DNA of 64,000 nt from NCBI GenBank assembly GCA_011391595.1, contig JAABQG010000004.1:1-64000 (forward strand), given 5' to 3'. How positions within the stretch are numbered: the first letter of the stretch is position 1; every line of letters begins with the position of its first letter. This stretch comes from Hydrogenophaga sp. GTDB lineage: Bacteria > Pseudomonadota > Gammaproteobacteria > Burkholderiales > Burkholderiaceae_C. The notes under the pieces were generated by a model. That model worked only from the letters and a program-made list of their open reading frames with translations, ran no database searches and was not told where the DNA came from. Below are positions 1-64,000 of the stretch, one piece after another. A program made the translations under genes and the position numbers.

Positions 1-52
1 GTGCCGGTTTGGCACGGGGGGTGGCAGGTTTGCGGGCTTTGGGTTCGGTCAT
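1..52 (-). CDS. 5' end of an unidentified gene cut by the window edge
   Basis: An ATG at position 52 on the minus strand opens a frame that stays open to the window edge, giving 17 residues that begin MTEPKARKPATP. A purine-rich AAGGAAA lies about 8 nt upstream, a plausible ribosome binding site. The visible part is a basic, proline/alanine-rich leader with no recognisable domain, so no function is proposed. The region 53-187 between it and the next gene shows nothing else that I can support. Confidence 0.35.
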   Translation of the reverse strand, partial: MTEPKARKPATPRAKPA

Positions 53-187
53 GAAGCGTGTTTTCCTTGAATTCAGGGGGTCAAATCAGCCGCAGGAAGG
101 CTTGAGTGTGCGACCGGCAAAACCTCGACTTTGCGCCTGATGGCCTGCCTGCGGTTTGATGTTTGTCAAAACCTCGTCACTGATCCG

Positions 188-772
188 TCACACCGGCCAG
201 ACCACGCCGTTGTCGTTCAGGATGGCGTCCAGGGGCACGTCGTGGGGCTCGGGTTCAAACTCGTCCAGATAGCCCTGGATGTAGCCCAGGCCGACCGTGA
301 AGGGTCGGGGCTGCAACGCGGCCAGGGTGCGGTCATAAAAACCGCCGCCATAGCCCAGCCGGAAGCCACCGGGGCCGTAGCCCACACAGGGCACGAAGAG
401 CAGCGTGGGCACGATGATCTCGGTGTCCTTCGGCTTGGGGATGCCATAGGCGTCCTCTTCCATCGGACAGCCGGGGTACCAGGCATGGAAGGTCAGGGTC
501 TTGTGCTGCTTGTTGACCACGGGCAGGCCGATGCGGCGCAGCGCGGGCTCGTCGAGCAGTTCACCGTCTTCCTTCCAGCGGTGCAGCGCCGGCAGCGGAT
601 CAAACTCGCCCTTGATCGGCCAGTAGGCGCCAATCACCGTCTCGGGGCGCCCCACGAGCCAGATCCGCATCACACGCTGAAGGGTTTCTGCGCGGTCCAG
701 CCGGTCCGGAAGGTTCAGGCGTTGTTCAATAAGGGCCTTGCGAAGGGCGCTCTTTTCATCTGACTTGTCCAT
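188..772 (-). CDS. ygfA: 5-formyltetrahydrofolate cyclo-ligase
   Basis: This cytosolic enzyme converts 5-formyl-THF to 5,10-methenyl-THF using ATP and returns stored folate to the one-carbon pool. The 194-residue protein has the family length. It carries the hallmark segment GGFRLGYGGGFYDR at about residues 135-148, the Gly-rich loop that closes on substrate, preceded by PTLLFVPCVGYG. The start was set at the ATG at 772; a TTG at 787 would overlap the divergent lytic transglycosylase gene. Only 9 bp separate the two divergent starts, so the promoters must lie inside the neighbouring genes or overlap them. Confidence 0.93.
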   Translation of the reverse strand: MDKSDEKSALRKALIEQRLNLPDRLDRAETLQRVMRIWLVGRPETVIGAYWPIKGEFDPLPALHRWKEDGELLDEPALRRIGLPVVNKQHKTLTFHAWYPGCPMEEDAYGIPKPKDTEIIVPTLLFVPCVGYGPGGFRLGYGGGFYDRTLAALQPRPFTVGLGYIQGYLDEFEPEPHDVPLDAILNDNGVVWPV

Positions 773-781
773 AATCTCCAC

Positions 782-2896
782 ATGCAATTCACAAAGATTC
801 TGACATCACCGGGACTTCCCGTCCTGAAATCCCTGATTTGCGCCACCCTGGCGCTGGCTTTTTGCGTGCCGGCCTGGGCGCAGGGCAAGGGTGATGACGT
901 GCTGCTGGAGATGCAGCAGGCGTTCAAGAGAGGCGACAAGAAAAAGCTCACGACACTCTTGCCACAGGCGCGTGGCCATGCGCTGGAGCCTTGGGCAGCG
1001 TACTGGGAGCTCAAGGCCCGGCTGGGCGAGGCTTCTGCCCAGGAAGTGCAGGACTTCCTGACGCGCTACGCCGGCACCTACCAGGAAGACCGGCTGCGCA
1101 ATGACTGGCTGCTCCTGCTGGGCCAGCGCCGCGACTGGGCCAATTTTGCCGCCGAGTACCCCAATTACCGGATGGGCGACGACCGCGAGGTGCGCTGCTA
1201 CGCCCTGTTGGTCGAACACCTGAAGAACCCGGTTCTCGACGCGCGCCTTTCGGACGAGGTGCGCAAGAACTGGTACGCGCAGCGCGACGCCGACGATGGC
1301 TGCACCGCTGCGGCCGACCGCCTCGTCGGCAGCCAGAACCTCACGCCGATGGACGTCTGGCGCAAGGCGCGACTGGCCACCGAGGCCAATCGGCCGCGTG
1401 CCGCCCGCGACGCGGTGCAGATCGTTGCCCCGCAGGCGGTGGGCATGGTGACCGACCTGAACGCGAATCCGGCGAATTTCCTGTCGCACAAATACCTGGC
1501 CGTGCGCACCGTCCGCAAGGAAATCATCACCCTGGCGCTGATCAAGCTGGCCACCAGCGACGTCGATGCCGCGATCGAGCAACTGAACAGCAAATGGGCG
1601 CTTCAGCTCACGGCGGAAGAGCGCAATTGGGTGTGGGGAGTGATCGGCAAGCAGGCCGCCACCCGGCTTTCGGACGCTGCGACCGGCTATTACGCCAACG
1701 TCACCAGGGACACTGACCTCAACGACGAAATGCTGGCCTGGAAGGTTCGCGCCGCCTTGCGCCAGGGCCAGTGGAAGACCGTGCTGGCAACCACCCGCGC
1801 GATGGGTGAGGAAGGGCGCGCCGACCCGACCTGGGTTTACTGGCGCGCGCGCGCCCTGCTGGCCGGCGTGCCGGTGGCAGAGCGTGTCCTGTTGGAGCCC
1901 GGCCCGGCGGCCACGCCCGCGGACGCCGCCTCTGCCACGCCCACCGCCACACCCCTTGTGACGCCGTCATCGCGCCATCGCGGCGAACTCCAGGAGGCGC
2001 GCCAGCTGCTGGAGTCCATCGCTTCGGTGCACGGCTTCTACCAGAAGCTCGCGATGGAGGAGCTGGGCCAGCGCATCACTGCGCCGTCGCGGCCCGCCGT
2101 ACTCACTGCCGCCGAGAAAGACGCGGCGCGACAGAACGCAGGACTTGCCCGCGCCCTGTATGCCGTTCGCATCGGCCTGCGCCCGGATGGCGTGCGGGAA
2201 TGGAACTACAGCACCAACCTGCACACCAAAGGAGGCATGAGCGACCGAGACCTTCTGGCCGCCGCCGACCTGGCCTGCCAGAACGAGGTCTGGGACCGCT
2301 GCATCAACACCAGCGAGCGCACCAGGTCGTTCATCGACCTTGAGCAGCGTTTTCCCATGCCCTTCCGCGACGCGGTGGTCAAGCGCAGCCGCGAGATCAA
2401 CCTCGACCCGGCCTACGTCTATGGTCTGATCCGCCAGGAGAGCCGCTTCATCATGGACGCGCGCTCGCACGTGGGCGCGTCGGGCCTCATGCAGGTCATG
2501 CCCGCGACGGCGCGCTGGACCGCCAAGAAGATCGGCATGGCCAGCTTCACGCCCGACCAGATCAATGACCGCGACACCAACATCGCCATTGGCACCGGCT
2601 ATCTGAAGCTGGTGCTCGACGACTTCGGCGGCTCGATGCCACTGGCCGCCGCCGCCTACAACGCCGGCCCCGGACGGCCCCGCAACTGGCGCAACGGCCC
2701 CACCATGGAAGCCGCGATCTGGGCCGAGAACGTGCCTTTCAACGAAACACGGGACTACGTCAAGAAGGTCCTGGCCAACACCACCAGCTACGCGGCCATC
2801 CTGACCGGCCAGCCCCAGTCACTCAAGACTCGCCTGGGCATGGTGGGCCCCCGCGATGCAGGCTTGGCACAGGCCGAAAACCGGGATCTGCCTTGA
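782..2896 (+). CDS. slt: soluble lytic murein transglycosylase (Slt family)
   Basis: This is a periplasmic muramidase-like enzyme that cleaves the MurNAc-GlcNAc bond to give 1,6-anhydro ends during wall turnover. Residues 1-34 form a signal peptide ending at AWAQ. A long alpha-superhelical region covers about residues 40-520 with a low-complexity Ala/Thr/Pro insert near 385-400. The C-terminal SLT domain follows. The catalytic glutamate is Glu553 in GLIRQESRF, followed by GASGLMQVMPATA, both diagnostic. Total length, 704 residues, fits the Slt70 group. The start has no strong Shine-Dalgarno, but the signal peptide supports it. Confidence 0.93.
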   Translation: MQFTKILTSPGLPVLKSLICATLALAFCVPAWAQGKGDDVLLEMQQAFKRGDKKKLTTLLPQARGHALEPWAAYWELKARLGEASAQEVQDFLTRYAGTYQEDRLRNDWLLLLGQRRDWANFAAEYPNYRMGDDREVRCYALLVEHLKNPVLDARLSDEVRKNWYAQRDADDGCTAAADRLVGSQNLTPMDVWRKARLATEANRPRAARDAVQIVAPQAVGMVTDLNANPANFLSHKYLAVRTVRKEIITLALIKLATSDVDAAIEQLNSKWALQLTAEERNWVWGVIGKQAATRLSDAATGYYANVTRDTDLNDEMLAWKVRAALRQGQWKTVLATTRAMGEEGRADPTWVYWRARALLAGVPVAERVLLEPGPAATPADAASATPTATPLVTPSSRHRGELQEARQLLESIASVHGFYQKLAMEELGQRITAPSRPAVLTAAEKDAARQNAGLARALYAVRIGLRPDGVREWNYSTNLHTKGGMSDRDLLAAADLACQNEVWDRCINTSERTRSFIDLEQRFPMPFRDAVVKRSREINLDPAYVYGLIRQESRFIMDARSHVGASGLMQVMPATARWTAKKIGMASFTPDQINDRDTNIAIGTGYLKLVLDDFGGSMPLAAAAYNAGPGRPRNWRNGPTMEAAIWAENVPFNETRDYVKKVLANTTSYAAILTGQPQSLKTRLGMVGPRDAGLAQAENRDLP

Positions 2897-2908
2897 CAAA
2901 GGACTGGC

Positions 2909-4519
2909 TCACTCCCCCCATGGCAACATCAGCGTCACCATCGACAGCTTGGCAAATTCCGGTTCGAATTCGTCGATGATGGCCTGCGGGTCCGGGCAGA
3001 GCTGGCTGTCCGAGATCACGCCGAACTGCACGCCGCCGCCGTAGCTCAGGATGGACACGCCCAAGCCGACGTCGCCCGACTGCGGCACCCAGGCCAGGCT
3101 TTGCTCCAGCGTGGCGCCGCAGAACTTGAGCTTCTCGCGCGGGCCCGGCACATTGGTCATCACCGCCGTGGTCTTCTTGCTGAACAAGTTGAGCATCGCG
3201 TCCTGTGCCGGCTTGGCCAGCATCCCGGCCACGGCCAGCAGGCCATAGGCCATCAGCGGTTGGGTCCCGCCCTTGAGGCCCTGCATGCGCCGGCGCACCT
3301 CGTACACGCGCTCGATGGGATTGTCGATGCCGATTGGCAGCACCAGCGGCGCCAGGCCGAAATGGTTGCCGAGCTTCCAGGCGTCCTGGATCGGCCGCAG
3401 GTTGACCGGAATCATGGCGCGGATCTCCTTGCCCTTCACGCTGTCGCCCTTGGCTTTAAGGTATTCACCGATGGCCCCTGCCACGCAACTGAGCAGCACA
3501 TCGTTGACCGAGCAGTTCAGCGCCTTGCCCACGGCCTTGACCTCGTCCAGCGGTATCGGCTGGCACCAGGCCACGCGCTTGGCGGTGCCCGCCTTGCCCT
3601 TGAGCCGGGTCTTTGAATCGTCGGTCATCAGCGCCAGCGCCGCGGCGTCGCCGAGCACGTGGTAAGCGATCTTGGCCAGGTCCGCCGAACCGCTGACCCC
3701 CTTGCCTGGCTCGCGCAAGAGGTGCAGCGACGCCGCCGCACCCTCGCCCGCGGCATCGAGCGCCTTCACGGCGATGTGGGCCAGCGGCTCGACCAGGTTG
3801 TGGGCGACCCAGTCCTCGGCGCTCTCCGTTGCCTGCGAAGGCGCGCGGACAGGCGGCTCGGCGCCGCCGTCGACCAGCGACATCGTCACCGCGATCAGCG
3901 CGATGCCGTCGGCGATGCAATGATGAATGCGCACGATCAGCACGCTGGCCGGCTTCCCGTCTTCATCGCGGTAGTTCTCGACCAGGTGCATCTTCCACAG
4001 CGGCCGGAATGGATCCAGCGGCTCCACGGCCAGGCGGCCCACCAGGTCCTGCAAGGCGGCTTTCTCCGCACCCCTGGCGACCCTGGGAAGTCTTTCCCGG
4101 ACCACATGTTTGTAAATATCGAAGCCGGCGTCCTCAACCCAGTTGGCGCCTGTCGCATCTTCGACCACCTTCTGGTGGAACCGTGGGTATTTCAGCATGC
4201 GCTCCCGGATCCGCTGACAGACCACTTCATAGTTCACGCTCGGCTTGAGGATCCAGAAGCCGACGATCATCATCAGGTTGCTGGGAGAGTCCATGCGCAA
4301 CCACGCCCGGTCCACGCGGCTCATGCGCTCGCCATGAAGGCCCATCACGCCGCCGGCCGTTTTTGAAACGTTGTCCTGCATCAACCTCGCAAAATGCAAG
4401 GCCGCGTCAGTGGCCGCCGCGCCGACTTGTCTGGCCAATACCCGCAGCGAATCGTCAGTTTCACCGGTCGGACGGGTGGTTTTTCGGCCCTGCGGGGTCT
4501 TGACGATACGTGTCACCAT
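2909..4519 (-). CDS. wax ester synthase / diacylglycerol O-acyltransferase (WS/DGAT)
   Basis: The family transfers acyl groups from acyl-CoA to long-chain alcohols or diacylglycerol to make wax esters or triacylglycerol. The 536-residue protein has the catalytic HHxxxDG motif as HHCIADG at residues 199-205. Family landmarks around it are DPFRPLWKMHLVE before it and VNDVLLSCVAGAIGEYL and MTNVPGPREKL in the C-terminal half. The ATG at 4519 was chosen over an upstream frame because the extra 36 residues would overlap the divergent promoter region. It lies head-to-head with an acyl-CoA-binding protein gene, which fits a role in acyl-CoA channelling. Which product it makes cannot be read from sequence. 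Confidence 0.88.
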   Translation of the reverse strand: MVTRIVKTPQGRKTTRPTGETDDSLRVLARQVGAAATDAALHFARLMQDNVSKTAGGVMGLHGERMSRVDRAWLRMDSPSNLMMIVGFWILKPSVNYEVVCQRIRERMLKYPRFHQKVVEDATGANWVEDAGFDIYKHVVRERLPRVARGAEKAALQDLVGRLAVEPLDPFRPLWKMHLVENYRDEDGKPASVLIVRIHHCIADGIALIAVTMSLVDGGAEPPVRAPSQATESAEDWVAHNLVEPLAHIAVKALDAAGEGAAASLHLLREPGKGVSGSADLAKIAYHVLGDAAALALMTDDSKTRLKGKAGTAKRVAWCQPIPLDEVKAVGKALNCSVNDVLLSCVAGAIGEYLKAKGDSVKGKEIRAMIPVNLRPIQDAWKLGNHFGLAPLVLPIGIDNPIERVYEVRRRMQGLKGGTQPLMAYGLLAVAGMLAKPAQDAMLNLFSKKTTAVMTNVPGPREKLKFCGATLEQSLAWVPQSGDVGLGVSILSYGGGVQFGVISDSQLCPDPQAIIDEFEPEFAKLSMVTLMLPWGE

Positions 4520-4641
4520 GGTATTTTCGCCATTCGTTTGAAAAATGCCGCTATTCTCTCCCGGCGGCAGGCCGCAAGGTATGAAAATATGATGCGAGCC
4601 ATCCGAGACCGATTTTCCCTGACCCAACCACGGAGCACACC

Positions 4642-4896
4642 ATGGCCACCCTGAAAGCCAAATTCGAAGCCGCTGTCGCCAATTCCAAGAACCTGAGCGA
4701 GCGCCCCGACAACGCCACCCTGCTACAGCTGTACGCGCTGTACAAGCAGGGCACGGCAGGCGACAACGAAGACAAGAAGCCCGGCTTCACCGACATGGTC
4801 GGCCGCGCCAAATGGGACGCCTGGAACAAGCTCAAAGGCACGTCCGAGAAGGACGCCATGCAGCAGTACATCGACCTGATCGAATCACTGAGCTGA
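4642..4896 (+). CDS. acyl-CoA-binding protein
   Basis: This small cytosolic four-helix protein binds long-chain acyl-CoA esters and acts as a buffer and donor pool. At 84 residues it has the usual size. The family signature is clear: LLQLYALYKQGTAGDN, then KPGFTDMVGRAKWDAWNKLKG, which contains the YALYKQ and KWDAW ligand-contact segments. The protein lacks a signal peptide. It is transcribed divergently from the WS/DGAT gene across a gap of about 120 bp that probably holds both promoters. The pairing suggests that it feeds acyl-CoA to the acyltransferase; this is an inference from position. Confidence 0.93.
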   Translation: MATLKAKFEAAVANSKNLSERPDNATLLQLYALYKQGTAGDNEDKKPGFTDMVGRAKWDAWNKLKGTSEKDAMQQYIDLIESLS

Positions 4897-4970
4897 AGCC
4901 GCGAGGTGAACGGGTCCCTTGTGGCGACCTTCGCGCGCTGCGCTTGCGCGGTCGGCTCAGGCGTCGGACT

Positions 4971-5363
4971 TCAAGCGGGCTCGGAAATTTCGATCAGGTT
5001 CAGGTCAGGGTCGCGCACATAGACCGAGCGGATCTTTTGCGTCGCACCGGTGCGCAGCACCGGGCCTTCAATGATTGACCAGCCCGCGGCATTCAGGTTT
5101 TCGATGACCTGCGCCAGCGGCACACTGGCGATGAAGCACAGATCGAGCGCGCCCGGCACCGGCAGGTGCGCCTTGGGCTCGAACTCCCGACCGCGCACAT
5201 GCAGATTGATCTTCTGGTGGCCGAATTTGAAGGCCTTGCGCTCCACCGGGGGCGTGCCGCCGACAAAACTCTCCAGCGTCATGCCCAGCACGCGGGTGTA
5301 GAAGTCGACACAGGCGGCTTCGTCGAAGGTGGTGAGGACGAGGTGGTCGAGGTGGTCGATCAT
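4971..5363 (-). CDS. VOC (glyoxalase/bleomycin-resistance) family protein
   Basis: This 130-residue single-domain protein has the vicinal oxygen chelate fold. It opens with IDHLDHLVLTTFDEAACVDFYTRVLGM, the first beta-alpha-beta-beta-beta unit with a metal-ligand histidine, and ends with RDPDLNLIEISEP, which carries the terminal Glu ligand. The family includes dioxygenases, epimerases and glyoxalases, so the reaction is unknown. Its ATG overlaps the TGA of the HMG-CoA lyase gene (ATGA), so translation is likely coupled. A dispersed GC-rich repeat sits 8 nt upstream of its start. Confidence 0.85.
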   Translation of the reverse strand: MIDHLDHLVLTTFDEAACVDFYTRVLGMTLESFVGGTPPVERKAFKFGHQKINLHVRGREFEPKAHLPVPGALDLCFIASVPLAQVIENLNAAGWSIIEGPVLRTGATQKIRSVYVRDPDLNLIEISEPA

Positions 5364-6379
5364 GATGACTTGACCCCCACGCTTGTCACTTCGTGTACTG
5401 CGCTGCCCCCCGAGGGGGCCTTCGCGCCTATGGGCGGCCTTTCGGCGCTCAACTCCTTGAGTTCGGCCACGCCGGCGGGGGCCGGATGCAGGTCCGTGAT
5501 GCGCCCGGCCTTGGCCACCTGCCCAGGCACCTCGTGCCCGACGATCTCGGGCATTCGGCGCGCCACGGCCAGCAGGCGCGCCAGATCGATGCCCGTGTCA
5601 AACCCCATGGCGTCGAGCATGTGGATGGCGTCCTCGCTGCTGATGTTGCCGCTGGCGCCCGGCGCGTACGGGCAGCCGCCCAGACCACCGAGCGAGCCGT
5701 CGAAGCGTGTGATGCCGCCCTGCACCGCCGCCAGGACATTGGCCAGCCCCATGCCGCGCGTGTTGTGGAAGTGCAGGGTGAGCTGCAGCACGGTGAACTC
5801 CTGTTGCAGGGCCTCGACCATGCGCGCCACCTGTGCCGGGTGCGCCATGCCGGTGGTGTCGCAGATCGTCAGCCCGCGCACGCCCAGGTCGGCAAAGCGC
5901 CGTGCAAAACCCAGCACGACGTCCAGCGGTACGTCACCCTCCATCGGGCAGCCGAAGCACGTGGACAGAGACACATTGATCGGCGTTCGACCATCGACGA
6001 CACGGACCACCTCGGCCAGCGCGGCGAAGCTCTGCTCGCGCGGCATGCGCAGGTTGGCCAGGTTGTGCGTCTCCGACGTGGACATGACGAGGTTCAGCTC
6101 GTCCGCCTTCGACTCCAGCGCCCGCTCCGCCCCCCGGAGGTTGGGCACCAGTACCGTGTACTCGACGCCACGCACGCGCCGGATGCGCCCCATCACCTCC
6201 TCGGCGTCGCGCAGCATCGGGATGGCCTTGGGCGAAGTGAACGAGGTCGCTTCGATCTTGGCGTACCCGCACAGGCTGAGCTCGTCGATCAACGCCACCT
6301 TGACATCGGTGGGGATGAAGGTGGGCTCGATCTGGAATCCGTCGCGGGTGGCGACTTCGTTGAAATAGATGCGGGTCAT
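5360..6379 (-). CDS. mvaB: hydroxymethylglutaryl-CoA lyase
   Basis: The enzyme splits HMG-CoA into acetoacetate and acetyl-CoA, the last step of leucine degradation. The 339-residue protein shows the family N-terminus EVATRDGFQIE (metal-binding Arg-Asp; canonical proteins have RDGLQNE). It also has the active-site loop GLGGCPYAPGASGN with the catalytic cysteine. The ATG at 6379 begins MTRIYFNEV; a 9-residue upstream extension is less likely. The last 16 or so sense codons before the stop are contributed by a dispersed GC-rich repeat, adding a tail (APSGGSAVHEVTSVG) foreign to the family. It overlaps the VOC gene by 4 nt. The next gene upstream, a CoA-transferase, is co-directional. Confidence 0.9.
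   Translation of the reverse strand: MTRIYFNEVATRDGFQIEPTFIPTDVKVALIDELSLCGYAKIEATSFTSPKAIPMLRDAEEVMGRIRRVRGVEYTVLVPNLRGAERALESKADELNLVMSTSETHNLANLRMPREQSFAALAEVVRVVDGRTPINVSLSTCFGCPMEGDVPLDVVLGFARRFADLGVRGLTICDTTGMAHPAQVARMVEALQQEFTVLQLTLHFHNTRGMGLANVLAAVQGGITRFDGSLGGLGGCPYAPGASGNISSEDAIHMLDAMGFDTGIDLARLLAVARRMPEIVGHEVPGQVAKAGRITDLHPAPAGVAELKELSAERPPIGAKAPSGGSAVHEVTSVGVKSS
5372..5420 (-). repeat. dispersed GC-rich repeat, copy A (inside the 3' end of mvaB)
   Basis: This 49-nt unit reads on the minus strand as GGCCCCCTCGGGGGG followed by CAGCGCAGTACACGAAG and a GTGGGGG end. It differs from copy B (24688-24736) at about 4 of 49 positions, and a more diverged copy C lies at 33814-33862. Its first 15 bases can fold into a short C/G hairpin. 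It is read in frame as the C-terminal tail of HMG-CoA lyase and ends 8 nt before the next start codon. I recall similar units as common in Comamonadaceae, but have not checked. Confidence 0.8.
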
Positions 6380-6412
6380 GAAGATGTGTCTCTGGAAGCA
6401 ATACAAGCCTGT

Positions 6413-7648
6413 TCAGGCGCTGGCCACGATGCCCTGGTCCTTGAGCGCCTGGATCTGCGCGGGCGTGAGCCCGATGTCGCGCAGCACGGCGTCGGTATCC
6501 TGCCCGATGACCGGTGCGTTGCGGCGGTGGCCGCCGGGCGTGCGCGAGAGCTTGGGAGTGATACCGGGCACCGCAAGATCGGTGCCGTCGTCCATGTGCA
6601 CGCGGTCGATCATGCCGCGCGCCTGGTAATGCGGGTCTGCGGCGATGTCGGCCACGGTGTAGATGCGTCCGGCCGGTACGGCGGCGGCGTCCAGCGCCGC
6701 CAGCACCTCGTCCACCTTGCGCTGCGCGGCCCAGGTGCCAATCGCCGAATCAATTTCGGCCACCCGCGCCACGCGGCCTGCGTTGTCGGCCAGCGCAGGA
6801 TCGCGGCCCAGATCTTCCCGACCGATCACCGCCGTCAGCCGCTTGAAGATGCTGTCGCCATTGCCGGCGATCAGCGCGTAGCCGCCGTCGCTGCAGCGGT
6901 AGGCATTGCTCGGCGCGATGCCGGGCAGCGCGCTGCCGGCCGGCTCGCGCACGGCGCCGAACGCGCTGTACTCGGGCAGCAGGCTTTCCATGCAGTTGAA
7001 GACCGCCTCGTACAGCGCCACGTCGATCACCTGGCCTTGCCCGCTGGTGTGGCGCTCCTGCAGCGCCAGCAGGATGCCGATCACGCCGTGCAGCGCGGCC
7101 AGCGTGTCGCCAATGCTCACGCCCACGCGCACCGGCACACGCCCGGGCTCGGCGGTCAAGTGGCGCAGGCCGCTCATGGCCTCGGCCACGACACCGAAAC
7201 CGGGCTTGTCGCGGTAGGGGCCGGTCTGTCCGTAGCCGCTGATGCGCAGCATGATCAGGCGCGGGTTGAGTTTCAGCAGTTCGTCCGGCCCGAGCCCCCA
7301 GCCTTCCATCGCGCCGGGGCGGAAGTTCTCGATCAGGACATCGGCGTCTGCCGCGAGGCGGCGCACGATGTCCTGCGCAGCCGGGTCTTTCAGGTCCAGC
7401 GCCACGGATCGCTTGTTGCGCGCCTGCACTTGCCACCAGACCGAGGTGCCGTCCTTGAGCAGCCGCCACTTGCGCAGCGGGTCGCCCGCGCCCGGGGGTT
7501 CAATCTTGACGACGTCGGCGCCAAAGTCCGCCAGTGTCTTGGCCGCGAAAGGACCGGCGATCAGCTGGCCGAGTTCGAGGACCTTGAGACCAGAAAGCGG
7601 CCCGGTTGCGGCGGAAAGGGACGGATCAGCGCGGGTAAGGGGTTGCAT
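6413..7648 (-). CDS. CaiB/BaiF family (family III) CoA-transferase
   Basis: Family III transferases move CoA between carboxylic acids through an aspartyl-CoA intermediate. The 411-residue protein has the N-terminal signature LSGLKVLELGQLIAGPFAAKTLADFGADVVKIEPP and GDPLRKWR, then NKRSVALDLK and the FRPGAMEGWGLG stretch that follow in this family. The ATG at 7648 was preferred over a TTG at 7678. The gene is co-directional with HMG-CoA lyase 33 bp downstream and with a LysR regulator 37 bp upstream. Its acid substrate cannot be told from sequence; the context suggests a branched or hydroxy acid entering the HMG-CoA route. Confidence 0.88.
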   Translation of the reverse strand: MQPLTRADPSLSAATGPLSGLKVLELGQLIAGPFAAKTLADFGADVVKIEPPGAGDPLRKWRLLKDGTSVWWQVQARNKRSVALDLKDPAAQDIVRRLAADADVLIENFRPGAMEGWGLGPDELLKLNPRLIMLRISGYGQTGPYRDKPGFGVVAEAMSGLRHLTAEPGRVPVRVGVSIGDTLAALHGVIGILLALQERHTSGQGQVIDVALYEAVFNCMESLLPEYSAFGAVREPAGSALPGIAPSNAYRCSDGGYALIAGNGDSIFKRLTAVIGREDLGRDPALADNAGRVARVAEIDSAIGTWAAQRKVDEVLAALDAAAVPAGRIYTVADIAADPHYQARGMIDRVHMDDGTDLAVPGITPKLSRTPGGHRRNAPVIGQDTDAVLRDIGLTPAQIQALKDQGIVASA

Positions 7649-7685
7649 GGGGGTCGAGTGTGCCGCGCGCCCGCCCAAGCGTCCA

Positions 7686-8615
7686 TTACCGTTTGCGGGG
7701 CGGAGGCTTCGCGGTTGGCGAAGGCTCGACCATGAAGCTCACCAGCGAGGCCACGCCAGCATCCTCCAGCCCTGCAGGCGTGGCGACTATCAAACGCCGC
7801 CGGGCCCAGTCATCGGCCAGCGGCCGGGAGGCAAGCTTCATGGCGCGCACGATGGGCAGGGCCGCCGCCGCGGGCAGCACCGCAATGCCCAGACCCGAGG
7901 CCACAAGATGGCACACCGCGTCGAAGCTGCGAACTTGCATGCGCAAGCGCAATGGCTTGCCAGCCGCCAGAGCGGTTTGCTGCTGCTTTTGCAGCATGGC
8001 GGCGCCGGCATTGAGGCTGATCCAGTCTTCGTCCAGTGCCTCGGCGAACGGCAGCGGCGTGGTGCCAGCGGCCAGCGCATGGTCGCGCGGCAGCACCAGC
8101 ACCAGTTCGTCGTGGCGAAACACTTGCGTCACCAGGCCCGTCACGTCCGGCCCCTCGACAAACACGCCCAGGTCGGCCCGCCCCTCGCGCAATGTCGCCA
8201 CCACGGCCTCCGACACCTGCTCCTCAAGGTCCACACGCAGCTGCGGGTGTAGCGCGGCGTAGCGCGCCAGCAATGGCGGCAGGAACTGGTTGATGGCTGC
8301 GGTGCTGGCACACAGGCGGATGTGTCGGGCAATGCCCTGGCGCAGGTCGGCCAGTTCCGCGTCCATCTGCTCCAGCGACTGCAGCAGCGCGAGCCCGTGC
8401 TTGACGAACACGCGACCTGCCGCCGTGGGCAACAGGCCCCGGGCGTGGCGCTCGAACAGCGGACTGCCCAGCGACTCTTCCAGTTCCCGGATGCGGCGGC
8501 TGGCGGCTGCCAGTGCCAGGTGGGCCTCGCGCGCGGCGCCGGTCAGGCTGCCGGTCTGCGCGCAGGCCACGGCCAGACGAACAGACACGAAGTCAAAACG
8601 GGCGAGGTTCACCAT
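7686..8615 (-). CDS. LysR-family transcriptional regulator
   Basis: This 309-residue regulator has an N-terminal winged helix-turn-helix at about residues 7-65, including GSLTGAAREAHLALAAASRRIRELE and LFERHARGLLPTAAG. A periplasmic-binding-like effector domain follows from about residue 90. LysR genes usually face their targets; this one lies in tandem just upstream of the CoA-transferase on the same strand. It may therefore be autoregulated with the CoA-transferase and mvaB as part of one transcript. The effector is unknown. Confidence 0.9.
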   Translation of the reverse strand: MVNLARFDFVSVRLAVACAQTGSLTGAAREAHLALAAASRRIRELEESLGSPLFERHARGLLPTAAGRVFVKHGLALLQSLEQMDAELADLRQGIARHIRLCASTAAINQFLPPLLARYAALHPQLRVDLEEQVSEAVVATLREGRADLGVFVEGPDVTGLVTQVFRHDELVLVLPRDHALAAGTTPLPFAEALDEDWISLNAGAAMLQKQQQTALAAGKPLRLRMQVRSFDAVCHLVASGLGIAVLPAAAALPIVRAMKLASRPLADDWARRRLIVATPAGLEDAGVASLVSFMVEPSPTAKPPPRKR

Positions 8616-8656
8616 GCGACGATGCCAGCGTCAAGGGGAAGCCGCAAAGCATGGCT

Positions 8657-8974
8657 TCAGGTCTTGGGCTTGCGCCCCGCAGGCTTCTTCGCCAGCAAGG
8701 TGTCCAGGTTCTTGACGATCTCGCGCTCGATCTTGTCGCGGAATGCGCCGAGCAAAAATCCCAGCTTCGCGTCGAGCTCAAAGGCGTGTGGGCTCACCTT
8801 GAGCGTGCCGGACACACCCGAACGTTTGAAGGTCACCTCGTCATGGCTGTGTCCCTCTTCGTAGGTGCAGTCCATGCCGAACTCGGTCTCGACCTGTTCG
8901 GCCCACTTGTACGCGATCTTGCGCGCGCCGGCATGACCGAGGTGGTGGTCACGGTGAATTTTGATGTGTGACAA
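8657..8974 (-). CDS. polyhydroxyalkanoic acid system family protein
   Basis: This 105-residue protein resembles the small conserved family annotated as PHA system or PHA granule region protein. The opening HIKIHRDHHLGHAGARKIAYKWAEQVE and the central VSGTLKVSPHAFELDAKLGFLLG are typical, as is the basic C-terminus. Its biochemical role is not established in the family. The start overlaps the 3' end of the upstream aminopeptidase gene by 26 nt, so the two are probably co-transcribed. PHA-related genes also occur at 44-46 kb in this window. Confidence 0.8.
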   Translation of the reverse strand: MSHIKIHRDHHLGHAGARKIAYKWAEQVETEFGMDCTYEEGHSHDEVTFKRSGVSGTLKVSPHAFELDAKLGFLLGAFRDKIEREIVKNLDTLLAKKPAGRKPKT

Positions 8975-10109
8975 GACCTGACTCCTTCAATGCGCGACGA
9001 CGTTCTTCCACTGGCATCGCCGCAAGTTGTTTGACCGCATCATAAAACTGGCGCCATCCCTGCGGCGTAAAACCACCCTCTTTCTCGAACAACCGCTCGA
9101 AACCCGGAACCAGTTCATCGTAAGTGGCCTGCGCTGCAAAGCTCGCGTTGTTGGCGCGCGCCACCCACGCGTCAAAGCCCCGATGCTGCGCAGGATCACC
9201 ACCCCAGTTGGCCTTGAGCGCAGCGTAACGGTCGCGAAAGCGCTGCATGACTTCCATTTTCATAGCAATCAAGGACGCATCGACGCCGGGATGGGCCTTG
9301 TTTTCCTTGTAGATAGCCTCCAGTTCGCGTCGCGTGGACAGGGTCAGGGCCCGAAAGGCCTTGCGCCGTGCATCAAAGCTGGCATACGCCTCGCGCGCGG
9401 CCGGGCTGCCGTGCAGGATCAGCCAGCGCTCGCCACCCAGGCGCTCCACGGTGGTGGCGAAAGACTCGTTGAACATGGTGTCATCTTTTGCATAGACCAC
9501 CTGATGTGCCAGTTCGTGAAACACCAGGCGCGCAAGCTCGCCTTCAGGATAGTGGATGAAGGTGCTGACCAGCGGGTCGCCGCCAGCCCAGTTCATCCAG
9601 CCCAGGGTCGAATACGCGGGCACCCCGTAGACGCTGGTTTCCAGCCCCTGCTCTTCAAGCGCACGTGCCTCGGCGCGGGCATCGGCCTCGTTGAAATAGC
9701 CGCGGTAGCTCACGCACCCGGCCACCGGGAAGCACCACGTCTTCGGTGCGAGGGAGTCCGCGGGGGCTGCCACGACATTCCACACGACCGCAGGACGGCC
9801 GAGGTCGGCATAGCGGTGGTAGCTGGGGTTGTCGGGCAACTGCAATTCGTTGGTCGCAAATGTCCGGATGCGCTGCGCCGACTTCAGCCGTTCGCGCAAG
9901 GCCTCGGGTGTTTGGGGTTCCGCCACCCAATCCGCCACGGGGCGTGCCGCGCGCATCAACTCCCAATGGCCGTTGACCGCCTGCCAGTAATAGCCTGCGG
10001 TGGAGCAGCCGCCGAGCGAGAGAGCCGCCACCAGAACGGCCCAACTTCCCCAGCCATGCGCGCGGACTCCCCCCGGTTCAGGGGGTGGACGGGTGCACCT
10101 CTGATTCAT
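8949..10109 (-). CDS. putative lipoprotein aminopeptidase (zincin fold)
   Basis: The start at 10109 (MNQRCTR) gives 386 residues with a lipoprotein signal. The lipobox LSLGGC ends at Cys35, so the mature protein should be anchored in a membrane and face the periplasm. A zinc-protease site HELAHQ at residues 198-203 is followed by Glu215 in NESFAT, the gluzincin-like third ligand. This matches a family of conserved proteobacterial proteins annotated as predicted aminopeptidases; the substrate is unknown. It is divergent from the next gene across 42 bp. Confidence 0.82.
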   Translation of the reverse strand: MNQRCTRPPPEPGGVRAHGWGSWAVLVAALSLGGCSTAGYYWQAVNGHWELMRAARPVADWVAEPQTPEALRERLKSAQRIRTFATNELQLPDNPSYHRYADLGRPAVVWNVVAAPADSLAPKTWCFPVAGCVSYRGYFNEADARAEARALEEQGLETSVYGVPAYSTLGWMNWAGGDPLVSTFIHYPEGELARLVFHELAHQVVYAKDDTMFNESFATTVERLGGERWLILHGSPAAREAYASFDARRKAFRALTLSTRRELEAIYKENKAHPGVDASLIAMKMEVMQRFRDRYAALKANWGGDPAQHRGFDAWVARANNASFAAQATYDELVPGFERLFEKEGGFTPQGWRQFYDAVKQLAAMPVEERRRALKESGLVTHQNSP

Positions 10110-10151
10110 AAATTGCAGTTCCTTCCCCTCAACATTTCTGCAAGGAAAACC

Positions 10152-10757
10152 ATGAAACATTCGACCGCCCATTTTCTCTCCCTCGCTTCTGTGGCACTGG
10201 CCTTGAGTGCGTGCGGCGGTGGGTCCGACACCGAAGCGACAGGCACCACATCAACCACCTCAACAGCACCGACAACCACATCAACCACCCCAACGACCGC
10301 AACAACACCGACAGCCACGGCCACTGCAGCCAGCGGTACCCTGACCCTTTCGGGCGCCACGCCCACCGCGCAGAACGGCACTATTGATGTAGGCGCCAGT
10401 AACGTACTGGCCATCAATACCGCGCTGACCACGGTCTCGCCTGCCGGCATCGATTACTGTGACATCAAATACACTGCGGACTCTTCTTCCGGTTCGCGTT
10501 ACGAGATCAAGGTGTATTTCCGCCGAAGCGACCAAAAAGTTCTGAACGCTAGTTTCTTCAAGACCGATTTCACCTGGGGAATCGGCGAAAGTGATCTGGC
10601 CAACGGCATCACATCAGGTGTTTCCGTGAACCTGTCCGCACGCAGCATCACGTTCACCAACAAGGTCTTGAATGGATTTTCTGGAACCGATACGGCAACT
10701 GTGAATGGCACAGTGACCTTCCCGGCCAACGCCACCGTGGCCGCTTGCGGCGCCTGA
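10152..10757 (+). CDS. Thr-rich lipoprotein of unknown function
   Basis: This 201-residue protein begins MKHSTAHFLSLASVALALSAC, a lipoprotein signal whose lipobox ends at Cys21. A Thr/Pro/Ala low-complexity linker covers about residues 28-62 and probably spans from the membrane anchor. The remainder is a Ser/Thr-rich, beta-rich globular region with two cysteines, one in IDYCDIKYT and one near the C-terminus, that could pair. I recognise no family. An AAGGAAAA tract just before the ATG can serve as ribosome binding site. Its TGA abuts the stop of the convergent oxidoreductase gene without a spacer. Confidence 0.72.
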   Translation: MKHSTAHFLSLASVALALSACGGGSDTEATGTTSTTSTAPTTTSTTPTTATTPTATATAASGTLTLSGATPTAQNGTIDVGASNVLAINTALTTVSPAGIDYCDIKYTADSSSGSRYEIKVYFRRSDQKVLNASFFKTDFTWGIGESDLANGITSGVSVNLSARSITFTNKVLNGFSGTDTATVNGTVTFPANATVAACGA

Positions 10758-12815
10758 TCAGGTCTTAGCCACCTCCACCAGGCAGTCGTAAAAAACCGGC
10801 CCGCGTCCGAGGTCGGTCAGCCGCTGGCTGGTGAGCTCGTTGACGTTGGTGCCGCGCAGGCCCAGCTTGCGCCACCAGACGCCCAGACCATTGACCACCC
10901 CGGGGCGCGCCCGCGGCGAGATTCTGGCCTTGCAGTGGTAGGCACCACGGGCATTGAAAACGCGCACCACGTCGCCATCGGCGATGCCGCGTGAACGGGC
11001 ATCGGTGGCATGCATCTCCAGGATCGGCTCGCCCTCGATGTCGCGCAGGCTTTTGACGTTGACGAAAGTGGAATTGAGGAAATTGCGGGCCGGCGGCGAG
11101 ATCATCGCCAGCGGCCAAGCCGCACTGCTGCCGGTGGTTTCGTAATTTGGCAGGTAATCCGGCAAGCCATCCAGCCCCTGCATGGCCAGGCGTTCGCTGA
11201 AAAACTCGCAGCGCCCAGACGGCGTGGGGAAGGCGCCGTGGGCAAAAGGAGCGTCGGGCAGTGGCAATGACGCAAAGCCGTTTTCCAGCAATTCATCAAA
11301 AGGTACGGCATCGCCAAATGCGGTCCGACAGAGTGTCTCGTCGTCGTCGACAAAGCAGGGGTCCGTGAACCCCATGCGTCGCGCCAGCGCACGGAAGACG
11401 TCGGTGTTGGTCCGGGCCTGCCCGAGCGGGGCGATGGCCGGGCGGTTCAGCAGCACATCGGTATGGCCATAGCTGGCGTGAACGTCCCAGTGCTCCAGTT
11501 GCGTGGTGGCGGGCAGGAGGTAGTCGGCGAAGTCGGCGGTATCGGTCTGGAAGTGTTCCAGCACGACGGTGAACAGGTCCTCGCGCGCAAAGCCCCGCAC
11601 CACCTTGCCCGATTCGGGCGCCACCGCCACCGGGTTGCTGTTGTAGACAATCATCGCCTCGACCTTCGGACCAAAGCCCGGCGACGTCTCGCGCAGCAGA
11701 TCGTCGCCGATGGTCACCATGTTGAGCGTGCGGGGCCGGCGCGCACCCAGCAGGTCGGGCCGGTGCAGCGCCGCGCGGTCGATCGGAAAAAGGCCGGAAC
11801 TGCTCAGCAACACCCCGCCGGCACGGTGCCGCCACGCCCCCGTGATCGCGGGCAGGCAGGCAATGGCGCGGGCTGCGTTGCCGCCCCCGCGCACCCGCTG
11901 CATGCCGTAGTTCAACCGGATGGCCGCCGGCCGGGTGGTTCCATAGTCGCGCGCCAGATCGGTGATTTGCTGCACGGCAACACCGCAGACCTGCGCGGCG
12001 CGCTCTGGCGGCCACTGCAGCGCACGCTCCCGCAGCCCAGCCCAGCCGAGCGTGTGTTGCGCGATGTAGTCGTGATCCAGCCAGTCATGCGTGACCAGTT
12101 CATGCATCAGCGCCAGCGCCAGGGCAGCGTCGGTGCCCGGGCGCAGGGCAATGTGTTCGTGGCACTTGTCCGCGGTTTCGGTACGGCGCGGATCGATGCA
12201 GACGATACGCGCACCGTCGCGCTTGGCCTGCTGCACATGACGCCAGAAATGCAGGTTGCTGGCAATCGAGTTGCTGCCCCAGATCAGGATCAGCTTCGAT
12301 TCGGCAAAGAACTCGACCTTCATGCCGACCTTGCCGCCCAGCGTCTGCACCATGGCTTCGGTGCCAGCCGCCGAACAGATGGTGCGCTCCAGGTGCGATG
12401 CGCCGAGCTGGTGAAAAAAGCGAGCCGCCATGCCTTCGCCCTGGACAAGACCCATGGTGCCGGCATAGCTGTAGGGAAGCACCGCCTCCGGGTTGCGCGC
12501 TGCAATGGCTTTCAGCCGCCCGGCGATGTCGTCGAGCGCCTCCTCCCAACCCACGGGCTCGAACCGGCCTGCGCCCTTGGGCCCGACGCGCCGCAGCGGC
12601 TGCAGCAGACGCTCGGGATGGTAGGTTCGCTCGGTGTAACGCGACACCTTGGTGCACAGCACGCCGTCGGTATGGCGATGCGCGGAGTTGCCGTGAACGC
12701 GAACGGCGCGACCGTTTTCCACCGTGGTGAGCAGCGCGCAGGTGTCCGGGCAGTCGTGCGGGCAGGCGCCGCGCACCACGCTGGCAACCGATGAAATGTG
12801 CTCGGGAGTTATCAT
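10758..12815 (-). CDS. molybdopterin-dependent oxidoreductase (formate dehydrogenase-like large subunit)
   Basis: This is a 685-residue member of the bis-MGD molybdenum/tungsten oxidoreductases. Cysteines at positions 18, 22, 26 and 54 (CPHDCPDTC ... GVLC) form the 4Fe-4S site. Central segments include GSNSIASNLHFW and DPRRTETADKCH. A C-terminal molydopterin-dinucleotide-binding domain ends the protein. There is no Tat signal, so it is probably cytoplasmic. No electron-transfer or membrane subunit is adjacent, so partner and substrate are unknown. Related single-subunit proteins are often labelled formate dehydrogenase or anaerobic dehydrogenase without proof. Confidence 0.88.
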   Translation of the reverse strand: MITPEHISSVASVVRGACPHDCPDTCALLTTVENGRAVRVHGNSAHRHTDGVLCTKVSRYTERTYHPERLLQPLRRVGPKGAGRFEPVGWEEALDDIAGRLKAIAARNPEAVLPYSYAGTMGLVQGEGMAARFFHQLGASHLERTICSAAGTEAMVQTLGGKVGMKVEFFAESKLILIWGSNSIASNLHFWRHVQQAKRDGARIVCIDPRRTETADKCHEHIALRPGTDAALALALMHELVTHDWLDHDYIAQHTLGWAGLRERALQWPPERAAQVCGVAVQQITDLARDYGTTRPAAIRLNYGMQRVRGGGNAARAIACLPAITGAWRHRAGGVLLSSSGLFPIDRAALHRPDLLGARRPRTLNMVTIGDDLLRETSPGFGPKVEAMIVYNSNPVAVAPESGKVVRGFAREDLFTVVLEHFQTDTADFADYLLPATTQLEHWDVHASYGHTDVLLNRPAIAPLGQARTNTDVFRALARRMGFTDPCFVDDDETLCRTAFGDAVPFDELLENGFASLPLPDAPFAHGAFPTPSGRCEFFSERLAMQGLDGLPDYLPNYETTGSSAAWPLAMISPPARNFLNSTFVNVKSLRDIEGEPILEMHATDARSRGIADGDVVRVFNARGAYHCKARISPRARPGVVNGLGVWWRKLGLRGTNVNELTSQRLTDLGRGPVFYDCLVEVAKT

Positions 12816-12898
12816 GAACAGGCCTGCAGAAGAAGGCTCATTCTTTCACAACAACGTGTTCACGCGGGGACTTGCCCGCATTGACCTGGTAACTCATC

Positions 12899-14032
12899 AT
12901 GCCCTTCGCCCCGCTCAGCCGCCGCCAGTTTTCCATCGCCACCGGCGCCGCGTTGGTCGCGGGATTTCACCCGGCCCATGCGCAGGACGACCGGATCGTG
13001 CTTGGCCAGTCCGCCGCCTTCACCGGGCCCGCCGCGCAACTGGGCGTCCAGTTCCACGCCGGGGCCAAGCTCTATTTCGACCAGCTCAACGCTCAGGGCG
13101 GCGTGGGCGGACGCAGGATCGAAATCCGCCAGCTCGACGATGGCTACGAACCCGACCGTTGCGCCGCCAATACGAAAAAGTTAATTGACGAGGAGGTCTT
13201 CGCCTTGTTTGGCTACATTGGCACACCCACCAGTGTGGTCGCATTGCCGCTGGCCACCAAGGCACGCATGCCCTTCTTCGCGCCTTTCACCGGCGCCATG
13301 GCCCTGCGTGACCCGTTCAGCAAGACCACGTTTCACGTGCGCGCCTCGTACAACGACGAAACGGCCCTGATCGTCAAGCAGCTCACCAACCTGGGCCTGA
13401 AGAAGATCGCCGTTTTTTACCAGAACGATGCCTATGGCAAGGCCGGACTTGATGGCGTGACCTTGGCGCTGGCCGCACAGAACCTCAAGCCCGTGGCGCT
13501 GGCCACGGTCGAACGCAATTCGGTGGATGTGGGCGCGGCCGTCACGGCCATCACCGCAGCCGGACCCGACGCCGTGGTGCAGATCAGCGCCTACAAATCG
13601 TGCGCGGCTTTCATCCGTGCCGCCCGAAAGGCCGGCTATGGCGGCACCTACTACAACGTGTCATTCGTGGGCACCCAGGCGCTGGCCGACGAACTCGGCA
13701 AGGACGGCGCGGGCGTGGTGGTCTCGCAGGTGGTGCCCTCGCCCTACAACGCGGCGCGGCCGATCGCGCGCGAGTTCGTCGATGCGGCCAAGAAGGCCGG
13801 CAACGTGCAGCCGAACTTTTCCAGCATGGAAGGCTACCTGGCCGCAAAGGTCTTTGCCGAAGGGCTGCGCCGCGGCGGCAAGCCCAACCGGGAGTCGCTC
13901 ATCAGCGGCCTGGAATCGATCAACGATCAGTCGTTCGGTGGCTTTGCGGTGACTTTCTCGCCGACCAACCATGTGGCCTCGAAATTTGTCGAGCTCTCCA
14001 TGCTGACCGGCGACGGCCGTGTGCGAACCTGA
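12899..14032 (+). CDS. orphan ABC transporter substrate-binding protein (branched-chain amino acid type)
   Basis: This 377-residue periplasmic protein belongs to the type-I binding family (Peripla_BP_6). The N-terminus SRRQFSIATGAALVAG followed by HAQ looks like a Tat-type signal peptide with cleavage near residue 30. The mature part begins DRIVLGQSAAFTGPAAQLG, the usual first strand and ligand loop. No permease or ATPase gene is adjacent, so it either serves a distant transporter or a sensor. Burkholderiales carry many such orphan binding proteins. The ligand is unknown; aromatic acids and amides are as likely as amino acids. Confidence 0.86.
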   Translation: MPFAPLSRRQFSIATGAALVAGFHPAHAQDDRIVLGQSAAFTGPAAQLGVQFHAGAKLYFDQLNAQGGVGGRRIEIRQLDDGYEPDRCAANTKKLIDEEVFALFGYIGTPTSVVALPLATKARMPFFAPFTGAMALRDPFSKTTFHVRASYNDETALIVKQLTNLGLKKIAVFYQNDAYGKAGLDGVTLALAAQNLKPVALATVERNSVDVGAAVTAITAAGPDAVVQISAYKSCAAFIRAARKAGYGGTYYNVSFVGTQALADELGKDGAGVVVSQVVPSPYNAARPIAREFVDAAKKAGNVQPNFSSMEGYLAAKVFAEGLRRGGKPNRESLISGLESINDQSFGGFAVTFSPTNHVASKFVELSMLTGDGRVRT

Positions 14033-14091
14033 CGGGCAGCACAGGCACCCGATCGGCCCTCGCCGCTAGAACAACCCGGTCGCCCGTCAGG
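14028..14091. repeat. inverted repeat bridging two convergent stop codons
   Basis: CCTGACGGGC at 14028-14037 is matched exactly by its reverse complement at 14082-14091. The TGA of the solute-binding gene lies in the left arm and the TGA of argE lies in the right arm. The loop is about 44 nt. There is no T-tract, so it is not a typical intrinsic terminator, but the paired arms could still mark the end of both transcripts. Confidence 0.45.
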
Positions 14092-15244
14092 CGATGGCAC
14101 GGCTGGCCGCCAGACCCTGCATGAAAGCCTCGCAGCGCGCCAGCTGGTCCAGGCTCACGTACTCATCCGGCTGGTGCGCCTGGACGATGTAGCCCGGACC
14201 GCAGACCACGGTGGGAATGCCGGCGCTCTTGAACAGCCCGGCCTCGGTGCCGAAGGCCACCAAGGTGGTGCGATCTTCGCCGCTCAGGCGCTGCGCCAGA
14301 CGCGTGACCGCATCGCCGGCCGAGCCCAGAAAGCTGGGCACCTCGCAGATCGTCTCGAAACTGAAGCCCGCCTCAGGGGCTACCTTGTGCATCGCGGGCT
14401 CCAGCGCACGGGCCTGCTCCAGCACCGCCCGCTGCATGGCCTGCACATCGGCCGTGGGCAGGTCGCGGAACTCGTAGCGGAACTCTGCGTCGCGCGGCAC
14501 CACGTTATCGGCGATGCCGCCGTGGAACTGGCCCACGCTGGCGGTGGAATACGGCACGTCGAAGCCTTCGTAGCGCTCCTCGTCGCGCTCGAAGCCCTCG
14601 GCCATGTCGCGAATCTTGCCGATCACGCGTGCCGCCATCTCGATGGCGTTGACCGACTGTGGCGTGAGCGAAGAATGCGCCTCCTTGCCGCGCACGCAGC
14701 ACTTGTAGCGGTACACGCCCTTGTGCGCGATGGCCGGCACCATGCCGGTGGGCTCGCCGATGATGCAGGCCAGCGGCCGGATACCGGCGTCGCGCAGGTC
14801 GGCAATCAGTTCGCGTACACCGAAACAGCCGACCTCTTCGTCGTAGCTGAACGCGAAGTGGATGGCAAACGGCGCCGGGCTTTCCAGGAAGGCCTGCGCG
14901 CTGGCCAGCGCCAGGGCGATGAAGCTCTTCATGTCGGCCGAGCCGCGCCCGTAGAGGCGCCCGTCGCGCACCGTGGCCGACAGCGGATCCACCGTCCAGG
15001 CCTGGCCCTCCCAGGGCACGGTGTCAGTGTGGCCGGAGAGGATGACGCCGGCCGGCTTGCCTTCGCCCAGCGTGGCGAACAGGTTGGCCTTTGTCCTGTC
15101 GGCGTTCCAGGTCAAACGGCTTTTCACGCCGAAACTTTGCAGCACGTCCCTGACGAAATGGATCAACTCGAGGTTGGAGTTGGCGCTGACCGTGTTCATC
15201 TGGACCAGGGTGCGGGCGAGTTCGAGGGCGCGTGGAGTGATCAT
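14087..15244 (-). CDS. argE: acetylornithine deacetylase
   Basis: The enzyme removes the acetyl group from N-acetylornithine in arginine synthesis. This 385-residue M20/M18-type metallopeptidase carries the metal motif SGHTDTVPW (His and Asp ligands), YGRGSADMKSF, the catalytic glutamates in SYDEEVGCFG, and GEPTGMVPAIAHKG in the ArgE subfamily arrangement. argB also lies in this window, at 43-44 kb, but the two are unlinked. It is divergent from another M20 enzyme with 74 bp between starts. Confidence 0.88.
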   Translation of the reverse strand: MITPRALELARTLVQMNTVSANSNLELIHFVRDVLQSFGVKSRLTWNADRTKANLFATLGEGKPAGVILSGHTDTVPWEGQAWTVDPLSATVRDGRLYGRGSADMKSFIALALASAQAFLESPAPFAIHFAFSYDEEVGCFGVRELIADLRDAGIRPLACIIGEPTGMVPAIAHKGVYRYKCCVRGKEAHSSLTPQSVNAIEMAARVIGKIRDMAEGFERDEERYEGFDVPYSTASVGQFHGGIADNVVPRDAEFRYEFRDLPTADVQAMQRAVLEQARALEPAMHKVAPEAGFSFETICEVPSFLGSAGDAVTRLAQRLSGEDRTTLVAFGTEAGLFKSAGIPTVVCGPGYIVQAHQPDEYVSLDQLARCEAFMQGLAASRAIA

Positions 15245-15318
15245 GCCGGGATTCTAGGGAATTGCCTGTGACGCGCATGGAGCAGGCAAGATGACCGCAG
15301 TATGGCTAGACTGTGGTC

Positions 15319-16536
15319 ATGAAAATCATCGACTCCCTGGTAACCGAAGCGGCCGGTATCGCCGCCCTTCGCCGTGACATTCACGCGCACCCTGAACTCT
15401 GCTTCGAGGAACAGCGTACTGCCGACCTGGTGGCACTCAAGCTCACCGAATGGGGCATTCCCATTCACCGTGGCATGGGGACGACCGGTGTGGTCGGCAT
15501 CGTGAAAAACGGCAACAGCGGGCGCGCTTTGGGCCTGCGCGCCGACATGGACGCCCTGCCGATGCAGGAGTTCAACACCTTTGGTCACGCCAGCCGGCAT
15601 GCCGGCAAGATGCATGCCTGCGGCCATGACGGGCACACCGCCATGCTGCTGGCCGCTGCGCAGCATTTCGCCCGGAACCGCAACTTCGACGGCACGGTCT
15701 ACCTGATCTTCCAGCCGGCTGAAGAGGGCGGCGGCGGGGCGCGCGAGATGATCAAGGATGGATTGTTCGAGGAATTCCCGATGGAGGCCGTCTTCGGCAT
15801 GCACAACTGGCCGGGCGAACAGATCGGCCGGTTTGCGGTCAGCGCCGGGCCGGTGATGGCGTCCTCCAACGAGTTCAAGATCACCATCCGGGGCAAGGGC
15901 AGCCATGCGGCGCTGCCGCACAACGGCATCGACCCGGTGCCGATCGCCTGCCAGATGGTGCAGGGCTTCCAGACCATCATCAGCCGCAACAAGAAACCGA
16001 TCGACGCGGGCGTGATCTCGGTCACCATGATCCATGCCGGCGAGGCCACCAACGTGGTGCCCGACAGCTGCGAACTTCAGGGCACGGTGCGCACCTTCAG
16101 CATCGAGGTGCTGGACCTGATCGAGAGCCGCATGAAGCAGATTGCCGAGCACACCTGCGCCGCTTTCGACGCGAGCTGCGAGTTCGAGTTCGTGCGCAAC
16201 TACCCGCCCACCATCAACTCCGCGCCCGAGGCCGAGTTCGCCCGCCAGGTGATGGCCGACATCGTCGGTGCCACCAACGTCGCGGTGCAGGAGCCGACCA
16301 TGGGCGCCGAAGACTTTGCCTACATGCTGCAGGCCAAGCCTGGCGCCTACTGCTTCATCGCCAACGGTGACGGGAGTCACCGCGAGATGGGTCATGGCGC
16401 GGGCCCCTGCATGCTGCACAACCCCAGCTACGACTTCAACGACGACCTGATCCCGCTGGGGGCCACCTACTGGGTCCGCCTGGCCGAGCAGTGGCTGGCT
16501 TCGCCGCGGCCTCATCACAGCGAAGGTGCCGCATGA
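15319..16536 (+). CDS. M20 family amidohydrolase (hippurate hydrolase-like)
   Basis: Enzymes of this family hydrolyse N-acyl or N-aroyl amino acids. The 405-residue protein shows RRDIHAHPELCFEE, RADMDALPMQE, the metal cysteine in HACGHDGHTAMLL, FQPAEEGGGGAREM with the catalytic Glu pair, and GSHAALPHNGIDPV in the dimerisation domain. The ATG at 15319 was chosen over a GTG two codons earlier. Its TGA overlaps the ATG of the downstream DUF2817 gene, so the pair is translationally coupled. The substrate is not determined; hippurate and indole-acetyl amino acids are typical for relatives. Confidence 0.9.
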   Translation: MKIIDSLVTEAAGIAALRRDIHAHPELCFEEQRTADLVALKLTEWGIPIHRGMGTTGVVGIVKNGNSGRALGLRADMDALPMQEFNTFGHASRHAGKMHACGHDGHTAMLLAAAQHFARNRNFDGTVYLIFQPAEEGGGGAREMIKDGLFEEFPMEAVFGMHNWPGEQIGRFAVSAGPVMASSNEFKITIRGKGSHAALPHNGIDPVPIACQMVQGFQTIISRNKKPIDAGVISVTMIHAGEATNVVPDSCELQGTVRTFSIEVLDLIESRMKQIAEHTCAAFDASCEFEFVRNYPPTINSAPEAEFARQVMADIVGATNVAVQEPTMGAEDFAYMLQAKPGAYCFIANGDGSHREMGHGAGPCMLHNPSYDFNDDLIPLGATYWVRLAEQWLASPRPHHSEGAA

Positions 16537-17618
16537 TCCCCATCCCCGCAGCCTTCTCGGCCAGCTACGCCGAGGCGCGTGTCAAGTTCCTGGAGGCCGC
16601 CGCATCCCTGGGGCTGCGCATTCACTCCCACCTGCATCCACTGAAAGGGCGCGACGGCGAAGCGCTGGCGATGGATGCGGTGCGCGACGGCCCTGCCGAC
16701 GCCGACATGCTGCTGATTGTCAGCAGTGCCTGCCATGGTGTGGAGGGTTACTGCGGCAGCGGCGTGCAGGTGGCGGCCCTGCACGATGCCGAGTGGCGGG
16801 AAAAGGCCCGCGCGCAGGGCGTGGCCGTGCTCTACATCCACGCGCTGAACCCCTACGGTTTCTCGCACATCCGGCGCGTGACGCAGGAAAACGTGGACCT
16901 GAACCGCAATTTCCACGACTTCTCGCAAGCCTTGCCGGTCAACACCGCCTACCGTGAAGTACAGCCGCTGTTGCTGCCCGAGCAGTGGCCGCCGACTGCT
17001 GAGAACCAGGCCGCGACCGGCGACTTCATCGCCACGCGCGGCATGCCCGCGTTCCAGGCTGCGGTTTCCGGGGGCCAGCACGAATTTCCCGACGGCATGT
17101 TCTTTGGCGGCACCGCGCCCACCTGGAGCAACCAGACCGTGCGCACCGTGCTGCGCCAGCATGCGCCGGGCGTGAAGCGCCTGGCCTGGATCGACCTGCA
17201 CACCGGCCTGGGCCCCAGCGGCCACGGCGAGCGGATCTTTGCCGGTCGGGATGATGCCGCCACGCTGGCCCGCGCCCGCGCCTGGTGGGGCGATCAGGTC
17301 ACCTCGATGTACGACGGATCATCGACCTCCGCACGCCTGACCGGCATGATGTGCCTGGCCGCCTATGACGAATTCCCGCAGGCCGAATACACCGCCATCG
17401 CCATGGAATACGGCACCCAGCCCATGACCGAGGTGATGCATGCCCTGCGCGGCGAGCACTGGCTGCACCTGCACCCCGAGGCGCCGCCGGAACTGGCCGG
17501 GCAGATCAGGCAGGCCATGATGGATGCGTTCTACACCGATACCGATGCCTGGAAAGGCCAGATCGTCAGCCAGGCGCGGCAGGCCATGTTCCAAGCGGTG
17601 GCCGGATTGAATTCCTGA
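16533..17618 (+). CDS. DUF2817 family protein (M14-like metallopeptidase)
   Basis: This 361-residue protein resembles the DUF2817 branch of the carboxypeptidase-like M14 clan. Characteristic stretches are SSACHGVEGYCGSGVQ, with a likely zinc His-Glu pair, then HALNPYGFSHIRRVTQENVDLNRNFHDF, a strong family block, and WIDLHTGLGPSGHGE with another candidate metal histidine. The start is the ATG at 16533 that overlaps the stop of the M20 amidohydrolase. Coupling to an amidohydrolase suggests that both act on the same amide or small peptide. The family function is not established. Confidence 0.83.
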   Translation: MIPIPAAFSASYAEARVKFLEAAASLGLRIHSHLHPLKGRDGEALAMDAVRDGPADADMLLIVSSACHGVEGYCGSGVQVAALHDAEWREKARAQGVAVLYIHALNPYGFSHIRRVTQENVDLNRNFHDFSQALPVNTAYREVQPLLLPEQWPPTAENQAATGDFIATRGMPAFQAAVSGGQHEFPDGMFFGGTAPTWSNQTVRTVLRQHAPGVKRLAWIDLHTGLGPSGHGERIFAGRDDAATLARARAWWGDQVTSMYDGSSTSARLTGMMCLAAYDEFPQAEYTAIAMEYGTQPMTEVMHALRGEHWLHLHPEAPPELAGQIRQAMMDAFYTDTDAWKGQIVSQARQAMFQAVAGLNS

Positions 17619-17656
17619 CTTTCTGGGCTGATTCCAGCGCCAAAAAATACCCAGCA

Positions 17657-19504
17657 TCAATCCGAGCTCTGCTGCAGCGCCCACATGGACGCGTACCGCC
17701 CCTGCGCCGCCAGCAACTCGGCGTGTGTGCCGCGCTCGATGATGCGCCCGGCCTCCATCACCAGGATCTCGTGCGCGTCCACCACCGTGGACAGCCGGTG
17801 CGCGATCACCAGTGTGGTCTTGTTCCGGGCCACGCTCTGCAGTTCGGCCTGGATGGCGCGCTCGTTGGCCGAGTCCAGCGCGGAAGTAGCCTCGTCGAAG
17901 ATCAGGATCGGCGGGTTCTTCAGCAGGGTGCGCGCGATGGCGACGCGTTGCTTCTCGCCGCCGGAGAGTTTCAGGCCGCGCTCGCCGACAATCGCCTCGT
18001 AGCCCTTGGGCGTGGAGGCAATGAAGTCGTGGATGTGGGCGGCGCGCGCGGCGGCCTCGACCTCGGCGCGGCTGGCGCCGGGGCGGCCATAGGCAATGTT
18101 GTACTCGACCGTGTCGTTGAACAGCACCGTGTCCTGCGGCACGATGCCGATCGCCTGGCGCACGCTGGCCTGGGTCACGGCCCGGATATCCTGCCCGGCG
18201 ATCGATATCTGTCCCTGCTGGGCGTCATAGAAACGAAACAGCAGCCGCGCCAGCGTCGATTTGCCCGAACCTGATGGGCCGACCACGGCCACGGTCTTGC
18301 CAGCGGGAATCTCGAAGCTGATGTCGTGCAGGATCGGACGGGCCGCGTCATAGGCGAAGTTCACATGCTCGAAGCGAACCGCCGCGTCCACCGCGCCATC
18401 GTCCCGTCCATCGATCGCCGGCAGGTGCCGGATGGTCAGCGGCAGCGCATCAGGTGCATCGGCCACCTCGCGCTCCTTCTCCATCAGGGTGAACATCTTG
18501 TCCAGGTCGGTCAGGCTCTGCTTGATCTCCCGGTAGATCACGCCGAGGAAGTTCAGCGGGATGTAGAGCTGGATCATGAAGGCGTTGACCATCACCAGGT
18601 CGCCCAGCGTCATGCGCCCTTCCACCACGCCCTGGGTGGCGCGCCAGAGCATGGCCACCAGACCCACGGCAATGATGAGTTGCTGACCGATGTTGAGCAT
18701 CGACAGCGTGGTCTGGCTTTTCAGGCGCGCCTGGCGCACGCGTTCCAGACTCTGGTCGTAGCGCCGGGCCTCGAAGCCTTCGTTGTTGAAGTACTTGACG
18801 GTTTCGTAGTTCAGCAGCGAGTCCACCGCCTTGGTGTGTGCCGCCGAATCGAACTCGTTGGCCTGGCGGCGGAACTGGGTGCGCCACTCGGTCACCAGCA
18901 CGGTGAAGGTGATGTAGAGCGCCAGTGCCGCCAGCGTGATCCAAGCGAACCAGACGTCGAACTTGACCGCCAGAATGCTCAGCACCAGCGCCACCTCGAT
19001 CAGCGTCGGGATGATGGAAAACAACGAGAACGAGATCAGCGACTCGATGCCGCGCACGCCGCGCTCGATGTCGCGCGTCATGCCGCCGGTCTGGCGCTCC
19101 AGGTGAAACCGAAGGCTTAGAGCGTGCAGGTGCTGAAAGGTCTCCAGGGCGATGGAGCGCGCCGCGCCTTGCGTGGCCTTGGAGAACACCAGTTCGCGCA
19201 ACTCGGTGAACAGTGTGGTCGACAAGCGCAGCGCCCCGTAGGCAACCAGCAGACCCACCGGCACCACCAGAATCGCGGCCGTCACCGGATTGACGGCGGG
19301 CGTCAAGGTATCCACCAGGCTCTTCAGCAGCAGCGGCACGCCCACGTTGGCCAGCTTGGCGCCGACCATGAAGACCAGCGCGAAGATGACGCGCCACTTG
19401 TAGCGCCACAGGTAGGGGAACAGGCGGCGCAGCGTGCCCCAGTCGGAACGCGGCGCGGCTGAAGGCGCGGGTGAAGAGGAACTGAGCTCGAGGCGGCCAC
19501 GCAT
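17657..19504 (-). CDS. ABC exporter half-transporter, Atm1/heavy-metal type (fused membrane and ATPase domains)
   Basis: This 615-residue protein has an N-terminal six-helix transmembrane domain (about residues 35-330) and a C-terminal ATPase. Walker A is GPSGSGKST, the signature is LSGGEKQRVAIAR, and Walker B is PILIFDEATSALD, with a switch histidine in VIAHRLST. The FNNEGFEARRYDQSL segment is typical of the Atm1/HMT1 branch, which exports glutathione-related sulfur compounds or metal-glutathione conjugates. The ATG at 19504 (MRGRLEL) was preferred over a 58-residue upstream extension of shadow-like composition. It acts as an inner-membrane homodimer by family inference. Confidence 0.88.
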   Translation of the reverse strand: MRGRLELSSSSPAPSAAPRSDWGTLRRLFPYLWRYKWRVIFALVFMVGAKLANVGVPLLLKSLVDTLTPAVNPVTAAILVVPVGLLVAYGALRLSTTLFTELRELVFSKATQGAARSIALETFQHLHALSLRFHLERQTGGMTRDIERGVRGIESLISFSLFSIIPTLIEVALVLSILAVKFDVWFAWITLAALALYITFTVLVTEWRTQFRRQANEFDSAAHTKAVDSLLNYETVKYFNNEGFEARRYDQSLERVRQARLKSQTTLSMLNIGQQLIIAVGLVAMLWRATQGVVEGRMTLGDLVMVNAFMIQLYIPLNFLGVIYREIKQSLTDLDKMFTLMEKEREVADAPDALPLTIRHLPAIDGRDDGAVDAAVRFEHVNFAYDAARPILHDISFEIPAGKTVAVVGPSGSGKSTLARLLFRFYDAQQGQISIAGQDIRAVTQASVRQAIGIVPQDTVLFNDTVEYNIAYGRPGASRAEVEAAARAAHIHDFIASTPKGYEAIVGERGLKLSGGEKQRVAIARTLLKNPPILIFDEATSALDSANERAIQAELQSVARNKTTLVIAHRLSTVVDAHEILVMEAGRIIERGTHAELLAAQGRYASMWALQQSSD

Positions 19505-19599
19505 GGGAGACAATCTATAGGAATGGGGTGGGCAGAGCCGGGGCGTTTCGCATGAAAGCGGTCCGGACCACCCAGTATCAACGGTTTCAGATTGTGCCC

Positions 19600-20061
19600 A
19601 TGTCCAACGCTTCACGCCCCGCCGCCTCGTCCGCCATCCCCTCCAACCCGGCCCGGGTGATCGCGCCCCGCGTGCCACTGCCCACCGACAAGGAGCTGGT
19701 GCTCAAGGTCGTCCCGATGCCGGCCGACTGCAACGCCAACGGCGACATCTTCGGCGGCTGGGTCATGGCGCAGGTCGACATTGCCGGCTCCATTGTGCCG
19801 GCGCGCTACGTGCGCGGGCGCATGGCCACGGTGGCGGTCAACGAGTTCATCTTCAAGCAGCCGGTGCGCGTGGGCGACATCCTGTCCTTCTTCGGCGGCG
19901 TCACCCGCATCGGCCGCACCTCGATCACAGTGCAGGTCGAGGTCTACGCCGAGCGTTACGACACGCAAGGCCACTACATCAAGGTGACCGAGGCTTCACT
20001 GACCTATGTGGCCATTGATGACCAGGGGCGGCCGCGGCCGATCGAGCGGCCCGAAGTCTGA
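19600..20061 (+). CDS. acyl-CoA thioesterase (YciA-like hotdog protein)
   Basis: The enzyme hydrolyses acyl-CoA to free acid and CoA. The protein is 153 residues with one hotdog domain. The catalytic-helix segment is ADCNANGDIFGGWVMAQVD, containing the Asn-Asp arrangement of the YciA/BFIT group, followed by ATVAVNEFIFKQPVRVGD. ATG codons at 19552 and 19600 are both possible; 19600 was taken because the residues before it are not conserved-looking. It is divergent from the ABC exporter gene. Confidence 0.87.
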   Translation: MSNASRPAASSAIPSNPARVIAPRVPLPTDKELVLKVVPMPADCNANGDIFGGWVMAQVDIAGSIVPARYVRGRMATVAVNEFIFKQPVRVGDILSFFGGVTRIGRTSITVQVEVYAERYDTQGHYIKVTEASLTYVAIDDQGRPRPIERPEV

Positions 20062-20189
20062 GGGAAGGCGCCGGCGCAGGTTTCACCGGGATGGGGACGT
20101 TGGCGGCCATGCCTGCCCCGGCGACCCCGAATGCACCGTTTTTCATAGCAGACAATGACGATTGAACCCTGGGGAAAGGCCTATTCGAC

Positions 20190-20990
20190 TCAGAATTTCC
20201 CGTGCCGCCCCTCGCCAGACGAAAATCGGGCCGCGCCGGCCAGCGCATCGTCCAGGCAGGCCCGCCCGGCGCCCCACTCCTGCTGCAGCGCCTCGACCAG
20301 CGGCAGGCCTGCCTGCCGGTAGGCGCTCAGGCGGTCGGCGTTCATCGTGGCCTGCGGAAAGCCGGCCAGCTGCCACGCCAGCGTGATTGCGGCGTCCCGC
20401 GCCCCGCCCGGTGGCGCGACACGGTTGCACAGGCCCATGCGCAAGGCTTCTTCAGCCTGCACCTTCCGCCCGGTCAGGATCAGGTCCATCGCGTGCCCCA
20501 GGCCGATCAGCCGTGGCAGGCGCACCGTGCCGCCGTCGATCAGCGGCACGCCGAAGCGCCTGCAATAGACGCCGAAATAGGCGTCCGCCTCCATCACCCG
20601 CAAGTCGCACCACAGCGCCAGCTCCATGCCGCCGGCGACCGCCGCGCCGCTGACGGCGGCAATCACCGGCTTGGACAGCAGCAGGCGCGACGGCCCCATC
20701 GGGCCCAGCGGGCGCTGCGCATCCGGCGCCCATTCGAGGTGCGTCAGGGCGTTGCCCTGGACACCCGCCGCGTGCAGCCGCGCGCCCGCTTGCAGGTCCC
20801 AGCCGGCGCAGAAATGGCCATGCGCCCCATGGAAAACAGCCACACGACTTGCAAGGTCATCGTCAAAAGCCAGAAAAGCCGCATGCAGCGCGCGTGCCGT
20901 GTCGGCGTCCACGGCGTTGCGCACGTCGGGGCGGTTCAGCGTGATGACGGTGATGCCGTCGAGGTTTTCCGCGGTGACGCCAGGGTTCAT
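20190..20990 (-). CDS. enoyl-CoA hydratase/isomerase family protein
   Basis: This 266-residue crotonase-fold protein starts MNPGVTAENLDGITVITLNRPDVRNAVD, the standard family entry. The CoA oxyanion-hole segments are GHFCAGWDLQAG and AVSGAAVAGGMELALWCDL. The usual hydratase glutamates are replaced or shifted around VMEADAYFGVYCRRFGVP, so hydratase activity is not certain; isomerase or thioesterase-like chemistry is possible. It precedes the livH operon divergently, with 102 bp between starts. The 128-bp gap on its 3' side holds nothing that I can name. Confidence 0.85.
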   Translation of the reverse strand: MNPGVTAENLDGITVITLNRPDVRNAVDADTARALHAAFLAFDDDLASRVAVFHGAHGHFCAGWDLQAGARLHAAGVQGNALTHLEWAPDAQRPLGPMGPSRLLLSKPVIAAVSGAAVAGGMELALWCDLRVMEADAYFGVYCRRFGVPLIDGGTVRLPRLIGLGHAMDLILTGRKVQAEEALRMGLCNRVAPPGGARDAAITLAWQLAGFPQATMNADRLSAYRQAGLPLVEALQQEWGAGRACLDDALAGAARFSSGEGRHGKF

Positions 20991-21092
20991 GCGGCGATCA
21001 CACCTGAGCCAAGCGGGACAGGCTATGGGGAACAACCCTGAGGACAACCGCGTGGCAACCCGGTATAACCGCGCAACGTTTCAGGAGGCAAA

Positions 21093-21968
21093 GTGCAGTT
21101 TCTTCAATTGGTCATCAGCGGCATCGCGCAAGGATGCATCTACGGCCTGATTGCGCTCGGGTTCGTGCTGATCTACAAGGCCACCGAAACCGTGAGCTTC
21201 GCCCAAGGCGATCTCATGATGCTGGGTGCCTTCATGGGCCTGGCCGGCATGACGATGCTGGGCTTTCCGTTCTGGGCGGCGGTGCTCGCAGCGATCGTCG
21301 CCATGGCCATCTTCGGCGTGCTGCTCGAGCGCATCGTCATCCGGCCGATCCTGGGCCAGCCGGCGTTTTCCATTGTCATGCTGACCATCGGCATCGCCTA
21401 CGTGGCGCGCGGGTTGATCACCATGATCCCCAACATCGGCACCGATACCCACACCCTGCCGGTGCCCTACAAGGACCAGATCTGGAAGCTGGGCGCGCTG
21501 GTGCTCAACGTCGAGCAGATGGTGGTGATCGCCGCCACCGCCGTGCTGTGCGCCGGGCTGTTCGCGATGTTCAAGTACAGCAAGCTCGGCATGGCGATGC
21601 AGGCCTCGTCACAGAACCAGCTCGCGGCCTATTACATGGGCATCCCGGTCAAGACGCTCAACGGCCTGGTCTGGGGCCTGGCCGCCGCCGTGGCCGCCAT
21701 CGCCGGCCTGCTGCTGGCGCCCATCACCTTCGTGCACGCCAACATGGGTTTCATCGGCCTGAAGGCCTTTCCCGCGGCGGTGGTTGGCGGCTTCACCAGC
21801 CTGCCCGGCGCCATCGTCGGCGGACTCGTCATCGGCATCGTGGAATCGCTGTCGGGCTTCTACCTGCCCAACGGCTTCAAGGACACGGCACCCTACGTGG
21901 TGGTGCTGATCATGCTGATGGTCAAGCCCAATGGCCTGTTCGGCGAAAAACTGCGGAAGAAAGTCTGA
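21093..21968 (+). CDS. livH: branched-chain-type ABC transporter permease LivH
   Basis: This inner-membrane permease of 291 residues has about eight hydrophobic helices and the opening segment LQLVISGIAQGCIYGLIALGFVLIY of the LivH family. The coupling loop includes GMAMQASSQNQLAAYYMGI. Translation starts at GTG 21093, which has a perfect AGGAGG at 21083-21088. It opens a six-gene operon in which each of the next three starts overlaps the preceding stop. The cargo is not known; the operon also carries an acyl-CoA synthetase, so a carboxylic acid is plausible. Confidence 0.9.
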   Translation: MQFLQLVISGIAQGCIYGLIALGFVLIYKATETVSFAQGDLMMLGAFMGLAGMTMLGFPFWAAVLAAIVAMAIFGVLLERIVIRPILGQPAFSIVMLTIGIAYVARGLITMIPNIGTDTHTLPVPYKDQIWKLGALVLNVEQMVVIAATAVLCAGLFAMFKYSKLGMAMQASSQNQLAAYYMGIPVKTLNGLVWGLAAAVAAIAGLLLAPITFVHANMGFIGLKAFPAAVVGGFTSLPGAIVGGLVIGIVESLSGFYLPNGFKDTAPYVVVLIMLMVKPNGLFGEKLRKKV

Positions 21969-23044
21969 TGCGTTTCATCTTCAAAACCAGTTACGCGCAG
22001 GACATCAAGCTCGCCAAACACGGCGGTCATGTCTTCTGGTACAGCGCGCTGGCGCTGCTGCTGGTGGCGGCCCCCTGGCTGTTTGCCGAGTACTGGCTGG
22101 CCCAGATGACATTCATCCTGATCTACGCCATCGTGGGCCTCGGGCTGATGCTGCTGGCCGGCTTCACCGGGCAGTTCTCCCTGGGCCACGCGGCCTTCCT
22201 CGGCGTGGGTGCCTACACCCAGGCGGTGATGACCAACGCCGGCGTGCCGTTCCCGCTGGCGCTGGTCTGCGCGGCAGGGCTGTCGGCGGCCGTGGGCGTG
22301 GTCGTCGGCCTGCCGGCACTGCGCGTCAAGGGCATCTACCTGGGCATGGCCACGCTGGCCTTCGGCTTCATCGTCGAGGAAGTGCTGGCGCGCTGGGAGT
22401 CGGTGACCGGCGGCAACGCCGGCATCCACATCAAGGCGCCCAATCTCTTCGGCTGGAAAGTGGACAGCGGCGAAGGCTTCTATTACCTGTGCTTGTTCAT
22501 CGCGGTGCTCGCCACACTGGGCATCCTGAACCTGCTGCGCTCGTCCACCGGGCGCGCCTTCGTCGCCATCCGCGACTCGGAAATTTCGGCGCAGAGCATG
22601 GGCATCAACCTGGCACGCTACAAGACCCTGTCGTTCGCGCTGTCAGCCGCGCTCGCCGGCGTCGGCGGGGCGCTCTATGCCCACAAGCTGCAATTCATCT
22701 CACCTGACCAGTTCAACATCATCCAGTCGATCGACCTGCTGCTGATGGTGGTGATCGGCGGGCTGGGTTCGGTGCACGGTGCCTTCCTGGGCGCGATCTT
22801 CCTGATCACGATGCCGCAGGTGATTTCCCTGACCAAGGACTACCTGCCCGCCGCGGTCGGTCAGGCCCCCGGCCTGCAGGCCGTGGTCTATGGCGTCGTG
22901 CTGGTGGCTTTCGTGCTGTTCGAACCGATGGGCCTGTACGGCCGCTGGCTCAAGGTGCGCGCCTGGATCCAGTTGTTCCCCTTCTACCGGCAGGGCATGT
23001 TCAAGCGGCAGAAATCCTTCCAGAAATCCGATAGGCTGAAATGA
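21968..23044 (+). CDS. livM: branched-chain-type ABC transporter permease LivM
   Basis: This 358-residue inner-membrane permease pairs with LivH. It has a short basic cytoplasmic N-terminus followed by about nine membrane helices. Family markers are LLAGFTGQFSLGHAAFLGVGAY and the coupling segment FVAIRDSEISAQSMGINLARYK. The ATG overlaps the livH TGA (ATGA), which sets the start. The C-terminal tail after GLYGRWLKVRAW is basic and cytosolic. Confidence 0.9.
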   Translation: MRFIFKTSYAQDIKLAKHGGHVFWYSALALLLVAAPWLFAEYWLAQMTFILIYAIVGLGLMLLAGFTGQFSLGHAAFLGVGAYTQAVMTNAGVPFPLALVCAAGLSAAVGVVVGLPALRVKGIYLGMATLAFGFIVEEVLARWESVTGGNAGIHIKAPNLFGWKVDSGEGFYYLCLFIAVLATLGILNLLRSSTGRAFVAIRDSEISAQSMGINLARYKTLSFALSAALAGVGGALYAHKLQFISPDQFNIIQSIDLLLMVVIGGLGSVHGAFLGAIFLITMPQVISLTKDYLPAAVGQAPGLQAVVYGVVLVAFVLFEPMGLYGRWLKVRAWIQLFPFYRQGMFKRQKSFQKSDRLK

Positions 23045-23850
23045 CAGAAATCCTTCTCTCAGCCCAGAACCTCAGCGTGCGCTTCGGCGGCGTGCTGGCT
23101 GTCAACAACGTGAGCTTCGACGTGAAGCCCGGGGAGGTGTTCACGCTGATCGGGCCCAACGGCGCCGGCAAGACCACGGTGTTCAACCTGATCAGCCGCA
23201 TCTACACCCCCACCGCCGGCGAGATCACTTACCTCGGACCGCAGGGCACGCTCAAGCTGACCGAACAGCCGCCGCACGCGATTGCCTCCCTCGGCATTGC
23301 GCGCACCTTCCAGAACATCGAACTGTTCGAGCACGCCACGGTGCTGCACAACCTGCTGATAGGGCGCCACACGCACCGCAAGACTGGCTTCTGGAGCGAG
23401 GTGTTCTTCACGCCCGCTACGCGCGCCGCCGAGATGGAGGCGCGCGAAAAGGCTGAACGCGTCATCGACTTCCTCGACCTTCAACACCACCGCGATTCGC
23501 TGGTGGCCGGCCTGCCCTACGGCGTACGCAAGGTCGTGGAGATGGGCCGGGCGCTTTGCACCGAGCCGAAACTGCTGCTGCTCGACGAGCCTTCATCCGG
23601 CCTGAATGTGGAGGAAACCGATGACATGGCCTTCTGGATTGCCGACATCAAGAATGTCCTCGGCATCACCGTGCTGATGGTGGAGCATGACATGACGCTG
23701 GTCTCCAAGGTGTCGGACCGCGTGCTGGCCATGAACCAGGGCGAAGTGCTGGCCATGGGCACGCCGCGCGAGGTGCAGAACGACCCGGGCGTGATCGAAG
23801 CCTACCTGGGCTCCATCGACGACGTGTCCTCGCTGCGGAGGCCTGCATGA
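23041..23850 (+). CDS. livG: branched-chain-type ABC transporter ATP-binding protein LivG
   Basis: This cytosolic ATPase of 269 residues has Walker A GPNGAGKTT, the LivG-type segment GIARTFQNIELFEHATVLHNL, a degenerate signature around LPYGVRKVVEMGRALC, Walker B KLLLLDEPSSGLN, and the switch histidine in VEHDM. The signature reads PYGVRK where LSGGQ is usual, as is common for LivG. The start overlaps the livM stop by 4 nt. Confidence 0.9.
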   Translation: MTEILLSAQNLSVRFGGVLAVNNVSFDVKPGEVFTLIGPNGAGKTTVFNLISRIYTPTAGEITYLGPQGTLKLTEQPPHAIASLGIARTFQNIELFEHATVLHNLLIGRHTHRKTGFWSEVFFTPATRAAEMEAREKAERVIDFLDLQHHRDSLVAGLPYGVRKVVEMGRALCTEPKLLLLDEPSSGLNVEETDDMAFWIADIKNVLGITVLMVEHDMTLVSKVSDRVLAMNQGEVLAMGTPREVQNDPGVIEAYLGSIDDVSSLRRPA

Positions 23851-24650
23851 GCACCACGCCCGCCACCCTGCCCGCCGAAGACGCGCCGGTGCTGAAGTTG
23901 CTCAACGTCGAGAGCGCCTACGGACCGATCAAGGCGATCCGTGGCGTGAGCCTGAAGGTGCGCCGCGGCGAAGTGGCCACGGTACTGGGCTCCAACGGCG
24001 CGGGCAAGACCACCATCCTCAAGACCATTTCCGGCATCATCGACCCGCGCAAGGGCTCGATCGAGTTCAAGGGCCAGGACATCACCGCGCGGGACCCGGC
24101 CTTCATCGTGCAGCAGGGTCTGTCCCATGTGCCCGAGGGCCGCGAGGTGTTCGCCCTGCTCAGCGTGCACGACAACCTGCTGATGGGCGCCTACACCCGC
24201 AAGGACCGTGACGGCGTGGCGCGCGACATGGAGGCGGTCTATGGCTACTTTCCCATCCTGAAGGAGCGCAGTGCGCAAGATGCCGGCCTGCTCTCTGGCG
24301 GCCAGCAGCAGATGCTGTCGATCTCGCGTGCGCTGATGGCCAACCCCGACCTGATGCTGCTTGACGAGCCCAGTCTGGGCCTGAGCCCGAAGCTGACCAA
24401 GGAGATCTTCGAGATCGTGGTGCGCATCAACCGCGAGCGTGGCACCACTATCCTCCTGGTCGAGCAGAACGCCAACATGGCGCTCAACGCGTCGGACTAC
24501 GGCTATGTGCTGGAAAACGGCCGCATCGTCATGGAAGACACCTGCGCTAACTTGCGCGAGAAGGACGACATCAAGGAGTTCTACCTCGGCCTGAAGGAAA
24601 CCGGCATGCGCGACGAGCGGCGCTGGAAAAAGAAGAAGAATTGGAGATAA
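23847..24650 (+). CDS. livF: branched-chain-type ABC transporter ATP-binding protein LivF
   Basis: This partner ATPase of 267 residues has Walker A GSNGAGKTT, the signature LLSGGQQQMLSISRALM, and Walker B DLMLLDEPSLGLSP. The start overlaps the livG stop by 4 nt. The C-terminus is unusually basic (RRWKKKKNW). A GGAGATAAGC sequence at its stop serves as ribosome binding site of the small ORF that follows. Confidence 0.9.
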   Translation: MSTTPATLPAEDAPVLKLLNVESAYGPIKAIRGVSLKVRRGEVATVLGSNGAGKTTILKTISGIIDPRKGSIEFKGQDITARDPAFIVQQGLSHVPEGREVFALLSVHDNLLMGAYTRKDRDGVARDMEAVYGYFPILKERSAQDAGLLSGGQQQMLSISRALMANPDLMLLDEPSLGLSPKLTKEIFEIVVRINRERGTTILLVEQNANMALNASDYGYVLENGRIVMEDTCANLREKDDIKEFYLGLKETGMRDERRWKKKKNWR

Positions 24651-24652
24651 GC

Positions 24653-24748
24653 ATGAACGCCGCGCAGAGCCGCCTCAAGCCAGTGAAGGCCCCCTTGGGG
24701 GGCAGCGAAGTACACGAAGTGACAAGCGTGGGGACCATTTTTTCATGA
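24653..24748 (+). CDS. 31-residue small ORF built on the dispersed repeat
   Basis: An ATG at 24653 has GGAG six nt upstream, at the very end of livF, and opens a 31-codon frame ending in TGA at 24746-24748. That stop overlaps the ATG of the acyl-CoA synthetase (ATGA). Residues 13-27 are APLGGSEVHEVTSVG, the translation of repeat copy B. The same frame of copy A makes the C-terminal tail of HMG-CoA lyase. The peptide is hydrophilic and has no known domain. Good start, coupled stop and repeat-derived frame argue that it is translated, perhaps to couple synthetase translation to livF. Its role as a peptide is unknown. Confidence 0.5.
   Translation: MNAAQSRLKPVKAPLGGSEVHEVTSVGTIFS
24688..24736 (+). 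repeat. dispersed GC-rich repeat, copy B (upstream of the acyl-CoA synthetase)
   Basis: This copy reads GGCCCCCTTGGGGGG, CAGCGAAGTACACGAAG, then a GTGGGGACC end. It matches copy A at about 45 of 49 positions and has the same orientation relative to the downstream gene, ending 8 nt before the ATG at 24745. The first 15 bases can form a C/G hairpin. Confidence 0.8.
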
Positions 24749-26601
24749 GCAATCTTTGGGACTTGTCACACATCCAGCCCTGCACCGACATCGTGGTGAA
24801 GGGGGACACGCTTTCAGCGATGTTCTGGAACGCGGTTGAGCAGCGCGGGCCGAACGTGTGGATGCGCCAGAAAGACCTGGGCATCTGGCGCAGCTCGACC
24901 TGGCGCCAGACCGGCGACGCCGTGCTCGAGATCGCCGGCGGCCTGCTGAGCCTGGGCTTCAAGCCCCACGAGACTGCGTCGATCCTGGCCAACACCGTGG
25001 TTGACTGGGTGCTGGCCGACCTGGCGGTGCTGAGCTGTGGCGGTGTCTCCAACGGCATCTACCCGACCGACGCTGCCAGCCAGGTGCACTACCTGTGCGA
25101 GGACTCGCGCACCACGATCCTGTTCGTCGAAGACGACGAGCAACTTGACAAGGCGCTTGAGGTGCGCGGGCAGTTGCCGCTGCTGCGCAAGATCGTGGTC
25201 TTCGACATGGAGGGCCTGCACAAGCTCGACGATCCGGGGGTGATCGGCCTGGACGCCCTGCGTGCGCTGGGCCGCGAGTACAACGCGCTGCACCCAGGCG
25301 CGGTGATGGAGCGTGCCCGGGCCTGCCGGCCCGACGACCTGGCGATACTGGTCTACACCTCGGGCACCACCGGTCGGCCCAAGGGGGCGATGCACACCCA
25401 CGGCGCTCTGGTCTACACCGTGCATGGCTACAACACGCTGATCTCGCGCAACGAGAGCGACGAATGCATGTGCTTCCTTCCCCTGTGCCACATCGCGGAG
25501 CGCATGGGCGGCGAATACTTCTCGATGTACACCGGCGCCAAGCTCAATTTCGTCGAGAACCCCGAGACCGTGCCGGAGAACGTGCGCGAGATCGCGCCCA
25601 CGGTGTTCACGGCCGTGCCGCGGGTGTGGGAGAAGTTCTACTCCGGCGTGATGATCACGCTCAAGGAAGCCAGCCGCATGCAGCAGCTGGCCTATGGCTG
25701 GGCAATCGGCGTGGGCACGCGGATTGCGGATCTCGTTTTGGCTGGCAAGCCAGTGGGCGGCGGGCTCAAGCTGCAGTTCACCCTGGCGCGCTGGCTGGCC
25801 TTGAACAATGTTCGCAAGCTCATCGGCATTCACCGGGCGCGCTTCCTGGTGACTGGCGCGGCGCCGATTTCACCCGAGCTCGTGAAGTGGTATCTCGCCT
25901 TGGGCGTGCCCATGCTCGAGGTCTGGGGCATGACCGAAACCTGCGGCGCCTCCACCGGGGTGCCGGCCGAGCGCATCAAGCCCGGCTCCATCGGGCCCGC
26001 CGCAGGCTTCAACGAAGTCCGCATCGATCCGGCGACCGGCGAAATCCTGGTGCGCGGCCCCAACGTCTTCAAGGGCTACCTGAACCAGCCCGAGAAAACC
26101 GCCGAGACCATCGATACCGACGGCTGGCTGCACACCGGCGACGTGGGGGTGATGGACGAGGACGGTTACTTCAAGATCACCGACCGGATGAAGGACATCA
26201 TCATCACGGCCGGCGGCAAGAACATCACGCCCAGCGAACTGGAAAACGAGCTGAAGTTCTCGCCCTATGTCACGGATGCCGTGGTGATCGGCGACAAGCG
26301 GCCTTACCTGACCGTCATCATCATGATCGACCAGGAAAACGTCGAGAAGTACGCCCAGGACCACGACGTGCCCTTCTCCAACTATGTCAGCCTGACGCGC
26401 TCGGCCGAGGTGCAGGCGCTGATCCAGGAGGTACTCGACGGCGTGAACAAGAAGTTTGCCCGGGTCGAGCAGATCAAGAAATTCTTCCTGCTGGAAACCC
26501 AGTTGACGGCGGAAGACGAGGAACTCACCCCGACCATGAAGCTCAAACGCAAGCTGGTCGAGAAGAAGTACGCCGAGCAAATTGAAGCCATGTATCGTTA
26601 A
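24745..26601 (+). CDS. AMP-forming long-chain acyl-CoA synthetase (FadD15-like)
   Basis: The enzyme activates carboxylic acids to acyl-CoA through an acyl-adenylate. The 618-residue protein has the P-loop motif YTSGTTGRPKGAMHTHG, the A5 motif WGMTETCGAS, A7/A8 elements GWLHTGDVGVMDEDGYFKITDRMKD, and the family extension seen in FadD15-type enzymes. It lies inside the liv transport operon. This suggests that the imported compound, or a product of it, is activated on entry. The chain length it prefers cannot be read from the sequence. Confidence 0.9.
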   Translation: MSNLWDLSHIQPCTDIVVKGDTLSAMFWNAVEQRGPNVWMRQKDLGIWRSSTWRQTGDAVLEIAGGLLSLGFKPHETASILANTVVDWVLADLAVLSCGGVSNGIYPTDAASQVHYLCEDSRTTILFVEDDEQLDKALEVRGQLPLLRKIVVFDMEGLHKLDDPGVIGLDALRALGREYNALHPGAVMERARACRPDDLAILVYTSGTTGRPKGAMHTHGALVYTVHGYNTLISRNESDECMCFLPLCHIAERMGGEYFSMYTGAKLNFVENPETVPENVREIAPTVFTAVPRVWEKFYSGVMITLKEASRMQQLAYGWAIGVGTRIADLVLAGKPVGGGLKLQFTLARWLALNNVRKLIGIHRARFLVTGAAPISPELVKWYLALGVPMLEVWGMTETCGASTGVPAERIKPGSIGPAAGFNEVRIDPATGEILVRGPNVFKGYLNQPEKTAETIDTDGWLHTGDVGVMDEDGYFKITDRMKDIIITAGGKNITPSELENELKFSPYVTDAVVIGDKRPYLTVIIMIDQENVEKYAQDHDVPFSNYVSLTRSAEVQALIQEVLDGVNKKFARVEQIKKFFLLETQLTAEDEELTPTMKLKRKLVEKKYAEQIEAMYR

Positions 26602-26619
26602 CCCCGCAGGAGATACCTC

Positions 26620-27804
26620 ATGAAAAAGACCTTGTCGAAGTTCCACGCGCTCATTCCCGCCGCGCTGACCGCAGCCGCGCTGTGGACGCTGGCCAGTCCG
26701 GCCGTCGCCCAGCAGGGCGTCAGCAAGGACGAAATCCTGGTCGGCACCATTCAGGACCTGTCCGGTCCGCTGGCCGGCTATGGCAAGCAGGCGCGCAACG
26801 GCCTGCAATTGCGGGTGGATGAAATCAACGAGCAGGGCGGCATCCACGGCCGCAAGATCAAGCTGCTGGTCGAGGACTCGGGTTACGACCCCAAGAAAGC
26901 CGTGCTGGCCGCGCAGAAGCTGGTCAACCAGGACAAGATATTCATCATGGCAGGCCACATCGGAACGGCGCAGAACAATGCAGCCATGCCGGTGCAGTTC
27001 GATAAAAAGATCGTCAACTTCATGCCCCTGACGGCGGCGCGCGAGATGTACGAGCCGTTGAACCCGCTCAAGTTCGCCATGCTCAGCGCCTACTACGACC
27101 AGATGCGCATCGCCGTGCCACGCATGGCCAAGGAAAAGAACGCCAAGAAAGTCTGCGCCATCTACCAGGACGACGAATTCGGCCTGGAAGTGCTGCGCGG
27201 CGCTGAAGCCGGCTTGAAGACGATCAACATGGAAATGGTGGAGAAAACCTCGTTCAAGCGCGGCGCCACCGATTTCTCCTCCCAGGTGGCGCGCATGAAG
27301 AGCGCGGGCTGCGACATGGTGGTGCTGGGCACCATCATTCGCGAGACCATCGGCACCATCGCCGAATCGCGCAAGACCAGCTTCAACCCGGTTTTCCTGG
27401 GCTCCGTGGCCGCCTATACCGACCTCATCCACAAGCTCGGCGGCAAGGCCATGGATGGCATGTACGCGACGATGACCGTGCAGAACCCCTACCTGGACGA
27501 GGCCTCGCAGCCGCTGCGCTTCTGGGCCAACAAGTACAAGACCAAGTTCAATGAAGACCCGACCGTGTTCTCCGCCTACGGCTACGTCATCATGGACCTG
27601 TTCATCCGCGCTGCGCAGAAGACTGGCCCCGGCCTGAACACCGACAGCTTCGTCAAGGCCATGGACACCATGACCGTGCCGCCGGACATCTTCGGTACCC
27701 CTGAGCAGAAATTCACCCCCACCAAGCACTTGGGCAGCGACGCCTCGCGCCTGTCCCAGTTGCAGGACGGCAAGTGGAAGATCGTGTCCGACTACTTCAA
27801 GTAA
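26620..27804 (+). CDS. ABC transporter substrate-binding protein, first of two tandem paralogues
   Basis: This 394-residue periplasmic protein has a Sec signal peptide ending ASPAVAQQ at about residue 30 and the type-I binding fold. The mature part starts GVSKDEILVGTIQDLSGPLAGYGKQ. A GCAGGAGAT ribosome binding site precedes the ATG. It is very similar along its whole length to the next gene. It follows the acyl-CoA synthetase by 18 bp, so it belongs to the liv operon and is the likely ligand receptor for LivHMGF. Confidence 0.9.
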   Translation: MKKTLSKFHALIPAALTAAALWTLASPAVAQQGVSKDEILVGTIQDLSGPLAGYGKQARNGLQLRVDEINEQGGIHGRKIKLLVEDSGYDPKKAVLAAQKLVNQDKIFIMAGHIGTAQNNAAMPVQFDKKIVNFMPLTAAREMYEPLNPLKFAMLSAYYDQMRIAVPRMAKEKNAKKVCAIYQDDEFGLEVLRGAEAGLKTINMEMVEKTSFKRGATDFSSQVARMKSAGCDMVVLGTIIRETIGTIAESRKTSFNPVFLGSVAAYTDLIHKLGGKAMDGMYATMTVQNPYLDEASQPLRFWANKYKTKFNEDPTVFSAYGYVIMDLFIRAAQKTGPGLNTDSFVKAMDTMTVPPDIFGTPEQKFTPTKHLGSDASRLSQLQDGKWKIVSDYFK

Positions 27805-27824
27805 GCACGGAGGCGGTTCGCCGG

Positions 27825-27846
27825 CCCGCACTAGGGAAAGTGCGGG
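27825..27846 (+). promoter_or_regulatory. hairpin between the tandem solute-binding genes
   Basis: CCCGCACT at 27825-27832 pairs exactly with AGTGCGGG at 27839-27846 across a 6-nt loop. No T-run follows, so it is not an intrinsic terminator. In this position it could protect or process the mRNA and set different levels for the two binding proteins. That role is inferred. Confidence 0.45.
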
Positions 27847-27906
27847 TTCGCGGCGACGTGCAGCAGTCTATAACCACGGACATTCATTCACAGGAGACAA
27901 GGCACC

Positions 27907-29079
27907 ATGAAATTCAGACCCATCGCGGCCCTCGCGGCCATGGCACTGGCCGGCGGCCTGGCCCAGGCCCAGAACTCCAACCAGGGCGTGTCCAAGACCG
28001 AGATCACGCTCGGCTCCATCCAGGACCTTTCCGGCCCCATCGCCGGCTTTGGCAAGCAGGTGCGCCTGGGCATGATGCTGCGCGTGGACGAAGTCAACGA
28101 GCAGGGCGGAATCCATGGCCGCAAGATCATGCTGAAGGTGGAAGACTCGGCCTACGACCCCAAGAAGGCGGTGTTGGCGGCCCAGAAGCTGGTGAACCAG
28201 GACAAGATCTTCACGATGGTCGGCCACATCGGCACCGCGCAGAACCTGGCCACGTTCCCGGTGCTGTTCGACAAGAACATCATCAACTTCTTCCCGGTGA
28301 CGGCCGCGCGCGAAATGTACGACCCGTTCAACCGGCTCAAGTATTCCTTTGCTGCCACCTACTTTGACCAGATGCGCCTGGCCACGCCCAAGCTGGTCAA
28401 GGAGAAGGGCGCCAAGAAAGTCTGCACGATGTACCAGGACGACGAATTTGGCCTGGAAGTCATGCGCGGCGCCGAGGAGGGCCTGAAGGACATCGGCATG
28501 ACGATGACCGAGAAGACCAGCTACAAGCGCGGCGCCACCGACTTCTCCTCGCAGGTCGCGAAGATGAAATCATCCGGTTGCGACATGGTCGTGCTGGGCA
28601 CCATCATCCGCGAGACCATCGGCGCCATCGGCGAGTCGCGCAAGACCGGTTTCAACCCGGTGTTCCTGGGCTCCAGCGCCGCCTACACCGACCTGATCCA
28701 CAAGCTCGGCGGCAAGGCGATGGATGGCCTTTACGCCACGATGACCGTGCAGAACCCTTACACGGATGAGCCTTCGCAACCGATCCGCTTCTGGGCCAAC
28801 AAGTACAAGACCAAGTTCAATGAAGACCCGACCGTGTTTTCCGTCTATGGCTACCTGGCGGTGGACTCCTTCCTGCGCGCCGCCCAGAAGGCCGGCCCTA
28901 ATCTGAGCACCGACAGCTTCATCAAGGCGATGGACACCATGACCATCCCGCCGGACATCTTCGGCAGCGCAGAGCAGACTTTCACGCCGACCAAACGCCT
29001 GGGCAGCAACGCCACGCGCCTGTCGCAGCTGCAGGACACGCGCTGGAAGGTGACTTCGGAATACATGATGATCAAGTAA
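27907..29079 (+). CDS. ABC transporter substrate-binding protein, second tandem paralogue
   Basis: This 390-residue periplasmic binding protein has a signal peptide ending at about residue 22 (GGLAQAQ). It shares most of its mature sequence with the gene before it, for example GVSKTEITLGSIQDLSGPIAGFGKQ and RFWANKYKTKFNEDPTVFS, and so is a recent duplicate. An AGGAG precedes the start. Substitutions near the ligand loops (for example HIGTAQNLATFP against HIGTAQNNAAMP) may widen the ligand range. It is the last gene of the operon, closed by a strong terminator. Confidence 0.9.
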   Translation: MKFRPIAALAAMALAGGLAQAQNSNQGVSKTEITLGSIQDLSGPIAGFGKQVRLGMMLRVDEVNEQGGIHGRKIMLKVEDSAYDPKKAVLAAQKLVNQDKIFTMVGHIGTAQNLATFPVLFDKNIINFFPVTAAREMYDPFNRLKYSFAATYFDQMRLATPKLVKEKGAKKVCTMYQDDEFGLEVMRGAEEGLKDIGMTMTEKTSYKRGATDFSSQVAKMKSSGCDMVVLGTIIRETIGAIGESRKTGFNPVFLGSSAAYTDLIHKLGGKAMDGLYATMTVQNPYTDEPSQPIRFWANKYKTKFNEDPTVFSVYGYLAVDSFLRAAQKAGPNLSTDSFIKAMDTMTIPPDIFGSAEQTFTPTKRLGSNATRLSQLQDTRWKVTSEYMMIK

Positions 29080-29099
29080 GGCTTGCGCCCATGGGCCTC

Positions 29100-29127
29100 A
29101 AAAAAACCGCCTCCGGGCGGTTTTTTT
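29100..29127 (+). terminator. Rho-independent terminator of the liv operon
   Basis: ACCGCC and GGCGGT pair around a TCCG loop and are followed by seven T residues; an A-run on the 5' side makes the element work in both directions. It sits 20 bp after the second binding-protein gene. Read from the other side it could also end the minus-strand thioesterase transcript at 29189. Confidence 0.88.
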
Positions 29128-29188
29128 ATGCGAAATTGGCCATTCCTCAGCGTCGCCCGGTCTTCTTTTGCTACTTTAATTGCAGCAT

Positions 29189-29671
29189 TCAAGACACGAT
29201 GTAAGCGCCTGCTCCGGTCGACAGCAGCTTGCCATCGGCCGCCAGGAACTCCATGCGGGTCGACGCCACCCGGGAGCCCAGGCGCATCACCTCGGCGCGC
29301 AGCTCGAAATACTCGCTGATGCCCGGGCGCAGGTAGTCGATGCGCAGGTCGATGGTGCCGAGCTTGGCGAAGCGGTGCAGGCGCTGCAACGGCGACTCGT
29401 CCATGTGGCGCGCGCCGATGGCGGCCATCACGGCCAGGCCGCCCATCGCATCCAGCCCGGCGCTGATCACGCCCCCATGCACGCGGTTGAAGCTGTAGTG
29501 GCCCACCAGTTCAGGGCGCATGTCGATACGTGCGCTCACCCGCGTGGGCGTGAGGCTGGTGATCTTCAGGCCGAGCACCTGATTGAAGACGATCTTTTCC
29601 TCGAAGATGGCCTTCAGGCCGGTGATGAACTCGGGCTCGAATTCGGTGATGGGGGCAACTTGTCTGGGCAT
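29189..29671 (-). CDS. PaaI-type hotdog thioesterase
   Basis: This 160-residue protein starts MPRQVAPITEFEPEF at the ATG at 29671. It carries the hotdog segment HYSFNRVHGGVISAGLDAMGGLAVM, with the HGG catalytic-helix entry typical of PaaI-like acyl-CoA thioesterases. It follows the acyl-CoA dehydrogenase gene by 23 bp on the same strand and is probably the last gene of that operon. It may release CoA from dead-end acyl-CoAs during degradation. Confidence 0.86.
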   Translation of the reverse strand: MPRQVAPITEFEPEFITGLKAIFEEKIVFNQVLGLKITSLTPTRVSARIDMRPELVGHYSFNRVHGGVISAGLDAMGGLAVMAAIGARHMDESPLQRLHRFAKLGTIDLRIDYLRPGISEYFELRAEVMRLGSRVASTRMEFLAADGKLLSTGAGAYIVS

Positions 29672-29694
29672 GGATCGATTGTCGTGCAGACCGC

Positions 29695-30876
29695 TCAACG
29701 CGCCGCCGGCCGTTTCGCCACGCCCATGATGCGCGCCAGGATGCCCAGCATCACCTCGTCCGCGCCGCCGCCAATCGAGCCCAGGCGTCCGTCCCGGTAC
29801 ATGCGCGAGACTTTGTTTTCCCAAGTGAAGCCCATGCCGCCCCAGAACTGCAGGCAGGTGTCGGGCACGATGCGGTTCAGTCGCCCGGCTTTCAGCTTGG
29901 CCATGGAGGCCAGCTCGGTCACGTCCTGGCCCTGCACATAGAGTTCGCCGGCGCGGTAGGTCAGCGCGCGCAAGCTTTCCACCTCTGTTTTCATCTCCGC
30001 CAGCTTGAACTGCACCCACTGCTGGTCGGCCAGCGTGGCGCCGAACAGCTTGCGTTCCTGCGCCCATTCGATGGTCCAGGCGATGCAGTTGCTCAGGGAT
30101 TGCAGGCAACTGGCCGCCGCCCACAGGCGCTCCTCCTGGAACTGCTGCATCTGGTAGATGAAGCCCTGACCTTCGTCGCCGATGCGGTAACGCTGCGGCA
30201 CGCGCACCTCGTCGAAATAGATCAGGCCTGTGTCCGACGAATTCATGCCGATCTTGCGGATCTTCTGCGCGACTTCGATGCCCTTCGTCAGCTTGCCATT
30301 CGGGCCATCGCGCATCGGCACCATCACCAGGCTCTTGTTCTTGTGCGCCGACCCTTCTCCGGTGTTGACCAGCATGCACATCCAGTCGGCCTGCAGGCTG
30401 TTGGTGATCCACATCTTCTGGCCGGTGATCACGTAGTCGTCGCCGTCCTTGCATGCCACGCTCTTGATGGCCGACACATCGCTGCCCGCGCCGGGCTCGG
30501 AGACGCCGATGCAGCCCACCGCGTCGCCGGCAATCGCAGGGACCAGGAACTCGCGGCGCAGCTCATCACTGCCGAAGCGCGCCAATGCGGGCGTGCACAT
30601 GTCGGTCTGCACCCCGATGGCCATGGGCACGCCGCCACAGTCGATATGGCCCAGCCCCTCGGCCATGGCCATGGCGTAGGAATAGTCGAGACCGGCGCCG
30701 CCGAAGGCTTCCGGTTTGGTCAGTCCGAGCAGGCCCAGGTTGCCGAGCTTCTTGAAAACCTCATGAGCGGGGAAAATCTCGGCGGCCTCCCACTCATCGA
30801 CGTGCGGGTTGATCTCCGCGTCGATGAAACGCTTGAGGGTCTTCTGGATTTCGAGGTGTTCGTGGGTGTAGTTCAT
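29695..30876 (-). CDS. acyl-CoA dehydrogenase
   Basis: This flavoenzyme of 393 residues makes trans-2-enoyl-CoA. It carries the FAD/substrate block CIGVSEPGAGSDVSAIKS, then GQKMWITN, and the C-terminal GGMGFTWENKVSRMYRD with the arginine/glycine FAD-binding region. The ATG at 30876 has AGGGA six nt upstream; an in-frame ATG 18 nt earlier is less well placed. It is flanked by a TetR gene upstream and a thioesterase downstream on the same strand, a typical regulated acyl-CoA operon. Confidence 0.92.
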   Translation of the reverse strand: MNYTHEHLEIQKTLKRFIDAEINPHVDEWEAAEIFPAHEVFKKLGNLGLLGLTKPEAFGGAGLDYSYAMAMAEGLGHIDCGGVPMAIGVQTDMCTPALARFGSDELRREFLVPAIAGDAVGCIGVSEPGAGSDVSAIKSVACKDGDDYVITGQKMWITNSLQADWMCMLVNTGEGSAHKNKSLVMVPMRDGPNGKLTKGIEVAQKIRKIGMNSSDTGLIYFDEVRVPQRYRIGDEGQGFIYQMQQFQEERLWAAASCLQSLSNCIAWTIEWAQERKLFGATLADQQWVQFKLAEMKTEVESLRALTYRAGELYVQGQDVTELASMAKLKAGRLNRIVPDTCLQFWGGMGFTWENKVSRMYRDGRLGSIGGGADEVMLGILARIMGVAKRPAAR

Positions 30877-30914
30877 GGGAGTTCCCTGCGGCATCGACCC
30901 AGCCTGCGTTGGCG

Positions 30915-31598
30915 TCAGGCTTCGTGAATGAAAAGCGCCAGAGCGGCGGCGGTGAGATCGTCGAGCGAGGCGCCCTTCCTGCGGTCGTACCACTGCACCG
31001 ACCAATTGAGCGCGCCAAAGATCAGCAGGCGCGCCAGTTTGACGTCGGCACGCAACTGCCCCGCCGTGTGCAGGGCTTCCAGTATCGGCGTCCAGGCCGC
31101 TTCGTAATCGCCCTGCAACTGGACCAGACTGACGCGCTGGCGCGGCGTGAGGGCGCGCGACTCGTACAGCATCACCGGGATGAAGTCGCTGCCCGGCCCG
31201 AGCAGCACATCGAACTGGTTGCGGATCAAAATGGCCAATACCCATCGTGCATCGGTCTTAGATTGCTCTGCTTTTTGTAGTGCTCGCGTTTGTCGCTCAA
31301 TCGCCGAGCGCATGCCTTCTTCCATCACCGCATGCAACAGAGCGCCCTTGCTCTTGAAGTGGTAGAAGGGCGAGCCGCTGCGCATGCCGACGGCCGCGGC
31401 GATGTCGCGGGTGCTGGTGGCGTCGAACCCCTTGCGGTGAAACAGCTTGGCGGCGGCGTGGATCAGTTCTTGGCGGCGGTTGCCGTCATCACGCTCGTCC
31501 GCGGTCTTGCGGGGTCGCCCACGCGGGCGCTTGGCGGAGGACAGGGTCTGGGTCGAGGGGAGATCGGGCGCGAGGTCAGGCGCCAGTTGGGCATGCAT
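30915..31598 (-). CDS. TetR-family regulator of the acyl-CoA operon
   Basis: This 227-residue repressor-type protein has a basic N-terminal arm (KRPRGRPRKTADERDD) before the TetR HTH at about residues 38-90 (AAKLFHRKGFDATSTRDIAAAVGM, then SPFYHFKSKGALL). The C-terminal ligand domain resembles the acyl-CoA-responsive group. The ATG at 31598 was chosen over a TTG at 31607. A dyad at 31633-31646 lies 35 bp upstream and is a candidate operator, so it probably represses itself with the acyl-CoA dehydrogenase and thioesterase. Confidence 0.88.
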   Translation of the reverse strand: MHAQLAPDLAPDLPSTQTLSSAKRPRGRPRKTADERDDGNRRQELIHAAAKLFHRKGFDATSTRDIAAAVGMRSGSPFYHFKSKGALLHAVMEEGMRSAIERQTRALQKAEQSKTDARWVLAILIRNQFDVLLGPGSDFIPVMLYESRALTPRQRVSLVQLQGDYEAAWTPILEALHTAGQLRADVKLARLLIFGALNWSVQWYDRRKGASLDDLTAAALALFIHEA

Positions 31599-31632
31599 GG
31601 GATGCAACCATAACAGCCCGCCTTATTATTAG

Positions 31633-31646
31633 CAAGCGTTCGCTTG
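31633..31646 (-). promoter_or_regulatory. candidate TetR operator upstream of the 30915-31598 regulator
   Basis: CAAGCG and CGCTTG are exact inverted arms separated by TT. On the minus strand a TAATAATAA stretch lies immediately downstream and could be the -10 region, which would put the dyad between -35 and -10. This fits an autorepression site. Confidence 0.55.
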
Positions 31647-31656
31647 GTGAAATACC

Positions 31657-32421
31657 TCAGGCCTTGCTGAAATCGGGCTTGCGCTTTTCCATGAAGGCAC
31701 CAAAGGCCTCGCGCGCTGCGGGCTCGCGCAGCATGCGTCCGAAGCTGGCGCCCTCCTCGGCCATCCGCGATGCGACCTGGGGCGCCTGGCCCTGCTTCAT
31801 GAGGCGCTTGGTCTCGATCAGCGAGCTCAGCGGCTTGAGGGCCAGCTTGCGCGCGGCACCTTGCGCCACCGCATTGACCTCCGTCGGCGGCACGATGCGG
31901 TTGACCAGGCCGACCTCGAGCGCCGCCTCGGCGAAGAAGGGCTCGCCCAGCAGCAAGGCCTCGGCGGCCCGGTGGTAACCGAACATCTGCGGCACCAGCA
32001 GGCTGGACGCCGCCTCCGGGCACAGCCCCAGGTTGACGAAAGGCATCGAGAACGCTGCGTTGTCGCCGGCGTAGACCAGGTCGCAATGGAACAGCAGCGT
32101 GGTGCCCACCCCCACCGCGGGGCCGCACACGGCGGCAATCAGCGGCTTGGGGAAGCCAGCGATGCCGTGCAGGAACCGGTACACGGGCGATTCGTGCGTG
32201 GCCGGCGGCTGGTTAAGGAAGTCGCCGATGTCGTTGCCGGCGCTGAACACCGTCTCGCTGCCCTGGAGCACCACCGCACGGATGGCGGCGTCGCCCGCGG
32301 CCTGCGTCAGCGCGTCGGCCAGCGCGGCGTACATGGCGGCGGTGATCGAGTTCTTCTTGTCCGGGCGGTTCAGCGTGAGGGTCATCACACCGGCCTCCAC
32401 ATGGTTCAGGATGTCGGTCAT
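31657..32421 (-). CDS. enoyl-CoA hydratase
   Basis: This 254-residue crotonase-fold enzyme starts at MTDILNHVEAGVMTLTLNRPDKKNSI (ATG 32421). The oxyanion-hole segments are ETVFSAGNDIGDF and VCGPAVGVGTTLLFHCDL. Catalytic-region residues follow in SMPFVNLGLCPEAAS. It belongs to a co-directional series of acyl-CoA genes, 28 bp after the isomerase gene. Members of this subfamily act on medium-chain or unusual enoyl-CoAs; exact specificity is unknown. Confidence 0.9.
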   Translation of the reverse strand: MTDILNHVEAGVMTLTLNRPDKKNSITAAMYAALADALTQAAGDAAIRAVVLQGSETVFSAGNDIGDFLNQPPATHESPVYRFLHGIAGFPKPLIAAVCGPAVGVGTTLLFHCDLVYAGDNAAFSMPFVNLGLCPEAASSLLVPQMFGYHRAAEALLLGEPFFAEAALEVGLVNRIVPPTEVNAVAQGAARKLALKPLSSLIETKRLMKQGQAPQVASRMAEEGASFGRMLREPAAREAFGAFMEKRKPDFSKA

Positions 32422-32449
32422 TCTTGTTTCCTCAGGTATCGGGTCGGGT

Positions 32450-33043
32450 TCAGTCCGTGAGCGCTTCACGCACAAAGTCGAGCCGGTCCTGGCCCCAGAA
32501 CATGGTGTTGCCGACAAAGAAGGTCGGTGCGCCAAAGATGCCGCGCTCGACCGCCGCCTGGGTGACCGTCTTGAGCTCCTCCTTCACCGCCGCGTCCTGG
32601 GTCAGCGTCAGCATGGCTTGGGCATCGAATCCCGCCGCCCGCAGGACTTCCTCCACCGTCGCGGGGTCGTTCATGTTCCTGGCATCGACCCAGATCGACT
32701 TGAACATGGCCGCCACAAAGTCGCCAAAACGCGGGTCGTCGCGCATCTGCAGGCCCACCGCCGCGCGCATGAGGGTGAGGGTGTTGATCGGGAAAAACGG
32801 ATTACTGTTGAGCGGCACGCCATAGCGCCTGGCAAAGCGAGCAAAGTCCTTGAAAACGTACTTGCCCTTGGCGGGCACCGTGACAGGAGAGTGGTTGCCC
32901 GTGGCCTGAAAGACACCGCCCAGCAACATCGGCCGCCAGACCACGCTGGCGCCGGTATCGGCGCAAAGCTGGGGCAACTGGGTCCAGGCCAGGTAAGCCG
33001 CAGGGCTGCCAAAGTCGAACCAGAAGTCAAAGGTCTTTGCCAT
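32450..33043 (-). CDS. 2-hydroxychromene-2-carboxylate isomerase family protein (DsbA-like fold)
   Basis: This 197-residue thioredoxin-fold protein of the kappa-class GST/HCCA isomerase group has the opening FDFWFDFGSPAAYLAWTQLP, with the active-site serine and no CxxC, and later PFFPINTLTLMRAAVG and GIFGAPTFFVG. In naphthalene-type pathways the family isomerises 2-hydroxychromene-2-carboxylate with glutathione; many members sit in fatty-acid clusters with unknown roles, as here. Its ATG shares one base with the stop of the SDR gene (TGATG), so the two are coupled. Confidence 0.86.
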   Translation of the reverse strand: MAKTFDFWFDFGSPAAYLAWTQLPQLCADTGASVVWRPMLLGGVFQATGNHSPVTVPAKGKYVFKDFARFARRYGVPLNSNPFFPINTLTLMRAAVGLQMRDDPRFGDFVAAMFKSIWVDARNMNDPATVEEVLRAAGFDAQAMLTLTQDAAVKEELKTVTQAAVERGIFGAPTFFVGNTMFWGQDRLDFVREALTD

Positions 33044-33777
33044 CAGAATTTCTCCATATAGGGCCGCAGGTCCAGCTCGTGTGTCCAGGCGTCGCGCGGT
33101 TGCGCGTGCAGCATCCAGTAAGCGTCAGCGATGTGGTCGGGGTTCAGGATGCCGTCCTGATCCTTCAGCGCATAACGCTCTGGGAAGTTGTCGCGAATGA
33201 ACGCCGTGTCGATCGCGCCGTCGACGATGGCATGGGCCACGTGGATGCCGCGGGGCCCGAGTTCGCGCGCCATGCTCTGCGCCAGCGCGCGCAAGGCATG
33301 TTTGGCGCCGGCAAACGCCGCAAAGCCCGCGCCCCCACGCAGCGAGGCCGTGGCGCCGGTGAAGAGGATGGTCTGGCGCCGTTGCGGCCCCGCGCGCGCC
33401 ACCATGCGCCGGGCCACCTCGCGGCCGTTGAGGAAGCCGCCGAAGCAGGCCATCTCCCAGATCTTGAAATACTTGCGCGCGGTCTCGTCCAGCACGCTCG
33501 ACGGCGCGTTGGCGCCGATGTTGAACACCAGGACCTCGATCGGGCCGATGGTGGATTCAATGTGTTCGACGAGCGCAATGACTTCATCCTCCTTGCGCGC
33601 ATCGCTGCCGAAGGGCACGGCACGGCCGCCGGCCGCCTCGATCTGAGCCACCAACGGCACCAGGCTGGCCACGTCGCGCCGCGTCACGCACGCGGTGTAG
33701 CCCTCGCGGGCAAAGCGCCGGGCGATGGCGCCGCCAGTGGCATCCCCCGCGCCGACAACCAGTGCGACAGGTGACAT
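33043..33777 (-). CDS. short-chain dehydrogenase/reductase
   Basis: This 244-residue Rossmann enzyme starts at ATG 33777 (MSPVALVVGAGDATGGAIARRF). The nucleotide-binding glycines read GAGDATG rather than the common TGxxxGIG. The usual NAG strand motif appears as VFNIGANAPSS. The catalytic Tyr-x-x-x-Lys normally follows; here the corresponding stretch is GGAGFAAFAGAKHALRALA, with Phe in place of the expected Tyr. This may mark a non-classical or inactive SDR. It is coupled to the isomerase gene downstream. Confidence 0.86.
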   Translation of the reverse strand: MSPVALVVGAGDATGGAIARRFAREGYTACVTRRDVASLVPLVAQIEAAGGRAVPFGSDARKEDEVIALVEHIESTIGPIEVLVFNIGANAPSSVLDETARKYFKIWEMACFGGFLNGREVARRMVARAGPQRRQTILFTGATASLRGGAGFAAFAGAKHALRALAQSMARELGPRGIHVAHAIVDGAIDTAFIRDNFPERYALKDQDGILNPDHIADAYWMLHAQPRDAWTHELDLRPYMEKF

Positions 33778-33813
33778 GATCAAGCCTCCGCCGGGCCGCC
33801 CCAAGGTGGCTTG

Positions 33814-33862
33814 GGCCCCCTCGGGGGGCAGCGACGACACGACCGTGCGAAGCGTGGGGACA
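33814..33862 (+). repeat. dispersed GC-rich repeat, copy C (diverged)
   Basis: It keeps GGCCCCCTCGGGGGGCAGCG and the end AAGCGTGGGGAC, but the middle is diverged from copies A and B. It lies between the SDR start and the stop of the upstream thioesterase and is antisense to both. The same frame still reads APSGGSDDTTVRSVG, preceded by an in-frame ATG at 33776. It may attenuate read-through in this 90-bp gap. Confidence 0.7.
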
Positions 33863-33867
33863 TGTTC

Positions 33868-34737
33868 CTATTCTTTGAAGTACACGATCTGGTGCGTGGT
33901 GGCCAGCAGGTCGCCGGCCTCGTTCCAGAGCTCGGCGCTCTGGTCGAAGAAGCCGTTGAAGAAGGACTGCGCGCGGGCCTGCCCGAGCAGGTAGCCTTCC
34001 CCGGTGGCAGCAAGTTCGGCCGTGCCGGCATGGAAATACACCGTCATGGACACCGTGCCCACCGGTGTCATCAGGGCACGGCGGCGCCAGACGCGCGGGT
34101 AGAACACGTCGGCCAGCGCGGTCAGGCTGGCGAAATCGAGAGGCCGTGGCGGGTCGTCACGCATCCACAGCTGGCTCACGCTGTCGGCCTCGGCGCCGTT
34201 CCAGTCGGCCGGGATTTCCCCGGAACACGGCCGCATGTCGTAGCGCTGCATCCAGGCCACGCGCGCGGGCCGGCTGACGCGCTTGATGTCGGCAGGCGCG
34301 GCCACGACGGGCATGACCGCGTCGGCCGCGCTCCAGGTCGTGCGCCGCACCGCCGTTACTGCCGTGGCGGTCAGCACCACCGACTCGACGCCCGCGCTGT
34401 CCGTCTGCGAAATGCGCACGACCCAGTGTTGGGTCGAGCGGTTGGTGCGCACCGGCTGCGACGTGACGCGAAACGCGCCGTCCGCCAGAGCGGCTGCGAA
34501 GTTGACCGTGAACGACACCGGCTCGCCGAGGCGCTCCGGGTGCAACAGGATGGATTGCAGGCCCTGCGCCGCCGTGATGCCACCAAACGGGCCGACCATG
34601 TTGGCGTAGGCCGCATGGGTCTGTCCCTGCCAGTGACGGGTGGACTCGCGGCCATGCTCATGCACTGTCACCGTGACAGGCGTCAGCGCCACGGCCTGAT
34701 CAAAGGCGTGCGCGCCGGATACAGCGATCTTGCTCAA
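33868..34737 (-). CDS. acyl-CoA thioesterase family protein (double hotdog)
   Basis: This 289-residue protein resembles TesB-type double-hotdog thioesterases. It has AYANMVGPFGGITAAQGLQ in the first domain and SMTVYFHAGTAELAATGEGYLLG with HQIVYF at the end. The start is a TTG at 34737, chosen because AAGGAGT lies 6 nt upstream; no ATG in frame has comparable support. It follows the thiolase gene closely on the same strand. Confidence 0.83.
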   Translation of the reverse strand: MSKIAVSGAHAFDQAVALTPVTVTVHEHGRESTRHWQGQTHAAYANMVGPFGGITAAQGLQSILLHPERLGEPVSFTVNFAAALADGAFRVTSQPVRTNRSTQHWVVRISQTDSAGVESVVLTATAVTAVRRTTWSAADAVMPVVAAPADIKRVSRPARVAWMQRYDMRPCSGEIPADWNGAEADSVSQLWMRDDPPRPLDFASLTALADVFYPRVWRRRALMTPVGTVSMTVYFHAGTAELAATGEGYLLGQARAQSFFNGFFDQSAELWNEAGDLLATTHQIVYFKE

Positions 34738-34781
34738 AAAAGGACTCCTTCTGAAGGCAAGGTCCGCGCCTGACCGCGGTG

Positions 34782-35990
34782 TCAGACGCGTTCGAAAATC
34801 CCTGCAGCGCCTTGCCCCATGCCCACGCACATCGTGACCATGCCGTAGCGCTTATTGTGCCGCTGCAAGGCATGCACCACTGTCGCAGAACGGATAGCGC
34901 CAGTCGCCCCCAGCGGGTGCCCCAGTGCAATCGCGCCGCCCATCGGGTTGACCTTCGCCGGGTCCAGGCCCAGGGTGTTCATCACGGCCAGCGACTGCGC
35001 CGCGAAGGCTTCGTTCAGCTCGAACCAGTCGATCTCATCCTGCTTCAGCCCGGCGTAACGCAAGGCCGCCGGAATCGCCTCAATCGGGCCAATGCCCATG
35101 ATGTGTGGCGGCACGCCACGGCTGGCGTAGCTGACAAAACGCGCCAGCGGCTTGAGGCCGAAGCGCTTGACGGCCGCCTCGCTGGCCAAGATCAGCGCAC
35201 CGGCGCCATCCGAGGTCTGCGAGCTGTTGCCCGCCGTGACCGATCCGCGGGCGGCGAACACCGTGCGCAATTTGGCCAGGCCTTCCAGCGTGGTGTCCGG
35301 ACGCGCGCCCTCGTCCAGGGCCACGGTGCGGGAGGTCGCTGTCACTTCGGCCGTTTCCAGATTGACGGTTCGCTCGGTCACCTCCACAGGGGTGATCTCG
35401 GCGGTGAATTCGCCTGCCTTCATCGCGGCTACCGCGCGGCGGTGCGATTCCACGGCAAACGCGTCCTGCGCATCGCGCGAGACTTTCCATTGCCGAGCGA
35501 CCTTTTCGGCCGTCAGACCCATGCCATACGCAATGCCATAGTTCTCCACATCGTCGGTGTTCGCAAAGATGGCGGGCGAGAGGCTGGGCGAGTTGCCCAT
35601 CATCGGCACCATGCTCATGCTCTCGACGCCGGCAGCAATCATGACCTCGGCCTCGCCCACGCGGATGCGGTCAGCCGCCATCTGCACCGCCGACAGGCCA
35701 GAGGCGCAAAAGCGGTTGACCGTGATGCCGCCCACGGTGTTGGGCAGGCCGGCCAGGATGGCGCCGATGCGCGCCACGTTCAGGCCTTGCTGCGCCTCCG
35801 GAATGGCGCAACCGCAGATCACATCCTCGATACTCTTCGGATCGAGGCCCGGCACCTGCGCCAGCGCGGCACGCAAGGCCGAGGCCAGCAGGTCGTCTGG
35901 GCGGGTGTTGCGAAAGTAGCCTTTGTGCGAACGCCCGATCGGCGTGCGGGTGGCGGCAACGATATAGGCTTCCTGGACTTGTTTGCTCAT
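34782..35990 (-). CDS. fadA: acetyl-CoA C-acyltransferase (3-ketoacyl-CoA thiolase)
   Basis: This thiolase of 402 residues cleaves 3-ketoacyl-CoA with CoA. The acyl-accepting cysteine is Cys95 in VNRFCASGLSAVQ. The catalytic His is in GGAIALGHPLGATGAIR and the second cysteine in MCVGMGQGAAGIFE near the C-terminus. It forms an operon with fadB (upstream, one DUF4442 gene between) and acts as the thiolase of the beta-oxidation complex. Confidence 0.94.
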   Translation of the reverse strand: MSKQVQEAYIVAATRTPIGRSHKGYFRNTRPDDLLASALRAALAQVPGLDPKSIEDVICGCAIPEAQQGLNVARIGAILAGLPNTVGGITVNRFCASGLSAVQMAADRIRVGEAEVMIAAGVESMSMVPMMGNSPSLSPAIFANTDDVENYGIAYGMGLTAEKVARQWKVSRDAQDAFAVESHRRAVAAMKAGEFTAEITPVEVTERTVNLETAEVTATSRTVALDEGARPDTTLEGLAKLRTVFAARGSVTAGNSSQTSDGAGALILASEAAVKRFGLKPLARFVSYASRGVPPHIMGIGPIEAIPAALRYAGLKQDEIDWFELNEAFAAQSLAVMNTLGLDPAKVNPMGGAIALGHPLGATGAIRSATVVHALQRHNKRYGMVTMCVGMGQGAAGIFERV

Positions 35991-36013
35991 GGTTTTTTCC
36001 TCTTGCGCCGGAT

Positions 36014-36517
36014 TCAGCGCTTGCGCGGGCCGGAAGGAATCCAGGCCCAGATAAATTCACACTCGACCGGGTTGACGCCGGCATCATCGGTCACGACCAC
36101 CGACACACTCAGCTCGCCCTTATCGCTGGCCTGCATCGCCACCTGCTGGTCCGGCGTCAACTCCGCCACCGCCCGCAGCGAGCCTGTGGCGCGCTTGCGA
36201 AACGCCATCTTCAGTTCCTTAGCCACGGGCACACAGTCGTCGCGCACATTCATGCCCACGACCATCCCCGTCGCCGTCTCGGCCAGCAGGTTCATGGCCG
36301 AGGCGTGCACGCCCTGCAGGTGGTTTTGCACGCGGGGCTGGTTGGCGATCGCCACCTCGACGCGCTGCGGCGTCATTTCGACGAAGTTCAGCCTGGCCGT
36401 CCCGGTGAAGGGCACGGCGCGGCGCAGCACCAGGTTGCGCACCCAGGGCCGCAGAAAACCCGGCACCTCGGACAGCCTGCCGAGCTGACGTTGCATGCGG
36501 TTGGGAGAATGGTCCAT
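36014..36517 (-). CDS. DUF4442 hotdog-fold protein (putative thioesterase)
   Basis: This 167-residue hotdog protein lies between fadA and fadB on the same strand. The segment QNHLQGVHASAMNLLAETATGM corresponds to the catalytic-helix region, and VVTDDAGVNPVECEFIWAW is the closing strand. Members are suspected acyl-CoA thioesterases but no activity is established. It is the third hotdog gene in this island, after 29189 and 33868. Confidence 0.82.
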   Translation of the reverse strand: MDHSPNRMQRQLGRLSEVPGFLRPWVRNLVLRRAVPFTGTARLNFVEMTPQRVEVAIANQPRVQNHLQGVHASAMNLLAETATGMVVGMNVRDDCVPVAKELKMAFRKRATGSLRAVAELTPDQQVAMQASDKGELSVSVVVTDDAGVNPVECEFIWAWIPSGPRKR

Positions 36518-36553
36518 TTGATCAGTTGGGGACAGAGCTGGCCCACACGGTCG

Positions 36554-38953
36554 TTAGTTACGAACCGGCTTCCCGGTGGACAACATACCCATGATGCGTT
36601 CCTGTGTCTTGGGATGCTCCAGCAACGAGCAGAACGCGCGGCGCTCCAGCGTCATCAGATATTCCTCGTTCACCAGCGTGCCGGCCTCCACGTCGCCGCC
36701 GGTCACCACGTTGGCGATCAGGCTGGCAATGTGGAAATCGTGCTGGCTAATGAAGCCACCGTCGCGCATGTTGACCAGTGAGCCCAGGATGGTGGCTTTC
36801 CCGCTGCGGCCGGCCACCGGGAACTGGCGCTTGTGCGGCGCGCGATAGCCGCCCTGATACAAGGCCTTCGCCTCGTTGAGCGCCACGAACAGCAGTTCGT
36901 CCTTATGAGGCACGATCACGTCGCTGTCCATCAGATAGCCGAGCTTGCGCGATTCCAGCGCGCTGGTGCCCACCTTGGCCATCGCGGCGGCGGTGAAGCC
37001 TTCGGTCAAGAAGGGCAGCAGGTCCTTGCCGGTGCTGCTGGCCGCATTCTCGGCAGCGCGCCGGGCAATGTAGGTCAGGCCGCCGGCGCCGGGCACCAGG
37101 CCCACGCCCACTTCCACCAGACCGACGTAACTCTCCATGTGCACCACGCGGCGGGCCGAGTGCACCGCCATTTCGCAGCCGCCACCCAGGGCCAGCCCGC
37201 GCACCGCCGAAACCACCGGCACGTTCGCGTAGCGCAGCCGGCGCATGACGCGCTGCAGTTCGGCCACGGCCTCGTCGATCGCGGCGGCCCCGCCCATCAT
37301 GAAGCCGGGCAGCATGGCCTGCAGATCGGCGCCAGCGCTGAAGGGCTCGTCGCCGGACCAGATCACCACGCCCTGGTAGCTCTTTTCGGCCAGCTCAACC
37401 GCCATTTCCAGGCCCGCTGTCACTTCCATGCTGATCGCGTGCATCTTGGTCTTGATGCTGGCAATGACGATGGCGTCGTCCAGCGTCCACAGGCGGATCG
37501 CATCGTCTTCGAACAGCGTCGTGCCGGCCGTGCGGAAGTCGGGCAGGGTCTCACCGCGCAGCGCCTCTGGGAAATGCTGGCGCGCATAGACGGGGAGCGC
37601 GCGGCGCGCCACGAATTCACCTTTCGACGCGCTCCATGAGCCCTTGGCGGTGTGCACGCCAGCGGCCTCGGCCACCGGGCCCTTGAACACCCATGCGGGC
37701 AGCGGCGTGTTGCACAGCGCCTTGCCGGCGTCGATGTCTTCCTGCACCATCGTCGCCACGTCGAGCCAGCCGGCTTCCTGCCACAGTTCGAACGGACCCT
37801 GCTGCATGCCGAAACCCCAGCGCATCGCCTGGTCCACATCGCGCGCGTTGTCGGCGATCGTGCCCAGATGCACCGCGGCATAGTGGAAGCCGTTGCGCAG
37901 GATGGCCCAGAGGAACTGGCCCTGCGGGCCTTCGCTGTTGCGCAACAGGCGCAGGCGCTCGCCAGCCGGCTTCTTCAGCATACGGCCGTACACCTCATCG
38001 GCCTTGGCGCCGCCCGGCACGTATTCCTCGCTGTCCAGTTCGAAGCGCAGCACGTCGCGCCCGACCTTCTTGTAAAAGCCAGCCTTGGTCTTCTGGCCCA
38101 GGTTGCCGAGTTCCAGCAGCTTCTTGAGCACGGCGGGCGTGCCGAAGCTGCCATAGAAAGGATCGGTCTCCAACGTCAGGTTGTCCTGCAAGGTCTTGAT
38201 CACGTGCGTCAGCGTGTCCAGGCCCACCACGTCGGCGGTGCGGAAGGTGCCCGAACTGGCGCGGCCGAGCTTCTTGCCGGTCAGGTCGTCGACCACATCC
38301 CAGGTCAGTCCGAAATTCTCGACCTCCTTCATTGTGGCCAGCATGCCGGCGATGCCGACGCGGTTGGCCACGAAGTTCGGCGTGTCGTGCGCGCGCACCA
38401 CGCCCTTGCCCAGGCCGCTGGTCACAAAGGTTTCCAGGTCGTCCAGGATCTGCGGATCGGTGGTGGGGGTGTTGATCAGCTCCACCAGCGTCATGTAGCG
38501 CGGCGGGTTGAAGAAGTGGATGCCGCAAAAGCGCGGCTTGAATGCCTCGGGCAGCGCCTCGCTGAGCGCCGTGATCGACAGGCCCGAAGTGTTGGACGCG
38601 ACGATCGCGTGTGGCGCAACGAAGGGCGCGATCTTCTGGTACAGGTCGCGCTTCCAGTCCATTCGCTCGGCGATGGCTTCAATGATGAGGTCGCAGTCAA
38701 GCAACTGCGCCATGTGCTCCTCATAGTTGGCCTGGCCGATCAGCACGGCGTCATCGGCCACGCCCAGCGGCGAGGGCTTGAGTTTTTTCAGCCCTTCGAT
38801 GGCGCGGGTGACGATGCCATTTTTCGGGCCCTCCTTGGCAGGCAGATCGAACAGGACCACCTGCACCTTGACGTTGGCCATGTGCGCGGCAATCTGCGCA
38901 CCCATCACGCCTGCGCCGAGCACGGCGACTTTGCGAACTTGGAATCTCGACAT
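36554..38953 (-). CDS. fadB: 3-hydroxyacyl-CoA dehydrogenase/enoyl-CoA hydratase, dehydrogenase-first fusion
   Basis: This 799-residue bifunctional beta-oxidation enzyme begins with the NAD-binding fold (KVAVLGAGVMGAQIAAHMAN) and a 3-hydroxyacyl-CoA dehydrogenase domain (IEAIAERMDWKRDLYQKIAPF; HFFNPPRYMTLVE). The hydratase domain follows in the C-terminal half with EPFSAGADLQAM and RGLALGGGCEMAVHSAR. This order is opposite to E. coli FadB and is like FadN-type proteins. A C/G hairpin and GGAG precede the start. It partners the thiolase encoded downstream. Confidence 0.93.
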   Translation of the reverse strand: MSRFQVRKVAVLGAGVMGAQIAAHMANVKVQVVLFDLPAKEGPKNGIVTRAIEGLKKLKPSPLGVADDAVLIGQANYEEHMAQLLDCDLIIEAIAERMDWKRDLYQKIAPFVAPHAIVASNTSGLSITALSEALPEAFKPRFCGIHFFNPPRYMTLVELINTPTTDPQILDDLETFVTSGLGKGVVRAHDTPNFVANRVGIAGMLATMKEVENFGLTWDVVDDLTGKKLGRASSGTFRTADVVGLDTLTHVIKTLQDNLTLETDPFYGSFGTPAVLKKLLELGNLGQKTKAGFYKKVGRDVLRFELDSEEYVPGGAKADEVYGRMLKKPAGERLRLLRNSEGPQGQFLWAILRNGFHYAAVHLGTIADNARDVDQAMRWGFGMQQGPFELWQEAGWLDVATMVQEDIDAGKALCNTPLPAWVFKGPVAEAAGVHTAKGSWSASKGEFVARRALPVYARQHFPEALRGETLPDFRTAGTTLFEDDAIRLWTLDDAIVIASIKTKMHAISMEVTAGLEMAVELAEKSYQGVVIWSGDEPFSAGADLQAMLPGFMMGGAAAIDEAVAELQRVMRRLRYANVPVVSAVRGLALGGGCEMAVHSARRVVHMESYVGLVEVGVGLVPGAGGLTYIARRAAENAASSTGKDLLPFLTEGFTAAAMAKVGTSALESRKLGYLMDSDVIVPHKDELLFVALNEAKALYQGGYRAPHKRQFPVAGRSGKATILGSLVNMRDGGFISQHDFHIASLIANVVTGGDVEAGTLVNEEYLMTLERRAFCSLLEHPKTQERIMGMLSTGKPVRN

Positions 38954-38969
38954 TCACTTTTCTCCGTTT

Positions 38970-38990
38970 CCCCTTCCCGGCGGGAAGGGG
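38970..38990 (-). promoter_or_regulatory. hairpin in the gap before fadB
   Basis: CCCCTTCCC and GGGAAGGGG are perfect 9-bp arms around a GGC loop. On the minus strand it lies between the DUF2147 stop and the GGAG of fadB, with a purine run (AAACGGAGAAAAG) after it. No T-run follows, so it is more likely an mRNA stabiliser or processing site than a terminator. Confidence 0.5.
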
Positions 38991-39000
38991 CCCTACACAC

Positions 39001-39438
39001 TTACTCCACGCGCAACCAGACCTGGGTGCGATAGAACGGTCCGATGTAGCCGCGCATCTCCAGTTTCTTGCCGCCATCGACAGGCTTGAGCCGCGCCTTG
39101 TAGACCTTGCCGTTGTTCGGGTCGAGGATGTCGCCCCCGTCCCAGATGCCCTTGTCGTCGGCGCTGGCCTTGATGTTGCGGATGATGGTCATGCCCAGCA
39201 CCGGCTTGTCCTTGCGCTCGTCGGTGCACTTTTCGCAGACATCGTCGAGCTTGGTCGTCGGGTCCAGAAACTTGTCGACCGTGCCGCTGAAAACCCCATT
39301 GACGTCCTTGATGCGGACCAGGGACTTCTCCTTCTTGGTCTCGTCGTCGATCGTCTTCCACAAGCCCGCAGGCGACATCTGGGCGAAGGCGGATGCCGAT
39401 GTTGCTACAAACAAGATAGCTGCCAATGACCTTTTCAT
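39001..39438 (-). CDS. DUF2147 secreted protein
   Basis: This 145-residue protein has a signal peptide ending ASAFAQ at about residue 20. The mature part starts MSPAGLWKTIDDETKKEKSLVRI, with VGDIL-like strands (GIWDGGDILDPNNGKVYKARL) typical of DUF2147. It has a Cys pair in DVCEKCTDE. Members are periplasmic beta-barrel-like proteins of unknown role that often accompany fadE/fadB in this family. It sits between fadE and fadB. Confidence 0.87.
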   Translation of the reverse strand: MKRSLAAILFVATSASAFAQMSPAGLWKTIDDETKKEKSLVRIKDVNGVFSGTVDKFLDPTTKLDDVCEKCTDERKDKPVLGMTIIRNIKASADDKGIWDGGDILDPNNGKVYKARLKPVDGGKKLEMRGYIGPFYRTQVWLRVE

Positions 39439-39482
39439 GATGGTTTATCCTCGATTTTGTTAGATGTTTCGTGCTATCGCAC

Positions 39483-41279
39483 TCAGGCGAGCGCCAACTC
39501 AGTGTCCATCAACACCCTGGAGCCCGCACGCGCCGTGCGCATCAGCGTGGCGGTCTCGGGGAACAGCTTGGCAAAGTAGAAGCGCGCCGTCTGCAGCTTG
39601 GCGGGGTAGAACGGGTCGGTGTTGCCGGCAGCGATCTCGCGCAGCGCCACCTGCGCCATGCGGGCGAAGAAGTAACCGAACACCAGGTGCCCGGCCACGC
39701 GCAGGTAATCCACGGCAGCGGCGCCCACTTCATCGGCGTTCTGGAAACCCTTGAAACCGATTTCGGTGGTGAACTTGGTGATCTGCTCGCCCAGCACGGC
39801 GATCGGCGTGATGAACTCGGCCATTTTCTCGTTCACGCCCTCCTCGGCCACCAGCGCGCCCACCAGTTTGCCGAACTTCTTCAGCGTGGCGCCGTTGTTG
39901 CCCAGCACCTTGCGGCCCAGCAGGTCCAGGCTCTGGATGGTGTTGGTGCCTTCATAGATCATGTTGATGCGCGCATCGCGCACAAACTGCTCCATGCCCC
40001 ATTCCTTGATGTAGCCGTGGCCGCCATAGACCTGCTGGCACATCGTGGTGGCCTGCCAGCCGTTGTCGGTGAGGAAGGCCTTGACGATGGGCGTGAGCAA
40101 CGAAAGCATCTCGTCGCTGTCCTTGCGCACCTTCTCGTCCGGGTGGTAGTGCGACTTCTCCAGCAGCACCGAGCAGAAGATCGCCAGTGCGCGCCCACCT
40201 TCGGCATAAGCCTTGGCGGTCAGCAGCATCTTGCGCACGTCCGGGTGCACGATGATCGGATCGGCCGGCTTGTCCTTGGCCTTGGGGCCGGACAGGCTGC
40301 GCATCTGGATGCGCTCCTTGGCGTAGGCCAGCGCGTTCTGGTAGGCCACCTCGGTCAGGCCCAGCGACTGGTTTCCAACGCCCAGGCGCGCGGCGTTCAT
40401 CATCACGAACATGCCCTGCATGCCTTTGTTGGGCTGGCCGACCATCGTGCCGACGGCGCCGTCCAGCACGATCTGCGCGGTGGCGCTGGCCTTGATGCCC
40501 ATCTTGTGCTCCAGGCCGCCGCAATACACGGTGTTACGCGCGCCCAGGCTGCCGTCCTTGTTCACCAGGAACTTGGGCACGACGAACAGGCTCACGCCCT
40601 TGATGCCGGGGGGCGCATCGGGAAGGCGGGCCAGCACCAGGTGGATGATGTTGTCGGTCATGTCATGCTCGCCGGCGCTGATGAAGATCTTCTCGCCGGT
40701 GATCTTGTAGGTGCCATCGGGCTGCGGCTCGGCCTTGGTGCGCATCAGGCCCAGGTCGGTGCCGCAATGCGGTTCGGTCAGGCACATGGTGCCGGTCCAT
40801 TCGCCACCGACCATCTTGCCCAGGTAGGTCTGCTTCTGCTCGTCTGTGCCGTGCATGTGCAGCGAAGCATAGGCGCCGTGCGTGAGGCCGGGGTACATGG
40901 TCCAAGCCTGGTTGGCCGAGTTCATCATCTCGTAGAAACACTGGTTCACCACCAGCGGCAGGCCCTGGCCACCGAACTCGGGGTCGCTGCTCAGCGCCGG
41001 CCAGCCGGCGGCCACGTACTGCTCGTAAGCGGCCTTGAAGCCTGCAGGCGTGGTGACTTCATGCGTGACGGTGTCGAGCTTGCAGCCCTCGGTGTCGCCG
41101 CTGATGTTGAGCGGAAAGATCACGTCGGTGGCGAACTTGCCGGCCTCTTCGAGCACTGCGTTGATGGTGTCCGCATCGATCTCAGCATGCCTGGGCATGG
41201 CCTGGAAGTCATTGGTGACATTGAACACTTCGTGCATCAGAAATTGCATGTCGCGCAAGGGCGGGGTGTAGGTGGGCAT
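39483..41279 (-). CDS. long-form acyl-CoA dehydrogenase
   Basis: This 598-residue protein belongs to the long acyl-CoA dehydrogenases (DmdC-like group) with a C-terminal extra domain. Features are MCLTEPHCGTDLGLMRTKA and GEKIFISAGEHDMTDNI in the flavin region, and a CQQVYGGHGYIKEWGMEQFVRDARI block with the catalytic region after it. Related enzymes act on long-chain or 3-methylmercaptopropionyl-CoA; substrate here is unproven. It is the first enzyme of the island after a TetR gene upstream. Confidence 0.91.
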   Translation of the reverse strand: MPTYTPPLRDMQFLMHEVFNVTNDFQAMPRHAEIDADTINAVLEEAGKFATDVIFPLNISGDTEGCKLDTVTHEVTTPAGFKAAYEQYVAAGWPALSSDPEFGGQGLPLVVNQCFYEMMNSANQAWTMYPGLTHGAYASLHMHGTDEQKQTYLGKMVGGEWTGTMCLTEPHCGTDLGLMRTKAEPQPDGTYKITGEKIFISAGEHDMTDNIIHLVLARLPDAPPGIKGVSLFVVPKFLVNKDGSLGARNTVYCGGLEHKMGIKASATAQIVLDGAVGTMVGQPNKGMQGMFVMMNAARLGVGNQSLGLTEVAYQNALAYAKERIQMRSLSGPKAKDKPADPIIVHPDVRKMLLTAKAYAEGGRALAIFCSVLLEKSHYHPDEKVRKDSDEMLSLLTPIVKAFLTDNGWQATTMCQQVYGGHGYIKEWGMEQFVRDARINMIYEGTNTIQSLDLLGRKVLGNNGATLKKFGKLVGALVAEEGVNEKMAEFITPIAVLGEQITKFTTEIGFKGFQNADEVGAAAVDYLRVAGHLVFGYFFARMAQVALREIAAGNTDPFYPAKLQTARFYFAKLFPETATLMRTARAGSRVLMDTELALA

Positions 41280-41348
41280 GTGAGGGCTCCTTAAGAATCA
41301 ACAGACAAATCAAAGAAAAACGCGGGCAAACCATGGGTTCTGCCTGGT

Positions 41349-42026
41349 TCATGGCGCACTGCCATAGCGTGAAATAAGGTGGTCGAAGCCGGTGGTGGCA
41401 CGCGCCACGGAACCCGGGTTCTTCAAAAATCGGGCTTCATAGTGCAACGCCAGGATCAACGCATGGATCTCGAACGCCACCTGTTGCTCGTCGGCATCCG
41501 CACGCAGGTGGCCGGCCTGCTGTGCCTGCACTACGGCGCGGTTCATGGCGGCCAGCCAGATGTTGACCGACTGCGCCAGAGCGTCACGCACAGGACCCGG
41601 ACGGTCGTCAAACTCCACAGCGCCGCTGATGTAGATGCAACCTGAATCCAGTTCAGCCGAAGTGCGTTTCATCCAGTTGGCAAACATTGCACGCAGTCGC
41701 GGCAGGCCGCGCTCCAGACGCATGGCCGGAAAGAACACCTCGTCCTCAAAACGGGTGTGGTACTCGCGAATGACAGAAATCTGCAGTTCCTCGCGCGAGC
41801 CGAAGTGGGCAAAAACGCCCGACTTGCTCATGCCAGTGACTTCCGCCAGCGCCCCGATGCTCAAGCCCTCCAGGCCAACCTGCGTGGCCAGTCCCAGCGC
41901 CGCATCGACAATGGCCGCCTTGGTCTGCTGCCCCTTGAGCAAGGCACGGCCGTCACGACCTCCGTCGCGGGACAGGTCCTTGCTACGGAGCGTTTGCGGT
42001 TTGCTGAAGGGCGAGGCGATCGACAT
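41349..42026 (-). CDS. TetR-family regulator at the head of the beta-oxidation island
   Basis: This 225-residue protein has the HTH at about residues 32-80: TKAAIVDAALGLATQVGLEGLSIGALAEVTGMSKSG on to VFAHFGSREEL. The C-terminal domain is of the TetR_C group seen in acyl-CoA regulators. The start was set at ATG 42026; a TTG one codon earlier is not needed. A candidate operator lies at 42041-42063, 15 bp upstream. It is likely to repress itself and the fadE-fadB-fadA series downstream. Confidence 0.88.
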   Translation of the reverse strand: MSIASPFSKPQTLRSKDLSRDGGRDGRALLKGQQTKAAIVDAALGLATQVGLEGLSIGALAEVTGMSKSGVFAHFGSREELQISVIREYHTRFEDEVFFPAMRLERGLPRLRAMFANWMKRTSAELDSGCIYISGAVEFDDRPGPVRDALAQSVNIWLAAMNRAVVQAQQAGHLRADADEQQVAFEIHALILALHYEARFLKNPGSVARATTGFDHLISRYGSAP

Positions 42027-42040
42027 CAAAGGCAGAAAAT

Positions 42041-42063
42041 AAAACGAACGATCGTGCTATTTT
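42041..42063 (-). promoter_or_regulatory. candidate TetR operator (ACGATCGT-centred dyad)
   Basis: The centre ACGATCGT is a perfect 8-bp palindrome, flanked by AAAA and TTTT arms. About 8 of the 11 inner base pairs are symmetric. It lies 15-37 bp upstream of the TetR start, where a repressor would block transcription. Acyl-CoA-responsive TetR proteins often use such centres; this last point is from memory. Confidence 0.55.
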
Positions 42064-42299
42064 GCAGCAATTTCCGCTCCTGCATTGCCCACCGGCGTGT
42101 TCTAGAGATATGAATCTAGCCGATGCAAGGGTAAACCCGAGCTACCGTGCAGTCGACGGCAAAGATGACATGGTGGACCGAGGCGCCATAAATCAGGACG
42201 CGCCACGGCTCGATTTTGGCTTTGACGACGTCGGTCCTGAATCGAGGAGGAAACAGCACGGGTCCGGCCCCGGAGGGCTGGAGAATGCCAGCTGACTGA
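42064..42299. other. intergenic stretch without a supported gene
   Basis: This 236-bp region separates the TetR gene from slmA. It holds small open frames on both strands, one starting at ATG 42110, but none has a convincing ribosome binding site or similarity. I see no terminator with a T-run. It may contain a decayed gene. Confidence 0.4.
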
Positions 42300-42941
42300 T
42301 TACAGCATTCGGGCCAAGCTGGCTTCGAGATTCTCCGATGGCAAGCGCTTGAAACCCGATCGCGCAAAGCGCTGCAGACGGCCAACCGCAAACGCCGTGA
42401 GCACCGAAGCCTGAACCTGAGCATCCACGCCGGGCATCGCCGATGCACTGGCTACGGCCACTTCACGCAAGGTCTGGCGCAAGCTTGCCTCGATCTTGTC
42501 AAAAAACAGGTTCATGCGCTGCTGCAGGCGCTCGTTCTCATAGACCAGTGCATCGCCCACCATCACGCGCGCCATGCCTGGGTTTTTCTCTCCGAATTGC
42601 AGCAGCATCCCGACCACCCGGGCCGCCTGAGCCGCGCCCGCCGTTTCGCGCTCGGTGATCTGGTTGACCAGCGAGAAAACCGACTGCTCAATGAACTCGA
42701 TCAGTCCCTCGAACATCTGGGCTTTGCTGGCAAAGTGCCTGTACAACGCCGCCTCGCTGACACCCAGTCGGGCCGCCAGGGACGCGGTGGTGATGCGTTC
42801 GCTCCCGGGTTGCTCCAGCATGGTCGCCAGCGCCTGCAGGATCTGCACGCGCCGCTCGCCAGGCTTGGGTCGTTTACGCGCAGGCACCTCGGCTTCAATG
42901 ACGGTGGGCTCGGTGGCGGAACGGGGCTCGAAGTCAGGCAT
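42300..42941 (-). CDS. slmA: nucleoid occlusion factor SlmA (TetR fold)
   Basis: SlmA binds specific chromosomal sites and blocks FtsZ assembly over the nucleoid. The protein has the helix-turn-helix segment PGSERITTASLAARLGVSEAALYRHFASKAQM and the SlmA-type body FEGLIEFIEQSVFSLVNQI, QFGEKNPGMARVMVGDALV and FDKIEASLRQTLREV. The ATG at 42941 was used; a GTG at 42977 with GGAG four nt upstream would add 12 residues. Its position just downstream of argB is common in Burkholderiales. Confidence 0.9.
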   Translation of the reverse strand: MPDFEPRSATEPTVIEAEVPARKRPKPGERRVQILQALATMLEQPGSERITTASLAARLGVSEAALYRHFASKAQMFEGLIEFIEQSVFSLVNQITERETAGAAQAARVVGMLLQFGEKNPGMARVMVGDALVYENERLQQRMNLFFDKIEASLRQTLREVAVASASAMPGVDAQVQASVLTAFAVGRLQRFARSGFKRLPSENLEASLARML

Positions 42942-43048
42942 GGTGGCGGACGCTGGGGGTTCAAATGATTCTCGCACAGCACTCCATAGGGTTTGTGCGG
43001 AGACGCCCGCCGGGCGGGGCGGTCAAGCAATGATCCGCCACCTCGCCG

Positions 43049-44094
<1,046 letters not shown>

Positions 44095-44170
44095 GTTATA
44101 TTTTAAAAGTCAGCTGGCGAGCAGGTTTGTTCGATGGCGATTTTCTACTACAACTTATCTGGAGGCCATG

Positions 44171-44749
44171 ATGGTCAAAAAACTGCAGAAAAAATCGAGC
44201 ACCCCCAAGAAATCTCCCGTCTTGCTGAAAGGTACTGTCAAGGATTCCGCCCAGCAGATCTGGCAGGCAGGCTTGGGTGCATTCACCAAAGCCCAGTCCG
44301 AAGGTGGCAAGGTGTTCGAGACGCTGGTCAAGGAAGGCGTGTCGATCCAGCGCAAGACGCAAGCTGCGGCCGAGGAAAGAATTACGGAGGCGACCAGCAA
44401 GATGGCCAACATGGCCACCGGCATCACAACCAAGGCAACCGGTCAGTGGGACAAGCTGGAGAACATTTTTGAAGAGCGCGTCGCAAAAGCATTGAACAAG
44501 CTCGGCGTGCCTTCTTCCAAGGATGTGGATGCATTGATCGCCCGTATCGACGAACTGAACAAGAGCGTGCAGAAACTTTCGGCGAAAGCGCCTGCAACGG
44601 TCAAGGCGGCGGCACCTCGCAAGCCTGCGGCCAAGGCGGCACTGAAGTCCTCCAGCAAGGCGCGTAGCGGCGCTGCAAAGGCTGCACCCAAGCGTGCGCC
44701 TGCCCGCAAGGCCGTTGCCCCTAGCAAGACGGAAGCTGTTGCAGCGTAA
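44171..44749 (+). CDS. phaF: PhaF/PhaI-type phasin with basic C-terminal tail
   Basis: Phasins coat PHA granules and, in PhaF, tie them to the nucleoid. The 192-residue protein has an amphipathic N-terminal phasin region (DSAQQIWQAGLGAFTKAQSEGGKVFETLVKEG), a short coiled coil around residues 90-135, and a Lys/Ala/Pro-rich tail from about residue 138 (AAPRKPAAKAALKSSSKAR) like histone H1. Of two adjacent ATGs, 44171 is better placed, 5 nt after GGAGG at 44161-44165. A strong terminator follows. Confidence 0.86.
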   Translation: MVKKLQKKSSTPKKSPVLLKGTVKDSAQQIWQAGLGAFTKAQSEGGKVFETLVKEGVSIQRKTQAAAEERITEATSKMANMATGITTKATGQWDKLENIFEERVAKALNKLGVPSSKDVDALIARIDELNKSVQKLSAKAPATVKAAAPRKPAAKAALKSSSKARSGAAKAAPKRAPARKAVAPSKTEAVAA

Positions 44750-44791
44750 TCCGGCTGACCCCGGATGAAATTCGGGTGGTTTGACACAAGC

Positions 44792-44825
44792 AAAGGGGCG
44801 ACAGGTTCGCCCCTTTCGTTTTTTT
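44792..44825 (+). terminator. Rho-independent terminator after the phasin gene
   Basis: AAAGGGGCGA and TCGCCCCTTT pair over 10 bp around a CAGGT loop, followed by CG and seven T residues. It ends the phasin transcript, making it monocistronic. Confidence 0.9.
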
Positions 44826-44879
44826 GGTGTGCTGCAGTGCAGCACTCTCTCTGTCCTTGAGCGCCTACACTGACCGATC

Positions 44880-46214
44880 ATGAGCACGAAAAAAACACGC
44901 CCTCTTCGTCTTGTCCCGAAACCAGTCGACCACAAGGAAGGCCTGTCCGGCGGGCCTGAAACTCCACGCATGCACGCAAACAGCCGCCCGCGAATCGCGC
45001 TGGCCCTCGCCGGTGGCGGGCCTCTGGGTGCCATCTATGAGATTGGCGCGTTGTGCGCGCTCGAAGAATCCCTTGTCGGCCTTGATCTGACCCAGCTCGA
45101 CCACTATGTGGGTGTGTCGGCCGGCGGCTTCATCGCCGCTGCACTGGCCAATGGCATGACGCCGCGTGAGCTTTGTGCCGGGTTCATCGAAAACAGCGAT
45201 GAAAGCGCCGAAGTCTTCGACCCATCCTGGCTGACAGTGCCCGCCTGGGGCGAATTTGCGCGCCGGGCCATCATGCTCCCGGGGTTGACCACATCGGCCC
45301 TGTGGCGGCTGCTGGTTGAGCGACGCTCCCTGATCAGCGCGTTGGAGCGTCTTGGCCCAGCCCTGCCCACGGGCCTTTTCGCCAACGATGAGGTCGATCA
45401 TCGCCTTTCAAGCCTGTTCGCGCGCGAAGGACGCACCAACGATTTCCGCAAGCTCAAAACCCAGTTGACACTGGTGGCGACCAACCTTGACAGCGGCGAG
45501 GCCGCACCTTTCGGAAGACCCGGCTGGGACCACATCCCGATTTCAAAGGCTGTTCAGGCGAGCTCAGCATTGCCAGGACTCTTCCCGCCAGTGGAGATTG
45601 ACGCCCACTATTACGTCGACGGTGCTCTCAAGAAGACCATGCATGCGTCGGTGGCGCTGGACCAAGGGATGGACCTGATGATCTGCATGAACCCGCTGGT
45701 GCCCTTTGATGCCACGCTGCCGGAGATCGTGCAGGTCATGCAACGCGGCCTCCCCCCCGAGAAGCGCCGCATCCCGCGCATCGTGGACGGCGGGCTGCCT
45801 TCGGTGCTGAGCCAGACTTTTCGCTCGATCATCCATTCGCGAATGGAACTCGGCATCAAGGGTTACGAGCGCGCCTATCCCGACACTGACATTGTGTTGT
45901 TCGAGCCCGACCACCGCGACCCCGAGATGTACCTGGCCAACACCTTCAGTTACGGCCAGCGTCGTCACCTTGCCGAACATGCCTACCAGCAGACGCGTCA
46001 CATGCTTCGTTCGCGCCGCGCAGGCTACTCAAGCCGGTTTGCCCGCCACGGGATCACCTTGAACATGGACGTGCTCGACGACACGAGGCGCCAGCTTGTC
46101 GTACCCGTCAAGCCGCGCAGCCGTATCGGGCAGGCCGTCGTGTCGTTGCAGGAGGTCATGGAAGACCTTGGTGACGTGGTGCACCCCAGAGCACGCCGAC
46201 ACGGCACGGTTTGA
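44880..46214 (+). CDS. patatin-like phospholipase/esterase
   Basis: This 444-residue hydrolase has a patatin domain at about residues 38-260. The oxyanion glycines are AGGGPLGAIYEIG (44-56), the nucleophile is Ser80 in VGVSAGGFI, and the catalytic aspartate is Asp247 in YYVDGALKK. There is no signal peptide. Its place after a phasin gene suggests it may act on PHA granules or their lipid layer; that is inference. The C-terminal 150 residues are a conserved-looking helical extension of unknown role. Confidence 0.87.
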   Translation: MSTKKTRPLRLVPKPVDHKEGLSGGPETPRMHANSRPRIALALAGGGPLGAIYEIGALCALEESLVGLDLTQLDHYVGVSAGGFIAAALANGMTPRELCAGFIENSDESAEVFDPSWLTVPAWGEFARRAIMLPGLTTSALWRLLVERRSLISALERLGPALPTGLFANDEVDHRLSSLFAREGRTNDFRKLKTQLTLVATNLDSGEAAPFGRPGWDHIPISKAVQASSALPGLFPPVEIDAHYYVDGALKKTMHASVALDQGMDLMICMNPLVPFDATLPEIVQVMQRGLPPEKRRIPRIVDGGLPSVLSQTFRSIIHSRMELGIKGYERAYPDTDIVLFEPDHRDPEMYLANTFSYGQRRHLAEHAYQQTRHMLRSRRAGYSSRFARHGITLNMDVLDDTRRQLVVPVKPRSRIGQAVVSLQEVMEDLGDVVHPRARRHGTV

Positions 46215-46308
46215 AGTGGCCGGCTCCGGCAACTCCTCCTGAGCACTTCACTTTTCCCTGGCGGATGAGCGGGTTAAAGTACAAGTAATTACGAGGAGGC
46301 AGACACTC

Positions 46309-46971
46309 ATGGCAAAGAAGGCGCCGCGCCGAACGGCTGAACGCATATTGGAAGTCACACTGGAGCTGTTCAATCGGTTCGGTGAGCCGAACGTCTCCAC
46401 CACCCTGATCTCTGCCGAACTCAACATCAGCCCCGGAAACCTTTATTACCATTACCCGGCCAAAGACGAACTGATCAATAGCCTGTTCGACCGCTACGAG
46501 CGCTCGCTGAGCGAGTTGCTAAATGCCAGTGACAATGTGCGCGATGTCGAGGATGCGTGGTTCTTCATGCATACCTTGTTCGAATTGATCTGGCAGTACC
46601 GATTCCTTTACCGCGATCTCAACGATCTGCTCAGCAAGAACCGGCGTCTGGAGACCCATTTCCAGTGGGTACTCAAGAACAAAGCCCGCGCGGTCAAGTC
46701 GTTGCTCGACAGCATGAGCCGGGCGGGCACCGTCAGCATTGACTCACGCGAAGTGGAAGCGACCGCGACGAGCATGGTGGTTGTATTGACCTATTGGCTG
46801 AGCTACGAGTACGTGCGCGACCCGCGTCATGCACTGGAACCTGAGCATGCCCAAACCGCCCTGATGCGGGGCGCGCACCATGTGCTCAACTTGCTGGTGC
46901 CTTACCTGGAAACCAGCCAGCGTCGCCACCTGATGGGGCTGGTGGACGCCTACCACCAGGACGAGAAGTAG
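46309..46971 (+). CDS. TetR-family regulator
   Basis: This 220-residue regulator has the TetR HTH near residues 8-58 (AERILEVTLELFNRFGEPNVSTTLISAELNISPGNLYYHYPAKDEL). The ligand domain contains an aromatic-rich helix, WFFMHTLFELIWQYRFLYRDL. It is preceded by a GAGGAGG nine nt before the ATG and by an 8-bp palindrome GTAATTAC at 46285-46292, which could be part of an operator. It is co-directional with the TPR protein downstream, 19 bp away. Confidence 0.88.
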   Translation: MAKKAPRRTAERILEVTLELFNRFGEPNVSTTLISAELNISPGNLYYHYPAKDELINSLFDRYERSLSELLNASDNVRDVEDAWFFMHTLFELIWQYRFLYRDLNDLLSKNRRLETHFQWVLKNKARAVKSLLDSMSRAGTVSIDSREVEATATSMVVVLTYWLSYEYVRDPRHALEPEHAQTALMRGAHHVLNLLVPYLETSQRRHLMGLVDAYHQDEK

Positions 46972-46990
46972 TTCACAGGAGAGACTCTCG

Positions 46991-47764
46991 ATGGCTCCAT
47001 GGAAGCCTTTCCCCCACGCCGGCGAATATGCGTTCAACGTCGCGTCCGTCAGGCAACGCTGGGCACGACTGCATGCGGGCGACGCCGAACCGCTGCCCGG
47101 AAATGATGATGTGCTGGCGGCGTGGGCGCTTTTTCACAGCGGGGAGTTTCAAAGAGCTTTCAAAGCAGGCCTGCGGGCCGGCGTTGAGGGGGTGACCGTG
47201 GCCAACAAGGCGGCCTGTATTTATGCCAACTACCTCGAAAGCCGGGAGAAAGACCGACTGGTCCTGTTCCTTGAGTCCGCAGAACGCGCTCGGGAACTTG
47301 CGATCCAGCAGCCCACCAATCCCAATGCATGGTTCTGGCAGGCATATGCGCTGGGGCGCTACAGCCAGGGCATCAGCGTGGCCCGCGCGTTGGCGCAGGG
47401 ACTTGGGCAGAGAGTCAAGGATGCGCTAGAAAGAACCATTGAGCTCCAGCCACAGCATGCCGACGCTCACATCGCGCTGGGGACCTTTCACGCCGAGGTC
47501 ATCGACAAGGTCGGCTCATTGATCGGCGGCATGACCTACGGCGCCAGAAAGGAGACAGGGCTCAAGATGTTCGCGAACGCGCTGGCACTGAACCCTGAAT
47601 CTGCAATGGCAAAGCTGGAATATGCCCGCGGCCTGGTGATGCTGGAAGGTCAACCCGATCACCCGGAGGCCACCAGGCTGTACCAGCAGGCCGCTGCCAT
47701 AACGCCGATGGATGCCAAGGAGCGCCTGGATCGCGATCTGGCGCGCGCCGAACTGCAGGATTAG
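46991..47764 (+). CDS. tetratricopeptide-like repeat protein of unknown function
   Basis: This 257-residue helical protein has repeated TPR-like units (for example ALFHSGEFQRAFKAGL, ALERTIELQPQHADAHIALGTFHAE and LNPESAMAKLEYARGLVMLEG). It has no signal peptide. The ribosome binding site CAGGAGAG lies upstream. It is likely co-transcribed with the TetR regulator. I do not recognise a named family beyond TPR. The 100-bp gap to the convergent coaX has only a short AAAGGCCTTT palindrome. Confidence 0.75.
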   Translation: MAPWKPFPHAGEYAFNVASVRQRWARLHAGDAEPLPGNDDVLAAWALFHSGEFQRAFKAGLRAGVEGVTVANKAACIYANYLESREKDRLVLFLESAERARELAIQQPTNPNAWFWQAYALGRYSQGISVARALAQGLGQRVKDALERTIELQPQHADAHIALGTFHAEVIDKVGSLIGGMTYGARKETGLKMFANALALNPESAMAKLEYARGLVMLEGQPDHPEATRLYQQAAAITPMDAKERLDRDLARAELQD

Positions 47765-47864
47765 CACCGCTGCATTCACCGGGCCATTGAATAAAGGCCT
47801 TTGTTTGCTGGAAAAAAGAAGGTGCAGGGGATGAATCGACCCGCACGTTTGCCGGCATTGCCCG

Positions 47865-48635
47865 CTAGCTCAATCCGTAGCGTTGTTGTGCAATCACCAG
47901 CAAGCCGTCAAAAATGAGGCTCTCCACCAGTTCGAAATGCACCGAAAGCGAGGGGGCCATCTTCCAGCCCGCGCCGCCCGTCATGATGCACATCGGCTCC
48001 GCGCCACAGTGCTGGCGGACGTTGCGGACCATGCACTCCACCGCGCCAGCAATGGCATAGGTGCCACCACTGGTCAGCGCGTCGCTGGTGTTGGTAGGAA
48101 ACTCGCGGACCTCGCCAGTGGGAACATGCAGGCCAGCGGTGCCCGACTCCAGCGCCCGCAGCATGATGCCGTGACCCGGCAGGATCAATCCCCCCAGGAA
48201 ACGACCATCGGCATCCATGGCCTCTACCGTAACGGCCGTCCCGACCATCACCACCACCATCGGCCGGGCGGGGCCCATTGACAACATGCGGTGACGCGCA
48301 CCAATCATCGCCACCCATCGATCCGGACCCAACCGGGTTGGATAGTCGTAGCCGTTGACTACGCCGGCCTCCGCTGGACTTGAAACCACCCAGTTTGCCG
48401 CGACGTCCCAGAGCTCCATCTGTTCCTGCACACGGCGCTTGACGGCTTCGCCGGCGACGATGCACCCCAGCATGCGGTCGGGCGCCGGCAAACCGGCCCA
48501 GTCACCCTCGCCCAGTTTTTCGATGTTTTCGAGAAACTCAACGCCTTGGGAGAGCACTGTCGCACCAGGAGCCGGCGCTTCATAAAGCGCCCACTTCAGC
48601 CGCGTATTGCCCACATCAATTGCCAGAAAAGTCAT
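47865..48635 (-). CDS. coaX: type III pantothenate kinase
   Basis: The enzyme phosphorylates pantothenate in CoA synthesis. The 256-residue protein has the ASKHA phosphate-1 motif [15 protein letters not shown] at its N-terminus, a [13 protein letters not shown] segment, and the phosphate-2 motif [21 protein letters not shown], with [11 protein letters not shown] later. The ATG at 48635 (MTFLAID) was chosen over an in-frame ATG three codons upstream. A CoA-synthesis gene fits a chromosome rich in acyl-CoA enzymes, but no operon link is seen. Confidence 0.92.
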
Positions 48636-48730
48636 GCGCCGCATTATTGCGGGTTTCGCGAGGCAGACTGAAGAGGGTTTGCCAGAACGGTTAAAGTGAC
48701 TTCCTCAATACCGATACAGGAGCCGTCATC

Positions 48731-49237
48731 ATGGGCATGTTCAGTTTCATCAAGGAAGCAGGTGAAAAGCTGTTTGGTCACAAGGAAGTCGAGAGGGTCG
48801 CTGAAGCAGCGGCGAGCGACCCGGCAGCCCAAGCCACGCTGGACGAACTCAATACCACCGCCGCCCATGCCATTCGCGACTACATCGAGACCCAGAACCT
48901 CGGCGTCTCGGGCCTGTATGTCTCGTTTGACGGCGCCAGCGGCAAGGTGACGGTGCAAGGTGAGGCGCCGACCCAGGAAGCCAGCGAGAAAGTCACACTG
49001 TGCTGTGGCAACGTCGGCGGCGTCAGGGAGGTGGAAAACCTGATGTCCATCGCCACGCCCGCAGACGAGGCACGCTACCACGACGTCGTGCGTGGCGACA
49101 CGCTTTCGGCCATTGCCAAGACTTACTATGGCAACGCCAACAAATACCCGGTTATTTTTGAGGCCAACAAGCCGATGCTGAGCCATCCTGACAAAATTTA
49201 TCCCGGCCAGAAGTTGCGTATCCCTGCGTTGGCCTGA
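48731..49237 (+). CDS. BON-LysM protein (Kbp/YgaU-like potassium-binding protein)
   Basis: This 168-residue protein has a BON-like domain (about residues 28-105: RDYIETQNLGVSGLYVSF, VTVQGEAPTQEASEKVTLCCGNVGGVREVEN) and a C-terminal LysM (116-166: HDVVRGDTLSAIAKTYYGNANKYPVIFEAN, then PGQKLRIPAL). This order and length match E. coli Kbp (YgaU), a cytosolic potassium sensor. It has no signal peptide. A CAGGAG lies upstream of the ATG. Confidence 0.88.
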   Translation: MGMFSFIKEAGEKLFGHKEVERVAEAAASDPAAQATLDELNTTAAHAIRDYIETQNLGVSGLYVSFDGASGKVTVQGEAPTQEASEKVTLCCGNVGGVREVENLMSIATPADEARYHDVVRGDTLSAIAKTYYGNANKYPVIFEANKPMLSHPDKIYPGQKLRIPALA

Positions 49238-49264
49238 ATTCATCGCCCGGCCCTTCCATCCGGC

Positions 49265-49918
49265 CGTGCATCACAGATCTTTCGATGAGCGCGACGCGCA
49301 ACTCGCCCGCGATGAATCTATGGGCTGGATGCATGGCATGCCCCAGGCCATCAGGACCCTTCGAACGCGGCCGGCCTGCCCACAACGCTGGGTTCCCCGC
49401 TGATGCGCGACTTCGTTCCGGCCGAAGACCGCCTTTCTTTCCTGGATCCGCTCAAGCTGGAGCCCGAAAACCTGCGACGCATCCAAATCGGATGGCTGGG
49501 CGGCCTCGAAGGCTACCTTCCGATGGAGCCCGGCATCCTTGAGGTATGTGAGCAGGGATTGCAGCGCCTCGCCGGCCTGGGTTGTCGGGTTGAGCCTGCG
49601 AAGCTGGGCATGGCGCCTGACCGCGTCTGGCAGGCATGATTGGTCTTGCCGTTCAATGTGAGCGAACGCTGGCCCGGTCGGATCAACGAGGTGGCCATGG
49701 ACACCTACCACCGCTGGATGGAAGTTGTGATCTACGCCACATTCGCCGGGTTGCCGTGCATCAGCATGCCCGCCGGATTCAGCCGGAACGGCTTGCCAAT
49801 GGGCCTGCAGGTCATTGGCAAGCCGCAGTGTGATTTTTCAGTGCTGCGACTGGCCCACGCCTATGAGCAGGTGTCGCAGGACGTGATTCAGAGAGCGCCG
49901 ATCCAGCAGGCCCGCTGA
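49265..49918 (+). pseudogene. decayed amidase (amidase-signature family)
   Basis: Pieces of one amidase remain in order. The first, SFDERDAQLARDESMGW plus MHGMPQAI, is followed by a shift near 49350; restoring one base gives AIKDPSNAAGLPTTLGS. The second piece runs to SPLMRDFVPAEDR, where the catalytic Lys-Ser-Ser core is missing, then LRRIQIGWLGGLEGYLPMEPG to DRVWQA and a TGA at 49637-49639. A third in-frame piece (LPFNVSERWPGRINEVAMDTYHRWMEV...) ends at 49918, with a further block missing before it. At least two deletions and one frameshift make it non-functional. The luxR-type gene overlaps its end by 31 bp. Confidence 0.82.
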
Positions 49919-50556
49919 ACCGCCGCGAGTTTGTTGTCAACCTTGAGTTTGGCCATGGCATTGGCCAGGTGGTAGTTCACCGTGCGTTCAGTGCATCCCA
50001 TGCGAACCGCGCACTGGCGCGCTGTCAGCCCATCAAATGCGAGCGCGAGGCATTCGCGCTCACGCGGGCTCAGAACACCACGCGCCTCGACCAGGGTCCG
50101 GCGCAAAAGTGGCCAGAGATTCAGCACCGACCATGCCAGCGCGGCAGCGTCAGACCGGTCGTGAAACTCACGTGGACTGAACAAGAAACATTCGAACGCC
50201 CGCCCTGCAGGCAAAGGGAACTCGACCCGGACCACGCTTTGGTAGCCATGCCCCAGCCAAAGGCGACGCCATCGACTTTGCGTTTCGAATGCTGACTTGG
50301 CGATATGCTGCCAGGCCACCAGCGGTGCATCAGAATCACGCCAGGGCGCGCCGAAATCCGGGCTTTCAGCCAAGGATCTCGCAGCCTCGATCAGTCGCGG
50401 TGGATGCAGGGCCAGCACCAGTCGCTGGTCCGGCGTGGCAAACGGATCAGGCCCAAGAACCACCACGGCTTCCACCGAGAACTCCCCCAGGGCCCGGAGC
50501 CATTCACTCAGCATTGCGTCGAGAGCGACACTGTCAAAGTTAACAGGGGGGTGCAT
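49888..50556 (-). CDS. LuxR-type regulator (LuxR solo) next to the signalling cluster
   Basis: This 222-residue protein has the size of AHL-type LuxR proteins. The C-terminal HTH at about residues 158-220 (LSPRERECLALAFDGL, CTERTVNYHLANAMAKL, VDNKLAAVQRA) follows the AHL-LuxR pattern. The N-terminal 150 residues look like a weakly conserved ligand domain (WLGHGYQSVVRVEFPLPAG, LFSPREFHD). No luxI gene is near. ATG 50556 (or 50562) is used; the ribosome binding site is weak. It is divergent from the histidine kinase across 86 bp. What ligand it senses is unknown. Confidence 0.82.
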   Translation of the reverse strand: MHPPVNFDSVALDAMLSEWLRALGEFSVEAVVVLGPDPFATPDQRLVLALHPPRLIEAARSLAESPDFGAPWRDSDAPLVAWQHIAKSAFETQSRWRRLWLGHGYQSVVRVEFPLPAGRAFECFLFSPREFHDRSDAAALAWSVLNLWPLLRRTLVEARGVLSPRERECLALAFDGLTARQCAVRMGCTERTVNYHLANAMAKLKVDNKLAAVQRACWIGAL

Positions 50557-50573
50557 GAGCATGCGGGGAGAAA

Positions 50574-50601
50574 ACCCTGACAATAACATTGAACAACAGG
50601 T
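50574..50601. promoter_or_regulatory. degenerate dyad in the luxR/histidine kinase divergent region
   Basis: The left half CCCTGACAAT matches 9 of 10 bases of the half-site CCCTGTCAAT in the perfect palindrome at 54305-54332. After AAC a weaker right half begins ATTGA and ends ACAGG. It is much less symmetric than that site. It could be a second, weaker site for the same regulator. Confidence 0.3.
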
Positions 50602-50642
50602 CTTCGTTTTTTCGGCGGGTTCCCTTTGTTGCGGAGAATCAT

Positions 50643-51950
50643 TTGACCAAACCGTTGTCATGGCAATGGCTGCTTGACCATGCCACCGCGAAACGGCTCC
50701 GGGAAGAGGTGCTGCTCGCGCCCCTTGAGCACATTCTTCACCCATCGCAGATTCGCCTCAAGTCGATCGGCGTTTTCTCGCTCATTGGTCAACCACTGTT
50801 CTACTGGATCTGGAGCGTCTGGCTGCCGCAGCCTTATGAAAACTTCTGGTTGCGCTGTGGCATGGCACTGCTCGGGGCGCTACTGATGTTGAACCGGTTT
50901 TCGAGTGCACCGTCCAGTCGCTCCACGCAGCATCTTTTCAACGCTATCGCCTTCATTGAACTGCCCCTGTTTTTCAGCTGGATGTATGTGATGAACGATC
51001 ACAACGCCGTTTGGATTGCCAGCTTGGCGACCGTCGTGCTCTGTTACTTCCACCTCACGGACTGGCGCATCGCCGCCGCCGGCTCCATCGCTGCCTTCCT
51101 GATCGGTACAACGCTGGCGGGCGCCATGACGCCGGCGGGCACAACCCAGCCCGTTGCCCATCTCGTCGTCCTTGCGTTTGCCTGGCTCACAGGCATGATG
51201 CTGGGCCTGTCCGGCGCCAACTTGCGTCGTGAAAGGCTCAGTCACTCACTGACCACCATCGGCATCATGGCGCACGAGCTCCGCACGCCACTTTCCACGG
51301 CAGGCCTGATCGCTGATGCGATCCTGATCGAGGCGAAACGCCAGCCCGACGGTCCAAGAGCAGGAAAGCTTGAGAAGCTGGCCCAGCGACTGCACGCCCT
51401 GGCGCGATCGATGAACCATCACATCGACATGCAGATTTCGAATGCACGTCTGTTGCAGCTTTCACAATACCAGGACCGCATCTCGGCGCGTGAACTGGTC
51501 GATGAAGTCATTGCTGCATACCCGTATCGGACTTCGCGCGAGCTTGACTGTGTTGACGTCATCATTCACAACGACTTCTGGTTCCGGGGTTCGCACACAC
51601 AGTTCTTGCGTGTACTGGACAACCTGGTAAAAAATGCCCTTCATTCGCTGCAAGCGTCGAGTTCGGTGCTGAACCCGGGCGATCTCCGCATTGAAGTGGG
51701 TAGCCGGCAGTCCGAGGGGCGCATCACGATTTCGGACAAGGGTATCGGCATCGACGCAGCCTCCCTGCAGCGGGTGTTCGAGCCCTTTTTCTCTACCGAC
51801 CAGGGCACTGGACATGGTCTGGGTCTGGCGTTCTGCAAACGCGTCATCCTTGCTGCCAATGGAAGCATCCGCGTAAAGTCTGAGCCGGCGGCCGGGGCAG
51901 TGTTCACAATCACCTTGCCGGTTGACAGGCAGGTCGCCGCAACGCAATAG
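50643..51950 (+). CDS. six-TM sensor histidine kinase (LqsS/CqsS-like)
   Basis: This kinase of 435 residues has six membrane helices in about residues 38-190 (first GVFSLIGQPLFYWIWSVWL, last HLVVLAFAWLTGMML), then a dimerisation and ATPase core. The phospho-acceptor is His211 in IMAHELRTPLS. The N box has Asn331 in DNLVKNAL, and the G boxes are ISDKGIGID and GTGHGLGLAFCK. It lacks a receiver domain, as do LqsS and JqsS. Start: TTG at 50643 with GGAG six nt upstream; an earlier TTG has no such site. It is likely to read an alpha-hydroxyketone signal. Confidence 0.85.
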   Translation: MTKPLSWQWLLDHATAKRLREEVLLAPLEHILHPSQIRLKSIGVFSLIGQPLFYWIWSVWLPQPYENFWLRCGMALLGALLMLNRFSSAPSSRSTQHLFNAIAFIELPLFFSWMYVMNDHNAVWIASLATVVLCYFHLTDWRIAAAGSIAAFLIGTTLAGAMTPAGTTQPVAHLVVLAFAWLTGMMLGLSGANLRRERLSHSLTTIGIMAHELRTPLSTAGLIADAILIEAKRQPDGPRAGKLEKLAQRLHALARSMNHHIDMQISNARLLQLSQYQDRISARELVDEVIAAYPYRTSRELDCVDVIIHNDFWFRGSHTQFLRVLDNLVKNALHSLQASSSVLNPGDLRIEVGSRQSEGRITISDKGIGIDAASLQRVFEPFFSTDQGTGHGLGLAFCKRVILAANGSIRVKSEPAAGAVFTITLPVDRQVAATQ

Positions 51951-51963
51951 GGGAACAAGTAAC

Positions 51964-52977
51964 ATGCCCTTTCCCATCTACCGTCGCCCGGGAGGCGTCG
52001 CCTTCCTTGACGATGATCCCGCCTACCTCGAAATGCTGGCGGAGGTGATGCCCGAACACTGGCATGTCAGGCTGTACCAGCGCCCTGCGGACTGCATCAA
52101 CCAGCTGCAGCAAGAGCCCCCACGCCACGACGCCGATACGTGGCGTCAGAAGGAAATACTGGACCGCTGGCGAGACGGCAACGCGCTGATCGCCCAACTC
52201 CTGGAATACTGGCGTGACGACGCGACGGCGCGCTTCGATCTCACAAAAGTCTGCGTTGTGGACTATTCAATGCCTGCAATGAACGGGCTTCAGGTCTTGG
52301 GCGAACTGGTGAACTGGTCTGGGTCGCGGGTGCTGCTGACGGGCCGCGCCGACGAGCAGATCGCGGTTTCCGCGTTCAACCAGGCCTTGATTGACCAGTA
52401 CATCCCAAAGCAGACGACGGAAATCGCCCGCCGGCTGACCGACTCCATCCAGCGCATGCTCGATGAGCCTCAGGCCGACCATTCACTGGCCTGGCGCGCC
52501 ACCCTCTCAAGGGAACAGATGGCCCTGCTTTCATCACCGGTCATTGGACGACAGCTCGCAACACTGGCCGATGAACAGCGATGGGTTGAACATGTGGTGC
52601 TTGGAGATCCATTCGGGGTTCTGGCGCTGGACGCCGCCGGCATGGCATTCTGGCTTCAGCTGGAGCCGGAAAACCGGCTGGAGGAACTGGCCGAGATGGC
52701 CGTGTGCCACGGTGTGGATGACGCCGGACTCGAGGACATCCGTTCGGGGAGACGCCTTTTCGATGTCGAGTTCCGGCTCGCACTAGGACTTGAAAATGCC
52801 GGACTTCATCCGGCCGTTCGTCTTGGTAGCGGCCCCGTTGTATTCGGCGCCCTCGTGCCGGTTCCCCAGGCGTTGTGTCCCGGCCTGTCGGGCAGCTATG
52901 AGCTCTTTTTGAATTCCCGTGGCCCCCGTGAGCTTGGGGACCAGCCACCGGCGGCGTTCCCCGCAGGTCAACGTTGA
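51964..52977 (+). CDS. response regulator with enlarged receiver (LqsR-like)
   Basis: This 337-residue protein has a receiver with the acidic pocket FLDDDP (Asp16-18), phospho-acceptor Asp100 in VVDYSMPAMNGL, and Lys149 in YIPKQ. The gap from Asp17 to Asp100 is about 40 residues longer than in CheY; the extra part is polar and helical. The C-terminal half (about 170-337) has no HTH and resembles no DNA-binding output I know; LqsR-type regulators share this layout. It follows the kinase by 13 bp and overlaps the 3' end of the synthase gene by 10 bp. Confidence 0.83.
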   Translation: MPFPIYRRPGGVAFLDDDPAYLEMLAEVMPEHWHVRLYQRPADCINQLQQEPPRHDADTWRQKEILDRWRDGNALIAQLLEYWRDDATARFDLTKVCVVDYSMPAMNGLQVLGELVNWSGSRVLLTGRADEQIAVSAFNQALIDQYIPKQTTEIARRLTDSIQRMLDEPQADHSLAWRATLSREQMALLSSPVIGRQLATLADEQRWVEHVVLGDPFGVLALDAAGMAFWLQLEPENRLEELAEMAVCHGVDDAGLEDIRSGRRLFDVEFRLALGLENAGLHPAVRLGSGPVVFGALVPVPQALCPGLSGSYELFLNSRGPRELGDQPPAAFPAGQR

Positions 52978-54245
52978 AGTTCACCAGACTGGTCACCATC
53001 ACGCTGCCGGCGTGCGATGGGCCAGTCCCATGGTCTGGCCAGTGGTGCGATATCGGCAGCGACGGCTTCAACATGATCGAGCTCGGCGTCCGCGAGTCCG
53101 GCATGCAGCGTCAGTCTCACCATCGTCCGGTTGCGACTGGTGGCAGGGGCACAAAACACCGCGCCAAAAACACCCCGCTCCTCCAGCAAGTCCCGCAACA
53201 CCATGGTCGCTGGCTCGGTACCCGACTCCAGCGCGATGATCTGCTCCGTGCCCTGTTGGATGGGATAGCCCAGTTCCGTCAGCCTGCGCCTCAGCCGCCG
53301 GGTGTTTTGCATCAGGCTCGCCCTGGCGGAATCGCTGCGCCTGATGACTTCGAGTGTCGCAGCCAGAGCGGCAATTTCGTGCGGCAGAAGGCAGGAGCTG
53401 AACATGTTCGGATAGCTGGTGCTCAGGACGTAGTTCCGGATCTCGGCTGGAACCGTCATGAACCCGGCACGACCGGCGAAGGCTTTGGCCAGGCTGGTCG
53501 TGATGAAGTGCACGCGGTGGCTCAGCCCCAGTTCAACACAAAGCCCGGCACCCTGTGGTCCATGCGTGCCCAGTGAGTGCGACTCGTCCACCAGGATCAT
53601 GCAGCCATGCCGCTCGGCCACCTCCACCATGGACTCCAGTGGACATACAGCACCCGTCGTGCTGTAGACAGAATCCACCACCACCACGCCCGGCCCATGA
53701 CGCTCGATCACGCGCGCCAGATGCAACGGGTCGTTGTGGCGAAAGGGATGCGACGGCGCTCCCGCCCTTCGAGCCCCTTCCCACAGGGAGGTGTGCGCCA
53801 GGCTGTCCAGATAAACCGGCGTTTGCGGATCGGCAATGGATTGCAGCAACCCGAGATTCGCGCTGTAGCCAGACTGGCAGATCAGTCCGTCATCCTTGCC
53901 GACCCACTGGGCAAGTGCCTTTTCCAGCGCGCGGGCGGGATGGGTGTCAAGCAGGAAAACGCTGGACTGGATCACGAACTCGCCGTCGCATTTGATGGCA
54001 TTGGACTGGGCCTGGACGATATCCGGGTGACCGGTCAGGTTCAGATAGTCGTTGCCGTTGAGACGAACAGCGTCCGGCCCTGCAACCCTTCCATGCAGAA
54101 GCGATCGTCCTCCCCAGAGGGAATCCCAGCGCTGGGTGAATTCGCGCTGCACCCGTTGGGCCAGATGAGCGCTGATCGGTGCGGCAGGACCGGGTGCTGA
54201 ATCGGAAAGGTTGTTCGTGAACTTCGGGCTTTCAATGACTTGCAT
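52968..54245 (-). CDS. alpha-oxoamine synthase, CqsA/LqsA-like autoinducer synthase
   Basis: This PLP enzyme of 425 residues is of the family that condenses an acyl-CoA with an amino-acid-derived substrate; CqsA and LqsA make the precursors of alpha-hydroxyketone autoinducers. It has NGNDYLNLTGHPDI, VDESHSLGTHGPQG with the PLP-ring aspartate, and the Schiff-base Lys254 in TTSLAKAFAGRAG. The ATG at 54245 has GGGAG upstream. Alternatives in this fold are KBL and BioF; the flanking LqsS/LqsR-like genes favour signalling. The start lies 60 bp from the palindrome at 54305-54332. Confidence 0.87.
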   Translation of the reverse strand: MQVIESPKFTNNLSDSAPGPAAPISAHLAQRVQREFTQRWDSLWGGRSLLHGRVAGPDAVRLNGNDYLNLTGHPDIVQAQSNAIKCDGEFVIQSSVFLLDTHPARALEKALAQWVGKDDGLICQSGYSANLGLLQSIADPQTPVYLDSLAHTSLWEGARRAGAPSHPFRHNDPLHLARVIERHGPGVVVVDSVYSTTGAVCPLESMVEVAERHGCMILVDESHSLGTHGPQGAGLCVELGLSHRVHFITTSLAKAFAGRAGFMTVPAEIRNYVLSTSYPNMFSSCLLPHEIAALAATLEVIRRSDSARASLMQNTRRLRRRLTELGYPIQQGTEQIIALESGTEPATMVLRDLLEERGVFGAVFCAPATSRNRTMVRLTLHAGLADAELDHVEAVAADIAPLARPWDWPIARRQRDGDQSGELQR

Positions 54246-54304
54246 GGGTTGCTCCCTGATGGTGAAACAATCCATTGAAGACGCCCCGATGCCTTTTCGG
54301 CACC

Positions 54305-54332
54305 TTACCCCTGTCAATATTGACAGGGGTAA
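54305..54332 (-). promoter_or_regulatory. perfect 28-bp palindrome upstream of the autoinducer synthase (lux-box-like)
   Basis: The half-site TTACCCCTGTCAAT is followed directly by its exact reverse complement. The core has the CT-N12-AG geometry, with CTGT and ACAG ends as in the Vibrio lux box. A TTGACA that could serve as -35 is inside the right half on the minus strand. There is no T-run, so it is not a terminator. It lies 60-87 bp upstream of the synthase ATG, in the 147-bp gap after the persulfide dioxygenase gene. It is a candidate target for the LuxR-type protein encoded at 49888-50556. Confidence 0.75.
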
Positions 54333-54392
54333 AACACCAAATCGTCAAAAAGACATTGCCAATTCAGGCAAAGCAATTCAAAAGTATGCGTG

Positions 54393-55517
54393 TCAACCTT
54401 GGCGCCAGGGCAGTCGGTGAAACCGCCAGCCGCCCTTTCGACCGCGTTGCGCGTGCTCATCCGGGTCGCCTTCGAAGCCTTCGAGAATGTTGTACGCCTC
54501 GATCCCCAATTCGGCTGCGCGCTTGGCTGCCGCCACAGAACGCACGCCGCTTCGGCACAACAAGACCAGTTTGCGTCCATCGGCCGCCGCCGCCTTGAGC
54601 CCATCGTCAAAAGCCGGATTCATCGCCATGCCGGGCCATTGCTTCCACGCCAGCGGCAAGGCGTCTGGCACGAAGCCGACCCACTCGCGCTCGGCATCAC
54701 TGCGCACGTCCACCAGCACGGCTTCACCCGACTGGGCCCACTGCCAGGCCAGAACCGGCGAAACGTCACCCGCGTAACCTTGCGCCTGTCGCGGGTGAAA
54801 CAGGTCACCACCGCCAGCATCATGGCGCAGACCCGAAGTCAAATTGGCAGGCACGGCCTCGTCCATCCGTCTGGGCCTGGGCAGATGCAGCCCGTCCATG
54901 ATGGCAACAAACTCCGCCAGTGACTTGCCTGCCACGCGCGCGTTGGTTCTCTTCTCGACGCCGATGGTCGAATGCGTGCGCCCCTGGTAGTCGTGCCCGG
55001 GCCAGACGATTGTCTCGTCAGGCAGCAAGAACAGCACCTGGGTCAAGCTGTGAAAGAGCGACTCGGCGCTGCCGGACTGGAAGTCGCTGCGCCCGCAGCC
55101 ATTGATCAGCAAGGTATCGCCGGTAAATACGTGCTGGGCGTTGGGCGACTTCCAGACATAACTCATGCTGCCAGCCGTGTGGCCGGGCGTGTCCAGGCAG
55201 CGAATCTTCTGACCGCCAAACTCGAGTTCGTCACCCTCGCGCAACTGCACGGCCGCAGTGGTGATCCCGCAGCCGTCAGGCGCCGCAGTGCGCGCGCCCG
55301 TGTGCTCTGCCAGCAGGCCAGCGCTGGTGATGTGGTCGGCGTGGGCATGTGTCTCCACCGTCCAGAGCAGCTTCAGGCCGTACTGGCGCAGCGTGGCAAG
55401 GTCCCGTTCGATCTGCTCGTCCACCGGGTCGATGATAAGGGCATCGCGCGTGGACTCATCAAACAGCACATAGGTGTAGGTGCTGGAGGCCGTGTCAAAA
55501 AGCTGGATCGGATTCAT
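54393..55517 (-). CDS. persulfide dioxygenase-rhodanese fusion (CstB-like)
   Basis: This 374-residue protein has an ETHE1-type metallo-beta-lactamase domain (about 1-240) and a C-terminal rhodanese domain (about 255-365). The metal site is THAHADH (His57, His59, Asp61, His62) with DTPGHTAGS and FTGDTLLINGCGRSD. The rhodanese cysteine is Cys321 in LLCRSGVRS. The family oxidises glutathione or CoA persulfide and handles thiosulfate. A CstR-like regulator gene lies 18 bp upstream, like the cst operon of staphylococci. The synthase gene follows on the same strand, so read-through is possible. Confidence 0.88.
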   Translation of the reverse strand: MNPIQLFDTASSTYTYVLFDESTRDALIIDPVDEQIERDLATLRQYGLKLLWTVETHAHADHITSAGLLAEHTGARTAAPDGCGITTAAVQLREGDELEFGGQKIRCLDTPGHTAGSMSYVWKSPNAQHVFTGDTLLINGCGRSDFQSGSAESLFHSLTQVLFLLPDETIVWPGHDYQGRTHSTIGVEKRTNARVAGKSLAEFVAIMDGLHLPRPRRMDEAVPANLTSGLRHDAGGGDLFHPRQAQGYAGDVSPVLAWQWAQSGEAVLVDVRSDAEREWVGFVPDALPLAWKQWPGMAMNPAFDDGLKAAAADGRKLVLLCRSGVRSVAAAKRAAELGIEAYNILEGFEGDPDEHAQRGRKGGWRFHRLPWRQG

Positions 55518-55535
55518 CGTGTTCCCAAGCCCCCG

Positions 55536-55781
55536 TCAGGCAAATTTTGTCAGCATCTCGGCAACGTGTTCGGCCGACTGGTCGCCCTGCTCGATCATGC
55601 AACCGACCATGGAGAAAAAGGACTTGTCGAGCGCCTTGCGGGCCGCTGCCATCTGTTGGGCGATCTTCTCGCAATCGGCATCGCCGTCGATCAGTTTCTG
55701 CAGGCCGCGAATCTGGCCTTCAATTCGTGCCAATCGGGCGCACAGCGCTCTCTTTTTTTCTGCGTCGACGATTCTGCTCAT
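55536..55781 (-). CDS. CsoR/CstR-family transcriptional repressor
   Basis: This 81-residue all-helical repressor has Cys14, Cys37 (DADCEK) and Cys61 (VGCMIEQ). CsoR needs a Cys-His-Cys site; here no His occupies the middle position and the two Cys match the persulfide-sensing CstR pattern. The start is ATG 55781 with GGAA 7 nt upstream; an ATG two codons earlier is closer to it. It is followed at 18 bp by the persulfide dioxygenase-rhodanese gene, which it probably controls. Operator not identified. Confidence 0.84.
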   Translation of the reverse strand: MSRIVDAEKKRALCARLARIEGQIRGLQKLIDGDADCEKIAQQMAAARKALDKSFFSMVGCMIEQGDQSAEHVAEMLTKFA

Positions 55782-55967
55782 GGTCATTTCCAGGTTAAGT
55801 CCAGTTGGCGTCCCAGGCAGATGATAGCTTTGCCCCGACAGCCACCCGATGCCACATTTCAATTTTTCGGAGATCGAGCGGGATCGCCAGCCTGGACCAT
55901 CAATCCGTTCTCCAGACTTCAAGGCGCAGAGACTGCCCCCCCGAGCATCACTGGCAATAGGTTGGCA

Positions 55968-56018
55968 GTGACAGCAATGGCCTGTCAGGTTAATATTGAC
56001 GTTTACGTAAACGTCAAT
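55968..56018 (+). promoter_or_regulatory. promoter with overlapping 24-bp palindromic operator, upstream of ppk2
   Basis: A GTGACA -35 at 55968-55973 and a TAATAT -10 at 55991-55996 are separated by 17 bp. The palindrome at 55995-56018 has the half ATTGACGTTTAC followed by its exact reverse complement, covering the end of the -10 and the expected start point near 56003. That is the position of a repressor site. From memory, TTTACGTAAA-type centres are used by LiuR regulators of branched-chain acid catabolism; this is not checked. AAGGAG at 56025-56030 follows. Confidence 0.7.
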
Positions 56019-56036
56019 CAAATCAAGGAGACGTCA

Positions 56037-56882
56037 ATGCCCCCCACTGTTGGTGCGAGCAAGGCCCTGCTGGCCCCGTGGCAACCGCCTGTGAAAGGGG
56101 ACGGCAAGCCGTTTTCGCTCAGCGGGCTAAAGGCTTCAGCCAAACCGTATTCCAATGGCGACAAGGCCGAGGGCAAGGATGCCGTCGAGGACCTGGCCAT
56201 CGAGATCGACGCGTTGCAGAACCTGTTCTATGCCGACCGGCGCTACAAATTGCTGGTGATCCTGCAGGGCACGGACACATCGGGCAAGGACGGCACCATT
56301 CGCGGCGTTTTTGGCCGCACGAGCGCGCTGGGCGTGCACACCGTGGGCTGGAAGGCCCCCACCGAGCACGAGCGGGCGCGCGACTACCTGTGGCGCATTC
56401 ACCAGCAGATGCCCGCCGCGGGCGAGGTGATGATCTTCAACCGAAGCCACTACGAAGACGTGCTGGTCCCGGTGGTCAATGGCTGGATCACGCCCGAACA
56501 GGCGCGACAGCGCTTCGCGCAAATCAATGACTTCGAGCGCCTGCTGGCAGAGACCGGTACGGTCATCCTCAAATTCATGCTGCACATCAGCTTTGAGGAA
56601 CAAGGGCAGCGACTGCAGGAGCGGGTGGACGACCCGACCAAGCGCTGGAAGTTCAGTCTGGGCGACCTCAAGGTGCGCGAGCAATGGGCCGAGTACCAGC
56701 AGGCCTATGAAGCGCTGCTGGGCGCGACCAGCACGCCCTGGGCGCCGTGGACTGTTGTGCCTGCAGACTCCAAGACCCACCGCAACCTGATGGTCGCCAC
56801 CGTGGTGCGCGACACCCTCAAGGCACTCGACCTGCGCTACCCGCCTGACGATCCGGCCTTGAAGGGCCTGAAGATCAAATAA
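56037..56882 (+). CDS. ppk2: polyphosphate kinase 2 family protein
   Basis: PPK2 enzymes transfer phosphate from polyphosphate to nucleotides. The 281-residue protein has Walker [13 protein letters not shown] at 77-87, the PPK2 block [22 protein letters not shown] (Walker B, ending at 141), and a lid region around [15 protein letters not shown]. The start is ATG 56037 with AAGGAG six nt upstream. It precedes icmF by 38 bp on the same strand and probably shares its promoter. Polyphosphate-driven GTP or ATP supply to the icmF GTPase is an attractive but unproven link. Confidence 0.9.
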
Positions 56883-56920
56883 GCCTATTTCAAGCAACGC
56901 CCAGAGACGAAAGCCCCGCC

Positions 56921-59900
56921 ATGACCGACTTGTCCGCCGAATTCAAGGCCCTTGCCAACTACCGCCCCACCCACAAGGTGCGCTTTGTCACCGCTGCCAG
57001 CCTGTTCGACGGGCATGACGCAGCCATCAACATCATGCGGCGCATCCTTCAGGGCATGGGCGCCGAGGTCATCCACCTGGGCCACAACCGCTCTGTCGAT
57101 GAGGTCGTCACCGCGGCACTGCAGGAGGATGCACAGGGCATTGCGATCAGTTCCTACCAAGGGGGGCACGTCGAATACTTCAAGTACATGGTGGACTTGC
57201 TCAAGGCACGTGGTGGCGCGCACATCCAGGTCTTTGGCGGCGGCGGCGGCGTGATCGTTCCTCCCGAAATCCGCGAGTTGCAGGCCTACGGCGTGAGCCG
57301 CATCTACAGCCCTGAAGACGGCCAGCGCATGGGCCTGGCCGGGATGATCGGCGAGATGGTGATGCGCTGCGACCAGGACATCACCTCGTATGCGCCCAAG
57401 GAACTGGCCGCGATTCAGGGGCATGGCGAAATGGCCTGGCGCGCGCTGGCACAACTCATCACAGCACTGGAGAACGAAAAGGCCGACGACAAGCTGATGG
57501 CGGCCGTCAAGAAGTCGGCCTCGGCTCGCAAGGTGCCGGTACTGGGCATCACCGGCACCGGCGGCGCAGGAAAATCCTCACTGACCGACGAGTTGATCCG
57601 TCGCCTGCGTCTGGACCAGAACGACAGCCTGCGCATCGCCGTCATTTCCATCGATCCGTCGCGCCGCAAGAGCGGTGGCGCGCTGCTGGGCGACCGCATC
57701 CGCATGAATGCCATCAGCCCGTGGCAACAGGGTTCGCGCGTCTTCATGCGCAGCCTGGCCACACGCGACTTCGGCAGCGAGATCAGCAAGGCCCTGCCCG
57801 ACGTGGTCGCAGCCTGCAGGGCCGCTGGTTTCGATCTGATCGTGGTCGAAACCTCGGGCATCGGCCAGGGCGACGCCGCCATCGTGCCGCATGTGGACGT
57901 GCCGATGTACGTGATGACACCCGAATTCGGCGCCGCCAGCCAGCTCGAGAAGATCGACATGCTGGACTTTGCCGAGTTCGTCGCCATCAACAAGTTCGAC
58001 CGCAAGGGCGCGTCCGACGCGCTGCGCGACGTGGCCAAGCAGGTGCAGCGCAACAAGGAAGCCTGGACCACGCCGGCCGAGCAGATGCCGGTGTTCGGCA
58101 CCATGGCCGCGCGCTTCAATGACGATGGCGTGACCGCGCTGTACCAGGCGCTCAAGCCGCGTCTGGCCGAACTCGGCCTGAAGCTGGGCGAAGGCATCCT
58201 GCCCCATGTCCAAGTGCGCCACAGCACCAACCAGACACCCGTCGTGCCCGCAGCGCGCACGCGCTACCTGGCCGAGATCACCGATACCGTTCGCGCCTAC
58301 AAGAATAAGGCTCGCGCTCAAGCGCGTCTGGCCCGCGAAATCCAGCAATTGCGCGCCGCTGCCGCCATGCTCGAAGTGGGCAAGCCCGGCAAGGCGCGCG
58401 CTGCGGAGGCTGCCATTGACCTGGCGATTCAACGCGAGGAAACGCAGGACCCGTCCGCCCGAAAACTGCTGGCCCAATGGCCCGAGATGCAAAAGGCCTA
58501 CGCCGGCGACGAATACATCGTGAAGATCCGCGACAAGGAAATCCGCACCGCGCTCACCAGCAAGTCCCTGTCTGGCACCACCCTCCGCAAAGTCGCGCTG
58601 CCGCAATTCGAGGACCACGGTGAAATCCTCAAGTGGCTGATGCTCGACAACGTGCCCGGCAGCTATCCGTACACCGCAGGCACCTTTGCCTTCAAGCGCG
58701 AAAATGAAGACCCCACCCGCATGTTTGCGGGCGAAGGCGACCCGTTCCGCACCAACCGCCGTTTCAAGCTGCTCAGCGAGGGCCTGCCGGCGATACGCCT
58801 GTCCACCGCCTTCGACTCGGTCACGCTCTACGGCAACGACCCCGACCGGCGCCCCGACATCTACGGCAAGGTCGGCAACTCGGGAGTTTCCATTGCGACG
58901 CTGGACGACATGAAGGTGCTCTACGGCGGCTTCGACCTGTGCAACCCGACCACCAGCGTGTCGATGACGATCAACGGCCCGGCACCCTCGATCCTGGCGA
59001 TGTTCATGAACACCGCCATCGACCAGAACATCGACAAGTTCAAGGCCGACAACGGCCGCGAACCCACCGAGACCGAGACGGCGAAGATCCGGGAATGGGT
59101 GCAGGCCAACGTGCGCGGCACGGTGCAGGCCGACATCCTGAAGGAAGACCAGGGCCAGAACACCTGCATCTTCTCGACCGAGTTCAGCCTGAAAGTGATG
59201 GGCGACATCGCGAGTTATTTCGTGCACCATAACGTGCGCAACTTCTACAGCGTGTCCATCAGCGGCTATCACATCGCCGAGGCGGGCGCCAACCCCATCA
59301 GCCAGCTCGCGTTCACGCTCTCCAACGGCTTCACCTTCGTGGAAGCCTACCTGGCGCGCGGCATGCATATTGACGACTTCGCCCCCAACCTGAGCTTCTT
59401 TTTCAGCAACGGCATGGACCCGGAATACACCGTGATGGGCCGCGTCGCGCGCCGCATCTGGGCGGTTGCGATGAAGGAAAGGTACGGCGCCAATGAGCGC
59501 AGTCAGAAGCTGAAGTACCACATCCAGACCAGTGGCCGCAGCCTGCACGCGCAAGAGATCCAGTTCAACGACATCCGTACCTCGCTGCAGGCGCTGATCG
59601 CGATCTATGACAACTGCAACAGCCTGCACACCAACGCGTTTGACGAAGCCATTACGACGCCGACCGAAGACTCGGTGCGCCGCGCCATGGCCATCCAGCT
59701 CATCATCAACCGCGAATGGGGCCTGGCGAAGAACGAGAACCCGAACCAGGGCGCGTTCATCATCGAGGAGTTGACCGAGCTGGTGGAAGAAGCGGTGCTG
59801 AGCGAGTTCGAGCGCATTGCCGAGCGCGGCGGCGTGCTGGGCGCCATGGAGACCGGGTACCAGCGCGGCCGCATCCAGGACGAATCGATGCACTATGAAA

Positions 59901-60214
59901 TGCTCAAACACACCGGCGAGTTGCCCATCATCGGCGTCAACACCTTCCGCAACCCGCATGGCGACGCCGTCCACGACACGCTGGAACTGGCCCGCAGCAC
60001 CGAGGAAGAAAAGCAGAGCCAGTTGCGGCGGCTGGCAGACTTCCACACTCGCCACGCGGCAGAAGCACCCAGGCAGCTCAAGCGCCTGCAACAGGCAGTG
60101 ATCGACAATGGCAACGTGTTCGAAGTGCTGATGGACGCGGTGCGTGTGTGCTCGCTGGGCCAGATCACCAATGCCTTGTTCGAAGTTGGCGGCCAGTACC
60201 GGCGCAACATGTAA
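56921..60214 (+). CDS. icmF: fused isobutyryl-CoA mutase / G-protein chaperone (IcmF)
   Basis: This B12-dependent enzyme of 1097 residues interconverts isobutyryl-CoA and n-butyryl-CoA. The order is: cobalamin-binding domain (about 18-150; [12 protein letters not shown] with the His ligand, and [12 protein letters not shown]), MeaI-type GTPase (about 195-420; P-loop [12 protein letters not shown] with Lys218, then [20 protein letters not shown]), a linker, and the mutase TIM barrel (about 560-1097; [39 protein letters not shown]). One polypeptide combines enzyme and repair chaperone. Substrate could be another acyl-CoA such as pivalyl- or isovaleryl-CoA. Confidence 0.94.
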
Positions 60215-60253
60215 GCTGCTGCGAAAACCGGCCCATCACACCAAGGAAGCCCC

Positions 60254-61102
60254 ATGAAACTCGTGCGCTACGGTAAACCTGGCCAGGAAAAGCCAGGGCT
60301 GATCGATTCCGAAGGCCGCCTGCGCGACCTGAGCGCGGTGATCCAGGATATTGGCCCTGAACAGCTGGGCGACGCGGCCCTGGCCCGGCTGCGCAAGCTG
60401 AAGACCGACCAGCTGCCCGCCGTCAAGGGCTCGCCCCGCGTCGGCTGCCCGGTCGCCGGCGTCGGCAAGTTCATCGCCATCGGCCTGAACTATGCCGACC
60501 ACGCGGCCGAGGCTGGCATGCCGATCCCGGCCGAGCCCATCGTCTTCATGAAGGCCACCAGTTGCATCCAGGGGCCCAACGACCCGGTCATGCTGCCCAA
60601 GGGGTCCAGGAAAACCGATTGGGAGGTCGAGCTGGGCGTGGTGATCGGAACGAAGGCGCGTTATGTGTCCCAAAAGGACGCCTTGAGCTTTGTCGCCGGC
60701 TACTGCGCCGTCAACGACATCAGCGAGCGCGCGTTCCAGATCGAGCGCGGCGGCACCTGGGACAAGGGCAAGGGTTGCGATACCTTCGGCCCCATCGGAC
60801 CATGGTTGGTGACGCGCGATGAAATTGCGAATCCGCAGCGGCTGGGCATGTGGCTGGACCTCAATGGCCAGCGGGTGCAGAGCGGCAACACGCGGACCAT
60901 GATCTTCGGCGTGGCCAAGGTCGTCAGCTATGTCAGCCAGTTCATGACACTGATGCCGGGCGACGTGATCACCACCGGCACGCCTCCGGGCGTGGGCATG
61001 GGCATGAAGCCGCCGGTGTTCCTGAAGAGGGGTGACGTTCTGACGCTGGCCGTCGAAGGCCTGGGCACGCAGCGCCAGCTGGTGGTGCCTTTCAAGCTCT
61101 GA
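60254..61102 (+). CDS. fumarylacetoacetate hydrolase family protein
   Basis: This 282-residue member of the FAH/HpaG fold has the metal site in DWEVELGVVIG and acidic residues nearby, plus IAIGLNYADHAAEAGMP and GDVITTGTPPGVGMGM. It acts on C-C bonds of diketo or oxo acids; other members are acylpyruvases, oxaloacetate decarboxylases or ureidoglycolate lyases. It follows icmF by 39 bp and is probably co-transcribed. The substrate is unknown. Confidence 0.9.
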   Translation: MKLVRYGKPGQEKPGLIDSEGRLRDLSAVIQDIGPEQLGDAALARLRKLKTDQLPAVKGSPRVGCPVAGVGKFIAIGLNYADHAAEAGMPIPAEPIVFMKATSCIQGPNDPVMLPKGSRKTDWEVELGVVIGTKARYVSQKDALSFVAGYCAVNDISERAFQIERGGTWDKGKGCDTFGPIGPWLVTRDEIANPQRLGMWLDLNGQRVQSGNTRTMIFGVAKVVSYVSQFMTLMPGDVITTGTPPGVGMGMKPPVFLKRGDVLTLAVEGLGTQRQLVVPFKL

Positions 61103-61169
61103 GCCCGGCCAAGGGCAGGGGCGGGCATGGTGCTAAGCTTTCCAGCTTCACCACCGAGACTCCAGACCC

Positions 61170-61877
61170 ATGAAAACCCTTTTGGCACTCTGCCTGTTGT
61201 TTACCGCCCCCTTGGCCCTGCCCGTCTGGGCGGCAGGTGCCCCAGCGACCGCCGCCGCGACGTCCTCCGCCATTACCGGCGAAGTGCTGGAGGTCAAGGA
61301 CGTTGATAGCTACACCTACCTGCGCCTCAAGACCAAGGAGGGCGAAACCTGGGCGGCGGTCAGCACCGCGCCGATCAAGGTCGGCGCCAGGGTGACCATC
61401 AACAACCCGATGGTGATGCAGAACTTTGAGAGCAGGTCGCTGAAGAAGACCTTTCCGACCATCGTCTTCGGCACACTGGGCGGCACCGGCAAGGTGGCGG
61501 CTGACGCTCACGCCGGCATGGCAAAACCGGCGCCGGCGACGGACACGACTCCGATCAAGGTCGCCAAGGCCAGCGGGGCCAATGCCCGAACCGTGGCCGA
61601 GGTCACCACGAAATCGGCGGAACTGAAAGACAAGCCCGTGGTAGTCAGCGGCAAGGTCGTCAAGTACAACCCGGCCATCATGGGCAAGAACTGGATCCAT
61701 CTGCGCGATGGCTCCGGTGATGCCGCCAAGGAAACGAATGACATCCTGGTCACGACCGCGGCGCAGGCCAAAGTCGGCGACGTGGTGACGGTCTCGGGCA
61801 TCGTGCGCACCAACAAGGACTTCGGTTCGGGCTATACCTACAAGGTGCTGATCGAAGACGCGACGCTCAAGCCCTGA
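61170..61877 (+). CDS. exported protein with two OB-like domains
   Basis: This 235-residue protein has a signal peptide ending PVWAAG at about residue 22. A first small-beta domain is at about 32-80 (ITGEVLEVKDVDSYTYLRLKTKEGETWAAVS) and a second at about 150-235 (VVVSGKVVKYNPAIMGKNWIHLRDGSGDA). The latter is the nucleic-acid or ligand-binding OB pattern found in NrfJ-like periplasmic proteins. A Pro/Ala linker joins them. No enzymatic motif is seen. It is in the same direction as the FAH gene, 67 bp away. Confidence 0.78.
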   Translation: MKTLLALCLLFTAPLALPVWAAGAPATAAATSSAITGEVLEVKDVDSYTYLRLKTKEGETWAAVSTAPIKVGARVTINNPMVMQNFESRSLKKTFPTIVFGTLGGTGKVAADAHAGMAKPAPATDTTPIKVAKASGANARTVAEVTTKSAELKDKPVVVSGKVVKYNPAIMGKNWIHLRDGSGDAAKETNDILVTTAAQAKVGDVVTVSGIVRTNKDFGSGYTYKVLIEDATLKP

Positions 61878-61893
61878 GCGCCGACGGCCCATT

Positions 61894-62427
61894 TCAGCGA
61901 AATTCCTTTTCGTGCATCCAGGCGGCGTGCTTGGGTGCGCGCTTGGTCTTGCTCCATTCCTCAAGCATGTCCCACTTCACCTCGTCGAGTTGCTGGTACA
62001 TCTCGGGCGTGCCGGTATTGGCGGCCAGCTCCAGGCGGTGGCCGCTCGGGTCGAAGAAATAGATCGACTTGAAGATCGCATGGTCGGTGATGCCGACCAC
62101 CGGAATGCCCGAGGCTTCGAGCCGCGCCTTGGTTTCCTCCAGCGTCTTCACGCTGTCCACCTCGAAGGCAATGTGTTGTACCCATTCCGGGGTGTTCTCG
62201 TCGCGGCCCATCGGCGGTGAGTTGGGGATCTCGAAGAAGGCCAGCACGTTGCCCTGGCCGGCATCCATGAACAAATGCATGTAAGGGTCGGGCGCATGGG
62301 TCGAAGGCACCTGGTCCTCGGCAATGGCCAGCACGAACTTCATGTTCAGGTGCTTGACGTACCACTCCACGGTTTCCTTGGCGTCCTTGCAGCGGTAGGC
62401 CACGTGATGGATTTTCTTGATCTGCAT
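61894..62427 (-). CDS. VOC family protein (glyoxalase/extradiol dioxygenase-like)
   Basis: This 177-residue VOC protein opens with KIHHVAYRCKDAKETVEWYVKHLNM and closes with SIYFFDPSGHRLELAANTG, where the terminal Glu metal ligand lies. Other candidate ligands are in VQHIAFEVDSV. ATG 62427 is used, with AGGAG 6 nt upstream; an earlier in-frame start was not needed. It lies downstream of a flavin monooxygenase and DUF2783 gene on the same strand, which suggests an aromatic degradation set. Extradiol cleavage is possible but not shown. Confidence 0.85.
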   Translation of the reverse strand: MQIKKIHHVAYRCKDAKETVEWYVKHLNMKFVLAIAEDQVPSTHAPDPYMHLFMDAGQGNVLAFFEIPNSPPMGRDENTPEWVQHIAFEVDSVKTLEETKARLEASGIPVVGITDHAIFKSIYFFDPSGHRLELAANTGTPEMYQQLDEVKWDMLEEWSKTKRAPKHAAWMHEKEFR

Positions 62428-62471
62428 GTCAGTCTCCTGGGGGTTGGATGATTGCAAAAGGGAGTTTCCGC

Positions 62472-62696
62472 TCAAACGCCCTGGCGCGCCAGCCTCAGGG
62501 CGTCGCGCAGCAGGCTGATGTCGCCGATCTGGTTGGCCAGCAGCAGGATCAGGCGCGCGTTCAGGGCCTCGCTCTGCTCGTCGGTCAGGTCGCGGTGGGT
62601 GTCGATCAGCGCTTCGTAGAAGTCGTCGCCGGGCGAGAACTCTCGGAAATAGCGCTGGCCGGGTTCTTTGAGATTGGGCTGCAGTTGAAGTGGCAT
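62472..62696 (-). CDS. DUF2783 domain protein
   Basis: This 74-residue protein (MPLQLQPNLKEPGQRY...) has the short DUF2783 pattern, with EALIDTHRDLTDEQSEALNARLILLLANQIGD, and no signal peptide. The role of the family is unknown; members occur next to FAD-dependent aromatic hydroxylases, as here. It lies 17 bp after the monooxygenase gene and 44 bp before the VOC gene. Confidence 0.8.
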   Translation of the reverse strand: MPLQLQPNLKEPGQRYFREFSPGDDFYEALIDTHRDLTDEQSEALNARLILLLANQIGDISLLRDALRLARQGV

Positions 62697-62713
62697 GACA
62701 GTTTCCTCTGGGC

Positions 62714-64000
62714 TCAGGCGTTGCAGGTTGCGCGGGCCACGGCGGCGCGCACTTGGGACGAGTCGAAGACGCGCCAGCGGGCGGCCACGTGCTGGTCCGG
62801 GCGGGCCAGGTAGGCGGTGCCAGGCTTCGCGTCGTAGCGCCGGGCCATCAGGCCCTGCGCGTCGGCCAGCACCGTGAAGCCATCAAGCTGGCCCCCGGCT
62901 GGCGTCACGATGATCGGCTGCACAGCAATCGGGTCGGCCGTCAGGGCCTTCAGCTGCGCCAACGTGGCCGCATCCAGCGCCCCCACGGCGTCGACAAACA
63001 CCAGCAGCTGGAAGCGGTTGCCCAGTTGGTCCATCAGCCAGGCGTCCTGGCCCGCCAAGCGGATCGGCGCATCGTCCATCGGCGCGCCGGGCACCATGTC
63101 GCCAGCGAAGGCGTCGGCGTCCGGCGTGTTCAGCGCGGACTGCGTCAGGAAGGCCGGCACCGACAGGCGGCCGGAGTTCACCAGCCGGCGCGCAAACGCA
63201 TGGTCCTGCGCCAGATCGAGCACCGCGTTGCGAAAGGTCTTGCTGACGCGGCTCTTGGGCGTGATGAAGTCGGTGGAGCGCGTCGAGTTCATCAGGTTCT
63301 CGTCGGCGGCGAAGGTGCGGTCGGCGCTGTAGGTGTCCAGCAGCGCCTCGGGCGCCTGGCCGGCCATGACGAGCTGCAGCTTCCAGATCAGGTCGTCGGT
63401 GTCCTGGAAGCCCGAGTTCGCGCCGCGCGCGCCGAACGGCGACACCTGGTGCGCCGCGTCGCCCACGAACAGCGCGCGCCCGGCGCGGAAGTCCTTCATG
63501 CGCCGGCACTGGAAGGTGTAGATGCTGACCCACTCCAGATCGAACGGGCGCTCATCGCCCAGCATGGCCTTGAGGCGGGGAATGACGTTCTCCGGCTTCT
63601 TTTCTTCTTCCGGATCGGCGTCCCAGCCGAGCTGGAAGTCGATGCGCCAGACGTTGTCGCTCTGCTTGTGCAGCAGCACGCTCTGGTTGCGGTGAAACGG
63701 CGGGTCGAACCAGAACCAGCGCTCGGCTGGGTAGTCGGCCTTCATGATCACGTCGGCGATCAGGAAGCGGTCCATGAAGATGCGGCCCTCGATCTCCAGG
63801 CCCAGCATGTTGCGGATCGGGCTGCGCGCGCCGTCAGCCACGATCAGCCAGTCGGCCTCGATGTCGAATGTGCCGTCGGGCGTGTCCACGCGCAGGCGCA
63901 CATGGTCGGCCTCGTTCTGCACACCCACCACCTTGTAGCGCCAGCGGATGTCCGCGCCGAGCTCCATGGAGCGCGCCACCATGGTTTCTTCCAGGTAGTA
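62714..64000 (-). CDS. FAD-dependent aromatic monooxygenase (MhpA-like), 5' end outside the window
   Basis: The frame continues beyond position 64000 (the first residues seen are YYLEETMVARS), so the N-terminal nucleotide-binding glycines lie outside. The visible 428 residues include DWLIVADGARSPIRNMLG, the FAD-binding GRALFVGDAAHQVSPFGARGANSGFQD with the DG and GD motifs, and a C-terminal thioredoxin-like domain. It resembles hydroxylases for 3-(3-hydroxyphenyl)propionate or other phenols. It is likely the first gene of an operon with DUF2783 and VOC genes. Confidence 0.88.
   Translation of the reverse strand, partial: YYLEETMVARSMELGADIRWRYKVVGVQNEADHVRLRVDTPDGTFDIEADWLIVADGARSPIRNMLGLEIEGRIFMDRFLIADVIMKADYPAERWFWFDPPFHRNQSVLLHKQSDNVWRIDFQLGWDADPEEEKKPENVIPRLKAMLGDERPFDLEWVSIYTFQCRRMKDFRAGRALFVGDAAHQVSPFGARGANSGFQDTDDLIWKLQLVMAGQAPEALLDTYSADRTFAADENLMNSTRSTDFITPKSRVSKTFRNAVLDLAQDHAFARRLVNSGRLSVPAFLTQSALNTPDADAFAGDMVPGAPMDDAPIRLAGQDAWLMDQLGNRFQLLVFVDAVGALDAATLAQLKALTADPIAVQPIIVTPAGGQLDGFTVLADAQGLMARRYDAKPGTAYLARPDQHVAARWRVFDSSQVRAAVARATCNA

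Follow-up and report, generated by a model that had tools for sequence, protein, structure and literature searches.

A conserved lux-type palindrome upstream of an lqsA-type synthase gene and a second box inside the neighbouring luxR gene

The Lqs-type cluster and its palindrome

The window (the whole stretch of 64,000 nucleotides that was analysed) contains a gene for an alpha-hydroxyketone autoinducer synthase of the lqsA/cqsA type, together with genes for a sensor histidine kinase, an LqsR-like response regulator and a LuxR-type regulator (Table 1). The sole solved relative listed for the response regulator was PDB 6sy9, which we take to be LqsR, and Pfam revealed no DNA-binding domain in this protein. 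With an LqsA-type synthase, a sensor kinase and an LqsR-like regulator, the cluster belongs by gene content to the Lqs/Cqs type. Synthase, kinase and LqsR-like regulator are adjacent in the Lqs/Cqs/Jqs clusters of Legionella, Vibrio and Janthinobacterium, as they are here; in contrast to these, the cluster in the window adds a LuxR-type gene, a lux-type box and a leader hairpin covering the Shine-Dalgarno (SD) sequence. Clusters with lqsA-like genes have been noted in Polaromonas in the available text of PMC3376566.

Table 1. Coordinates of the cluster genes, boxes and leader elements in the window
Feature	Position	Strand	Evidence or remark
LuxR-type regulator, GerE domain, AHL-receptor-like N-terminal fold	49888..50556	-	profile, predicted structure
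Second box, luxR codons 4-9, CCT GTT AAC TTT GAC AGT (PVNFDS)	50530..50547	-	one mismatch to core
LqsS/CqsS-like sensor histidine kinase, divergent from luxR, start codon uncertain	50589..51950	+	HATPase_c
LqsR-like response regulator	51964..52977	+	receiver domain; PDB 6sy9 E 3.6e-14
lqsA/cqsA-type alpha-hydroxyketone autoinducer synthase	52968..54245	-	NF005526, 567.9 bits, cut-off 428
Leader hairpin AUGG...SD...CCAU over Shine-Dalgarno and start codon of lqsA	54244..54275	-	covariation
TTCAATGG block common to lqsA leaders	54272..54279	-	fourth base 54276, 42.5 bp from dyad centre
Candidate lqsA operator, perfect 14-bp dyad TTACCCCTGTCAATATTGACAGGGGTAA	54305..54332	.	dyad scan, conservation
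Conserved core CTGTCAATATTGACAG within the dyad	54311-54326		CCC/GGG flanks
MBL-rhodanese and CsoR-like genes, disfavoured owners of the palindrome	54393..55784	-	linkage

In the gap of 147 bp (54246-54392) between lqsA and the MBL-rhodanese gene (54393-55517, minus strand), the preliminary description had located a perfect 28-bp palindrome with the geometry of a lux box and had judged it to be far beyond chance. Our analysis confirmed all three points: TTACCCCTGTCAATATTGACAGGGGTAA at 54305-54332 is an exact dyad with 14-bp arms, it fits the CT-N12-AG pattern of a lux box of about 20 bp, and the 28-mer gave no match with up to three mismatches in 100 dinucleotide shuffles. A simple calculation with uniform base frequencies puts the expectation for a 14-bp dyad at any place within 64 kb at about 2e-4. 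A scan for uninterrupted dyads with arms of at least 9 bases detected two in the window, of which this is the longest. The other one, ATTGACGTTTACGTAAACGTCAAT (55995-56018, arms of 12), lies just upstream of a PPK2-like gene starting at 56037 and probably serves a different regulator as its operator. With up to three mismatches allowed, the window's genome has a single copy of the 22-bp core; the 18-bp pattern CCTGTCAN4TGACAGG is present in two copies.

Conservation of the box and of the lqsA leader

Relatives of lqsA were taken from 40 loci of named genomes and from the 30 of 299 family genomes with a match over the family cut-off. Upstream reads of up to 400 bases per lqsA gave 71 entries, among which are duplicates and the copies of the window itself; an Omnitrophota locus (L041, 30% identity) was left out as it fell below the 1e-60 cut-off. 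The exact core CTGTCA-N4-TGACAG was present in 53 of the 71 upstream regions. Duplicates were merged before counting, which left 45 distinct promoters, among them sequences from Polaromonas, Ramlibacter and Hydrogenophaga, or 44 distinct leaders when keyed on the part after the core. The preliminary description had named a lack of conservation in relatives as a refutation; its proposal passes this test, as the core recurs in these 45 lqsA promoters. In this set, which was chosen for the exact 16-bp core, a CCC/GGG flank is common, but conservation does not extend to the outer TTA/TAA; the biological unit is, on this alignment, therefore about 20-22 bp long and narrower than the 28-bp palindrome. 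Judged by its conservation, the palindrome is very probably a genuine target of a regulator, placed ahead of a signal-synthase gene.

The dyad lies 3' of the MBL gene on the same strand and would fold, so that it might also be read as a terminator or RNA hairpin of that gene. It lacks a T-run, as had been pointed out before, the MBL gene is absent from 10 of the 25 long loci with an exact core (present in 15), and the fixed spacing is to the lqsA leader, all of which makes this explanation extremely improbable.

The 18 entries without an exact core include distant homologues (L037, L038, L039, L070 and L071), contig-edge cases with an upstream region too short to judge (L017/L042) and an lqsA without any other cluster gene around it (L064). 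Ten entries represent eight distinct promoters of clustered lqsA genes with a degenerate box (one mismatch in L012, L043 and L065, two in L003 and L069, three in L045 and L060) or with no box within three mismatches (L006). LuxR was seen at all eight of these loci except L012, whose contig ends. Because of these eight promoters the box is, as far as the compared sequences tell, not indispensable for a clustered lqsA.

The spacing between the box and the block common to lqsA leaders (TTCAATGG in the window) is nearly fixed. Counted from the start of the core, TTCAAT is found at an offset of 47 bases in 35, of 46 bases in eight and of 48 bases in one of the 44 distinct box-bearing leaders, three of which have TCCAAT in its place. 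Its fourth base, a conserved A, is 42.5 bp away from the dyad centre in 35 of the 44 leaders. A lux box canonically lies 42.5 bp from +1 as well, and 54276 is a candidate transcription start of lqsA. Among the eight promoters without an exact core, six keep TTCAAT and two (L045 and L060, from G113 and G206) do not; the latter two have a three-mismatch lqsA box, yet their luxR box (see below) has one mismatch.

The leader can form a hairpin. Its AUGG... arm begins at the base that follows the fourth base of TTCAAT and pairs with ...CCAU at the lqsA start codon, and the SD sequence is enclosed in most leaders, with L028, L052 and L068 as clear exceptions among the folds inspected. Own arms yielded -13.6 kcal/mol compared with -9.1 kcal/mol (sd 0.44) when arms were swapped between species, and the observed value was reached in 0 of 2000 permutations; the result was unchanged with 30, 22 or 16 representatives (0 of 5000 each). 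Control leaders, with arms taken at a fixed distance, showed no pairing excess, the observed value being reached in 1660 (luxR), 2115 (response regulator) and 4392 (MBL) of 5000 permutations. Since the arms covary, transcription of lqsA is expected to start close to the box and no later than the hairpin. Such a transcript would fold the hairpin over the ribosome-binding site and start codon, which may provide a second layer of control. No conserved -10 hexamer was detected before the proposed start in the box-bearing leaders. TTCAAT could itself be a -10 hexamer; in that case the transcript would lack most of the 5' arm of the covarying hairpin, which argues against this assignment.

As its centre is 42.5 bp upstream of the conserved A, the box would take the class-II position of a LuxR-type activator, from which we infer activation of lqsA. 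A LuxR-type protein may also bind the palindrome but repress lqsA in an EsaR-like manner. The box overlaps the -35 region if transcription starts at 54276, and a box inside luxR would equally suit a repressor; according to the available text of PMC5601948, LuxR of Vibrio fischeri represses ainS and a lux box overlapping the -35 region is required. However, the fixed TTCAAT spacing (35 of 44 leaders) suggests an activator-dependent promoter, and so does the proposed start, for which no -35/-10 pair can be recognised; repression of lqsA is a possible but unlikely alternative to activation.

The LuxR-type protein and the box in its own gene

The LuxR-type protein of the cluster (49888-50556) is very probably the binder of the palindrome, judging from gene linkage and from a second box in its gene. 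A LuxR match was found in 31 of the 32 named loci with an exact box, and the exception (L035) ends soon after the kinase gene; four of the matches (L025, L026, L029 and L030) are partial or broken. The partial match of L029 directly follows lqsA in a locus from which kinase and response regulator are absent, and the dyad arms of this locus are 14 bases long, the same as those of the window. Searches of the 299 family genomes (alignment A1, E <=1e-30) detected LuxR in 35, including one weak (G070) and one partial (G278) match, and in 27 of the 30 genomes with lqsA. The exact 18-bp motif was present in 29 of the 299 genomes, namely in 21 of 35 with LuxR compared with 8 of 264 without it (Fisher p 7e-17, ignoring relatedness), or, sorted by lqsA, in 18 of 30 with the gene compared with 11 of 269 without it (p 6e-14, also ignoring relatedness). 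The three genomes with lqsA and no LuxR match (G009, G093 and G129) lack a box in the 400 bases before lqsA, where the best candidates show 4-5 mismatches.

LuxR and response regulator are nearly always neighbours, with L029 and its partial LuxR match as the exception, so that co-occurrence hardly separates the two. Because six lqsA-less genomes keep the luxR-response regulator pair, and a seventh (G070) does so weakly, the LuxR-type protein need not, by gene content, answer to the product of LqsA. In two loci, L135 (G271) and L137 (G162), lqsA and the kinase gene are absent, luxR and the LqsR-like gene are kept, and a box lies just past the end of the response-regulator gene, which is the place of lqsA and its box in other genomes.

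Two other owners of the site were considered. CsoR-type sites resemble the TACCCC/GGGGTA arms of the palindrome, and the gene of a CsoR/CstR-like repressor (55536-55784) is the second one upstream of lqsA; binding by this protein, which the preliminary description had named as an alternative, would link lqsA to sulfane-sulfur stress. The CsoR gene does not travel with the site, as it was found within the locus in 4 of the 25 box-bearing loci that extend 4.9 kb or more upstream, and the TA of the arm is not conserved, whereas the core recurs in luxR. This neighbour is thus disfavoured and a very improbable binder. An unlinked regulator might also recognise the core, with the LuxR linkage being incidental, since 8 of the 264 genomes without a window-type LuxR carry the 18-bp motif. 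Five of these eight were searched for LuxI, and two (G165 and G257) gave matches over the cut-off. In both genomes the motif (L140 and L134, respectively) lies near luxR-like genes, as read from their translations, which indicates that the 18-bp motif overlaps AHL-type lux boxes. Furthermore, the box is placed inside luxR and accompanies luxR where lqsA is missing, and we regard an unlinked regulator as improbable.

PF00196 (GerE/LuxR HTH, C-terminal) was detected in 27 of 27 LuxR members, and an AF2 model built from 27 orthologues reached a mean pLDDT of 88.4. The Foldseek ranking was led by QscR, RhlR and TraR, followed by SdiA; full-length TM-scores were low (0.34-0.52, query-normalised, for the top 33 LuxR-type matches) and rmsd was large, and we take these scores to reflect a difference in domain placement in the model. 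VIA gave Z 13.8 over 207 residues for QscR, and Z 11.3 for CepR2 and 10.0 for LasR with the N-terminal part, which is consistent with an AHL-receptor fold. The fold does not prove a ligand, because full-length TM-scores are low and a sensor-kinase domain, 3hcy, scores alike (Z 11.4). The autoinducer-binding family, PF03472, was not among the 14 Pfam families matched by the 27 LuxR members at E <=10. Of the 35 genomes with LuxR, 31, the window's included, were searched for LuxI (PF00765); none had a match over the cut-off, and four had matches below it. The same search gave no signal in 14 control genomes. By these sequence tests the LuxR-type protein of the window is a LuxR solo. An order-wide search found this LuxR in 4 of 399 genomes, all of them from the window's family.

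The second box occupies codons 4-9 of luxR. After exclusion of matches not reaching the gene start, 56 distinct orthologues remained, in which these codons follow the rule CCT GTY AAC TTT GAC AGY (PVNFDS). Compared with the core, they showed no mismatch of 12 in 19 genes, one in 29, two in 6 and three in 2, so that 48 of 56 have a box with at most one mismatch. Among the eight genes with a degenerate box, that of G099 (L155) has three mismatches although its lqsA box is exact. Proline is encoded by CCT in 55 of 56 orthologues, compared with a share of 7.8% in the gene body; serine is AGY in 56 of 56 and never TCN, and phenylalanine is TTT in 49 of the 50 orthologues that encode it. Ranked by codon bias among 110 conserved columns of 54 aligned genes, these proline, serine and phenylalanine positions came first, third and fourth, the second rank being held by Ser143 outside the box. 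Asp8, inside the box, is GAC in 51 of 51, whereas Asp13, just outside, is GAC in 36 and GAT in 13. The variants PVKSDS and PVNLDS alter the protein and keep both half-sites exact; PVRTAS loses one base of the core. Selection on the hidden box is hence visible at the level of codons.

Translation initiation regions favour AT-richer codons, and CCT, TTT and AGT are AT-richer than the usual ones, so the pattern might reflect selection for weak mRNA structure at initiation with no operator involved. CCA is equally AT-rich and equally rare in the gene body, yet it occurs in none of the 56 genes. Selection for AT-rich codons would likewise fit poorly with an Asp8 that is never GAT next to a mixed Asp13, with a serine that is never TCN, or with variants that change the protein while the dyad stays exact, and we see little chance that it explains the pattern.

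The retention of the box in codons 4-9 with such extreme codon bias suggests an operator for luxR autoregulation. A TATTGT-/CATTGT-like block precedes the luxR box by 36-39 or 45-49 bases in 54 of 56 genes, which suggests that the box is downstream of the luxR transcription start. From this position, downstream of the probable promoter, a bound protein would act as a roadblock and repress luxR. The luxR-kinase intergenic region was scanned in 22 loci up to 6 bases into luxR, and thus short of the in-gene box; no lux box with zero to two mismatches was detected there, and one had three (L022). In the lqsA-less loci L171, L172, L173 and L174 (G055, G252, G174 and G069), which have the luxR-response regulator pair and no kinase, the best box lies inside the luxR frame at its start, being exact in L171, with one mismatch in L173 and L174 and with three in L172.

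Further sites, related systems and a proposed role

Genes next to extra 18-bp sites in LuxR-bearing genomes are candidates only for members of a regulon, as they were called with a crude ORF caller, and several sites fall within predicted ORFs or at a great distance from a start. A Pfam family was found for 14 of 20 neighbouring proteins and none for 6. Pfam-checked neighbours are a RebB R-body gene (L107), ShlB-type transporters (L109 and L116), a phosphonate-binding protein (L112 and L119), GH5 (L117 and L120), an NDH-2-like oxidoreductase (L108), an M16 peptidase (L123 and L124), TctC (L121), RHS repeats (L128) and an alpha/beta hydrolase (L104); in L114, L110, L113, L126 and L136 the neighbours were assigned by look-alike translations. 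The second site of the window's genome lies before a gene whose match to catalase stays below the threshold (23.6 bits, cut-off 25). A lux-type box near RebB-family R-body genes in L107 and L114, Pfam-checked in L107 only, suggests signal control of R-bodies. In L123, L124, L126 and L136, the box stands beside the end of an M16 peptidase gene and GCTGTCAC is repeated further on, possibly marking a small gene or RNA that the annotation lacks.

Each of the three elements, LuxR solo, lux box and Lqs cluster, is of a known kind; their combination and the in-gene operator are, as far as we found, undescribed. Open-access full texts (including PMC3566124, PMC3376566, PMC10134790, PMC4338825, PMC13220807, PMC10653808, PMC5289986, PMC5080296 and PMC5601948) gave, in their accessible parts, no description of a link between LuxR and lqs genes or of an operator inside luxR, and the term "LuxR" is absent from the available main text of PMC3566124 (on Janthinobacterium HH01) and of PMC10653808 (on PhcX). 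The accessible part of PMC5080296 mentions luxR solos in some strains, untied to jqs, as well as a motif named JAI-1 (TTGA-N6/7-TCAA) that precedes jqsA and its targets. This motif resembles our case as a palindrome upstream of the same synthase class and of other regulated genes. It is different in sequence from the site in the window, and it was found in 1 of the 71 lqsA upstream regions, which is not that of the window; the sole bearer, L064 (G009), belongs to a genome without a LuxR match.

LuxR solos such as QscR and SdiA share with the protein described here the GerE domain, an AHL-receptor-like fold, a CT-N12-AG dyad and the lack of a detected LuxI. In contrast to them, the LuxR of the window is linked to a non-AHL synthase, has no match to a Pfam autoinducer domain and carries an operator-like box in its own frame. 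In Vibrio fischeri, a LuxR-type protein controls via lux boxes a synthase other than its own LuxI, as it would here; however, AinS makes an AHL, the sites lie upstream of the synthase gene and no in-gene box is described in the available text (PMC5601948). The Ralstonia PhcX of the LqsR family illustrates that LqsR-type regulators can detach from lqsA (PMC10653808, in the part available), as in the lqsA-less luxR-response regulator pairs; the partner retained here is a LuxR with a hidden box and not the phc genes.

We consider it likely that a dedicated LuxR-type regulator in an Lqs-type cluster has its operator in the palindrome; this regulator would activate lqsA and repress its own gene. 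Conservation, co-occurrence and the second box in luxR speak for the earlier proposal of a LuxR-type protein that acts through a lux-type box to control a non-AHL synthase; we infer binding, its sign and the start sites at lqsA and luxR from the same comparisons. A LuxR dimer would bind CTGTCA-N4-TGACAG; its signal may be an alpha-hydroxyketone or may lie in the state of the LqsR-like response regulator.

A wider reading, which is possible rather than probable, is that Lqs signalling in these betaproteobacteria has the LuxR-type protein as its DNA-binding output. This protein would sense the alpha-hydroxyketone directly or be gated by the LqsR-like regulator, drive a regulon comprising lqsA and, as candidates, genes such as those for R-bodies and two-partner secretion transporters, and repress itself from its own first codons. 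Such a system, if it exists, would join the LuxR and Lqs/Cqs architectures of quorum sensing in a hybrid. According to the available text of PMC10653808, LqsR-type regulators have a degenerate GGDEF-like output domain of unknown function, and for this reason the route from alpha-hydroxyketone signalling to promoters via these regulators is unclear. A LuxR tied to the Lqs cluster by gene order, by the synthase box and by the box in its own codons makes such an output arm directly testable, and Polaromonas, Ramlibacter and Hydrogenophaga are genera with cultured members for this purpose. PVNFDS would also be a protein motif apparently kept for its DNA, which bears on how N-terminal conservation in regulators is read.
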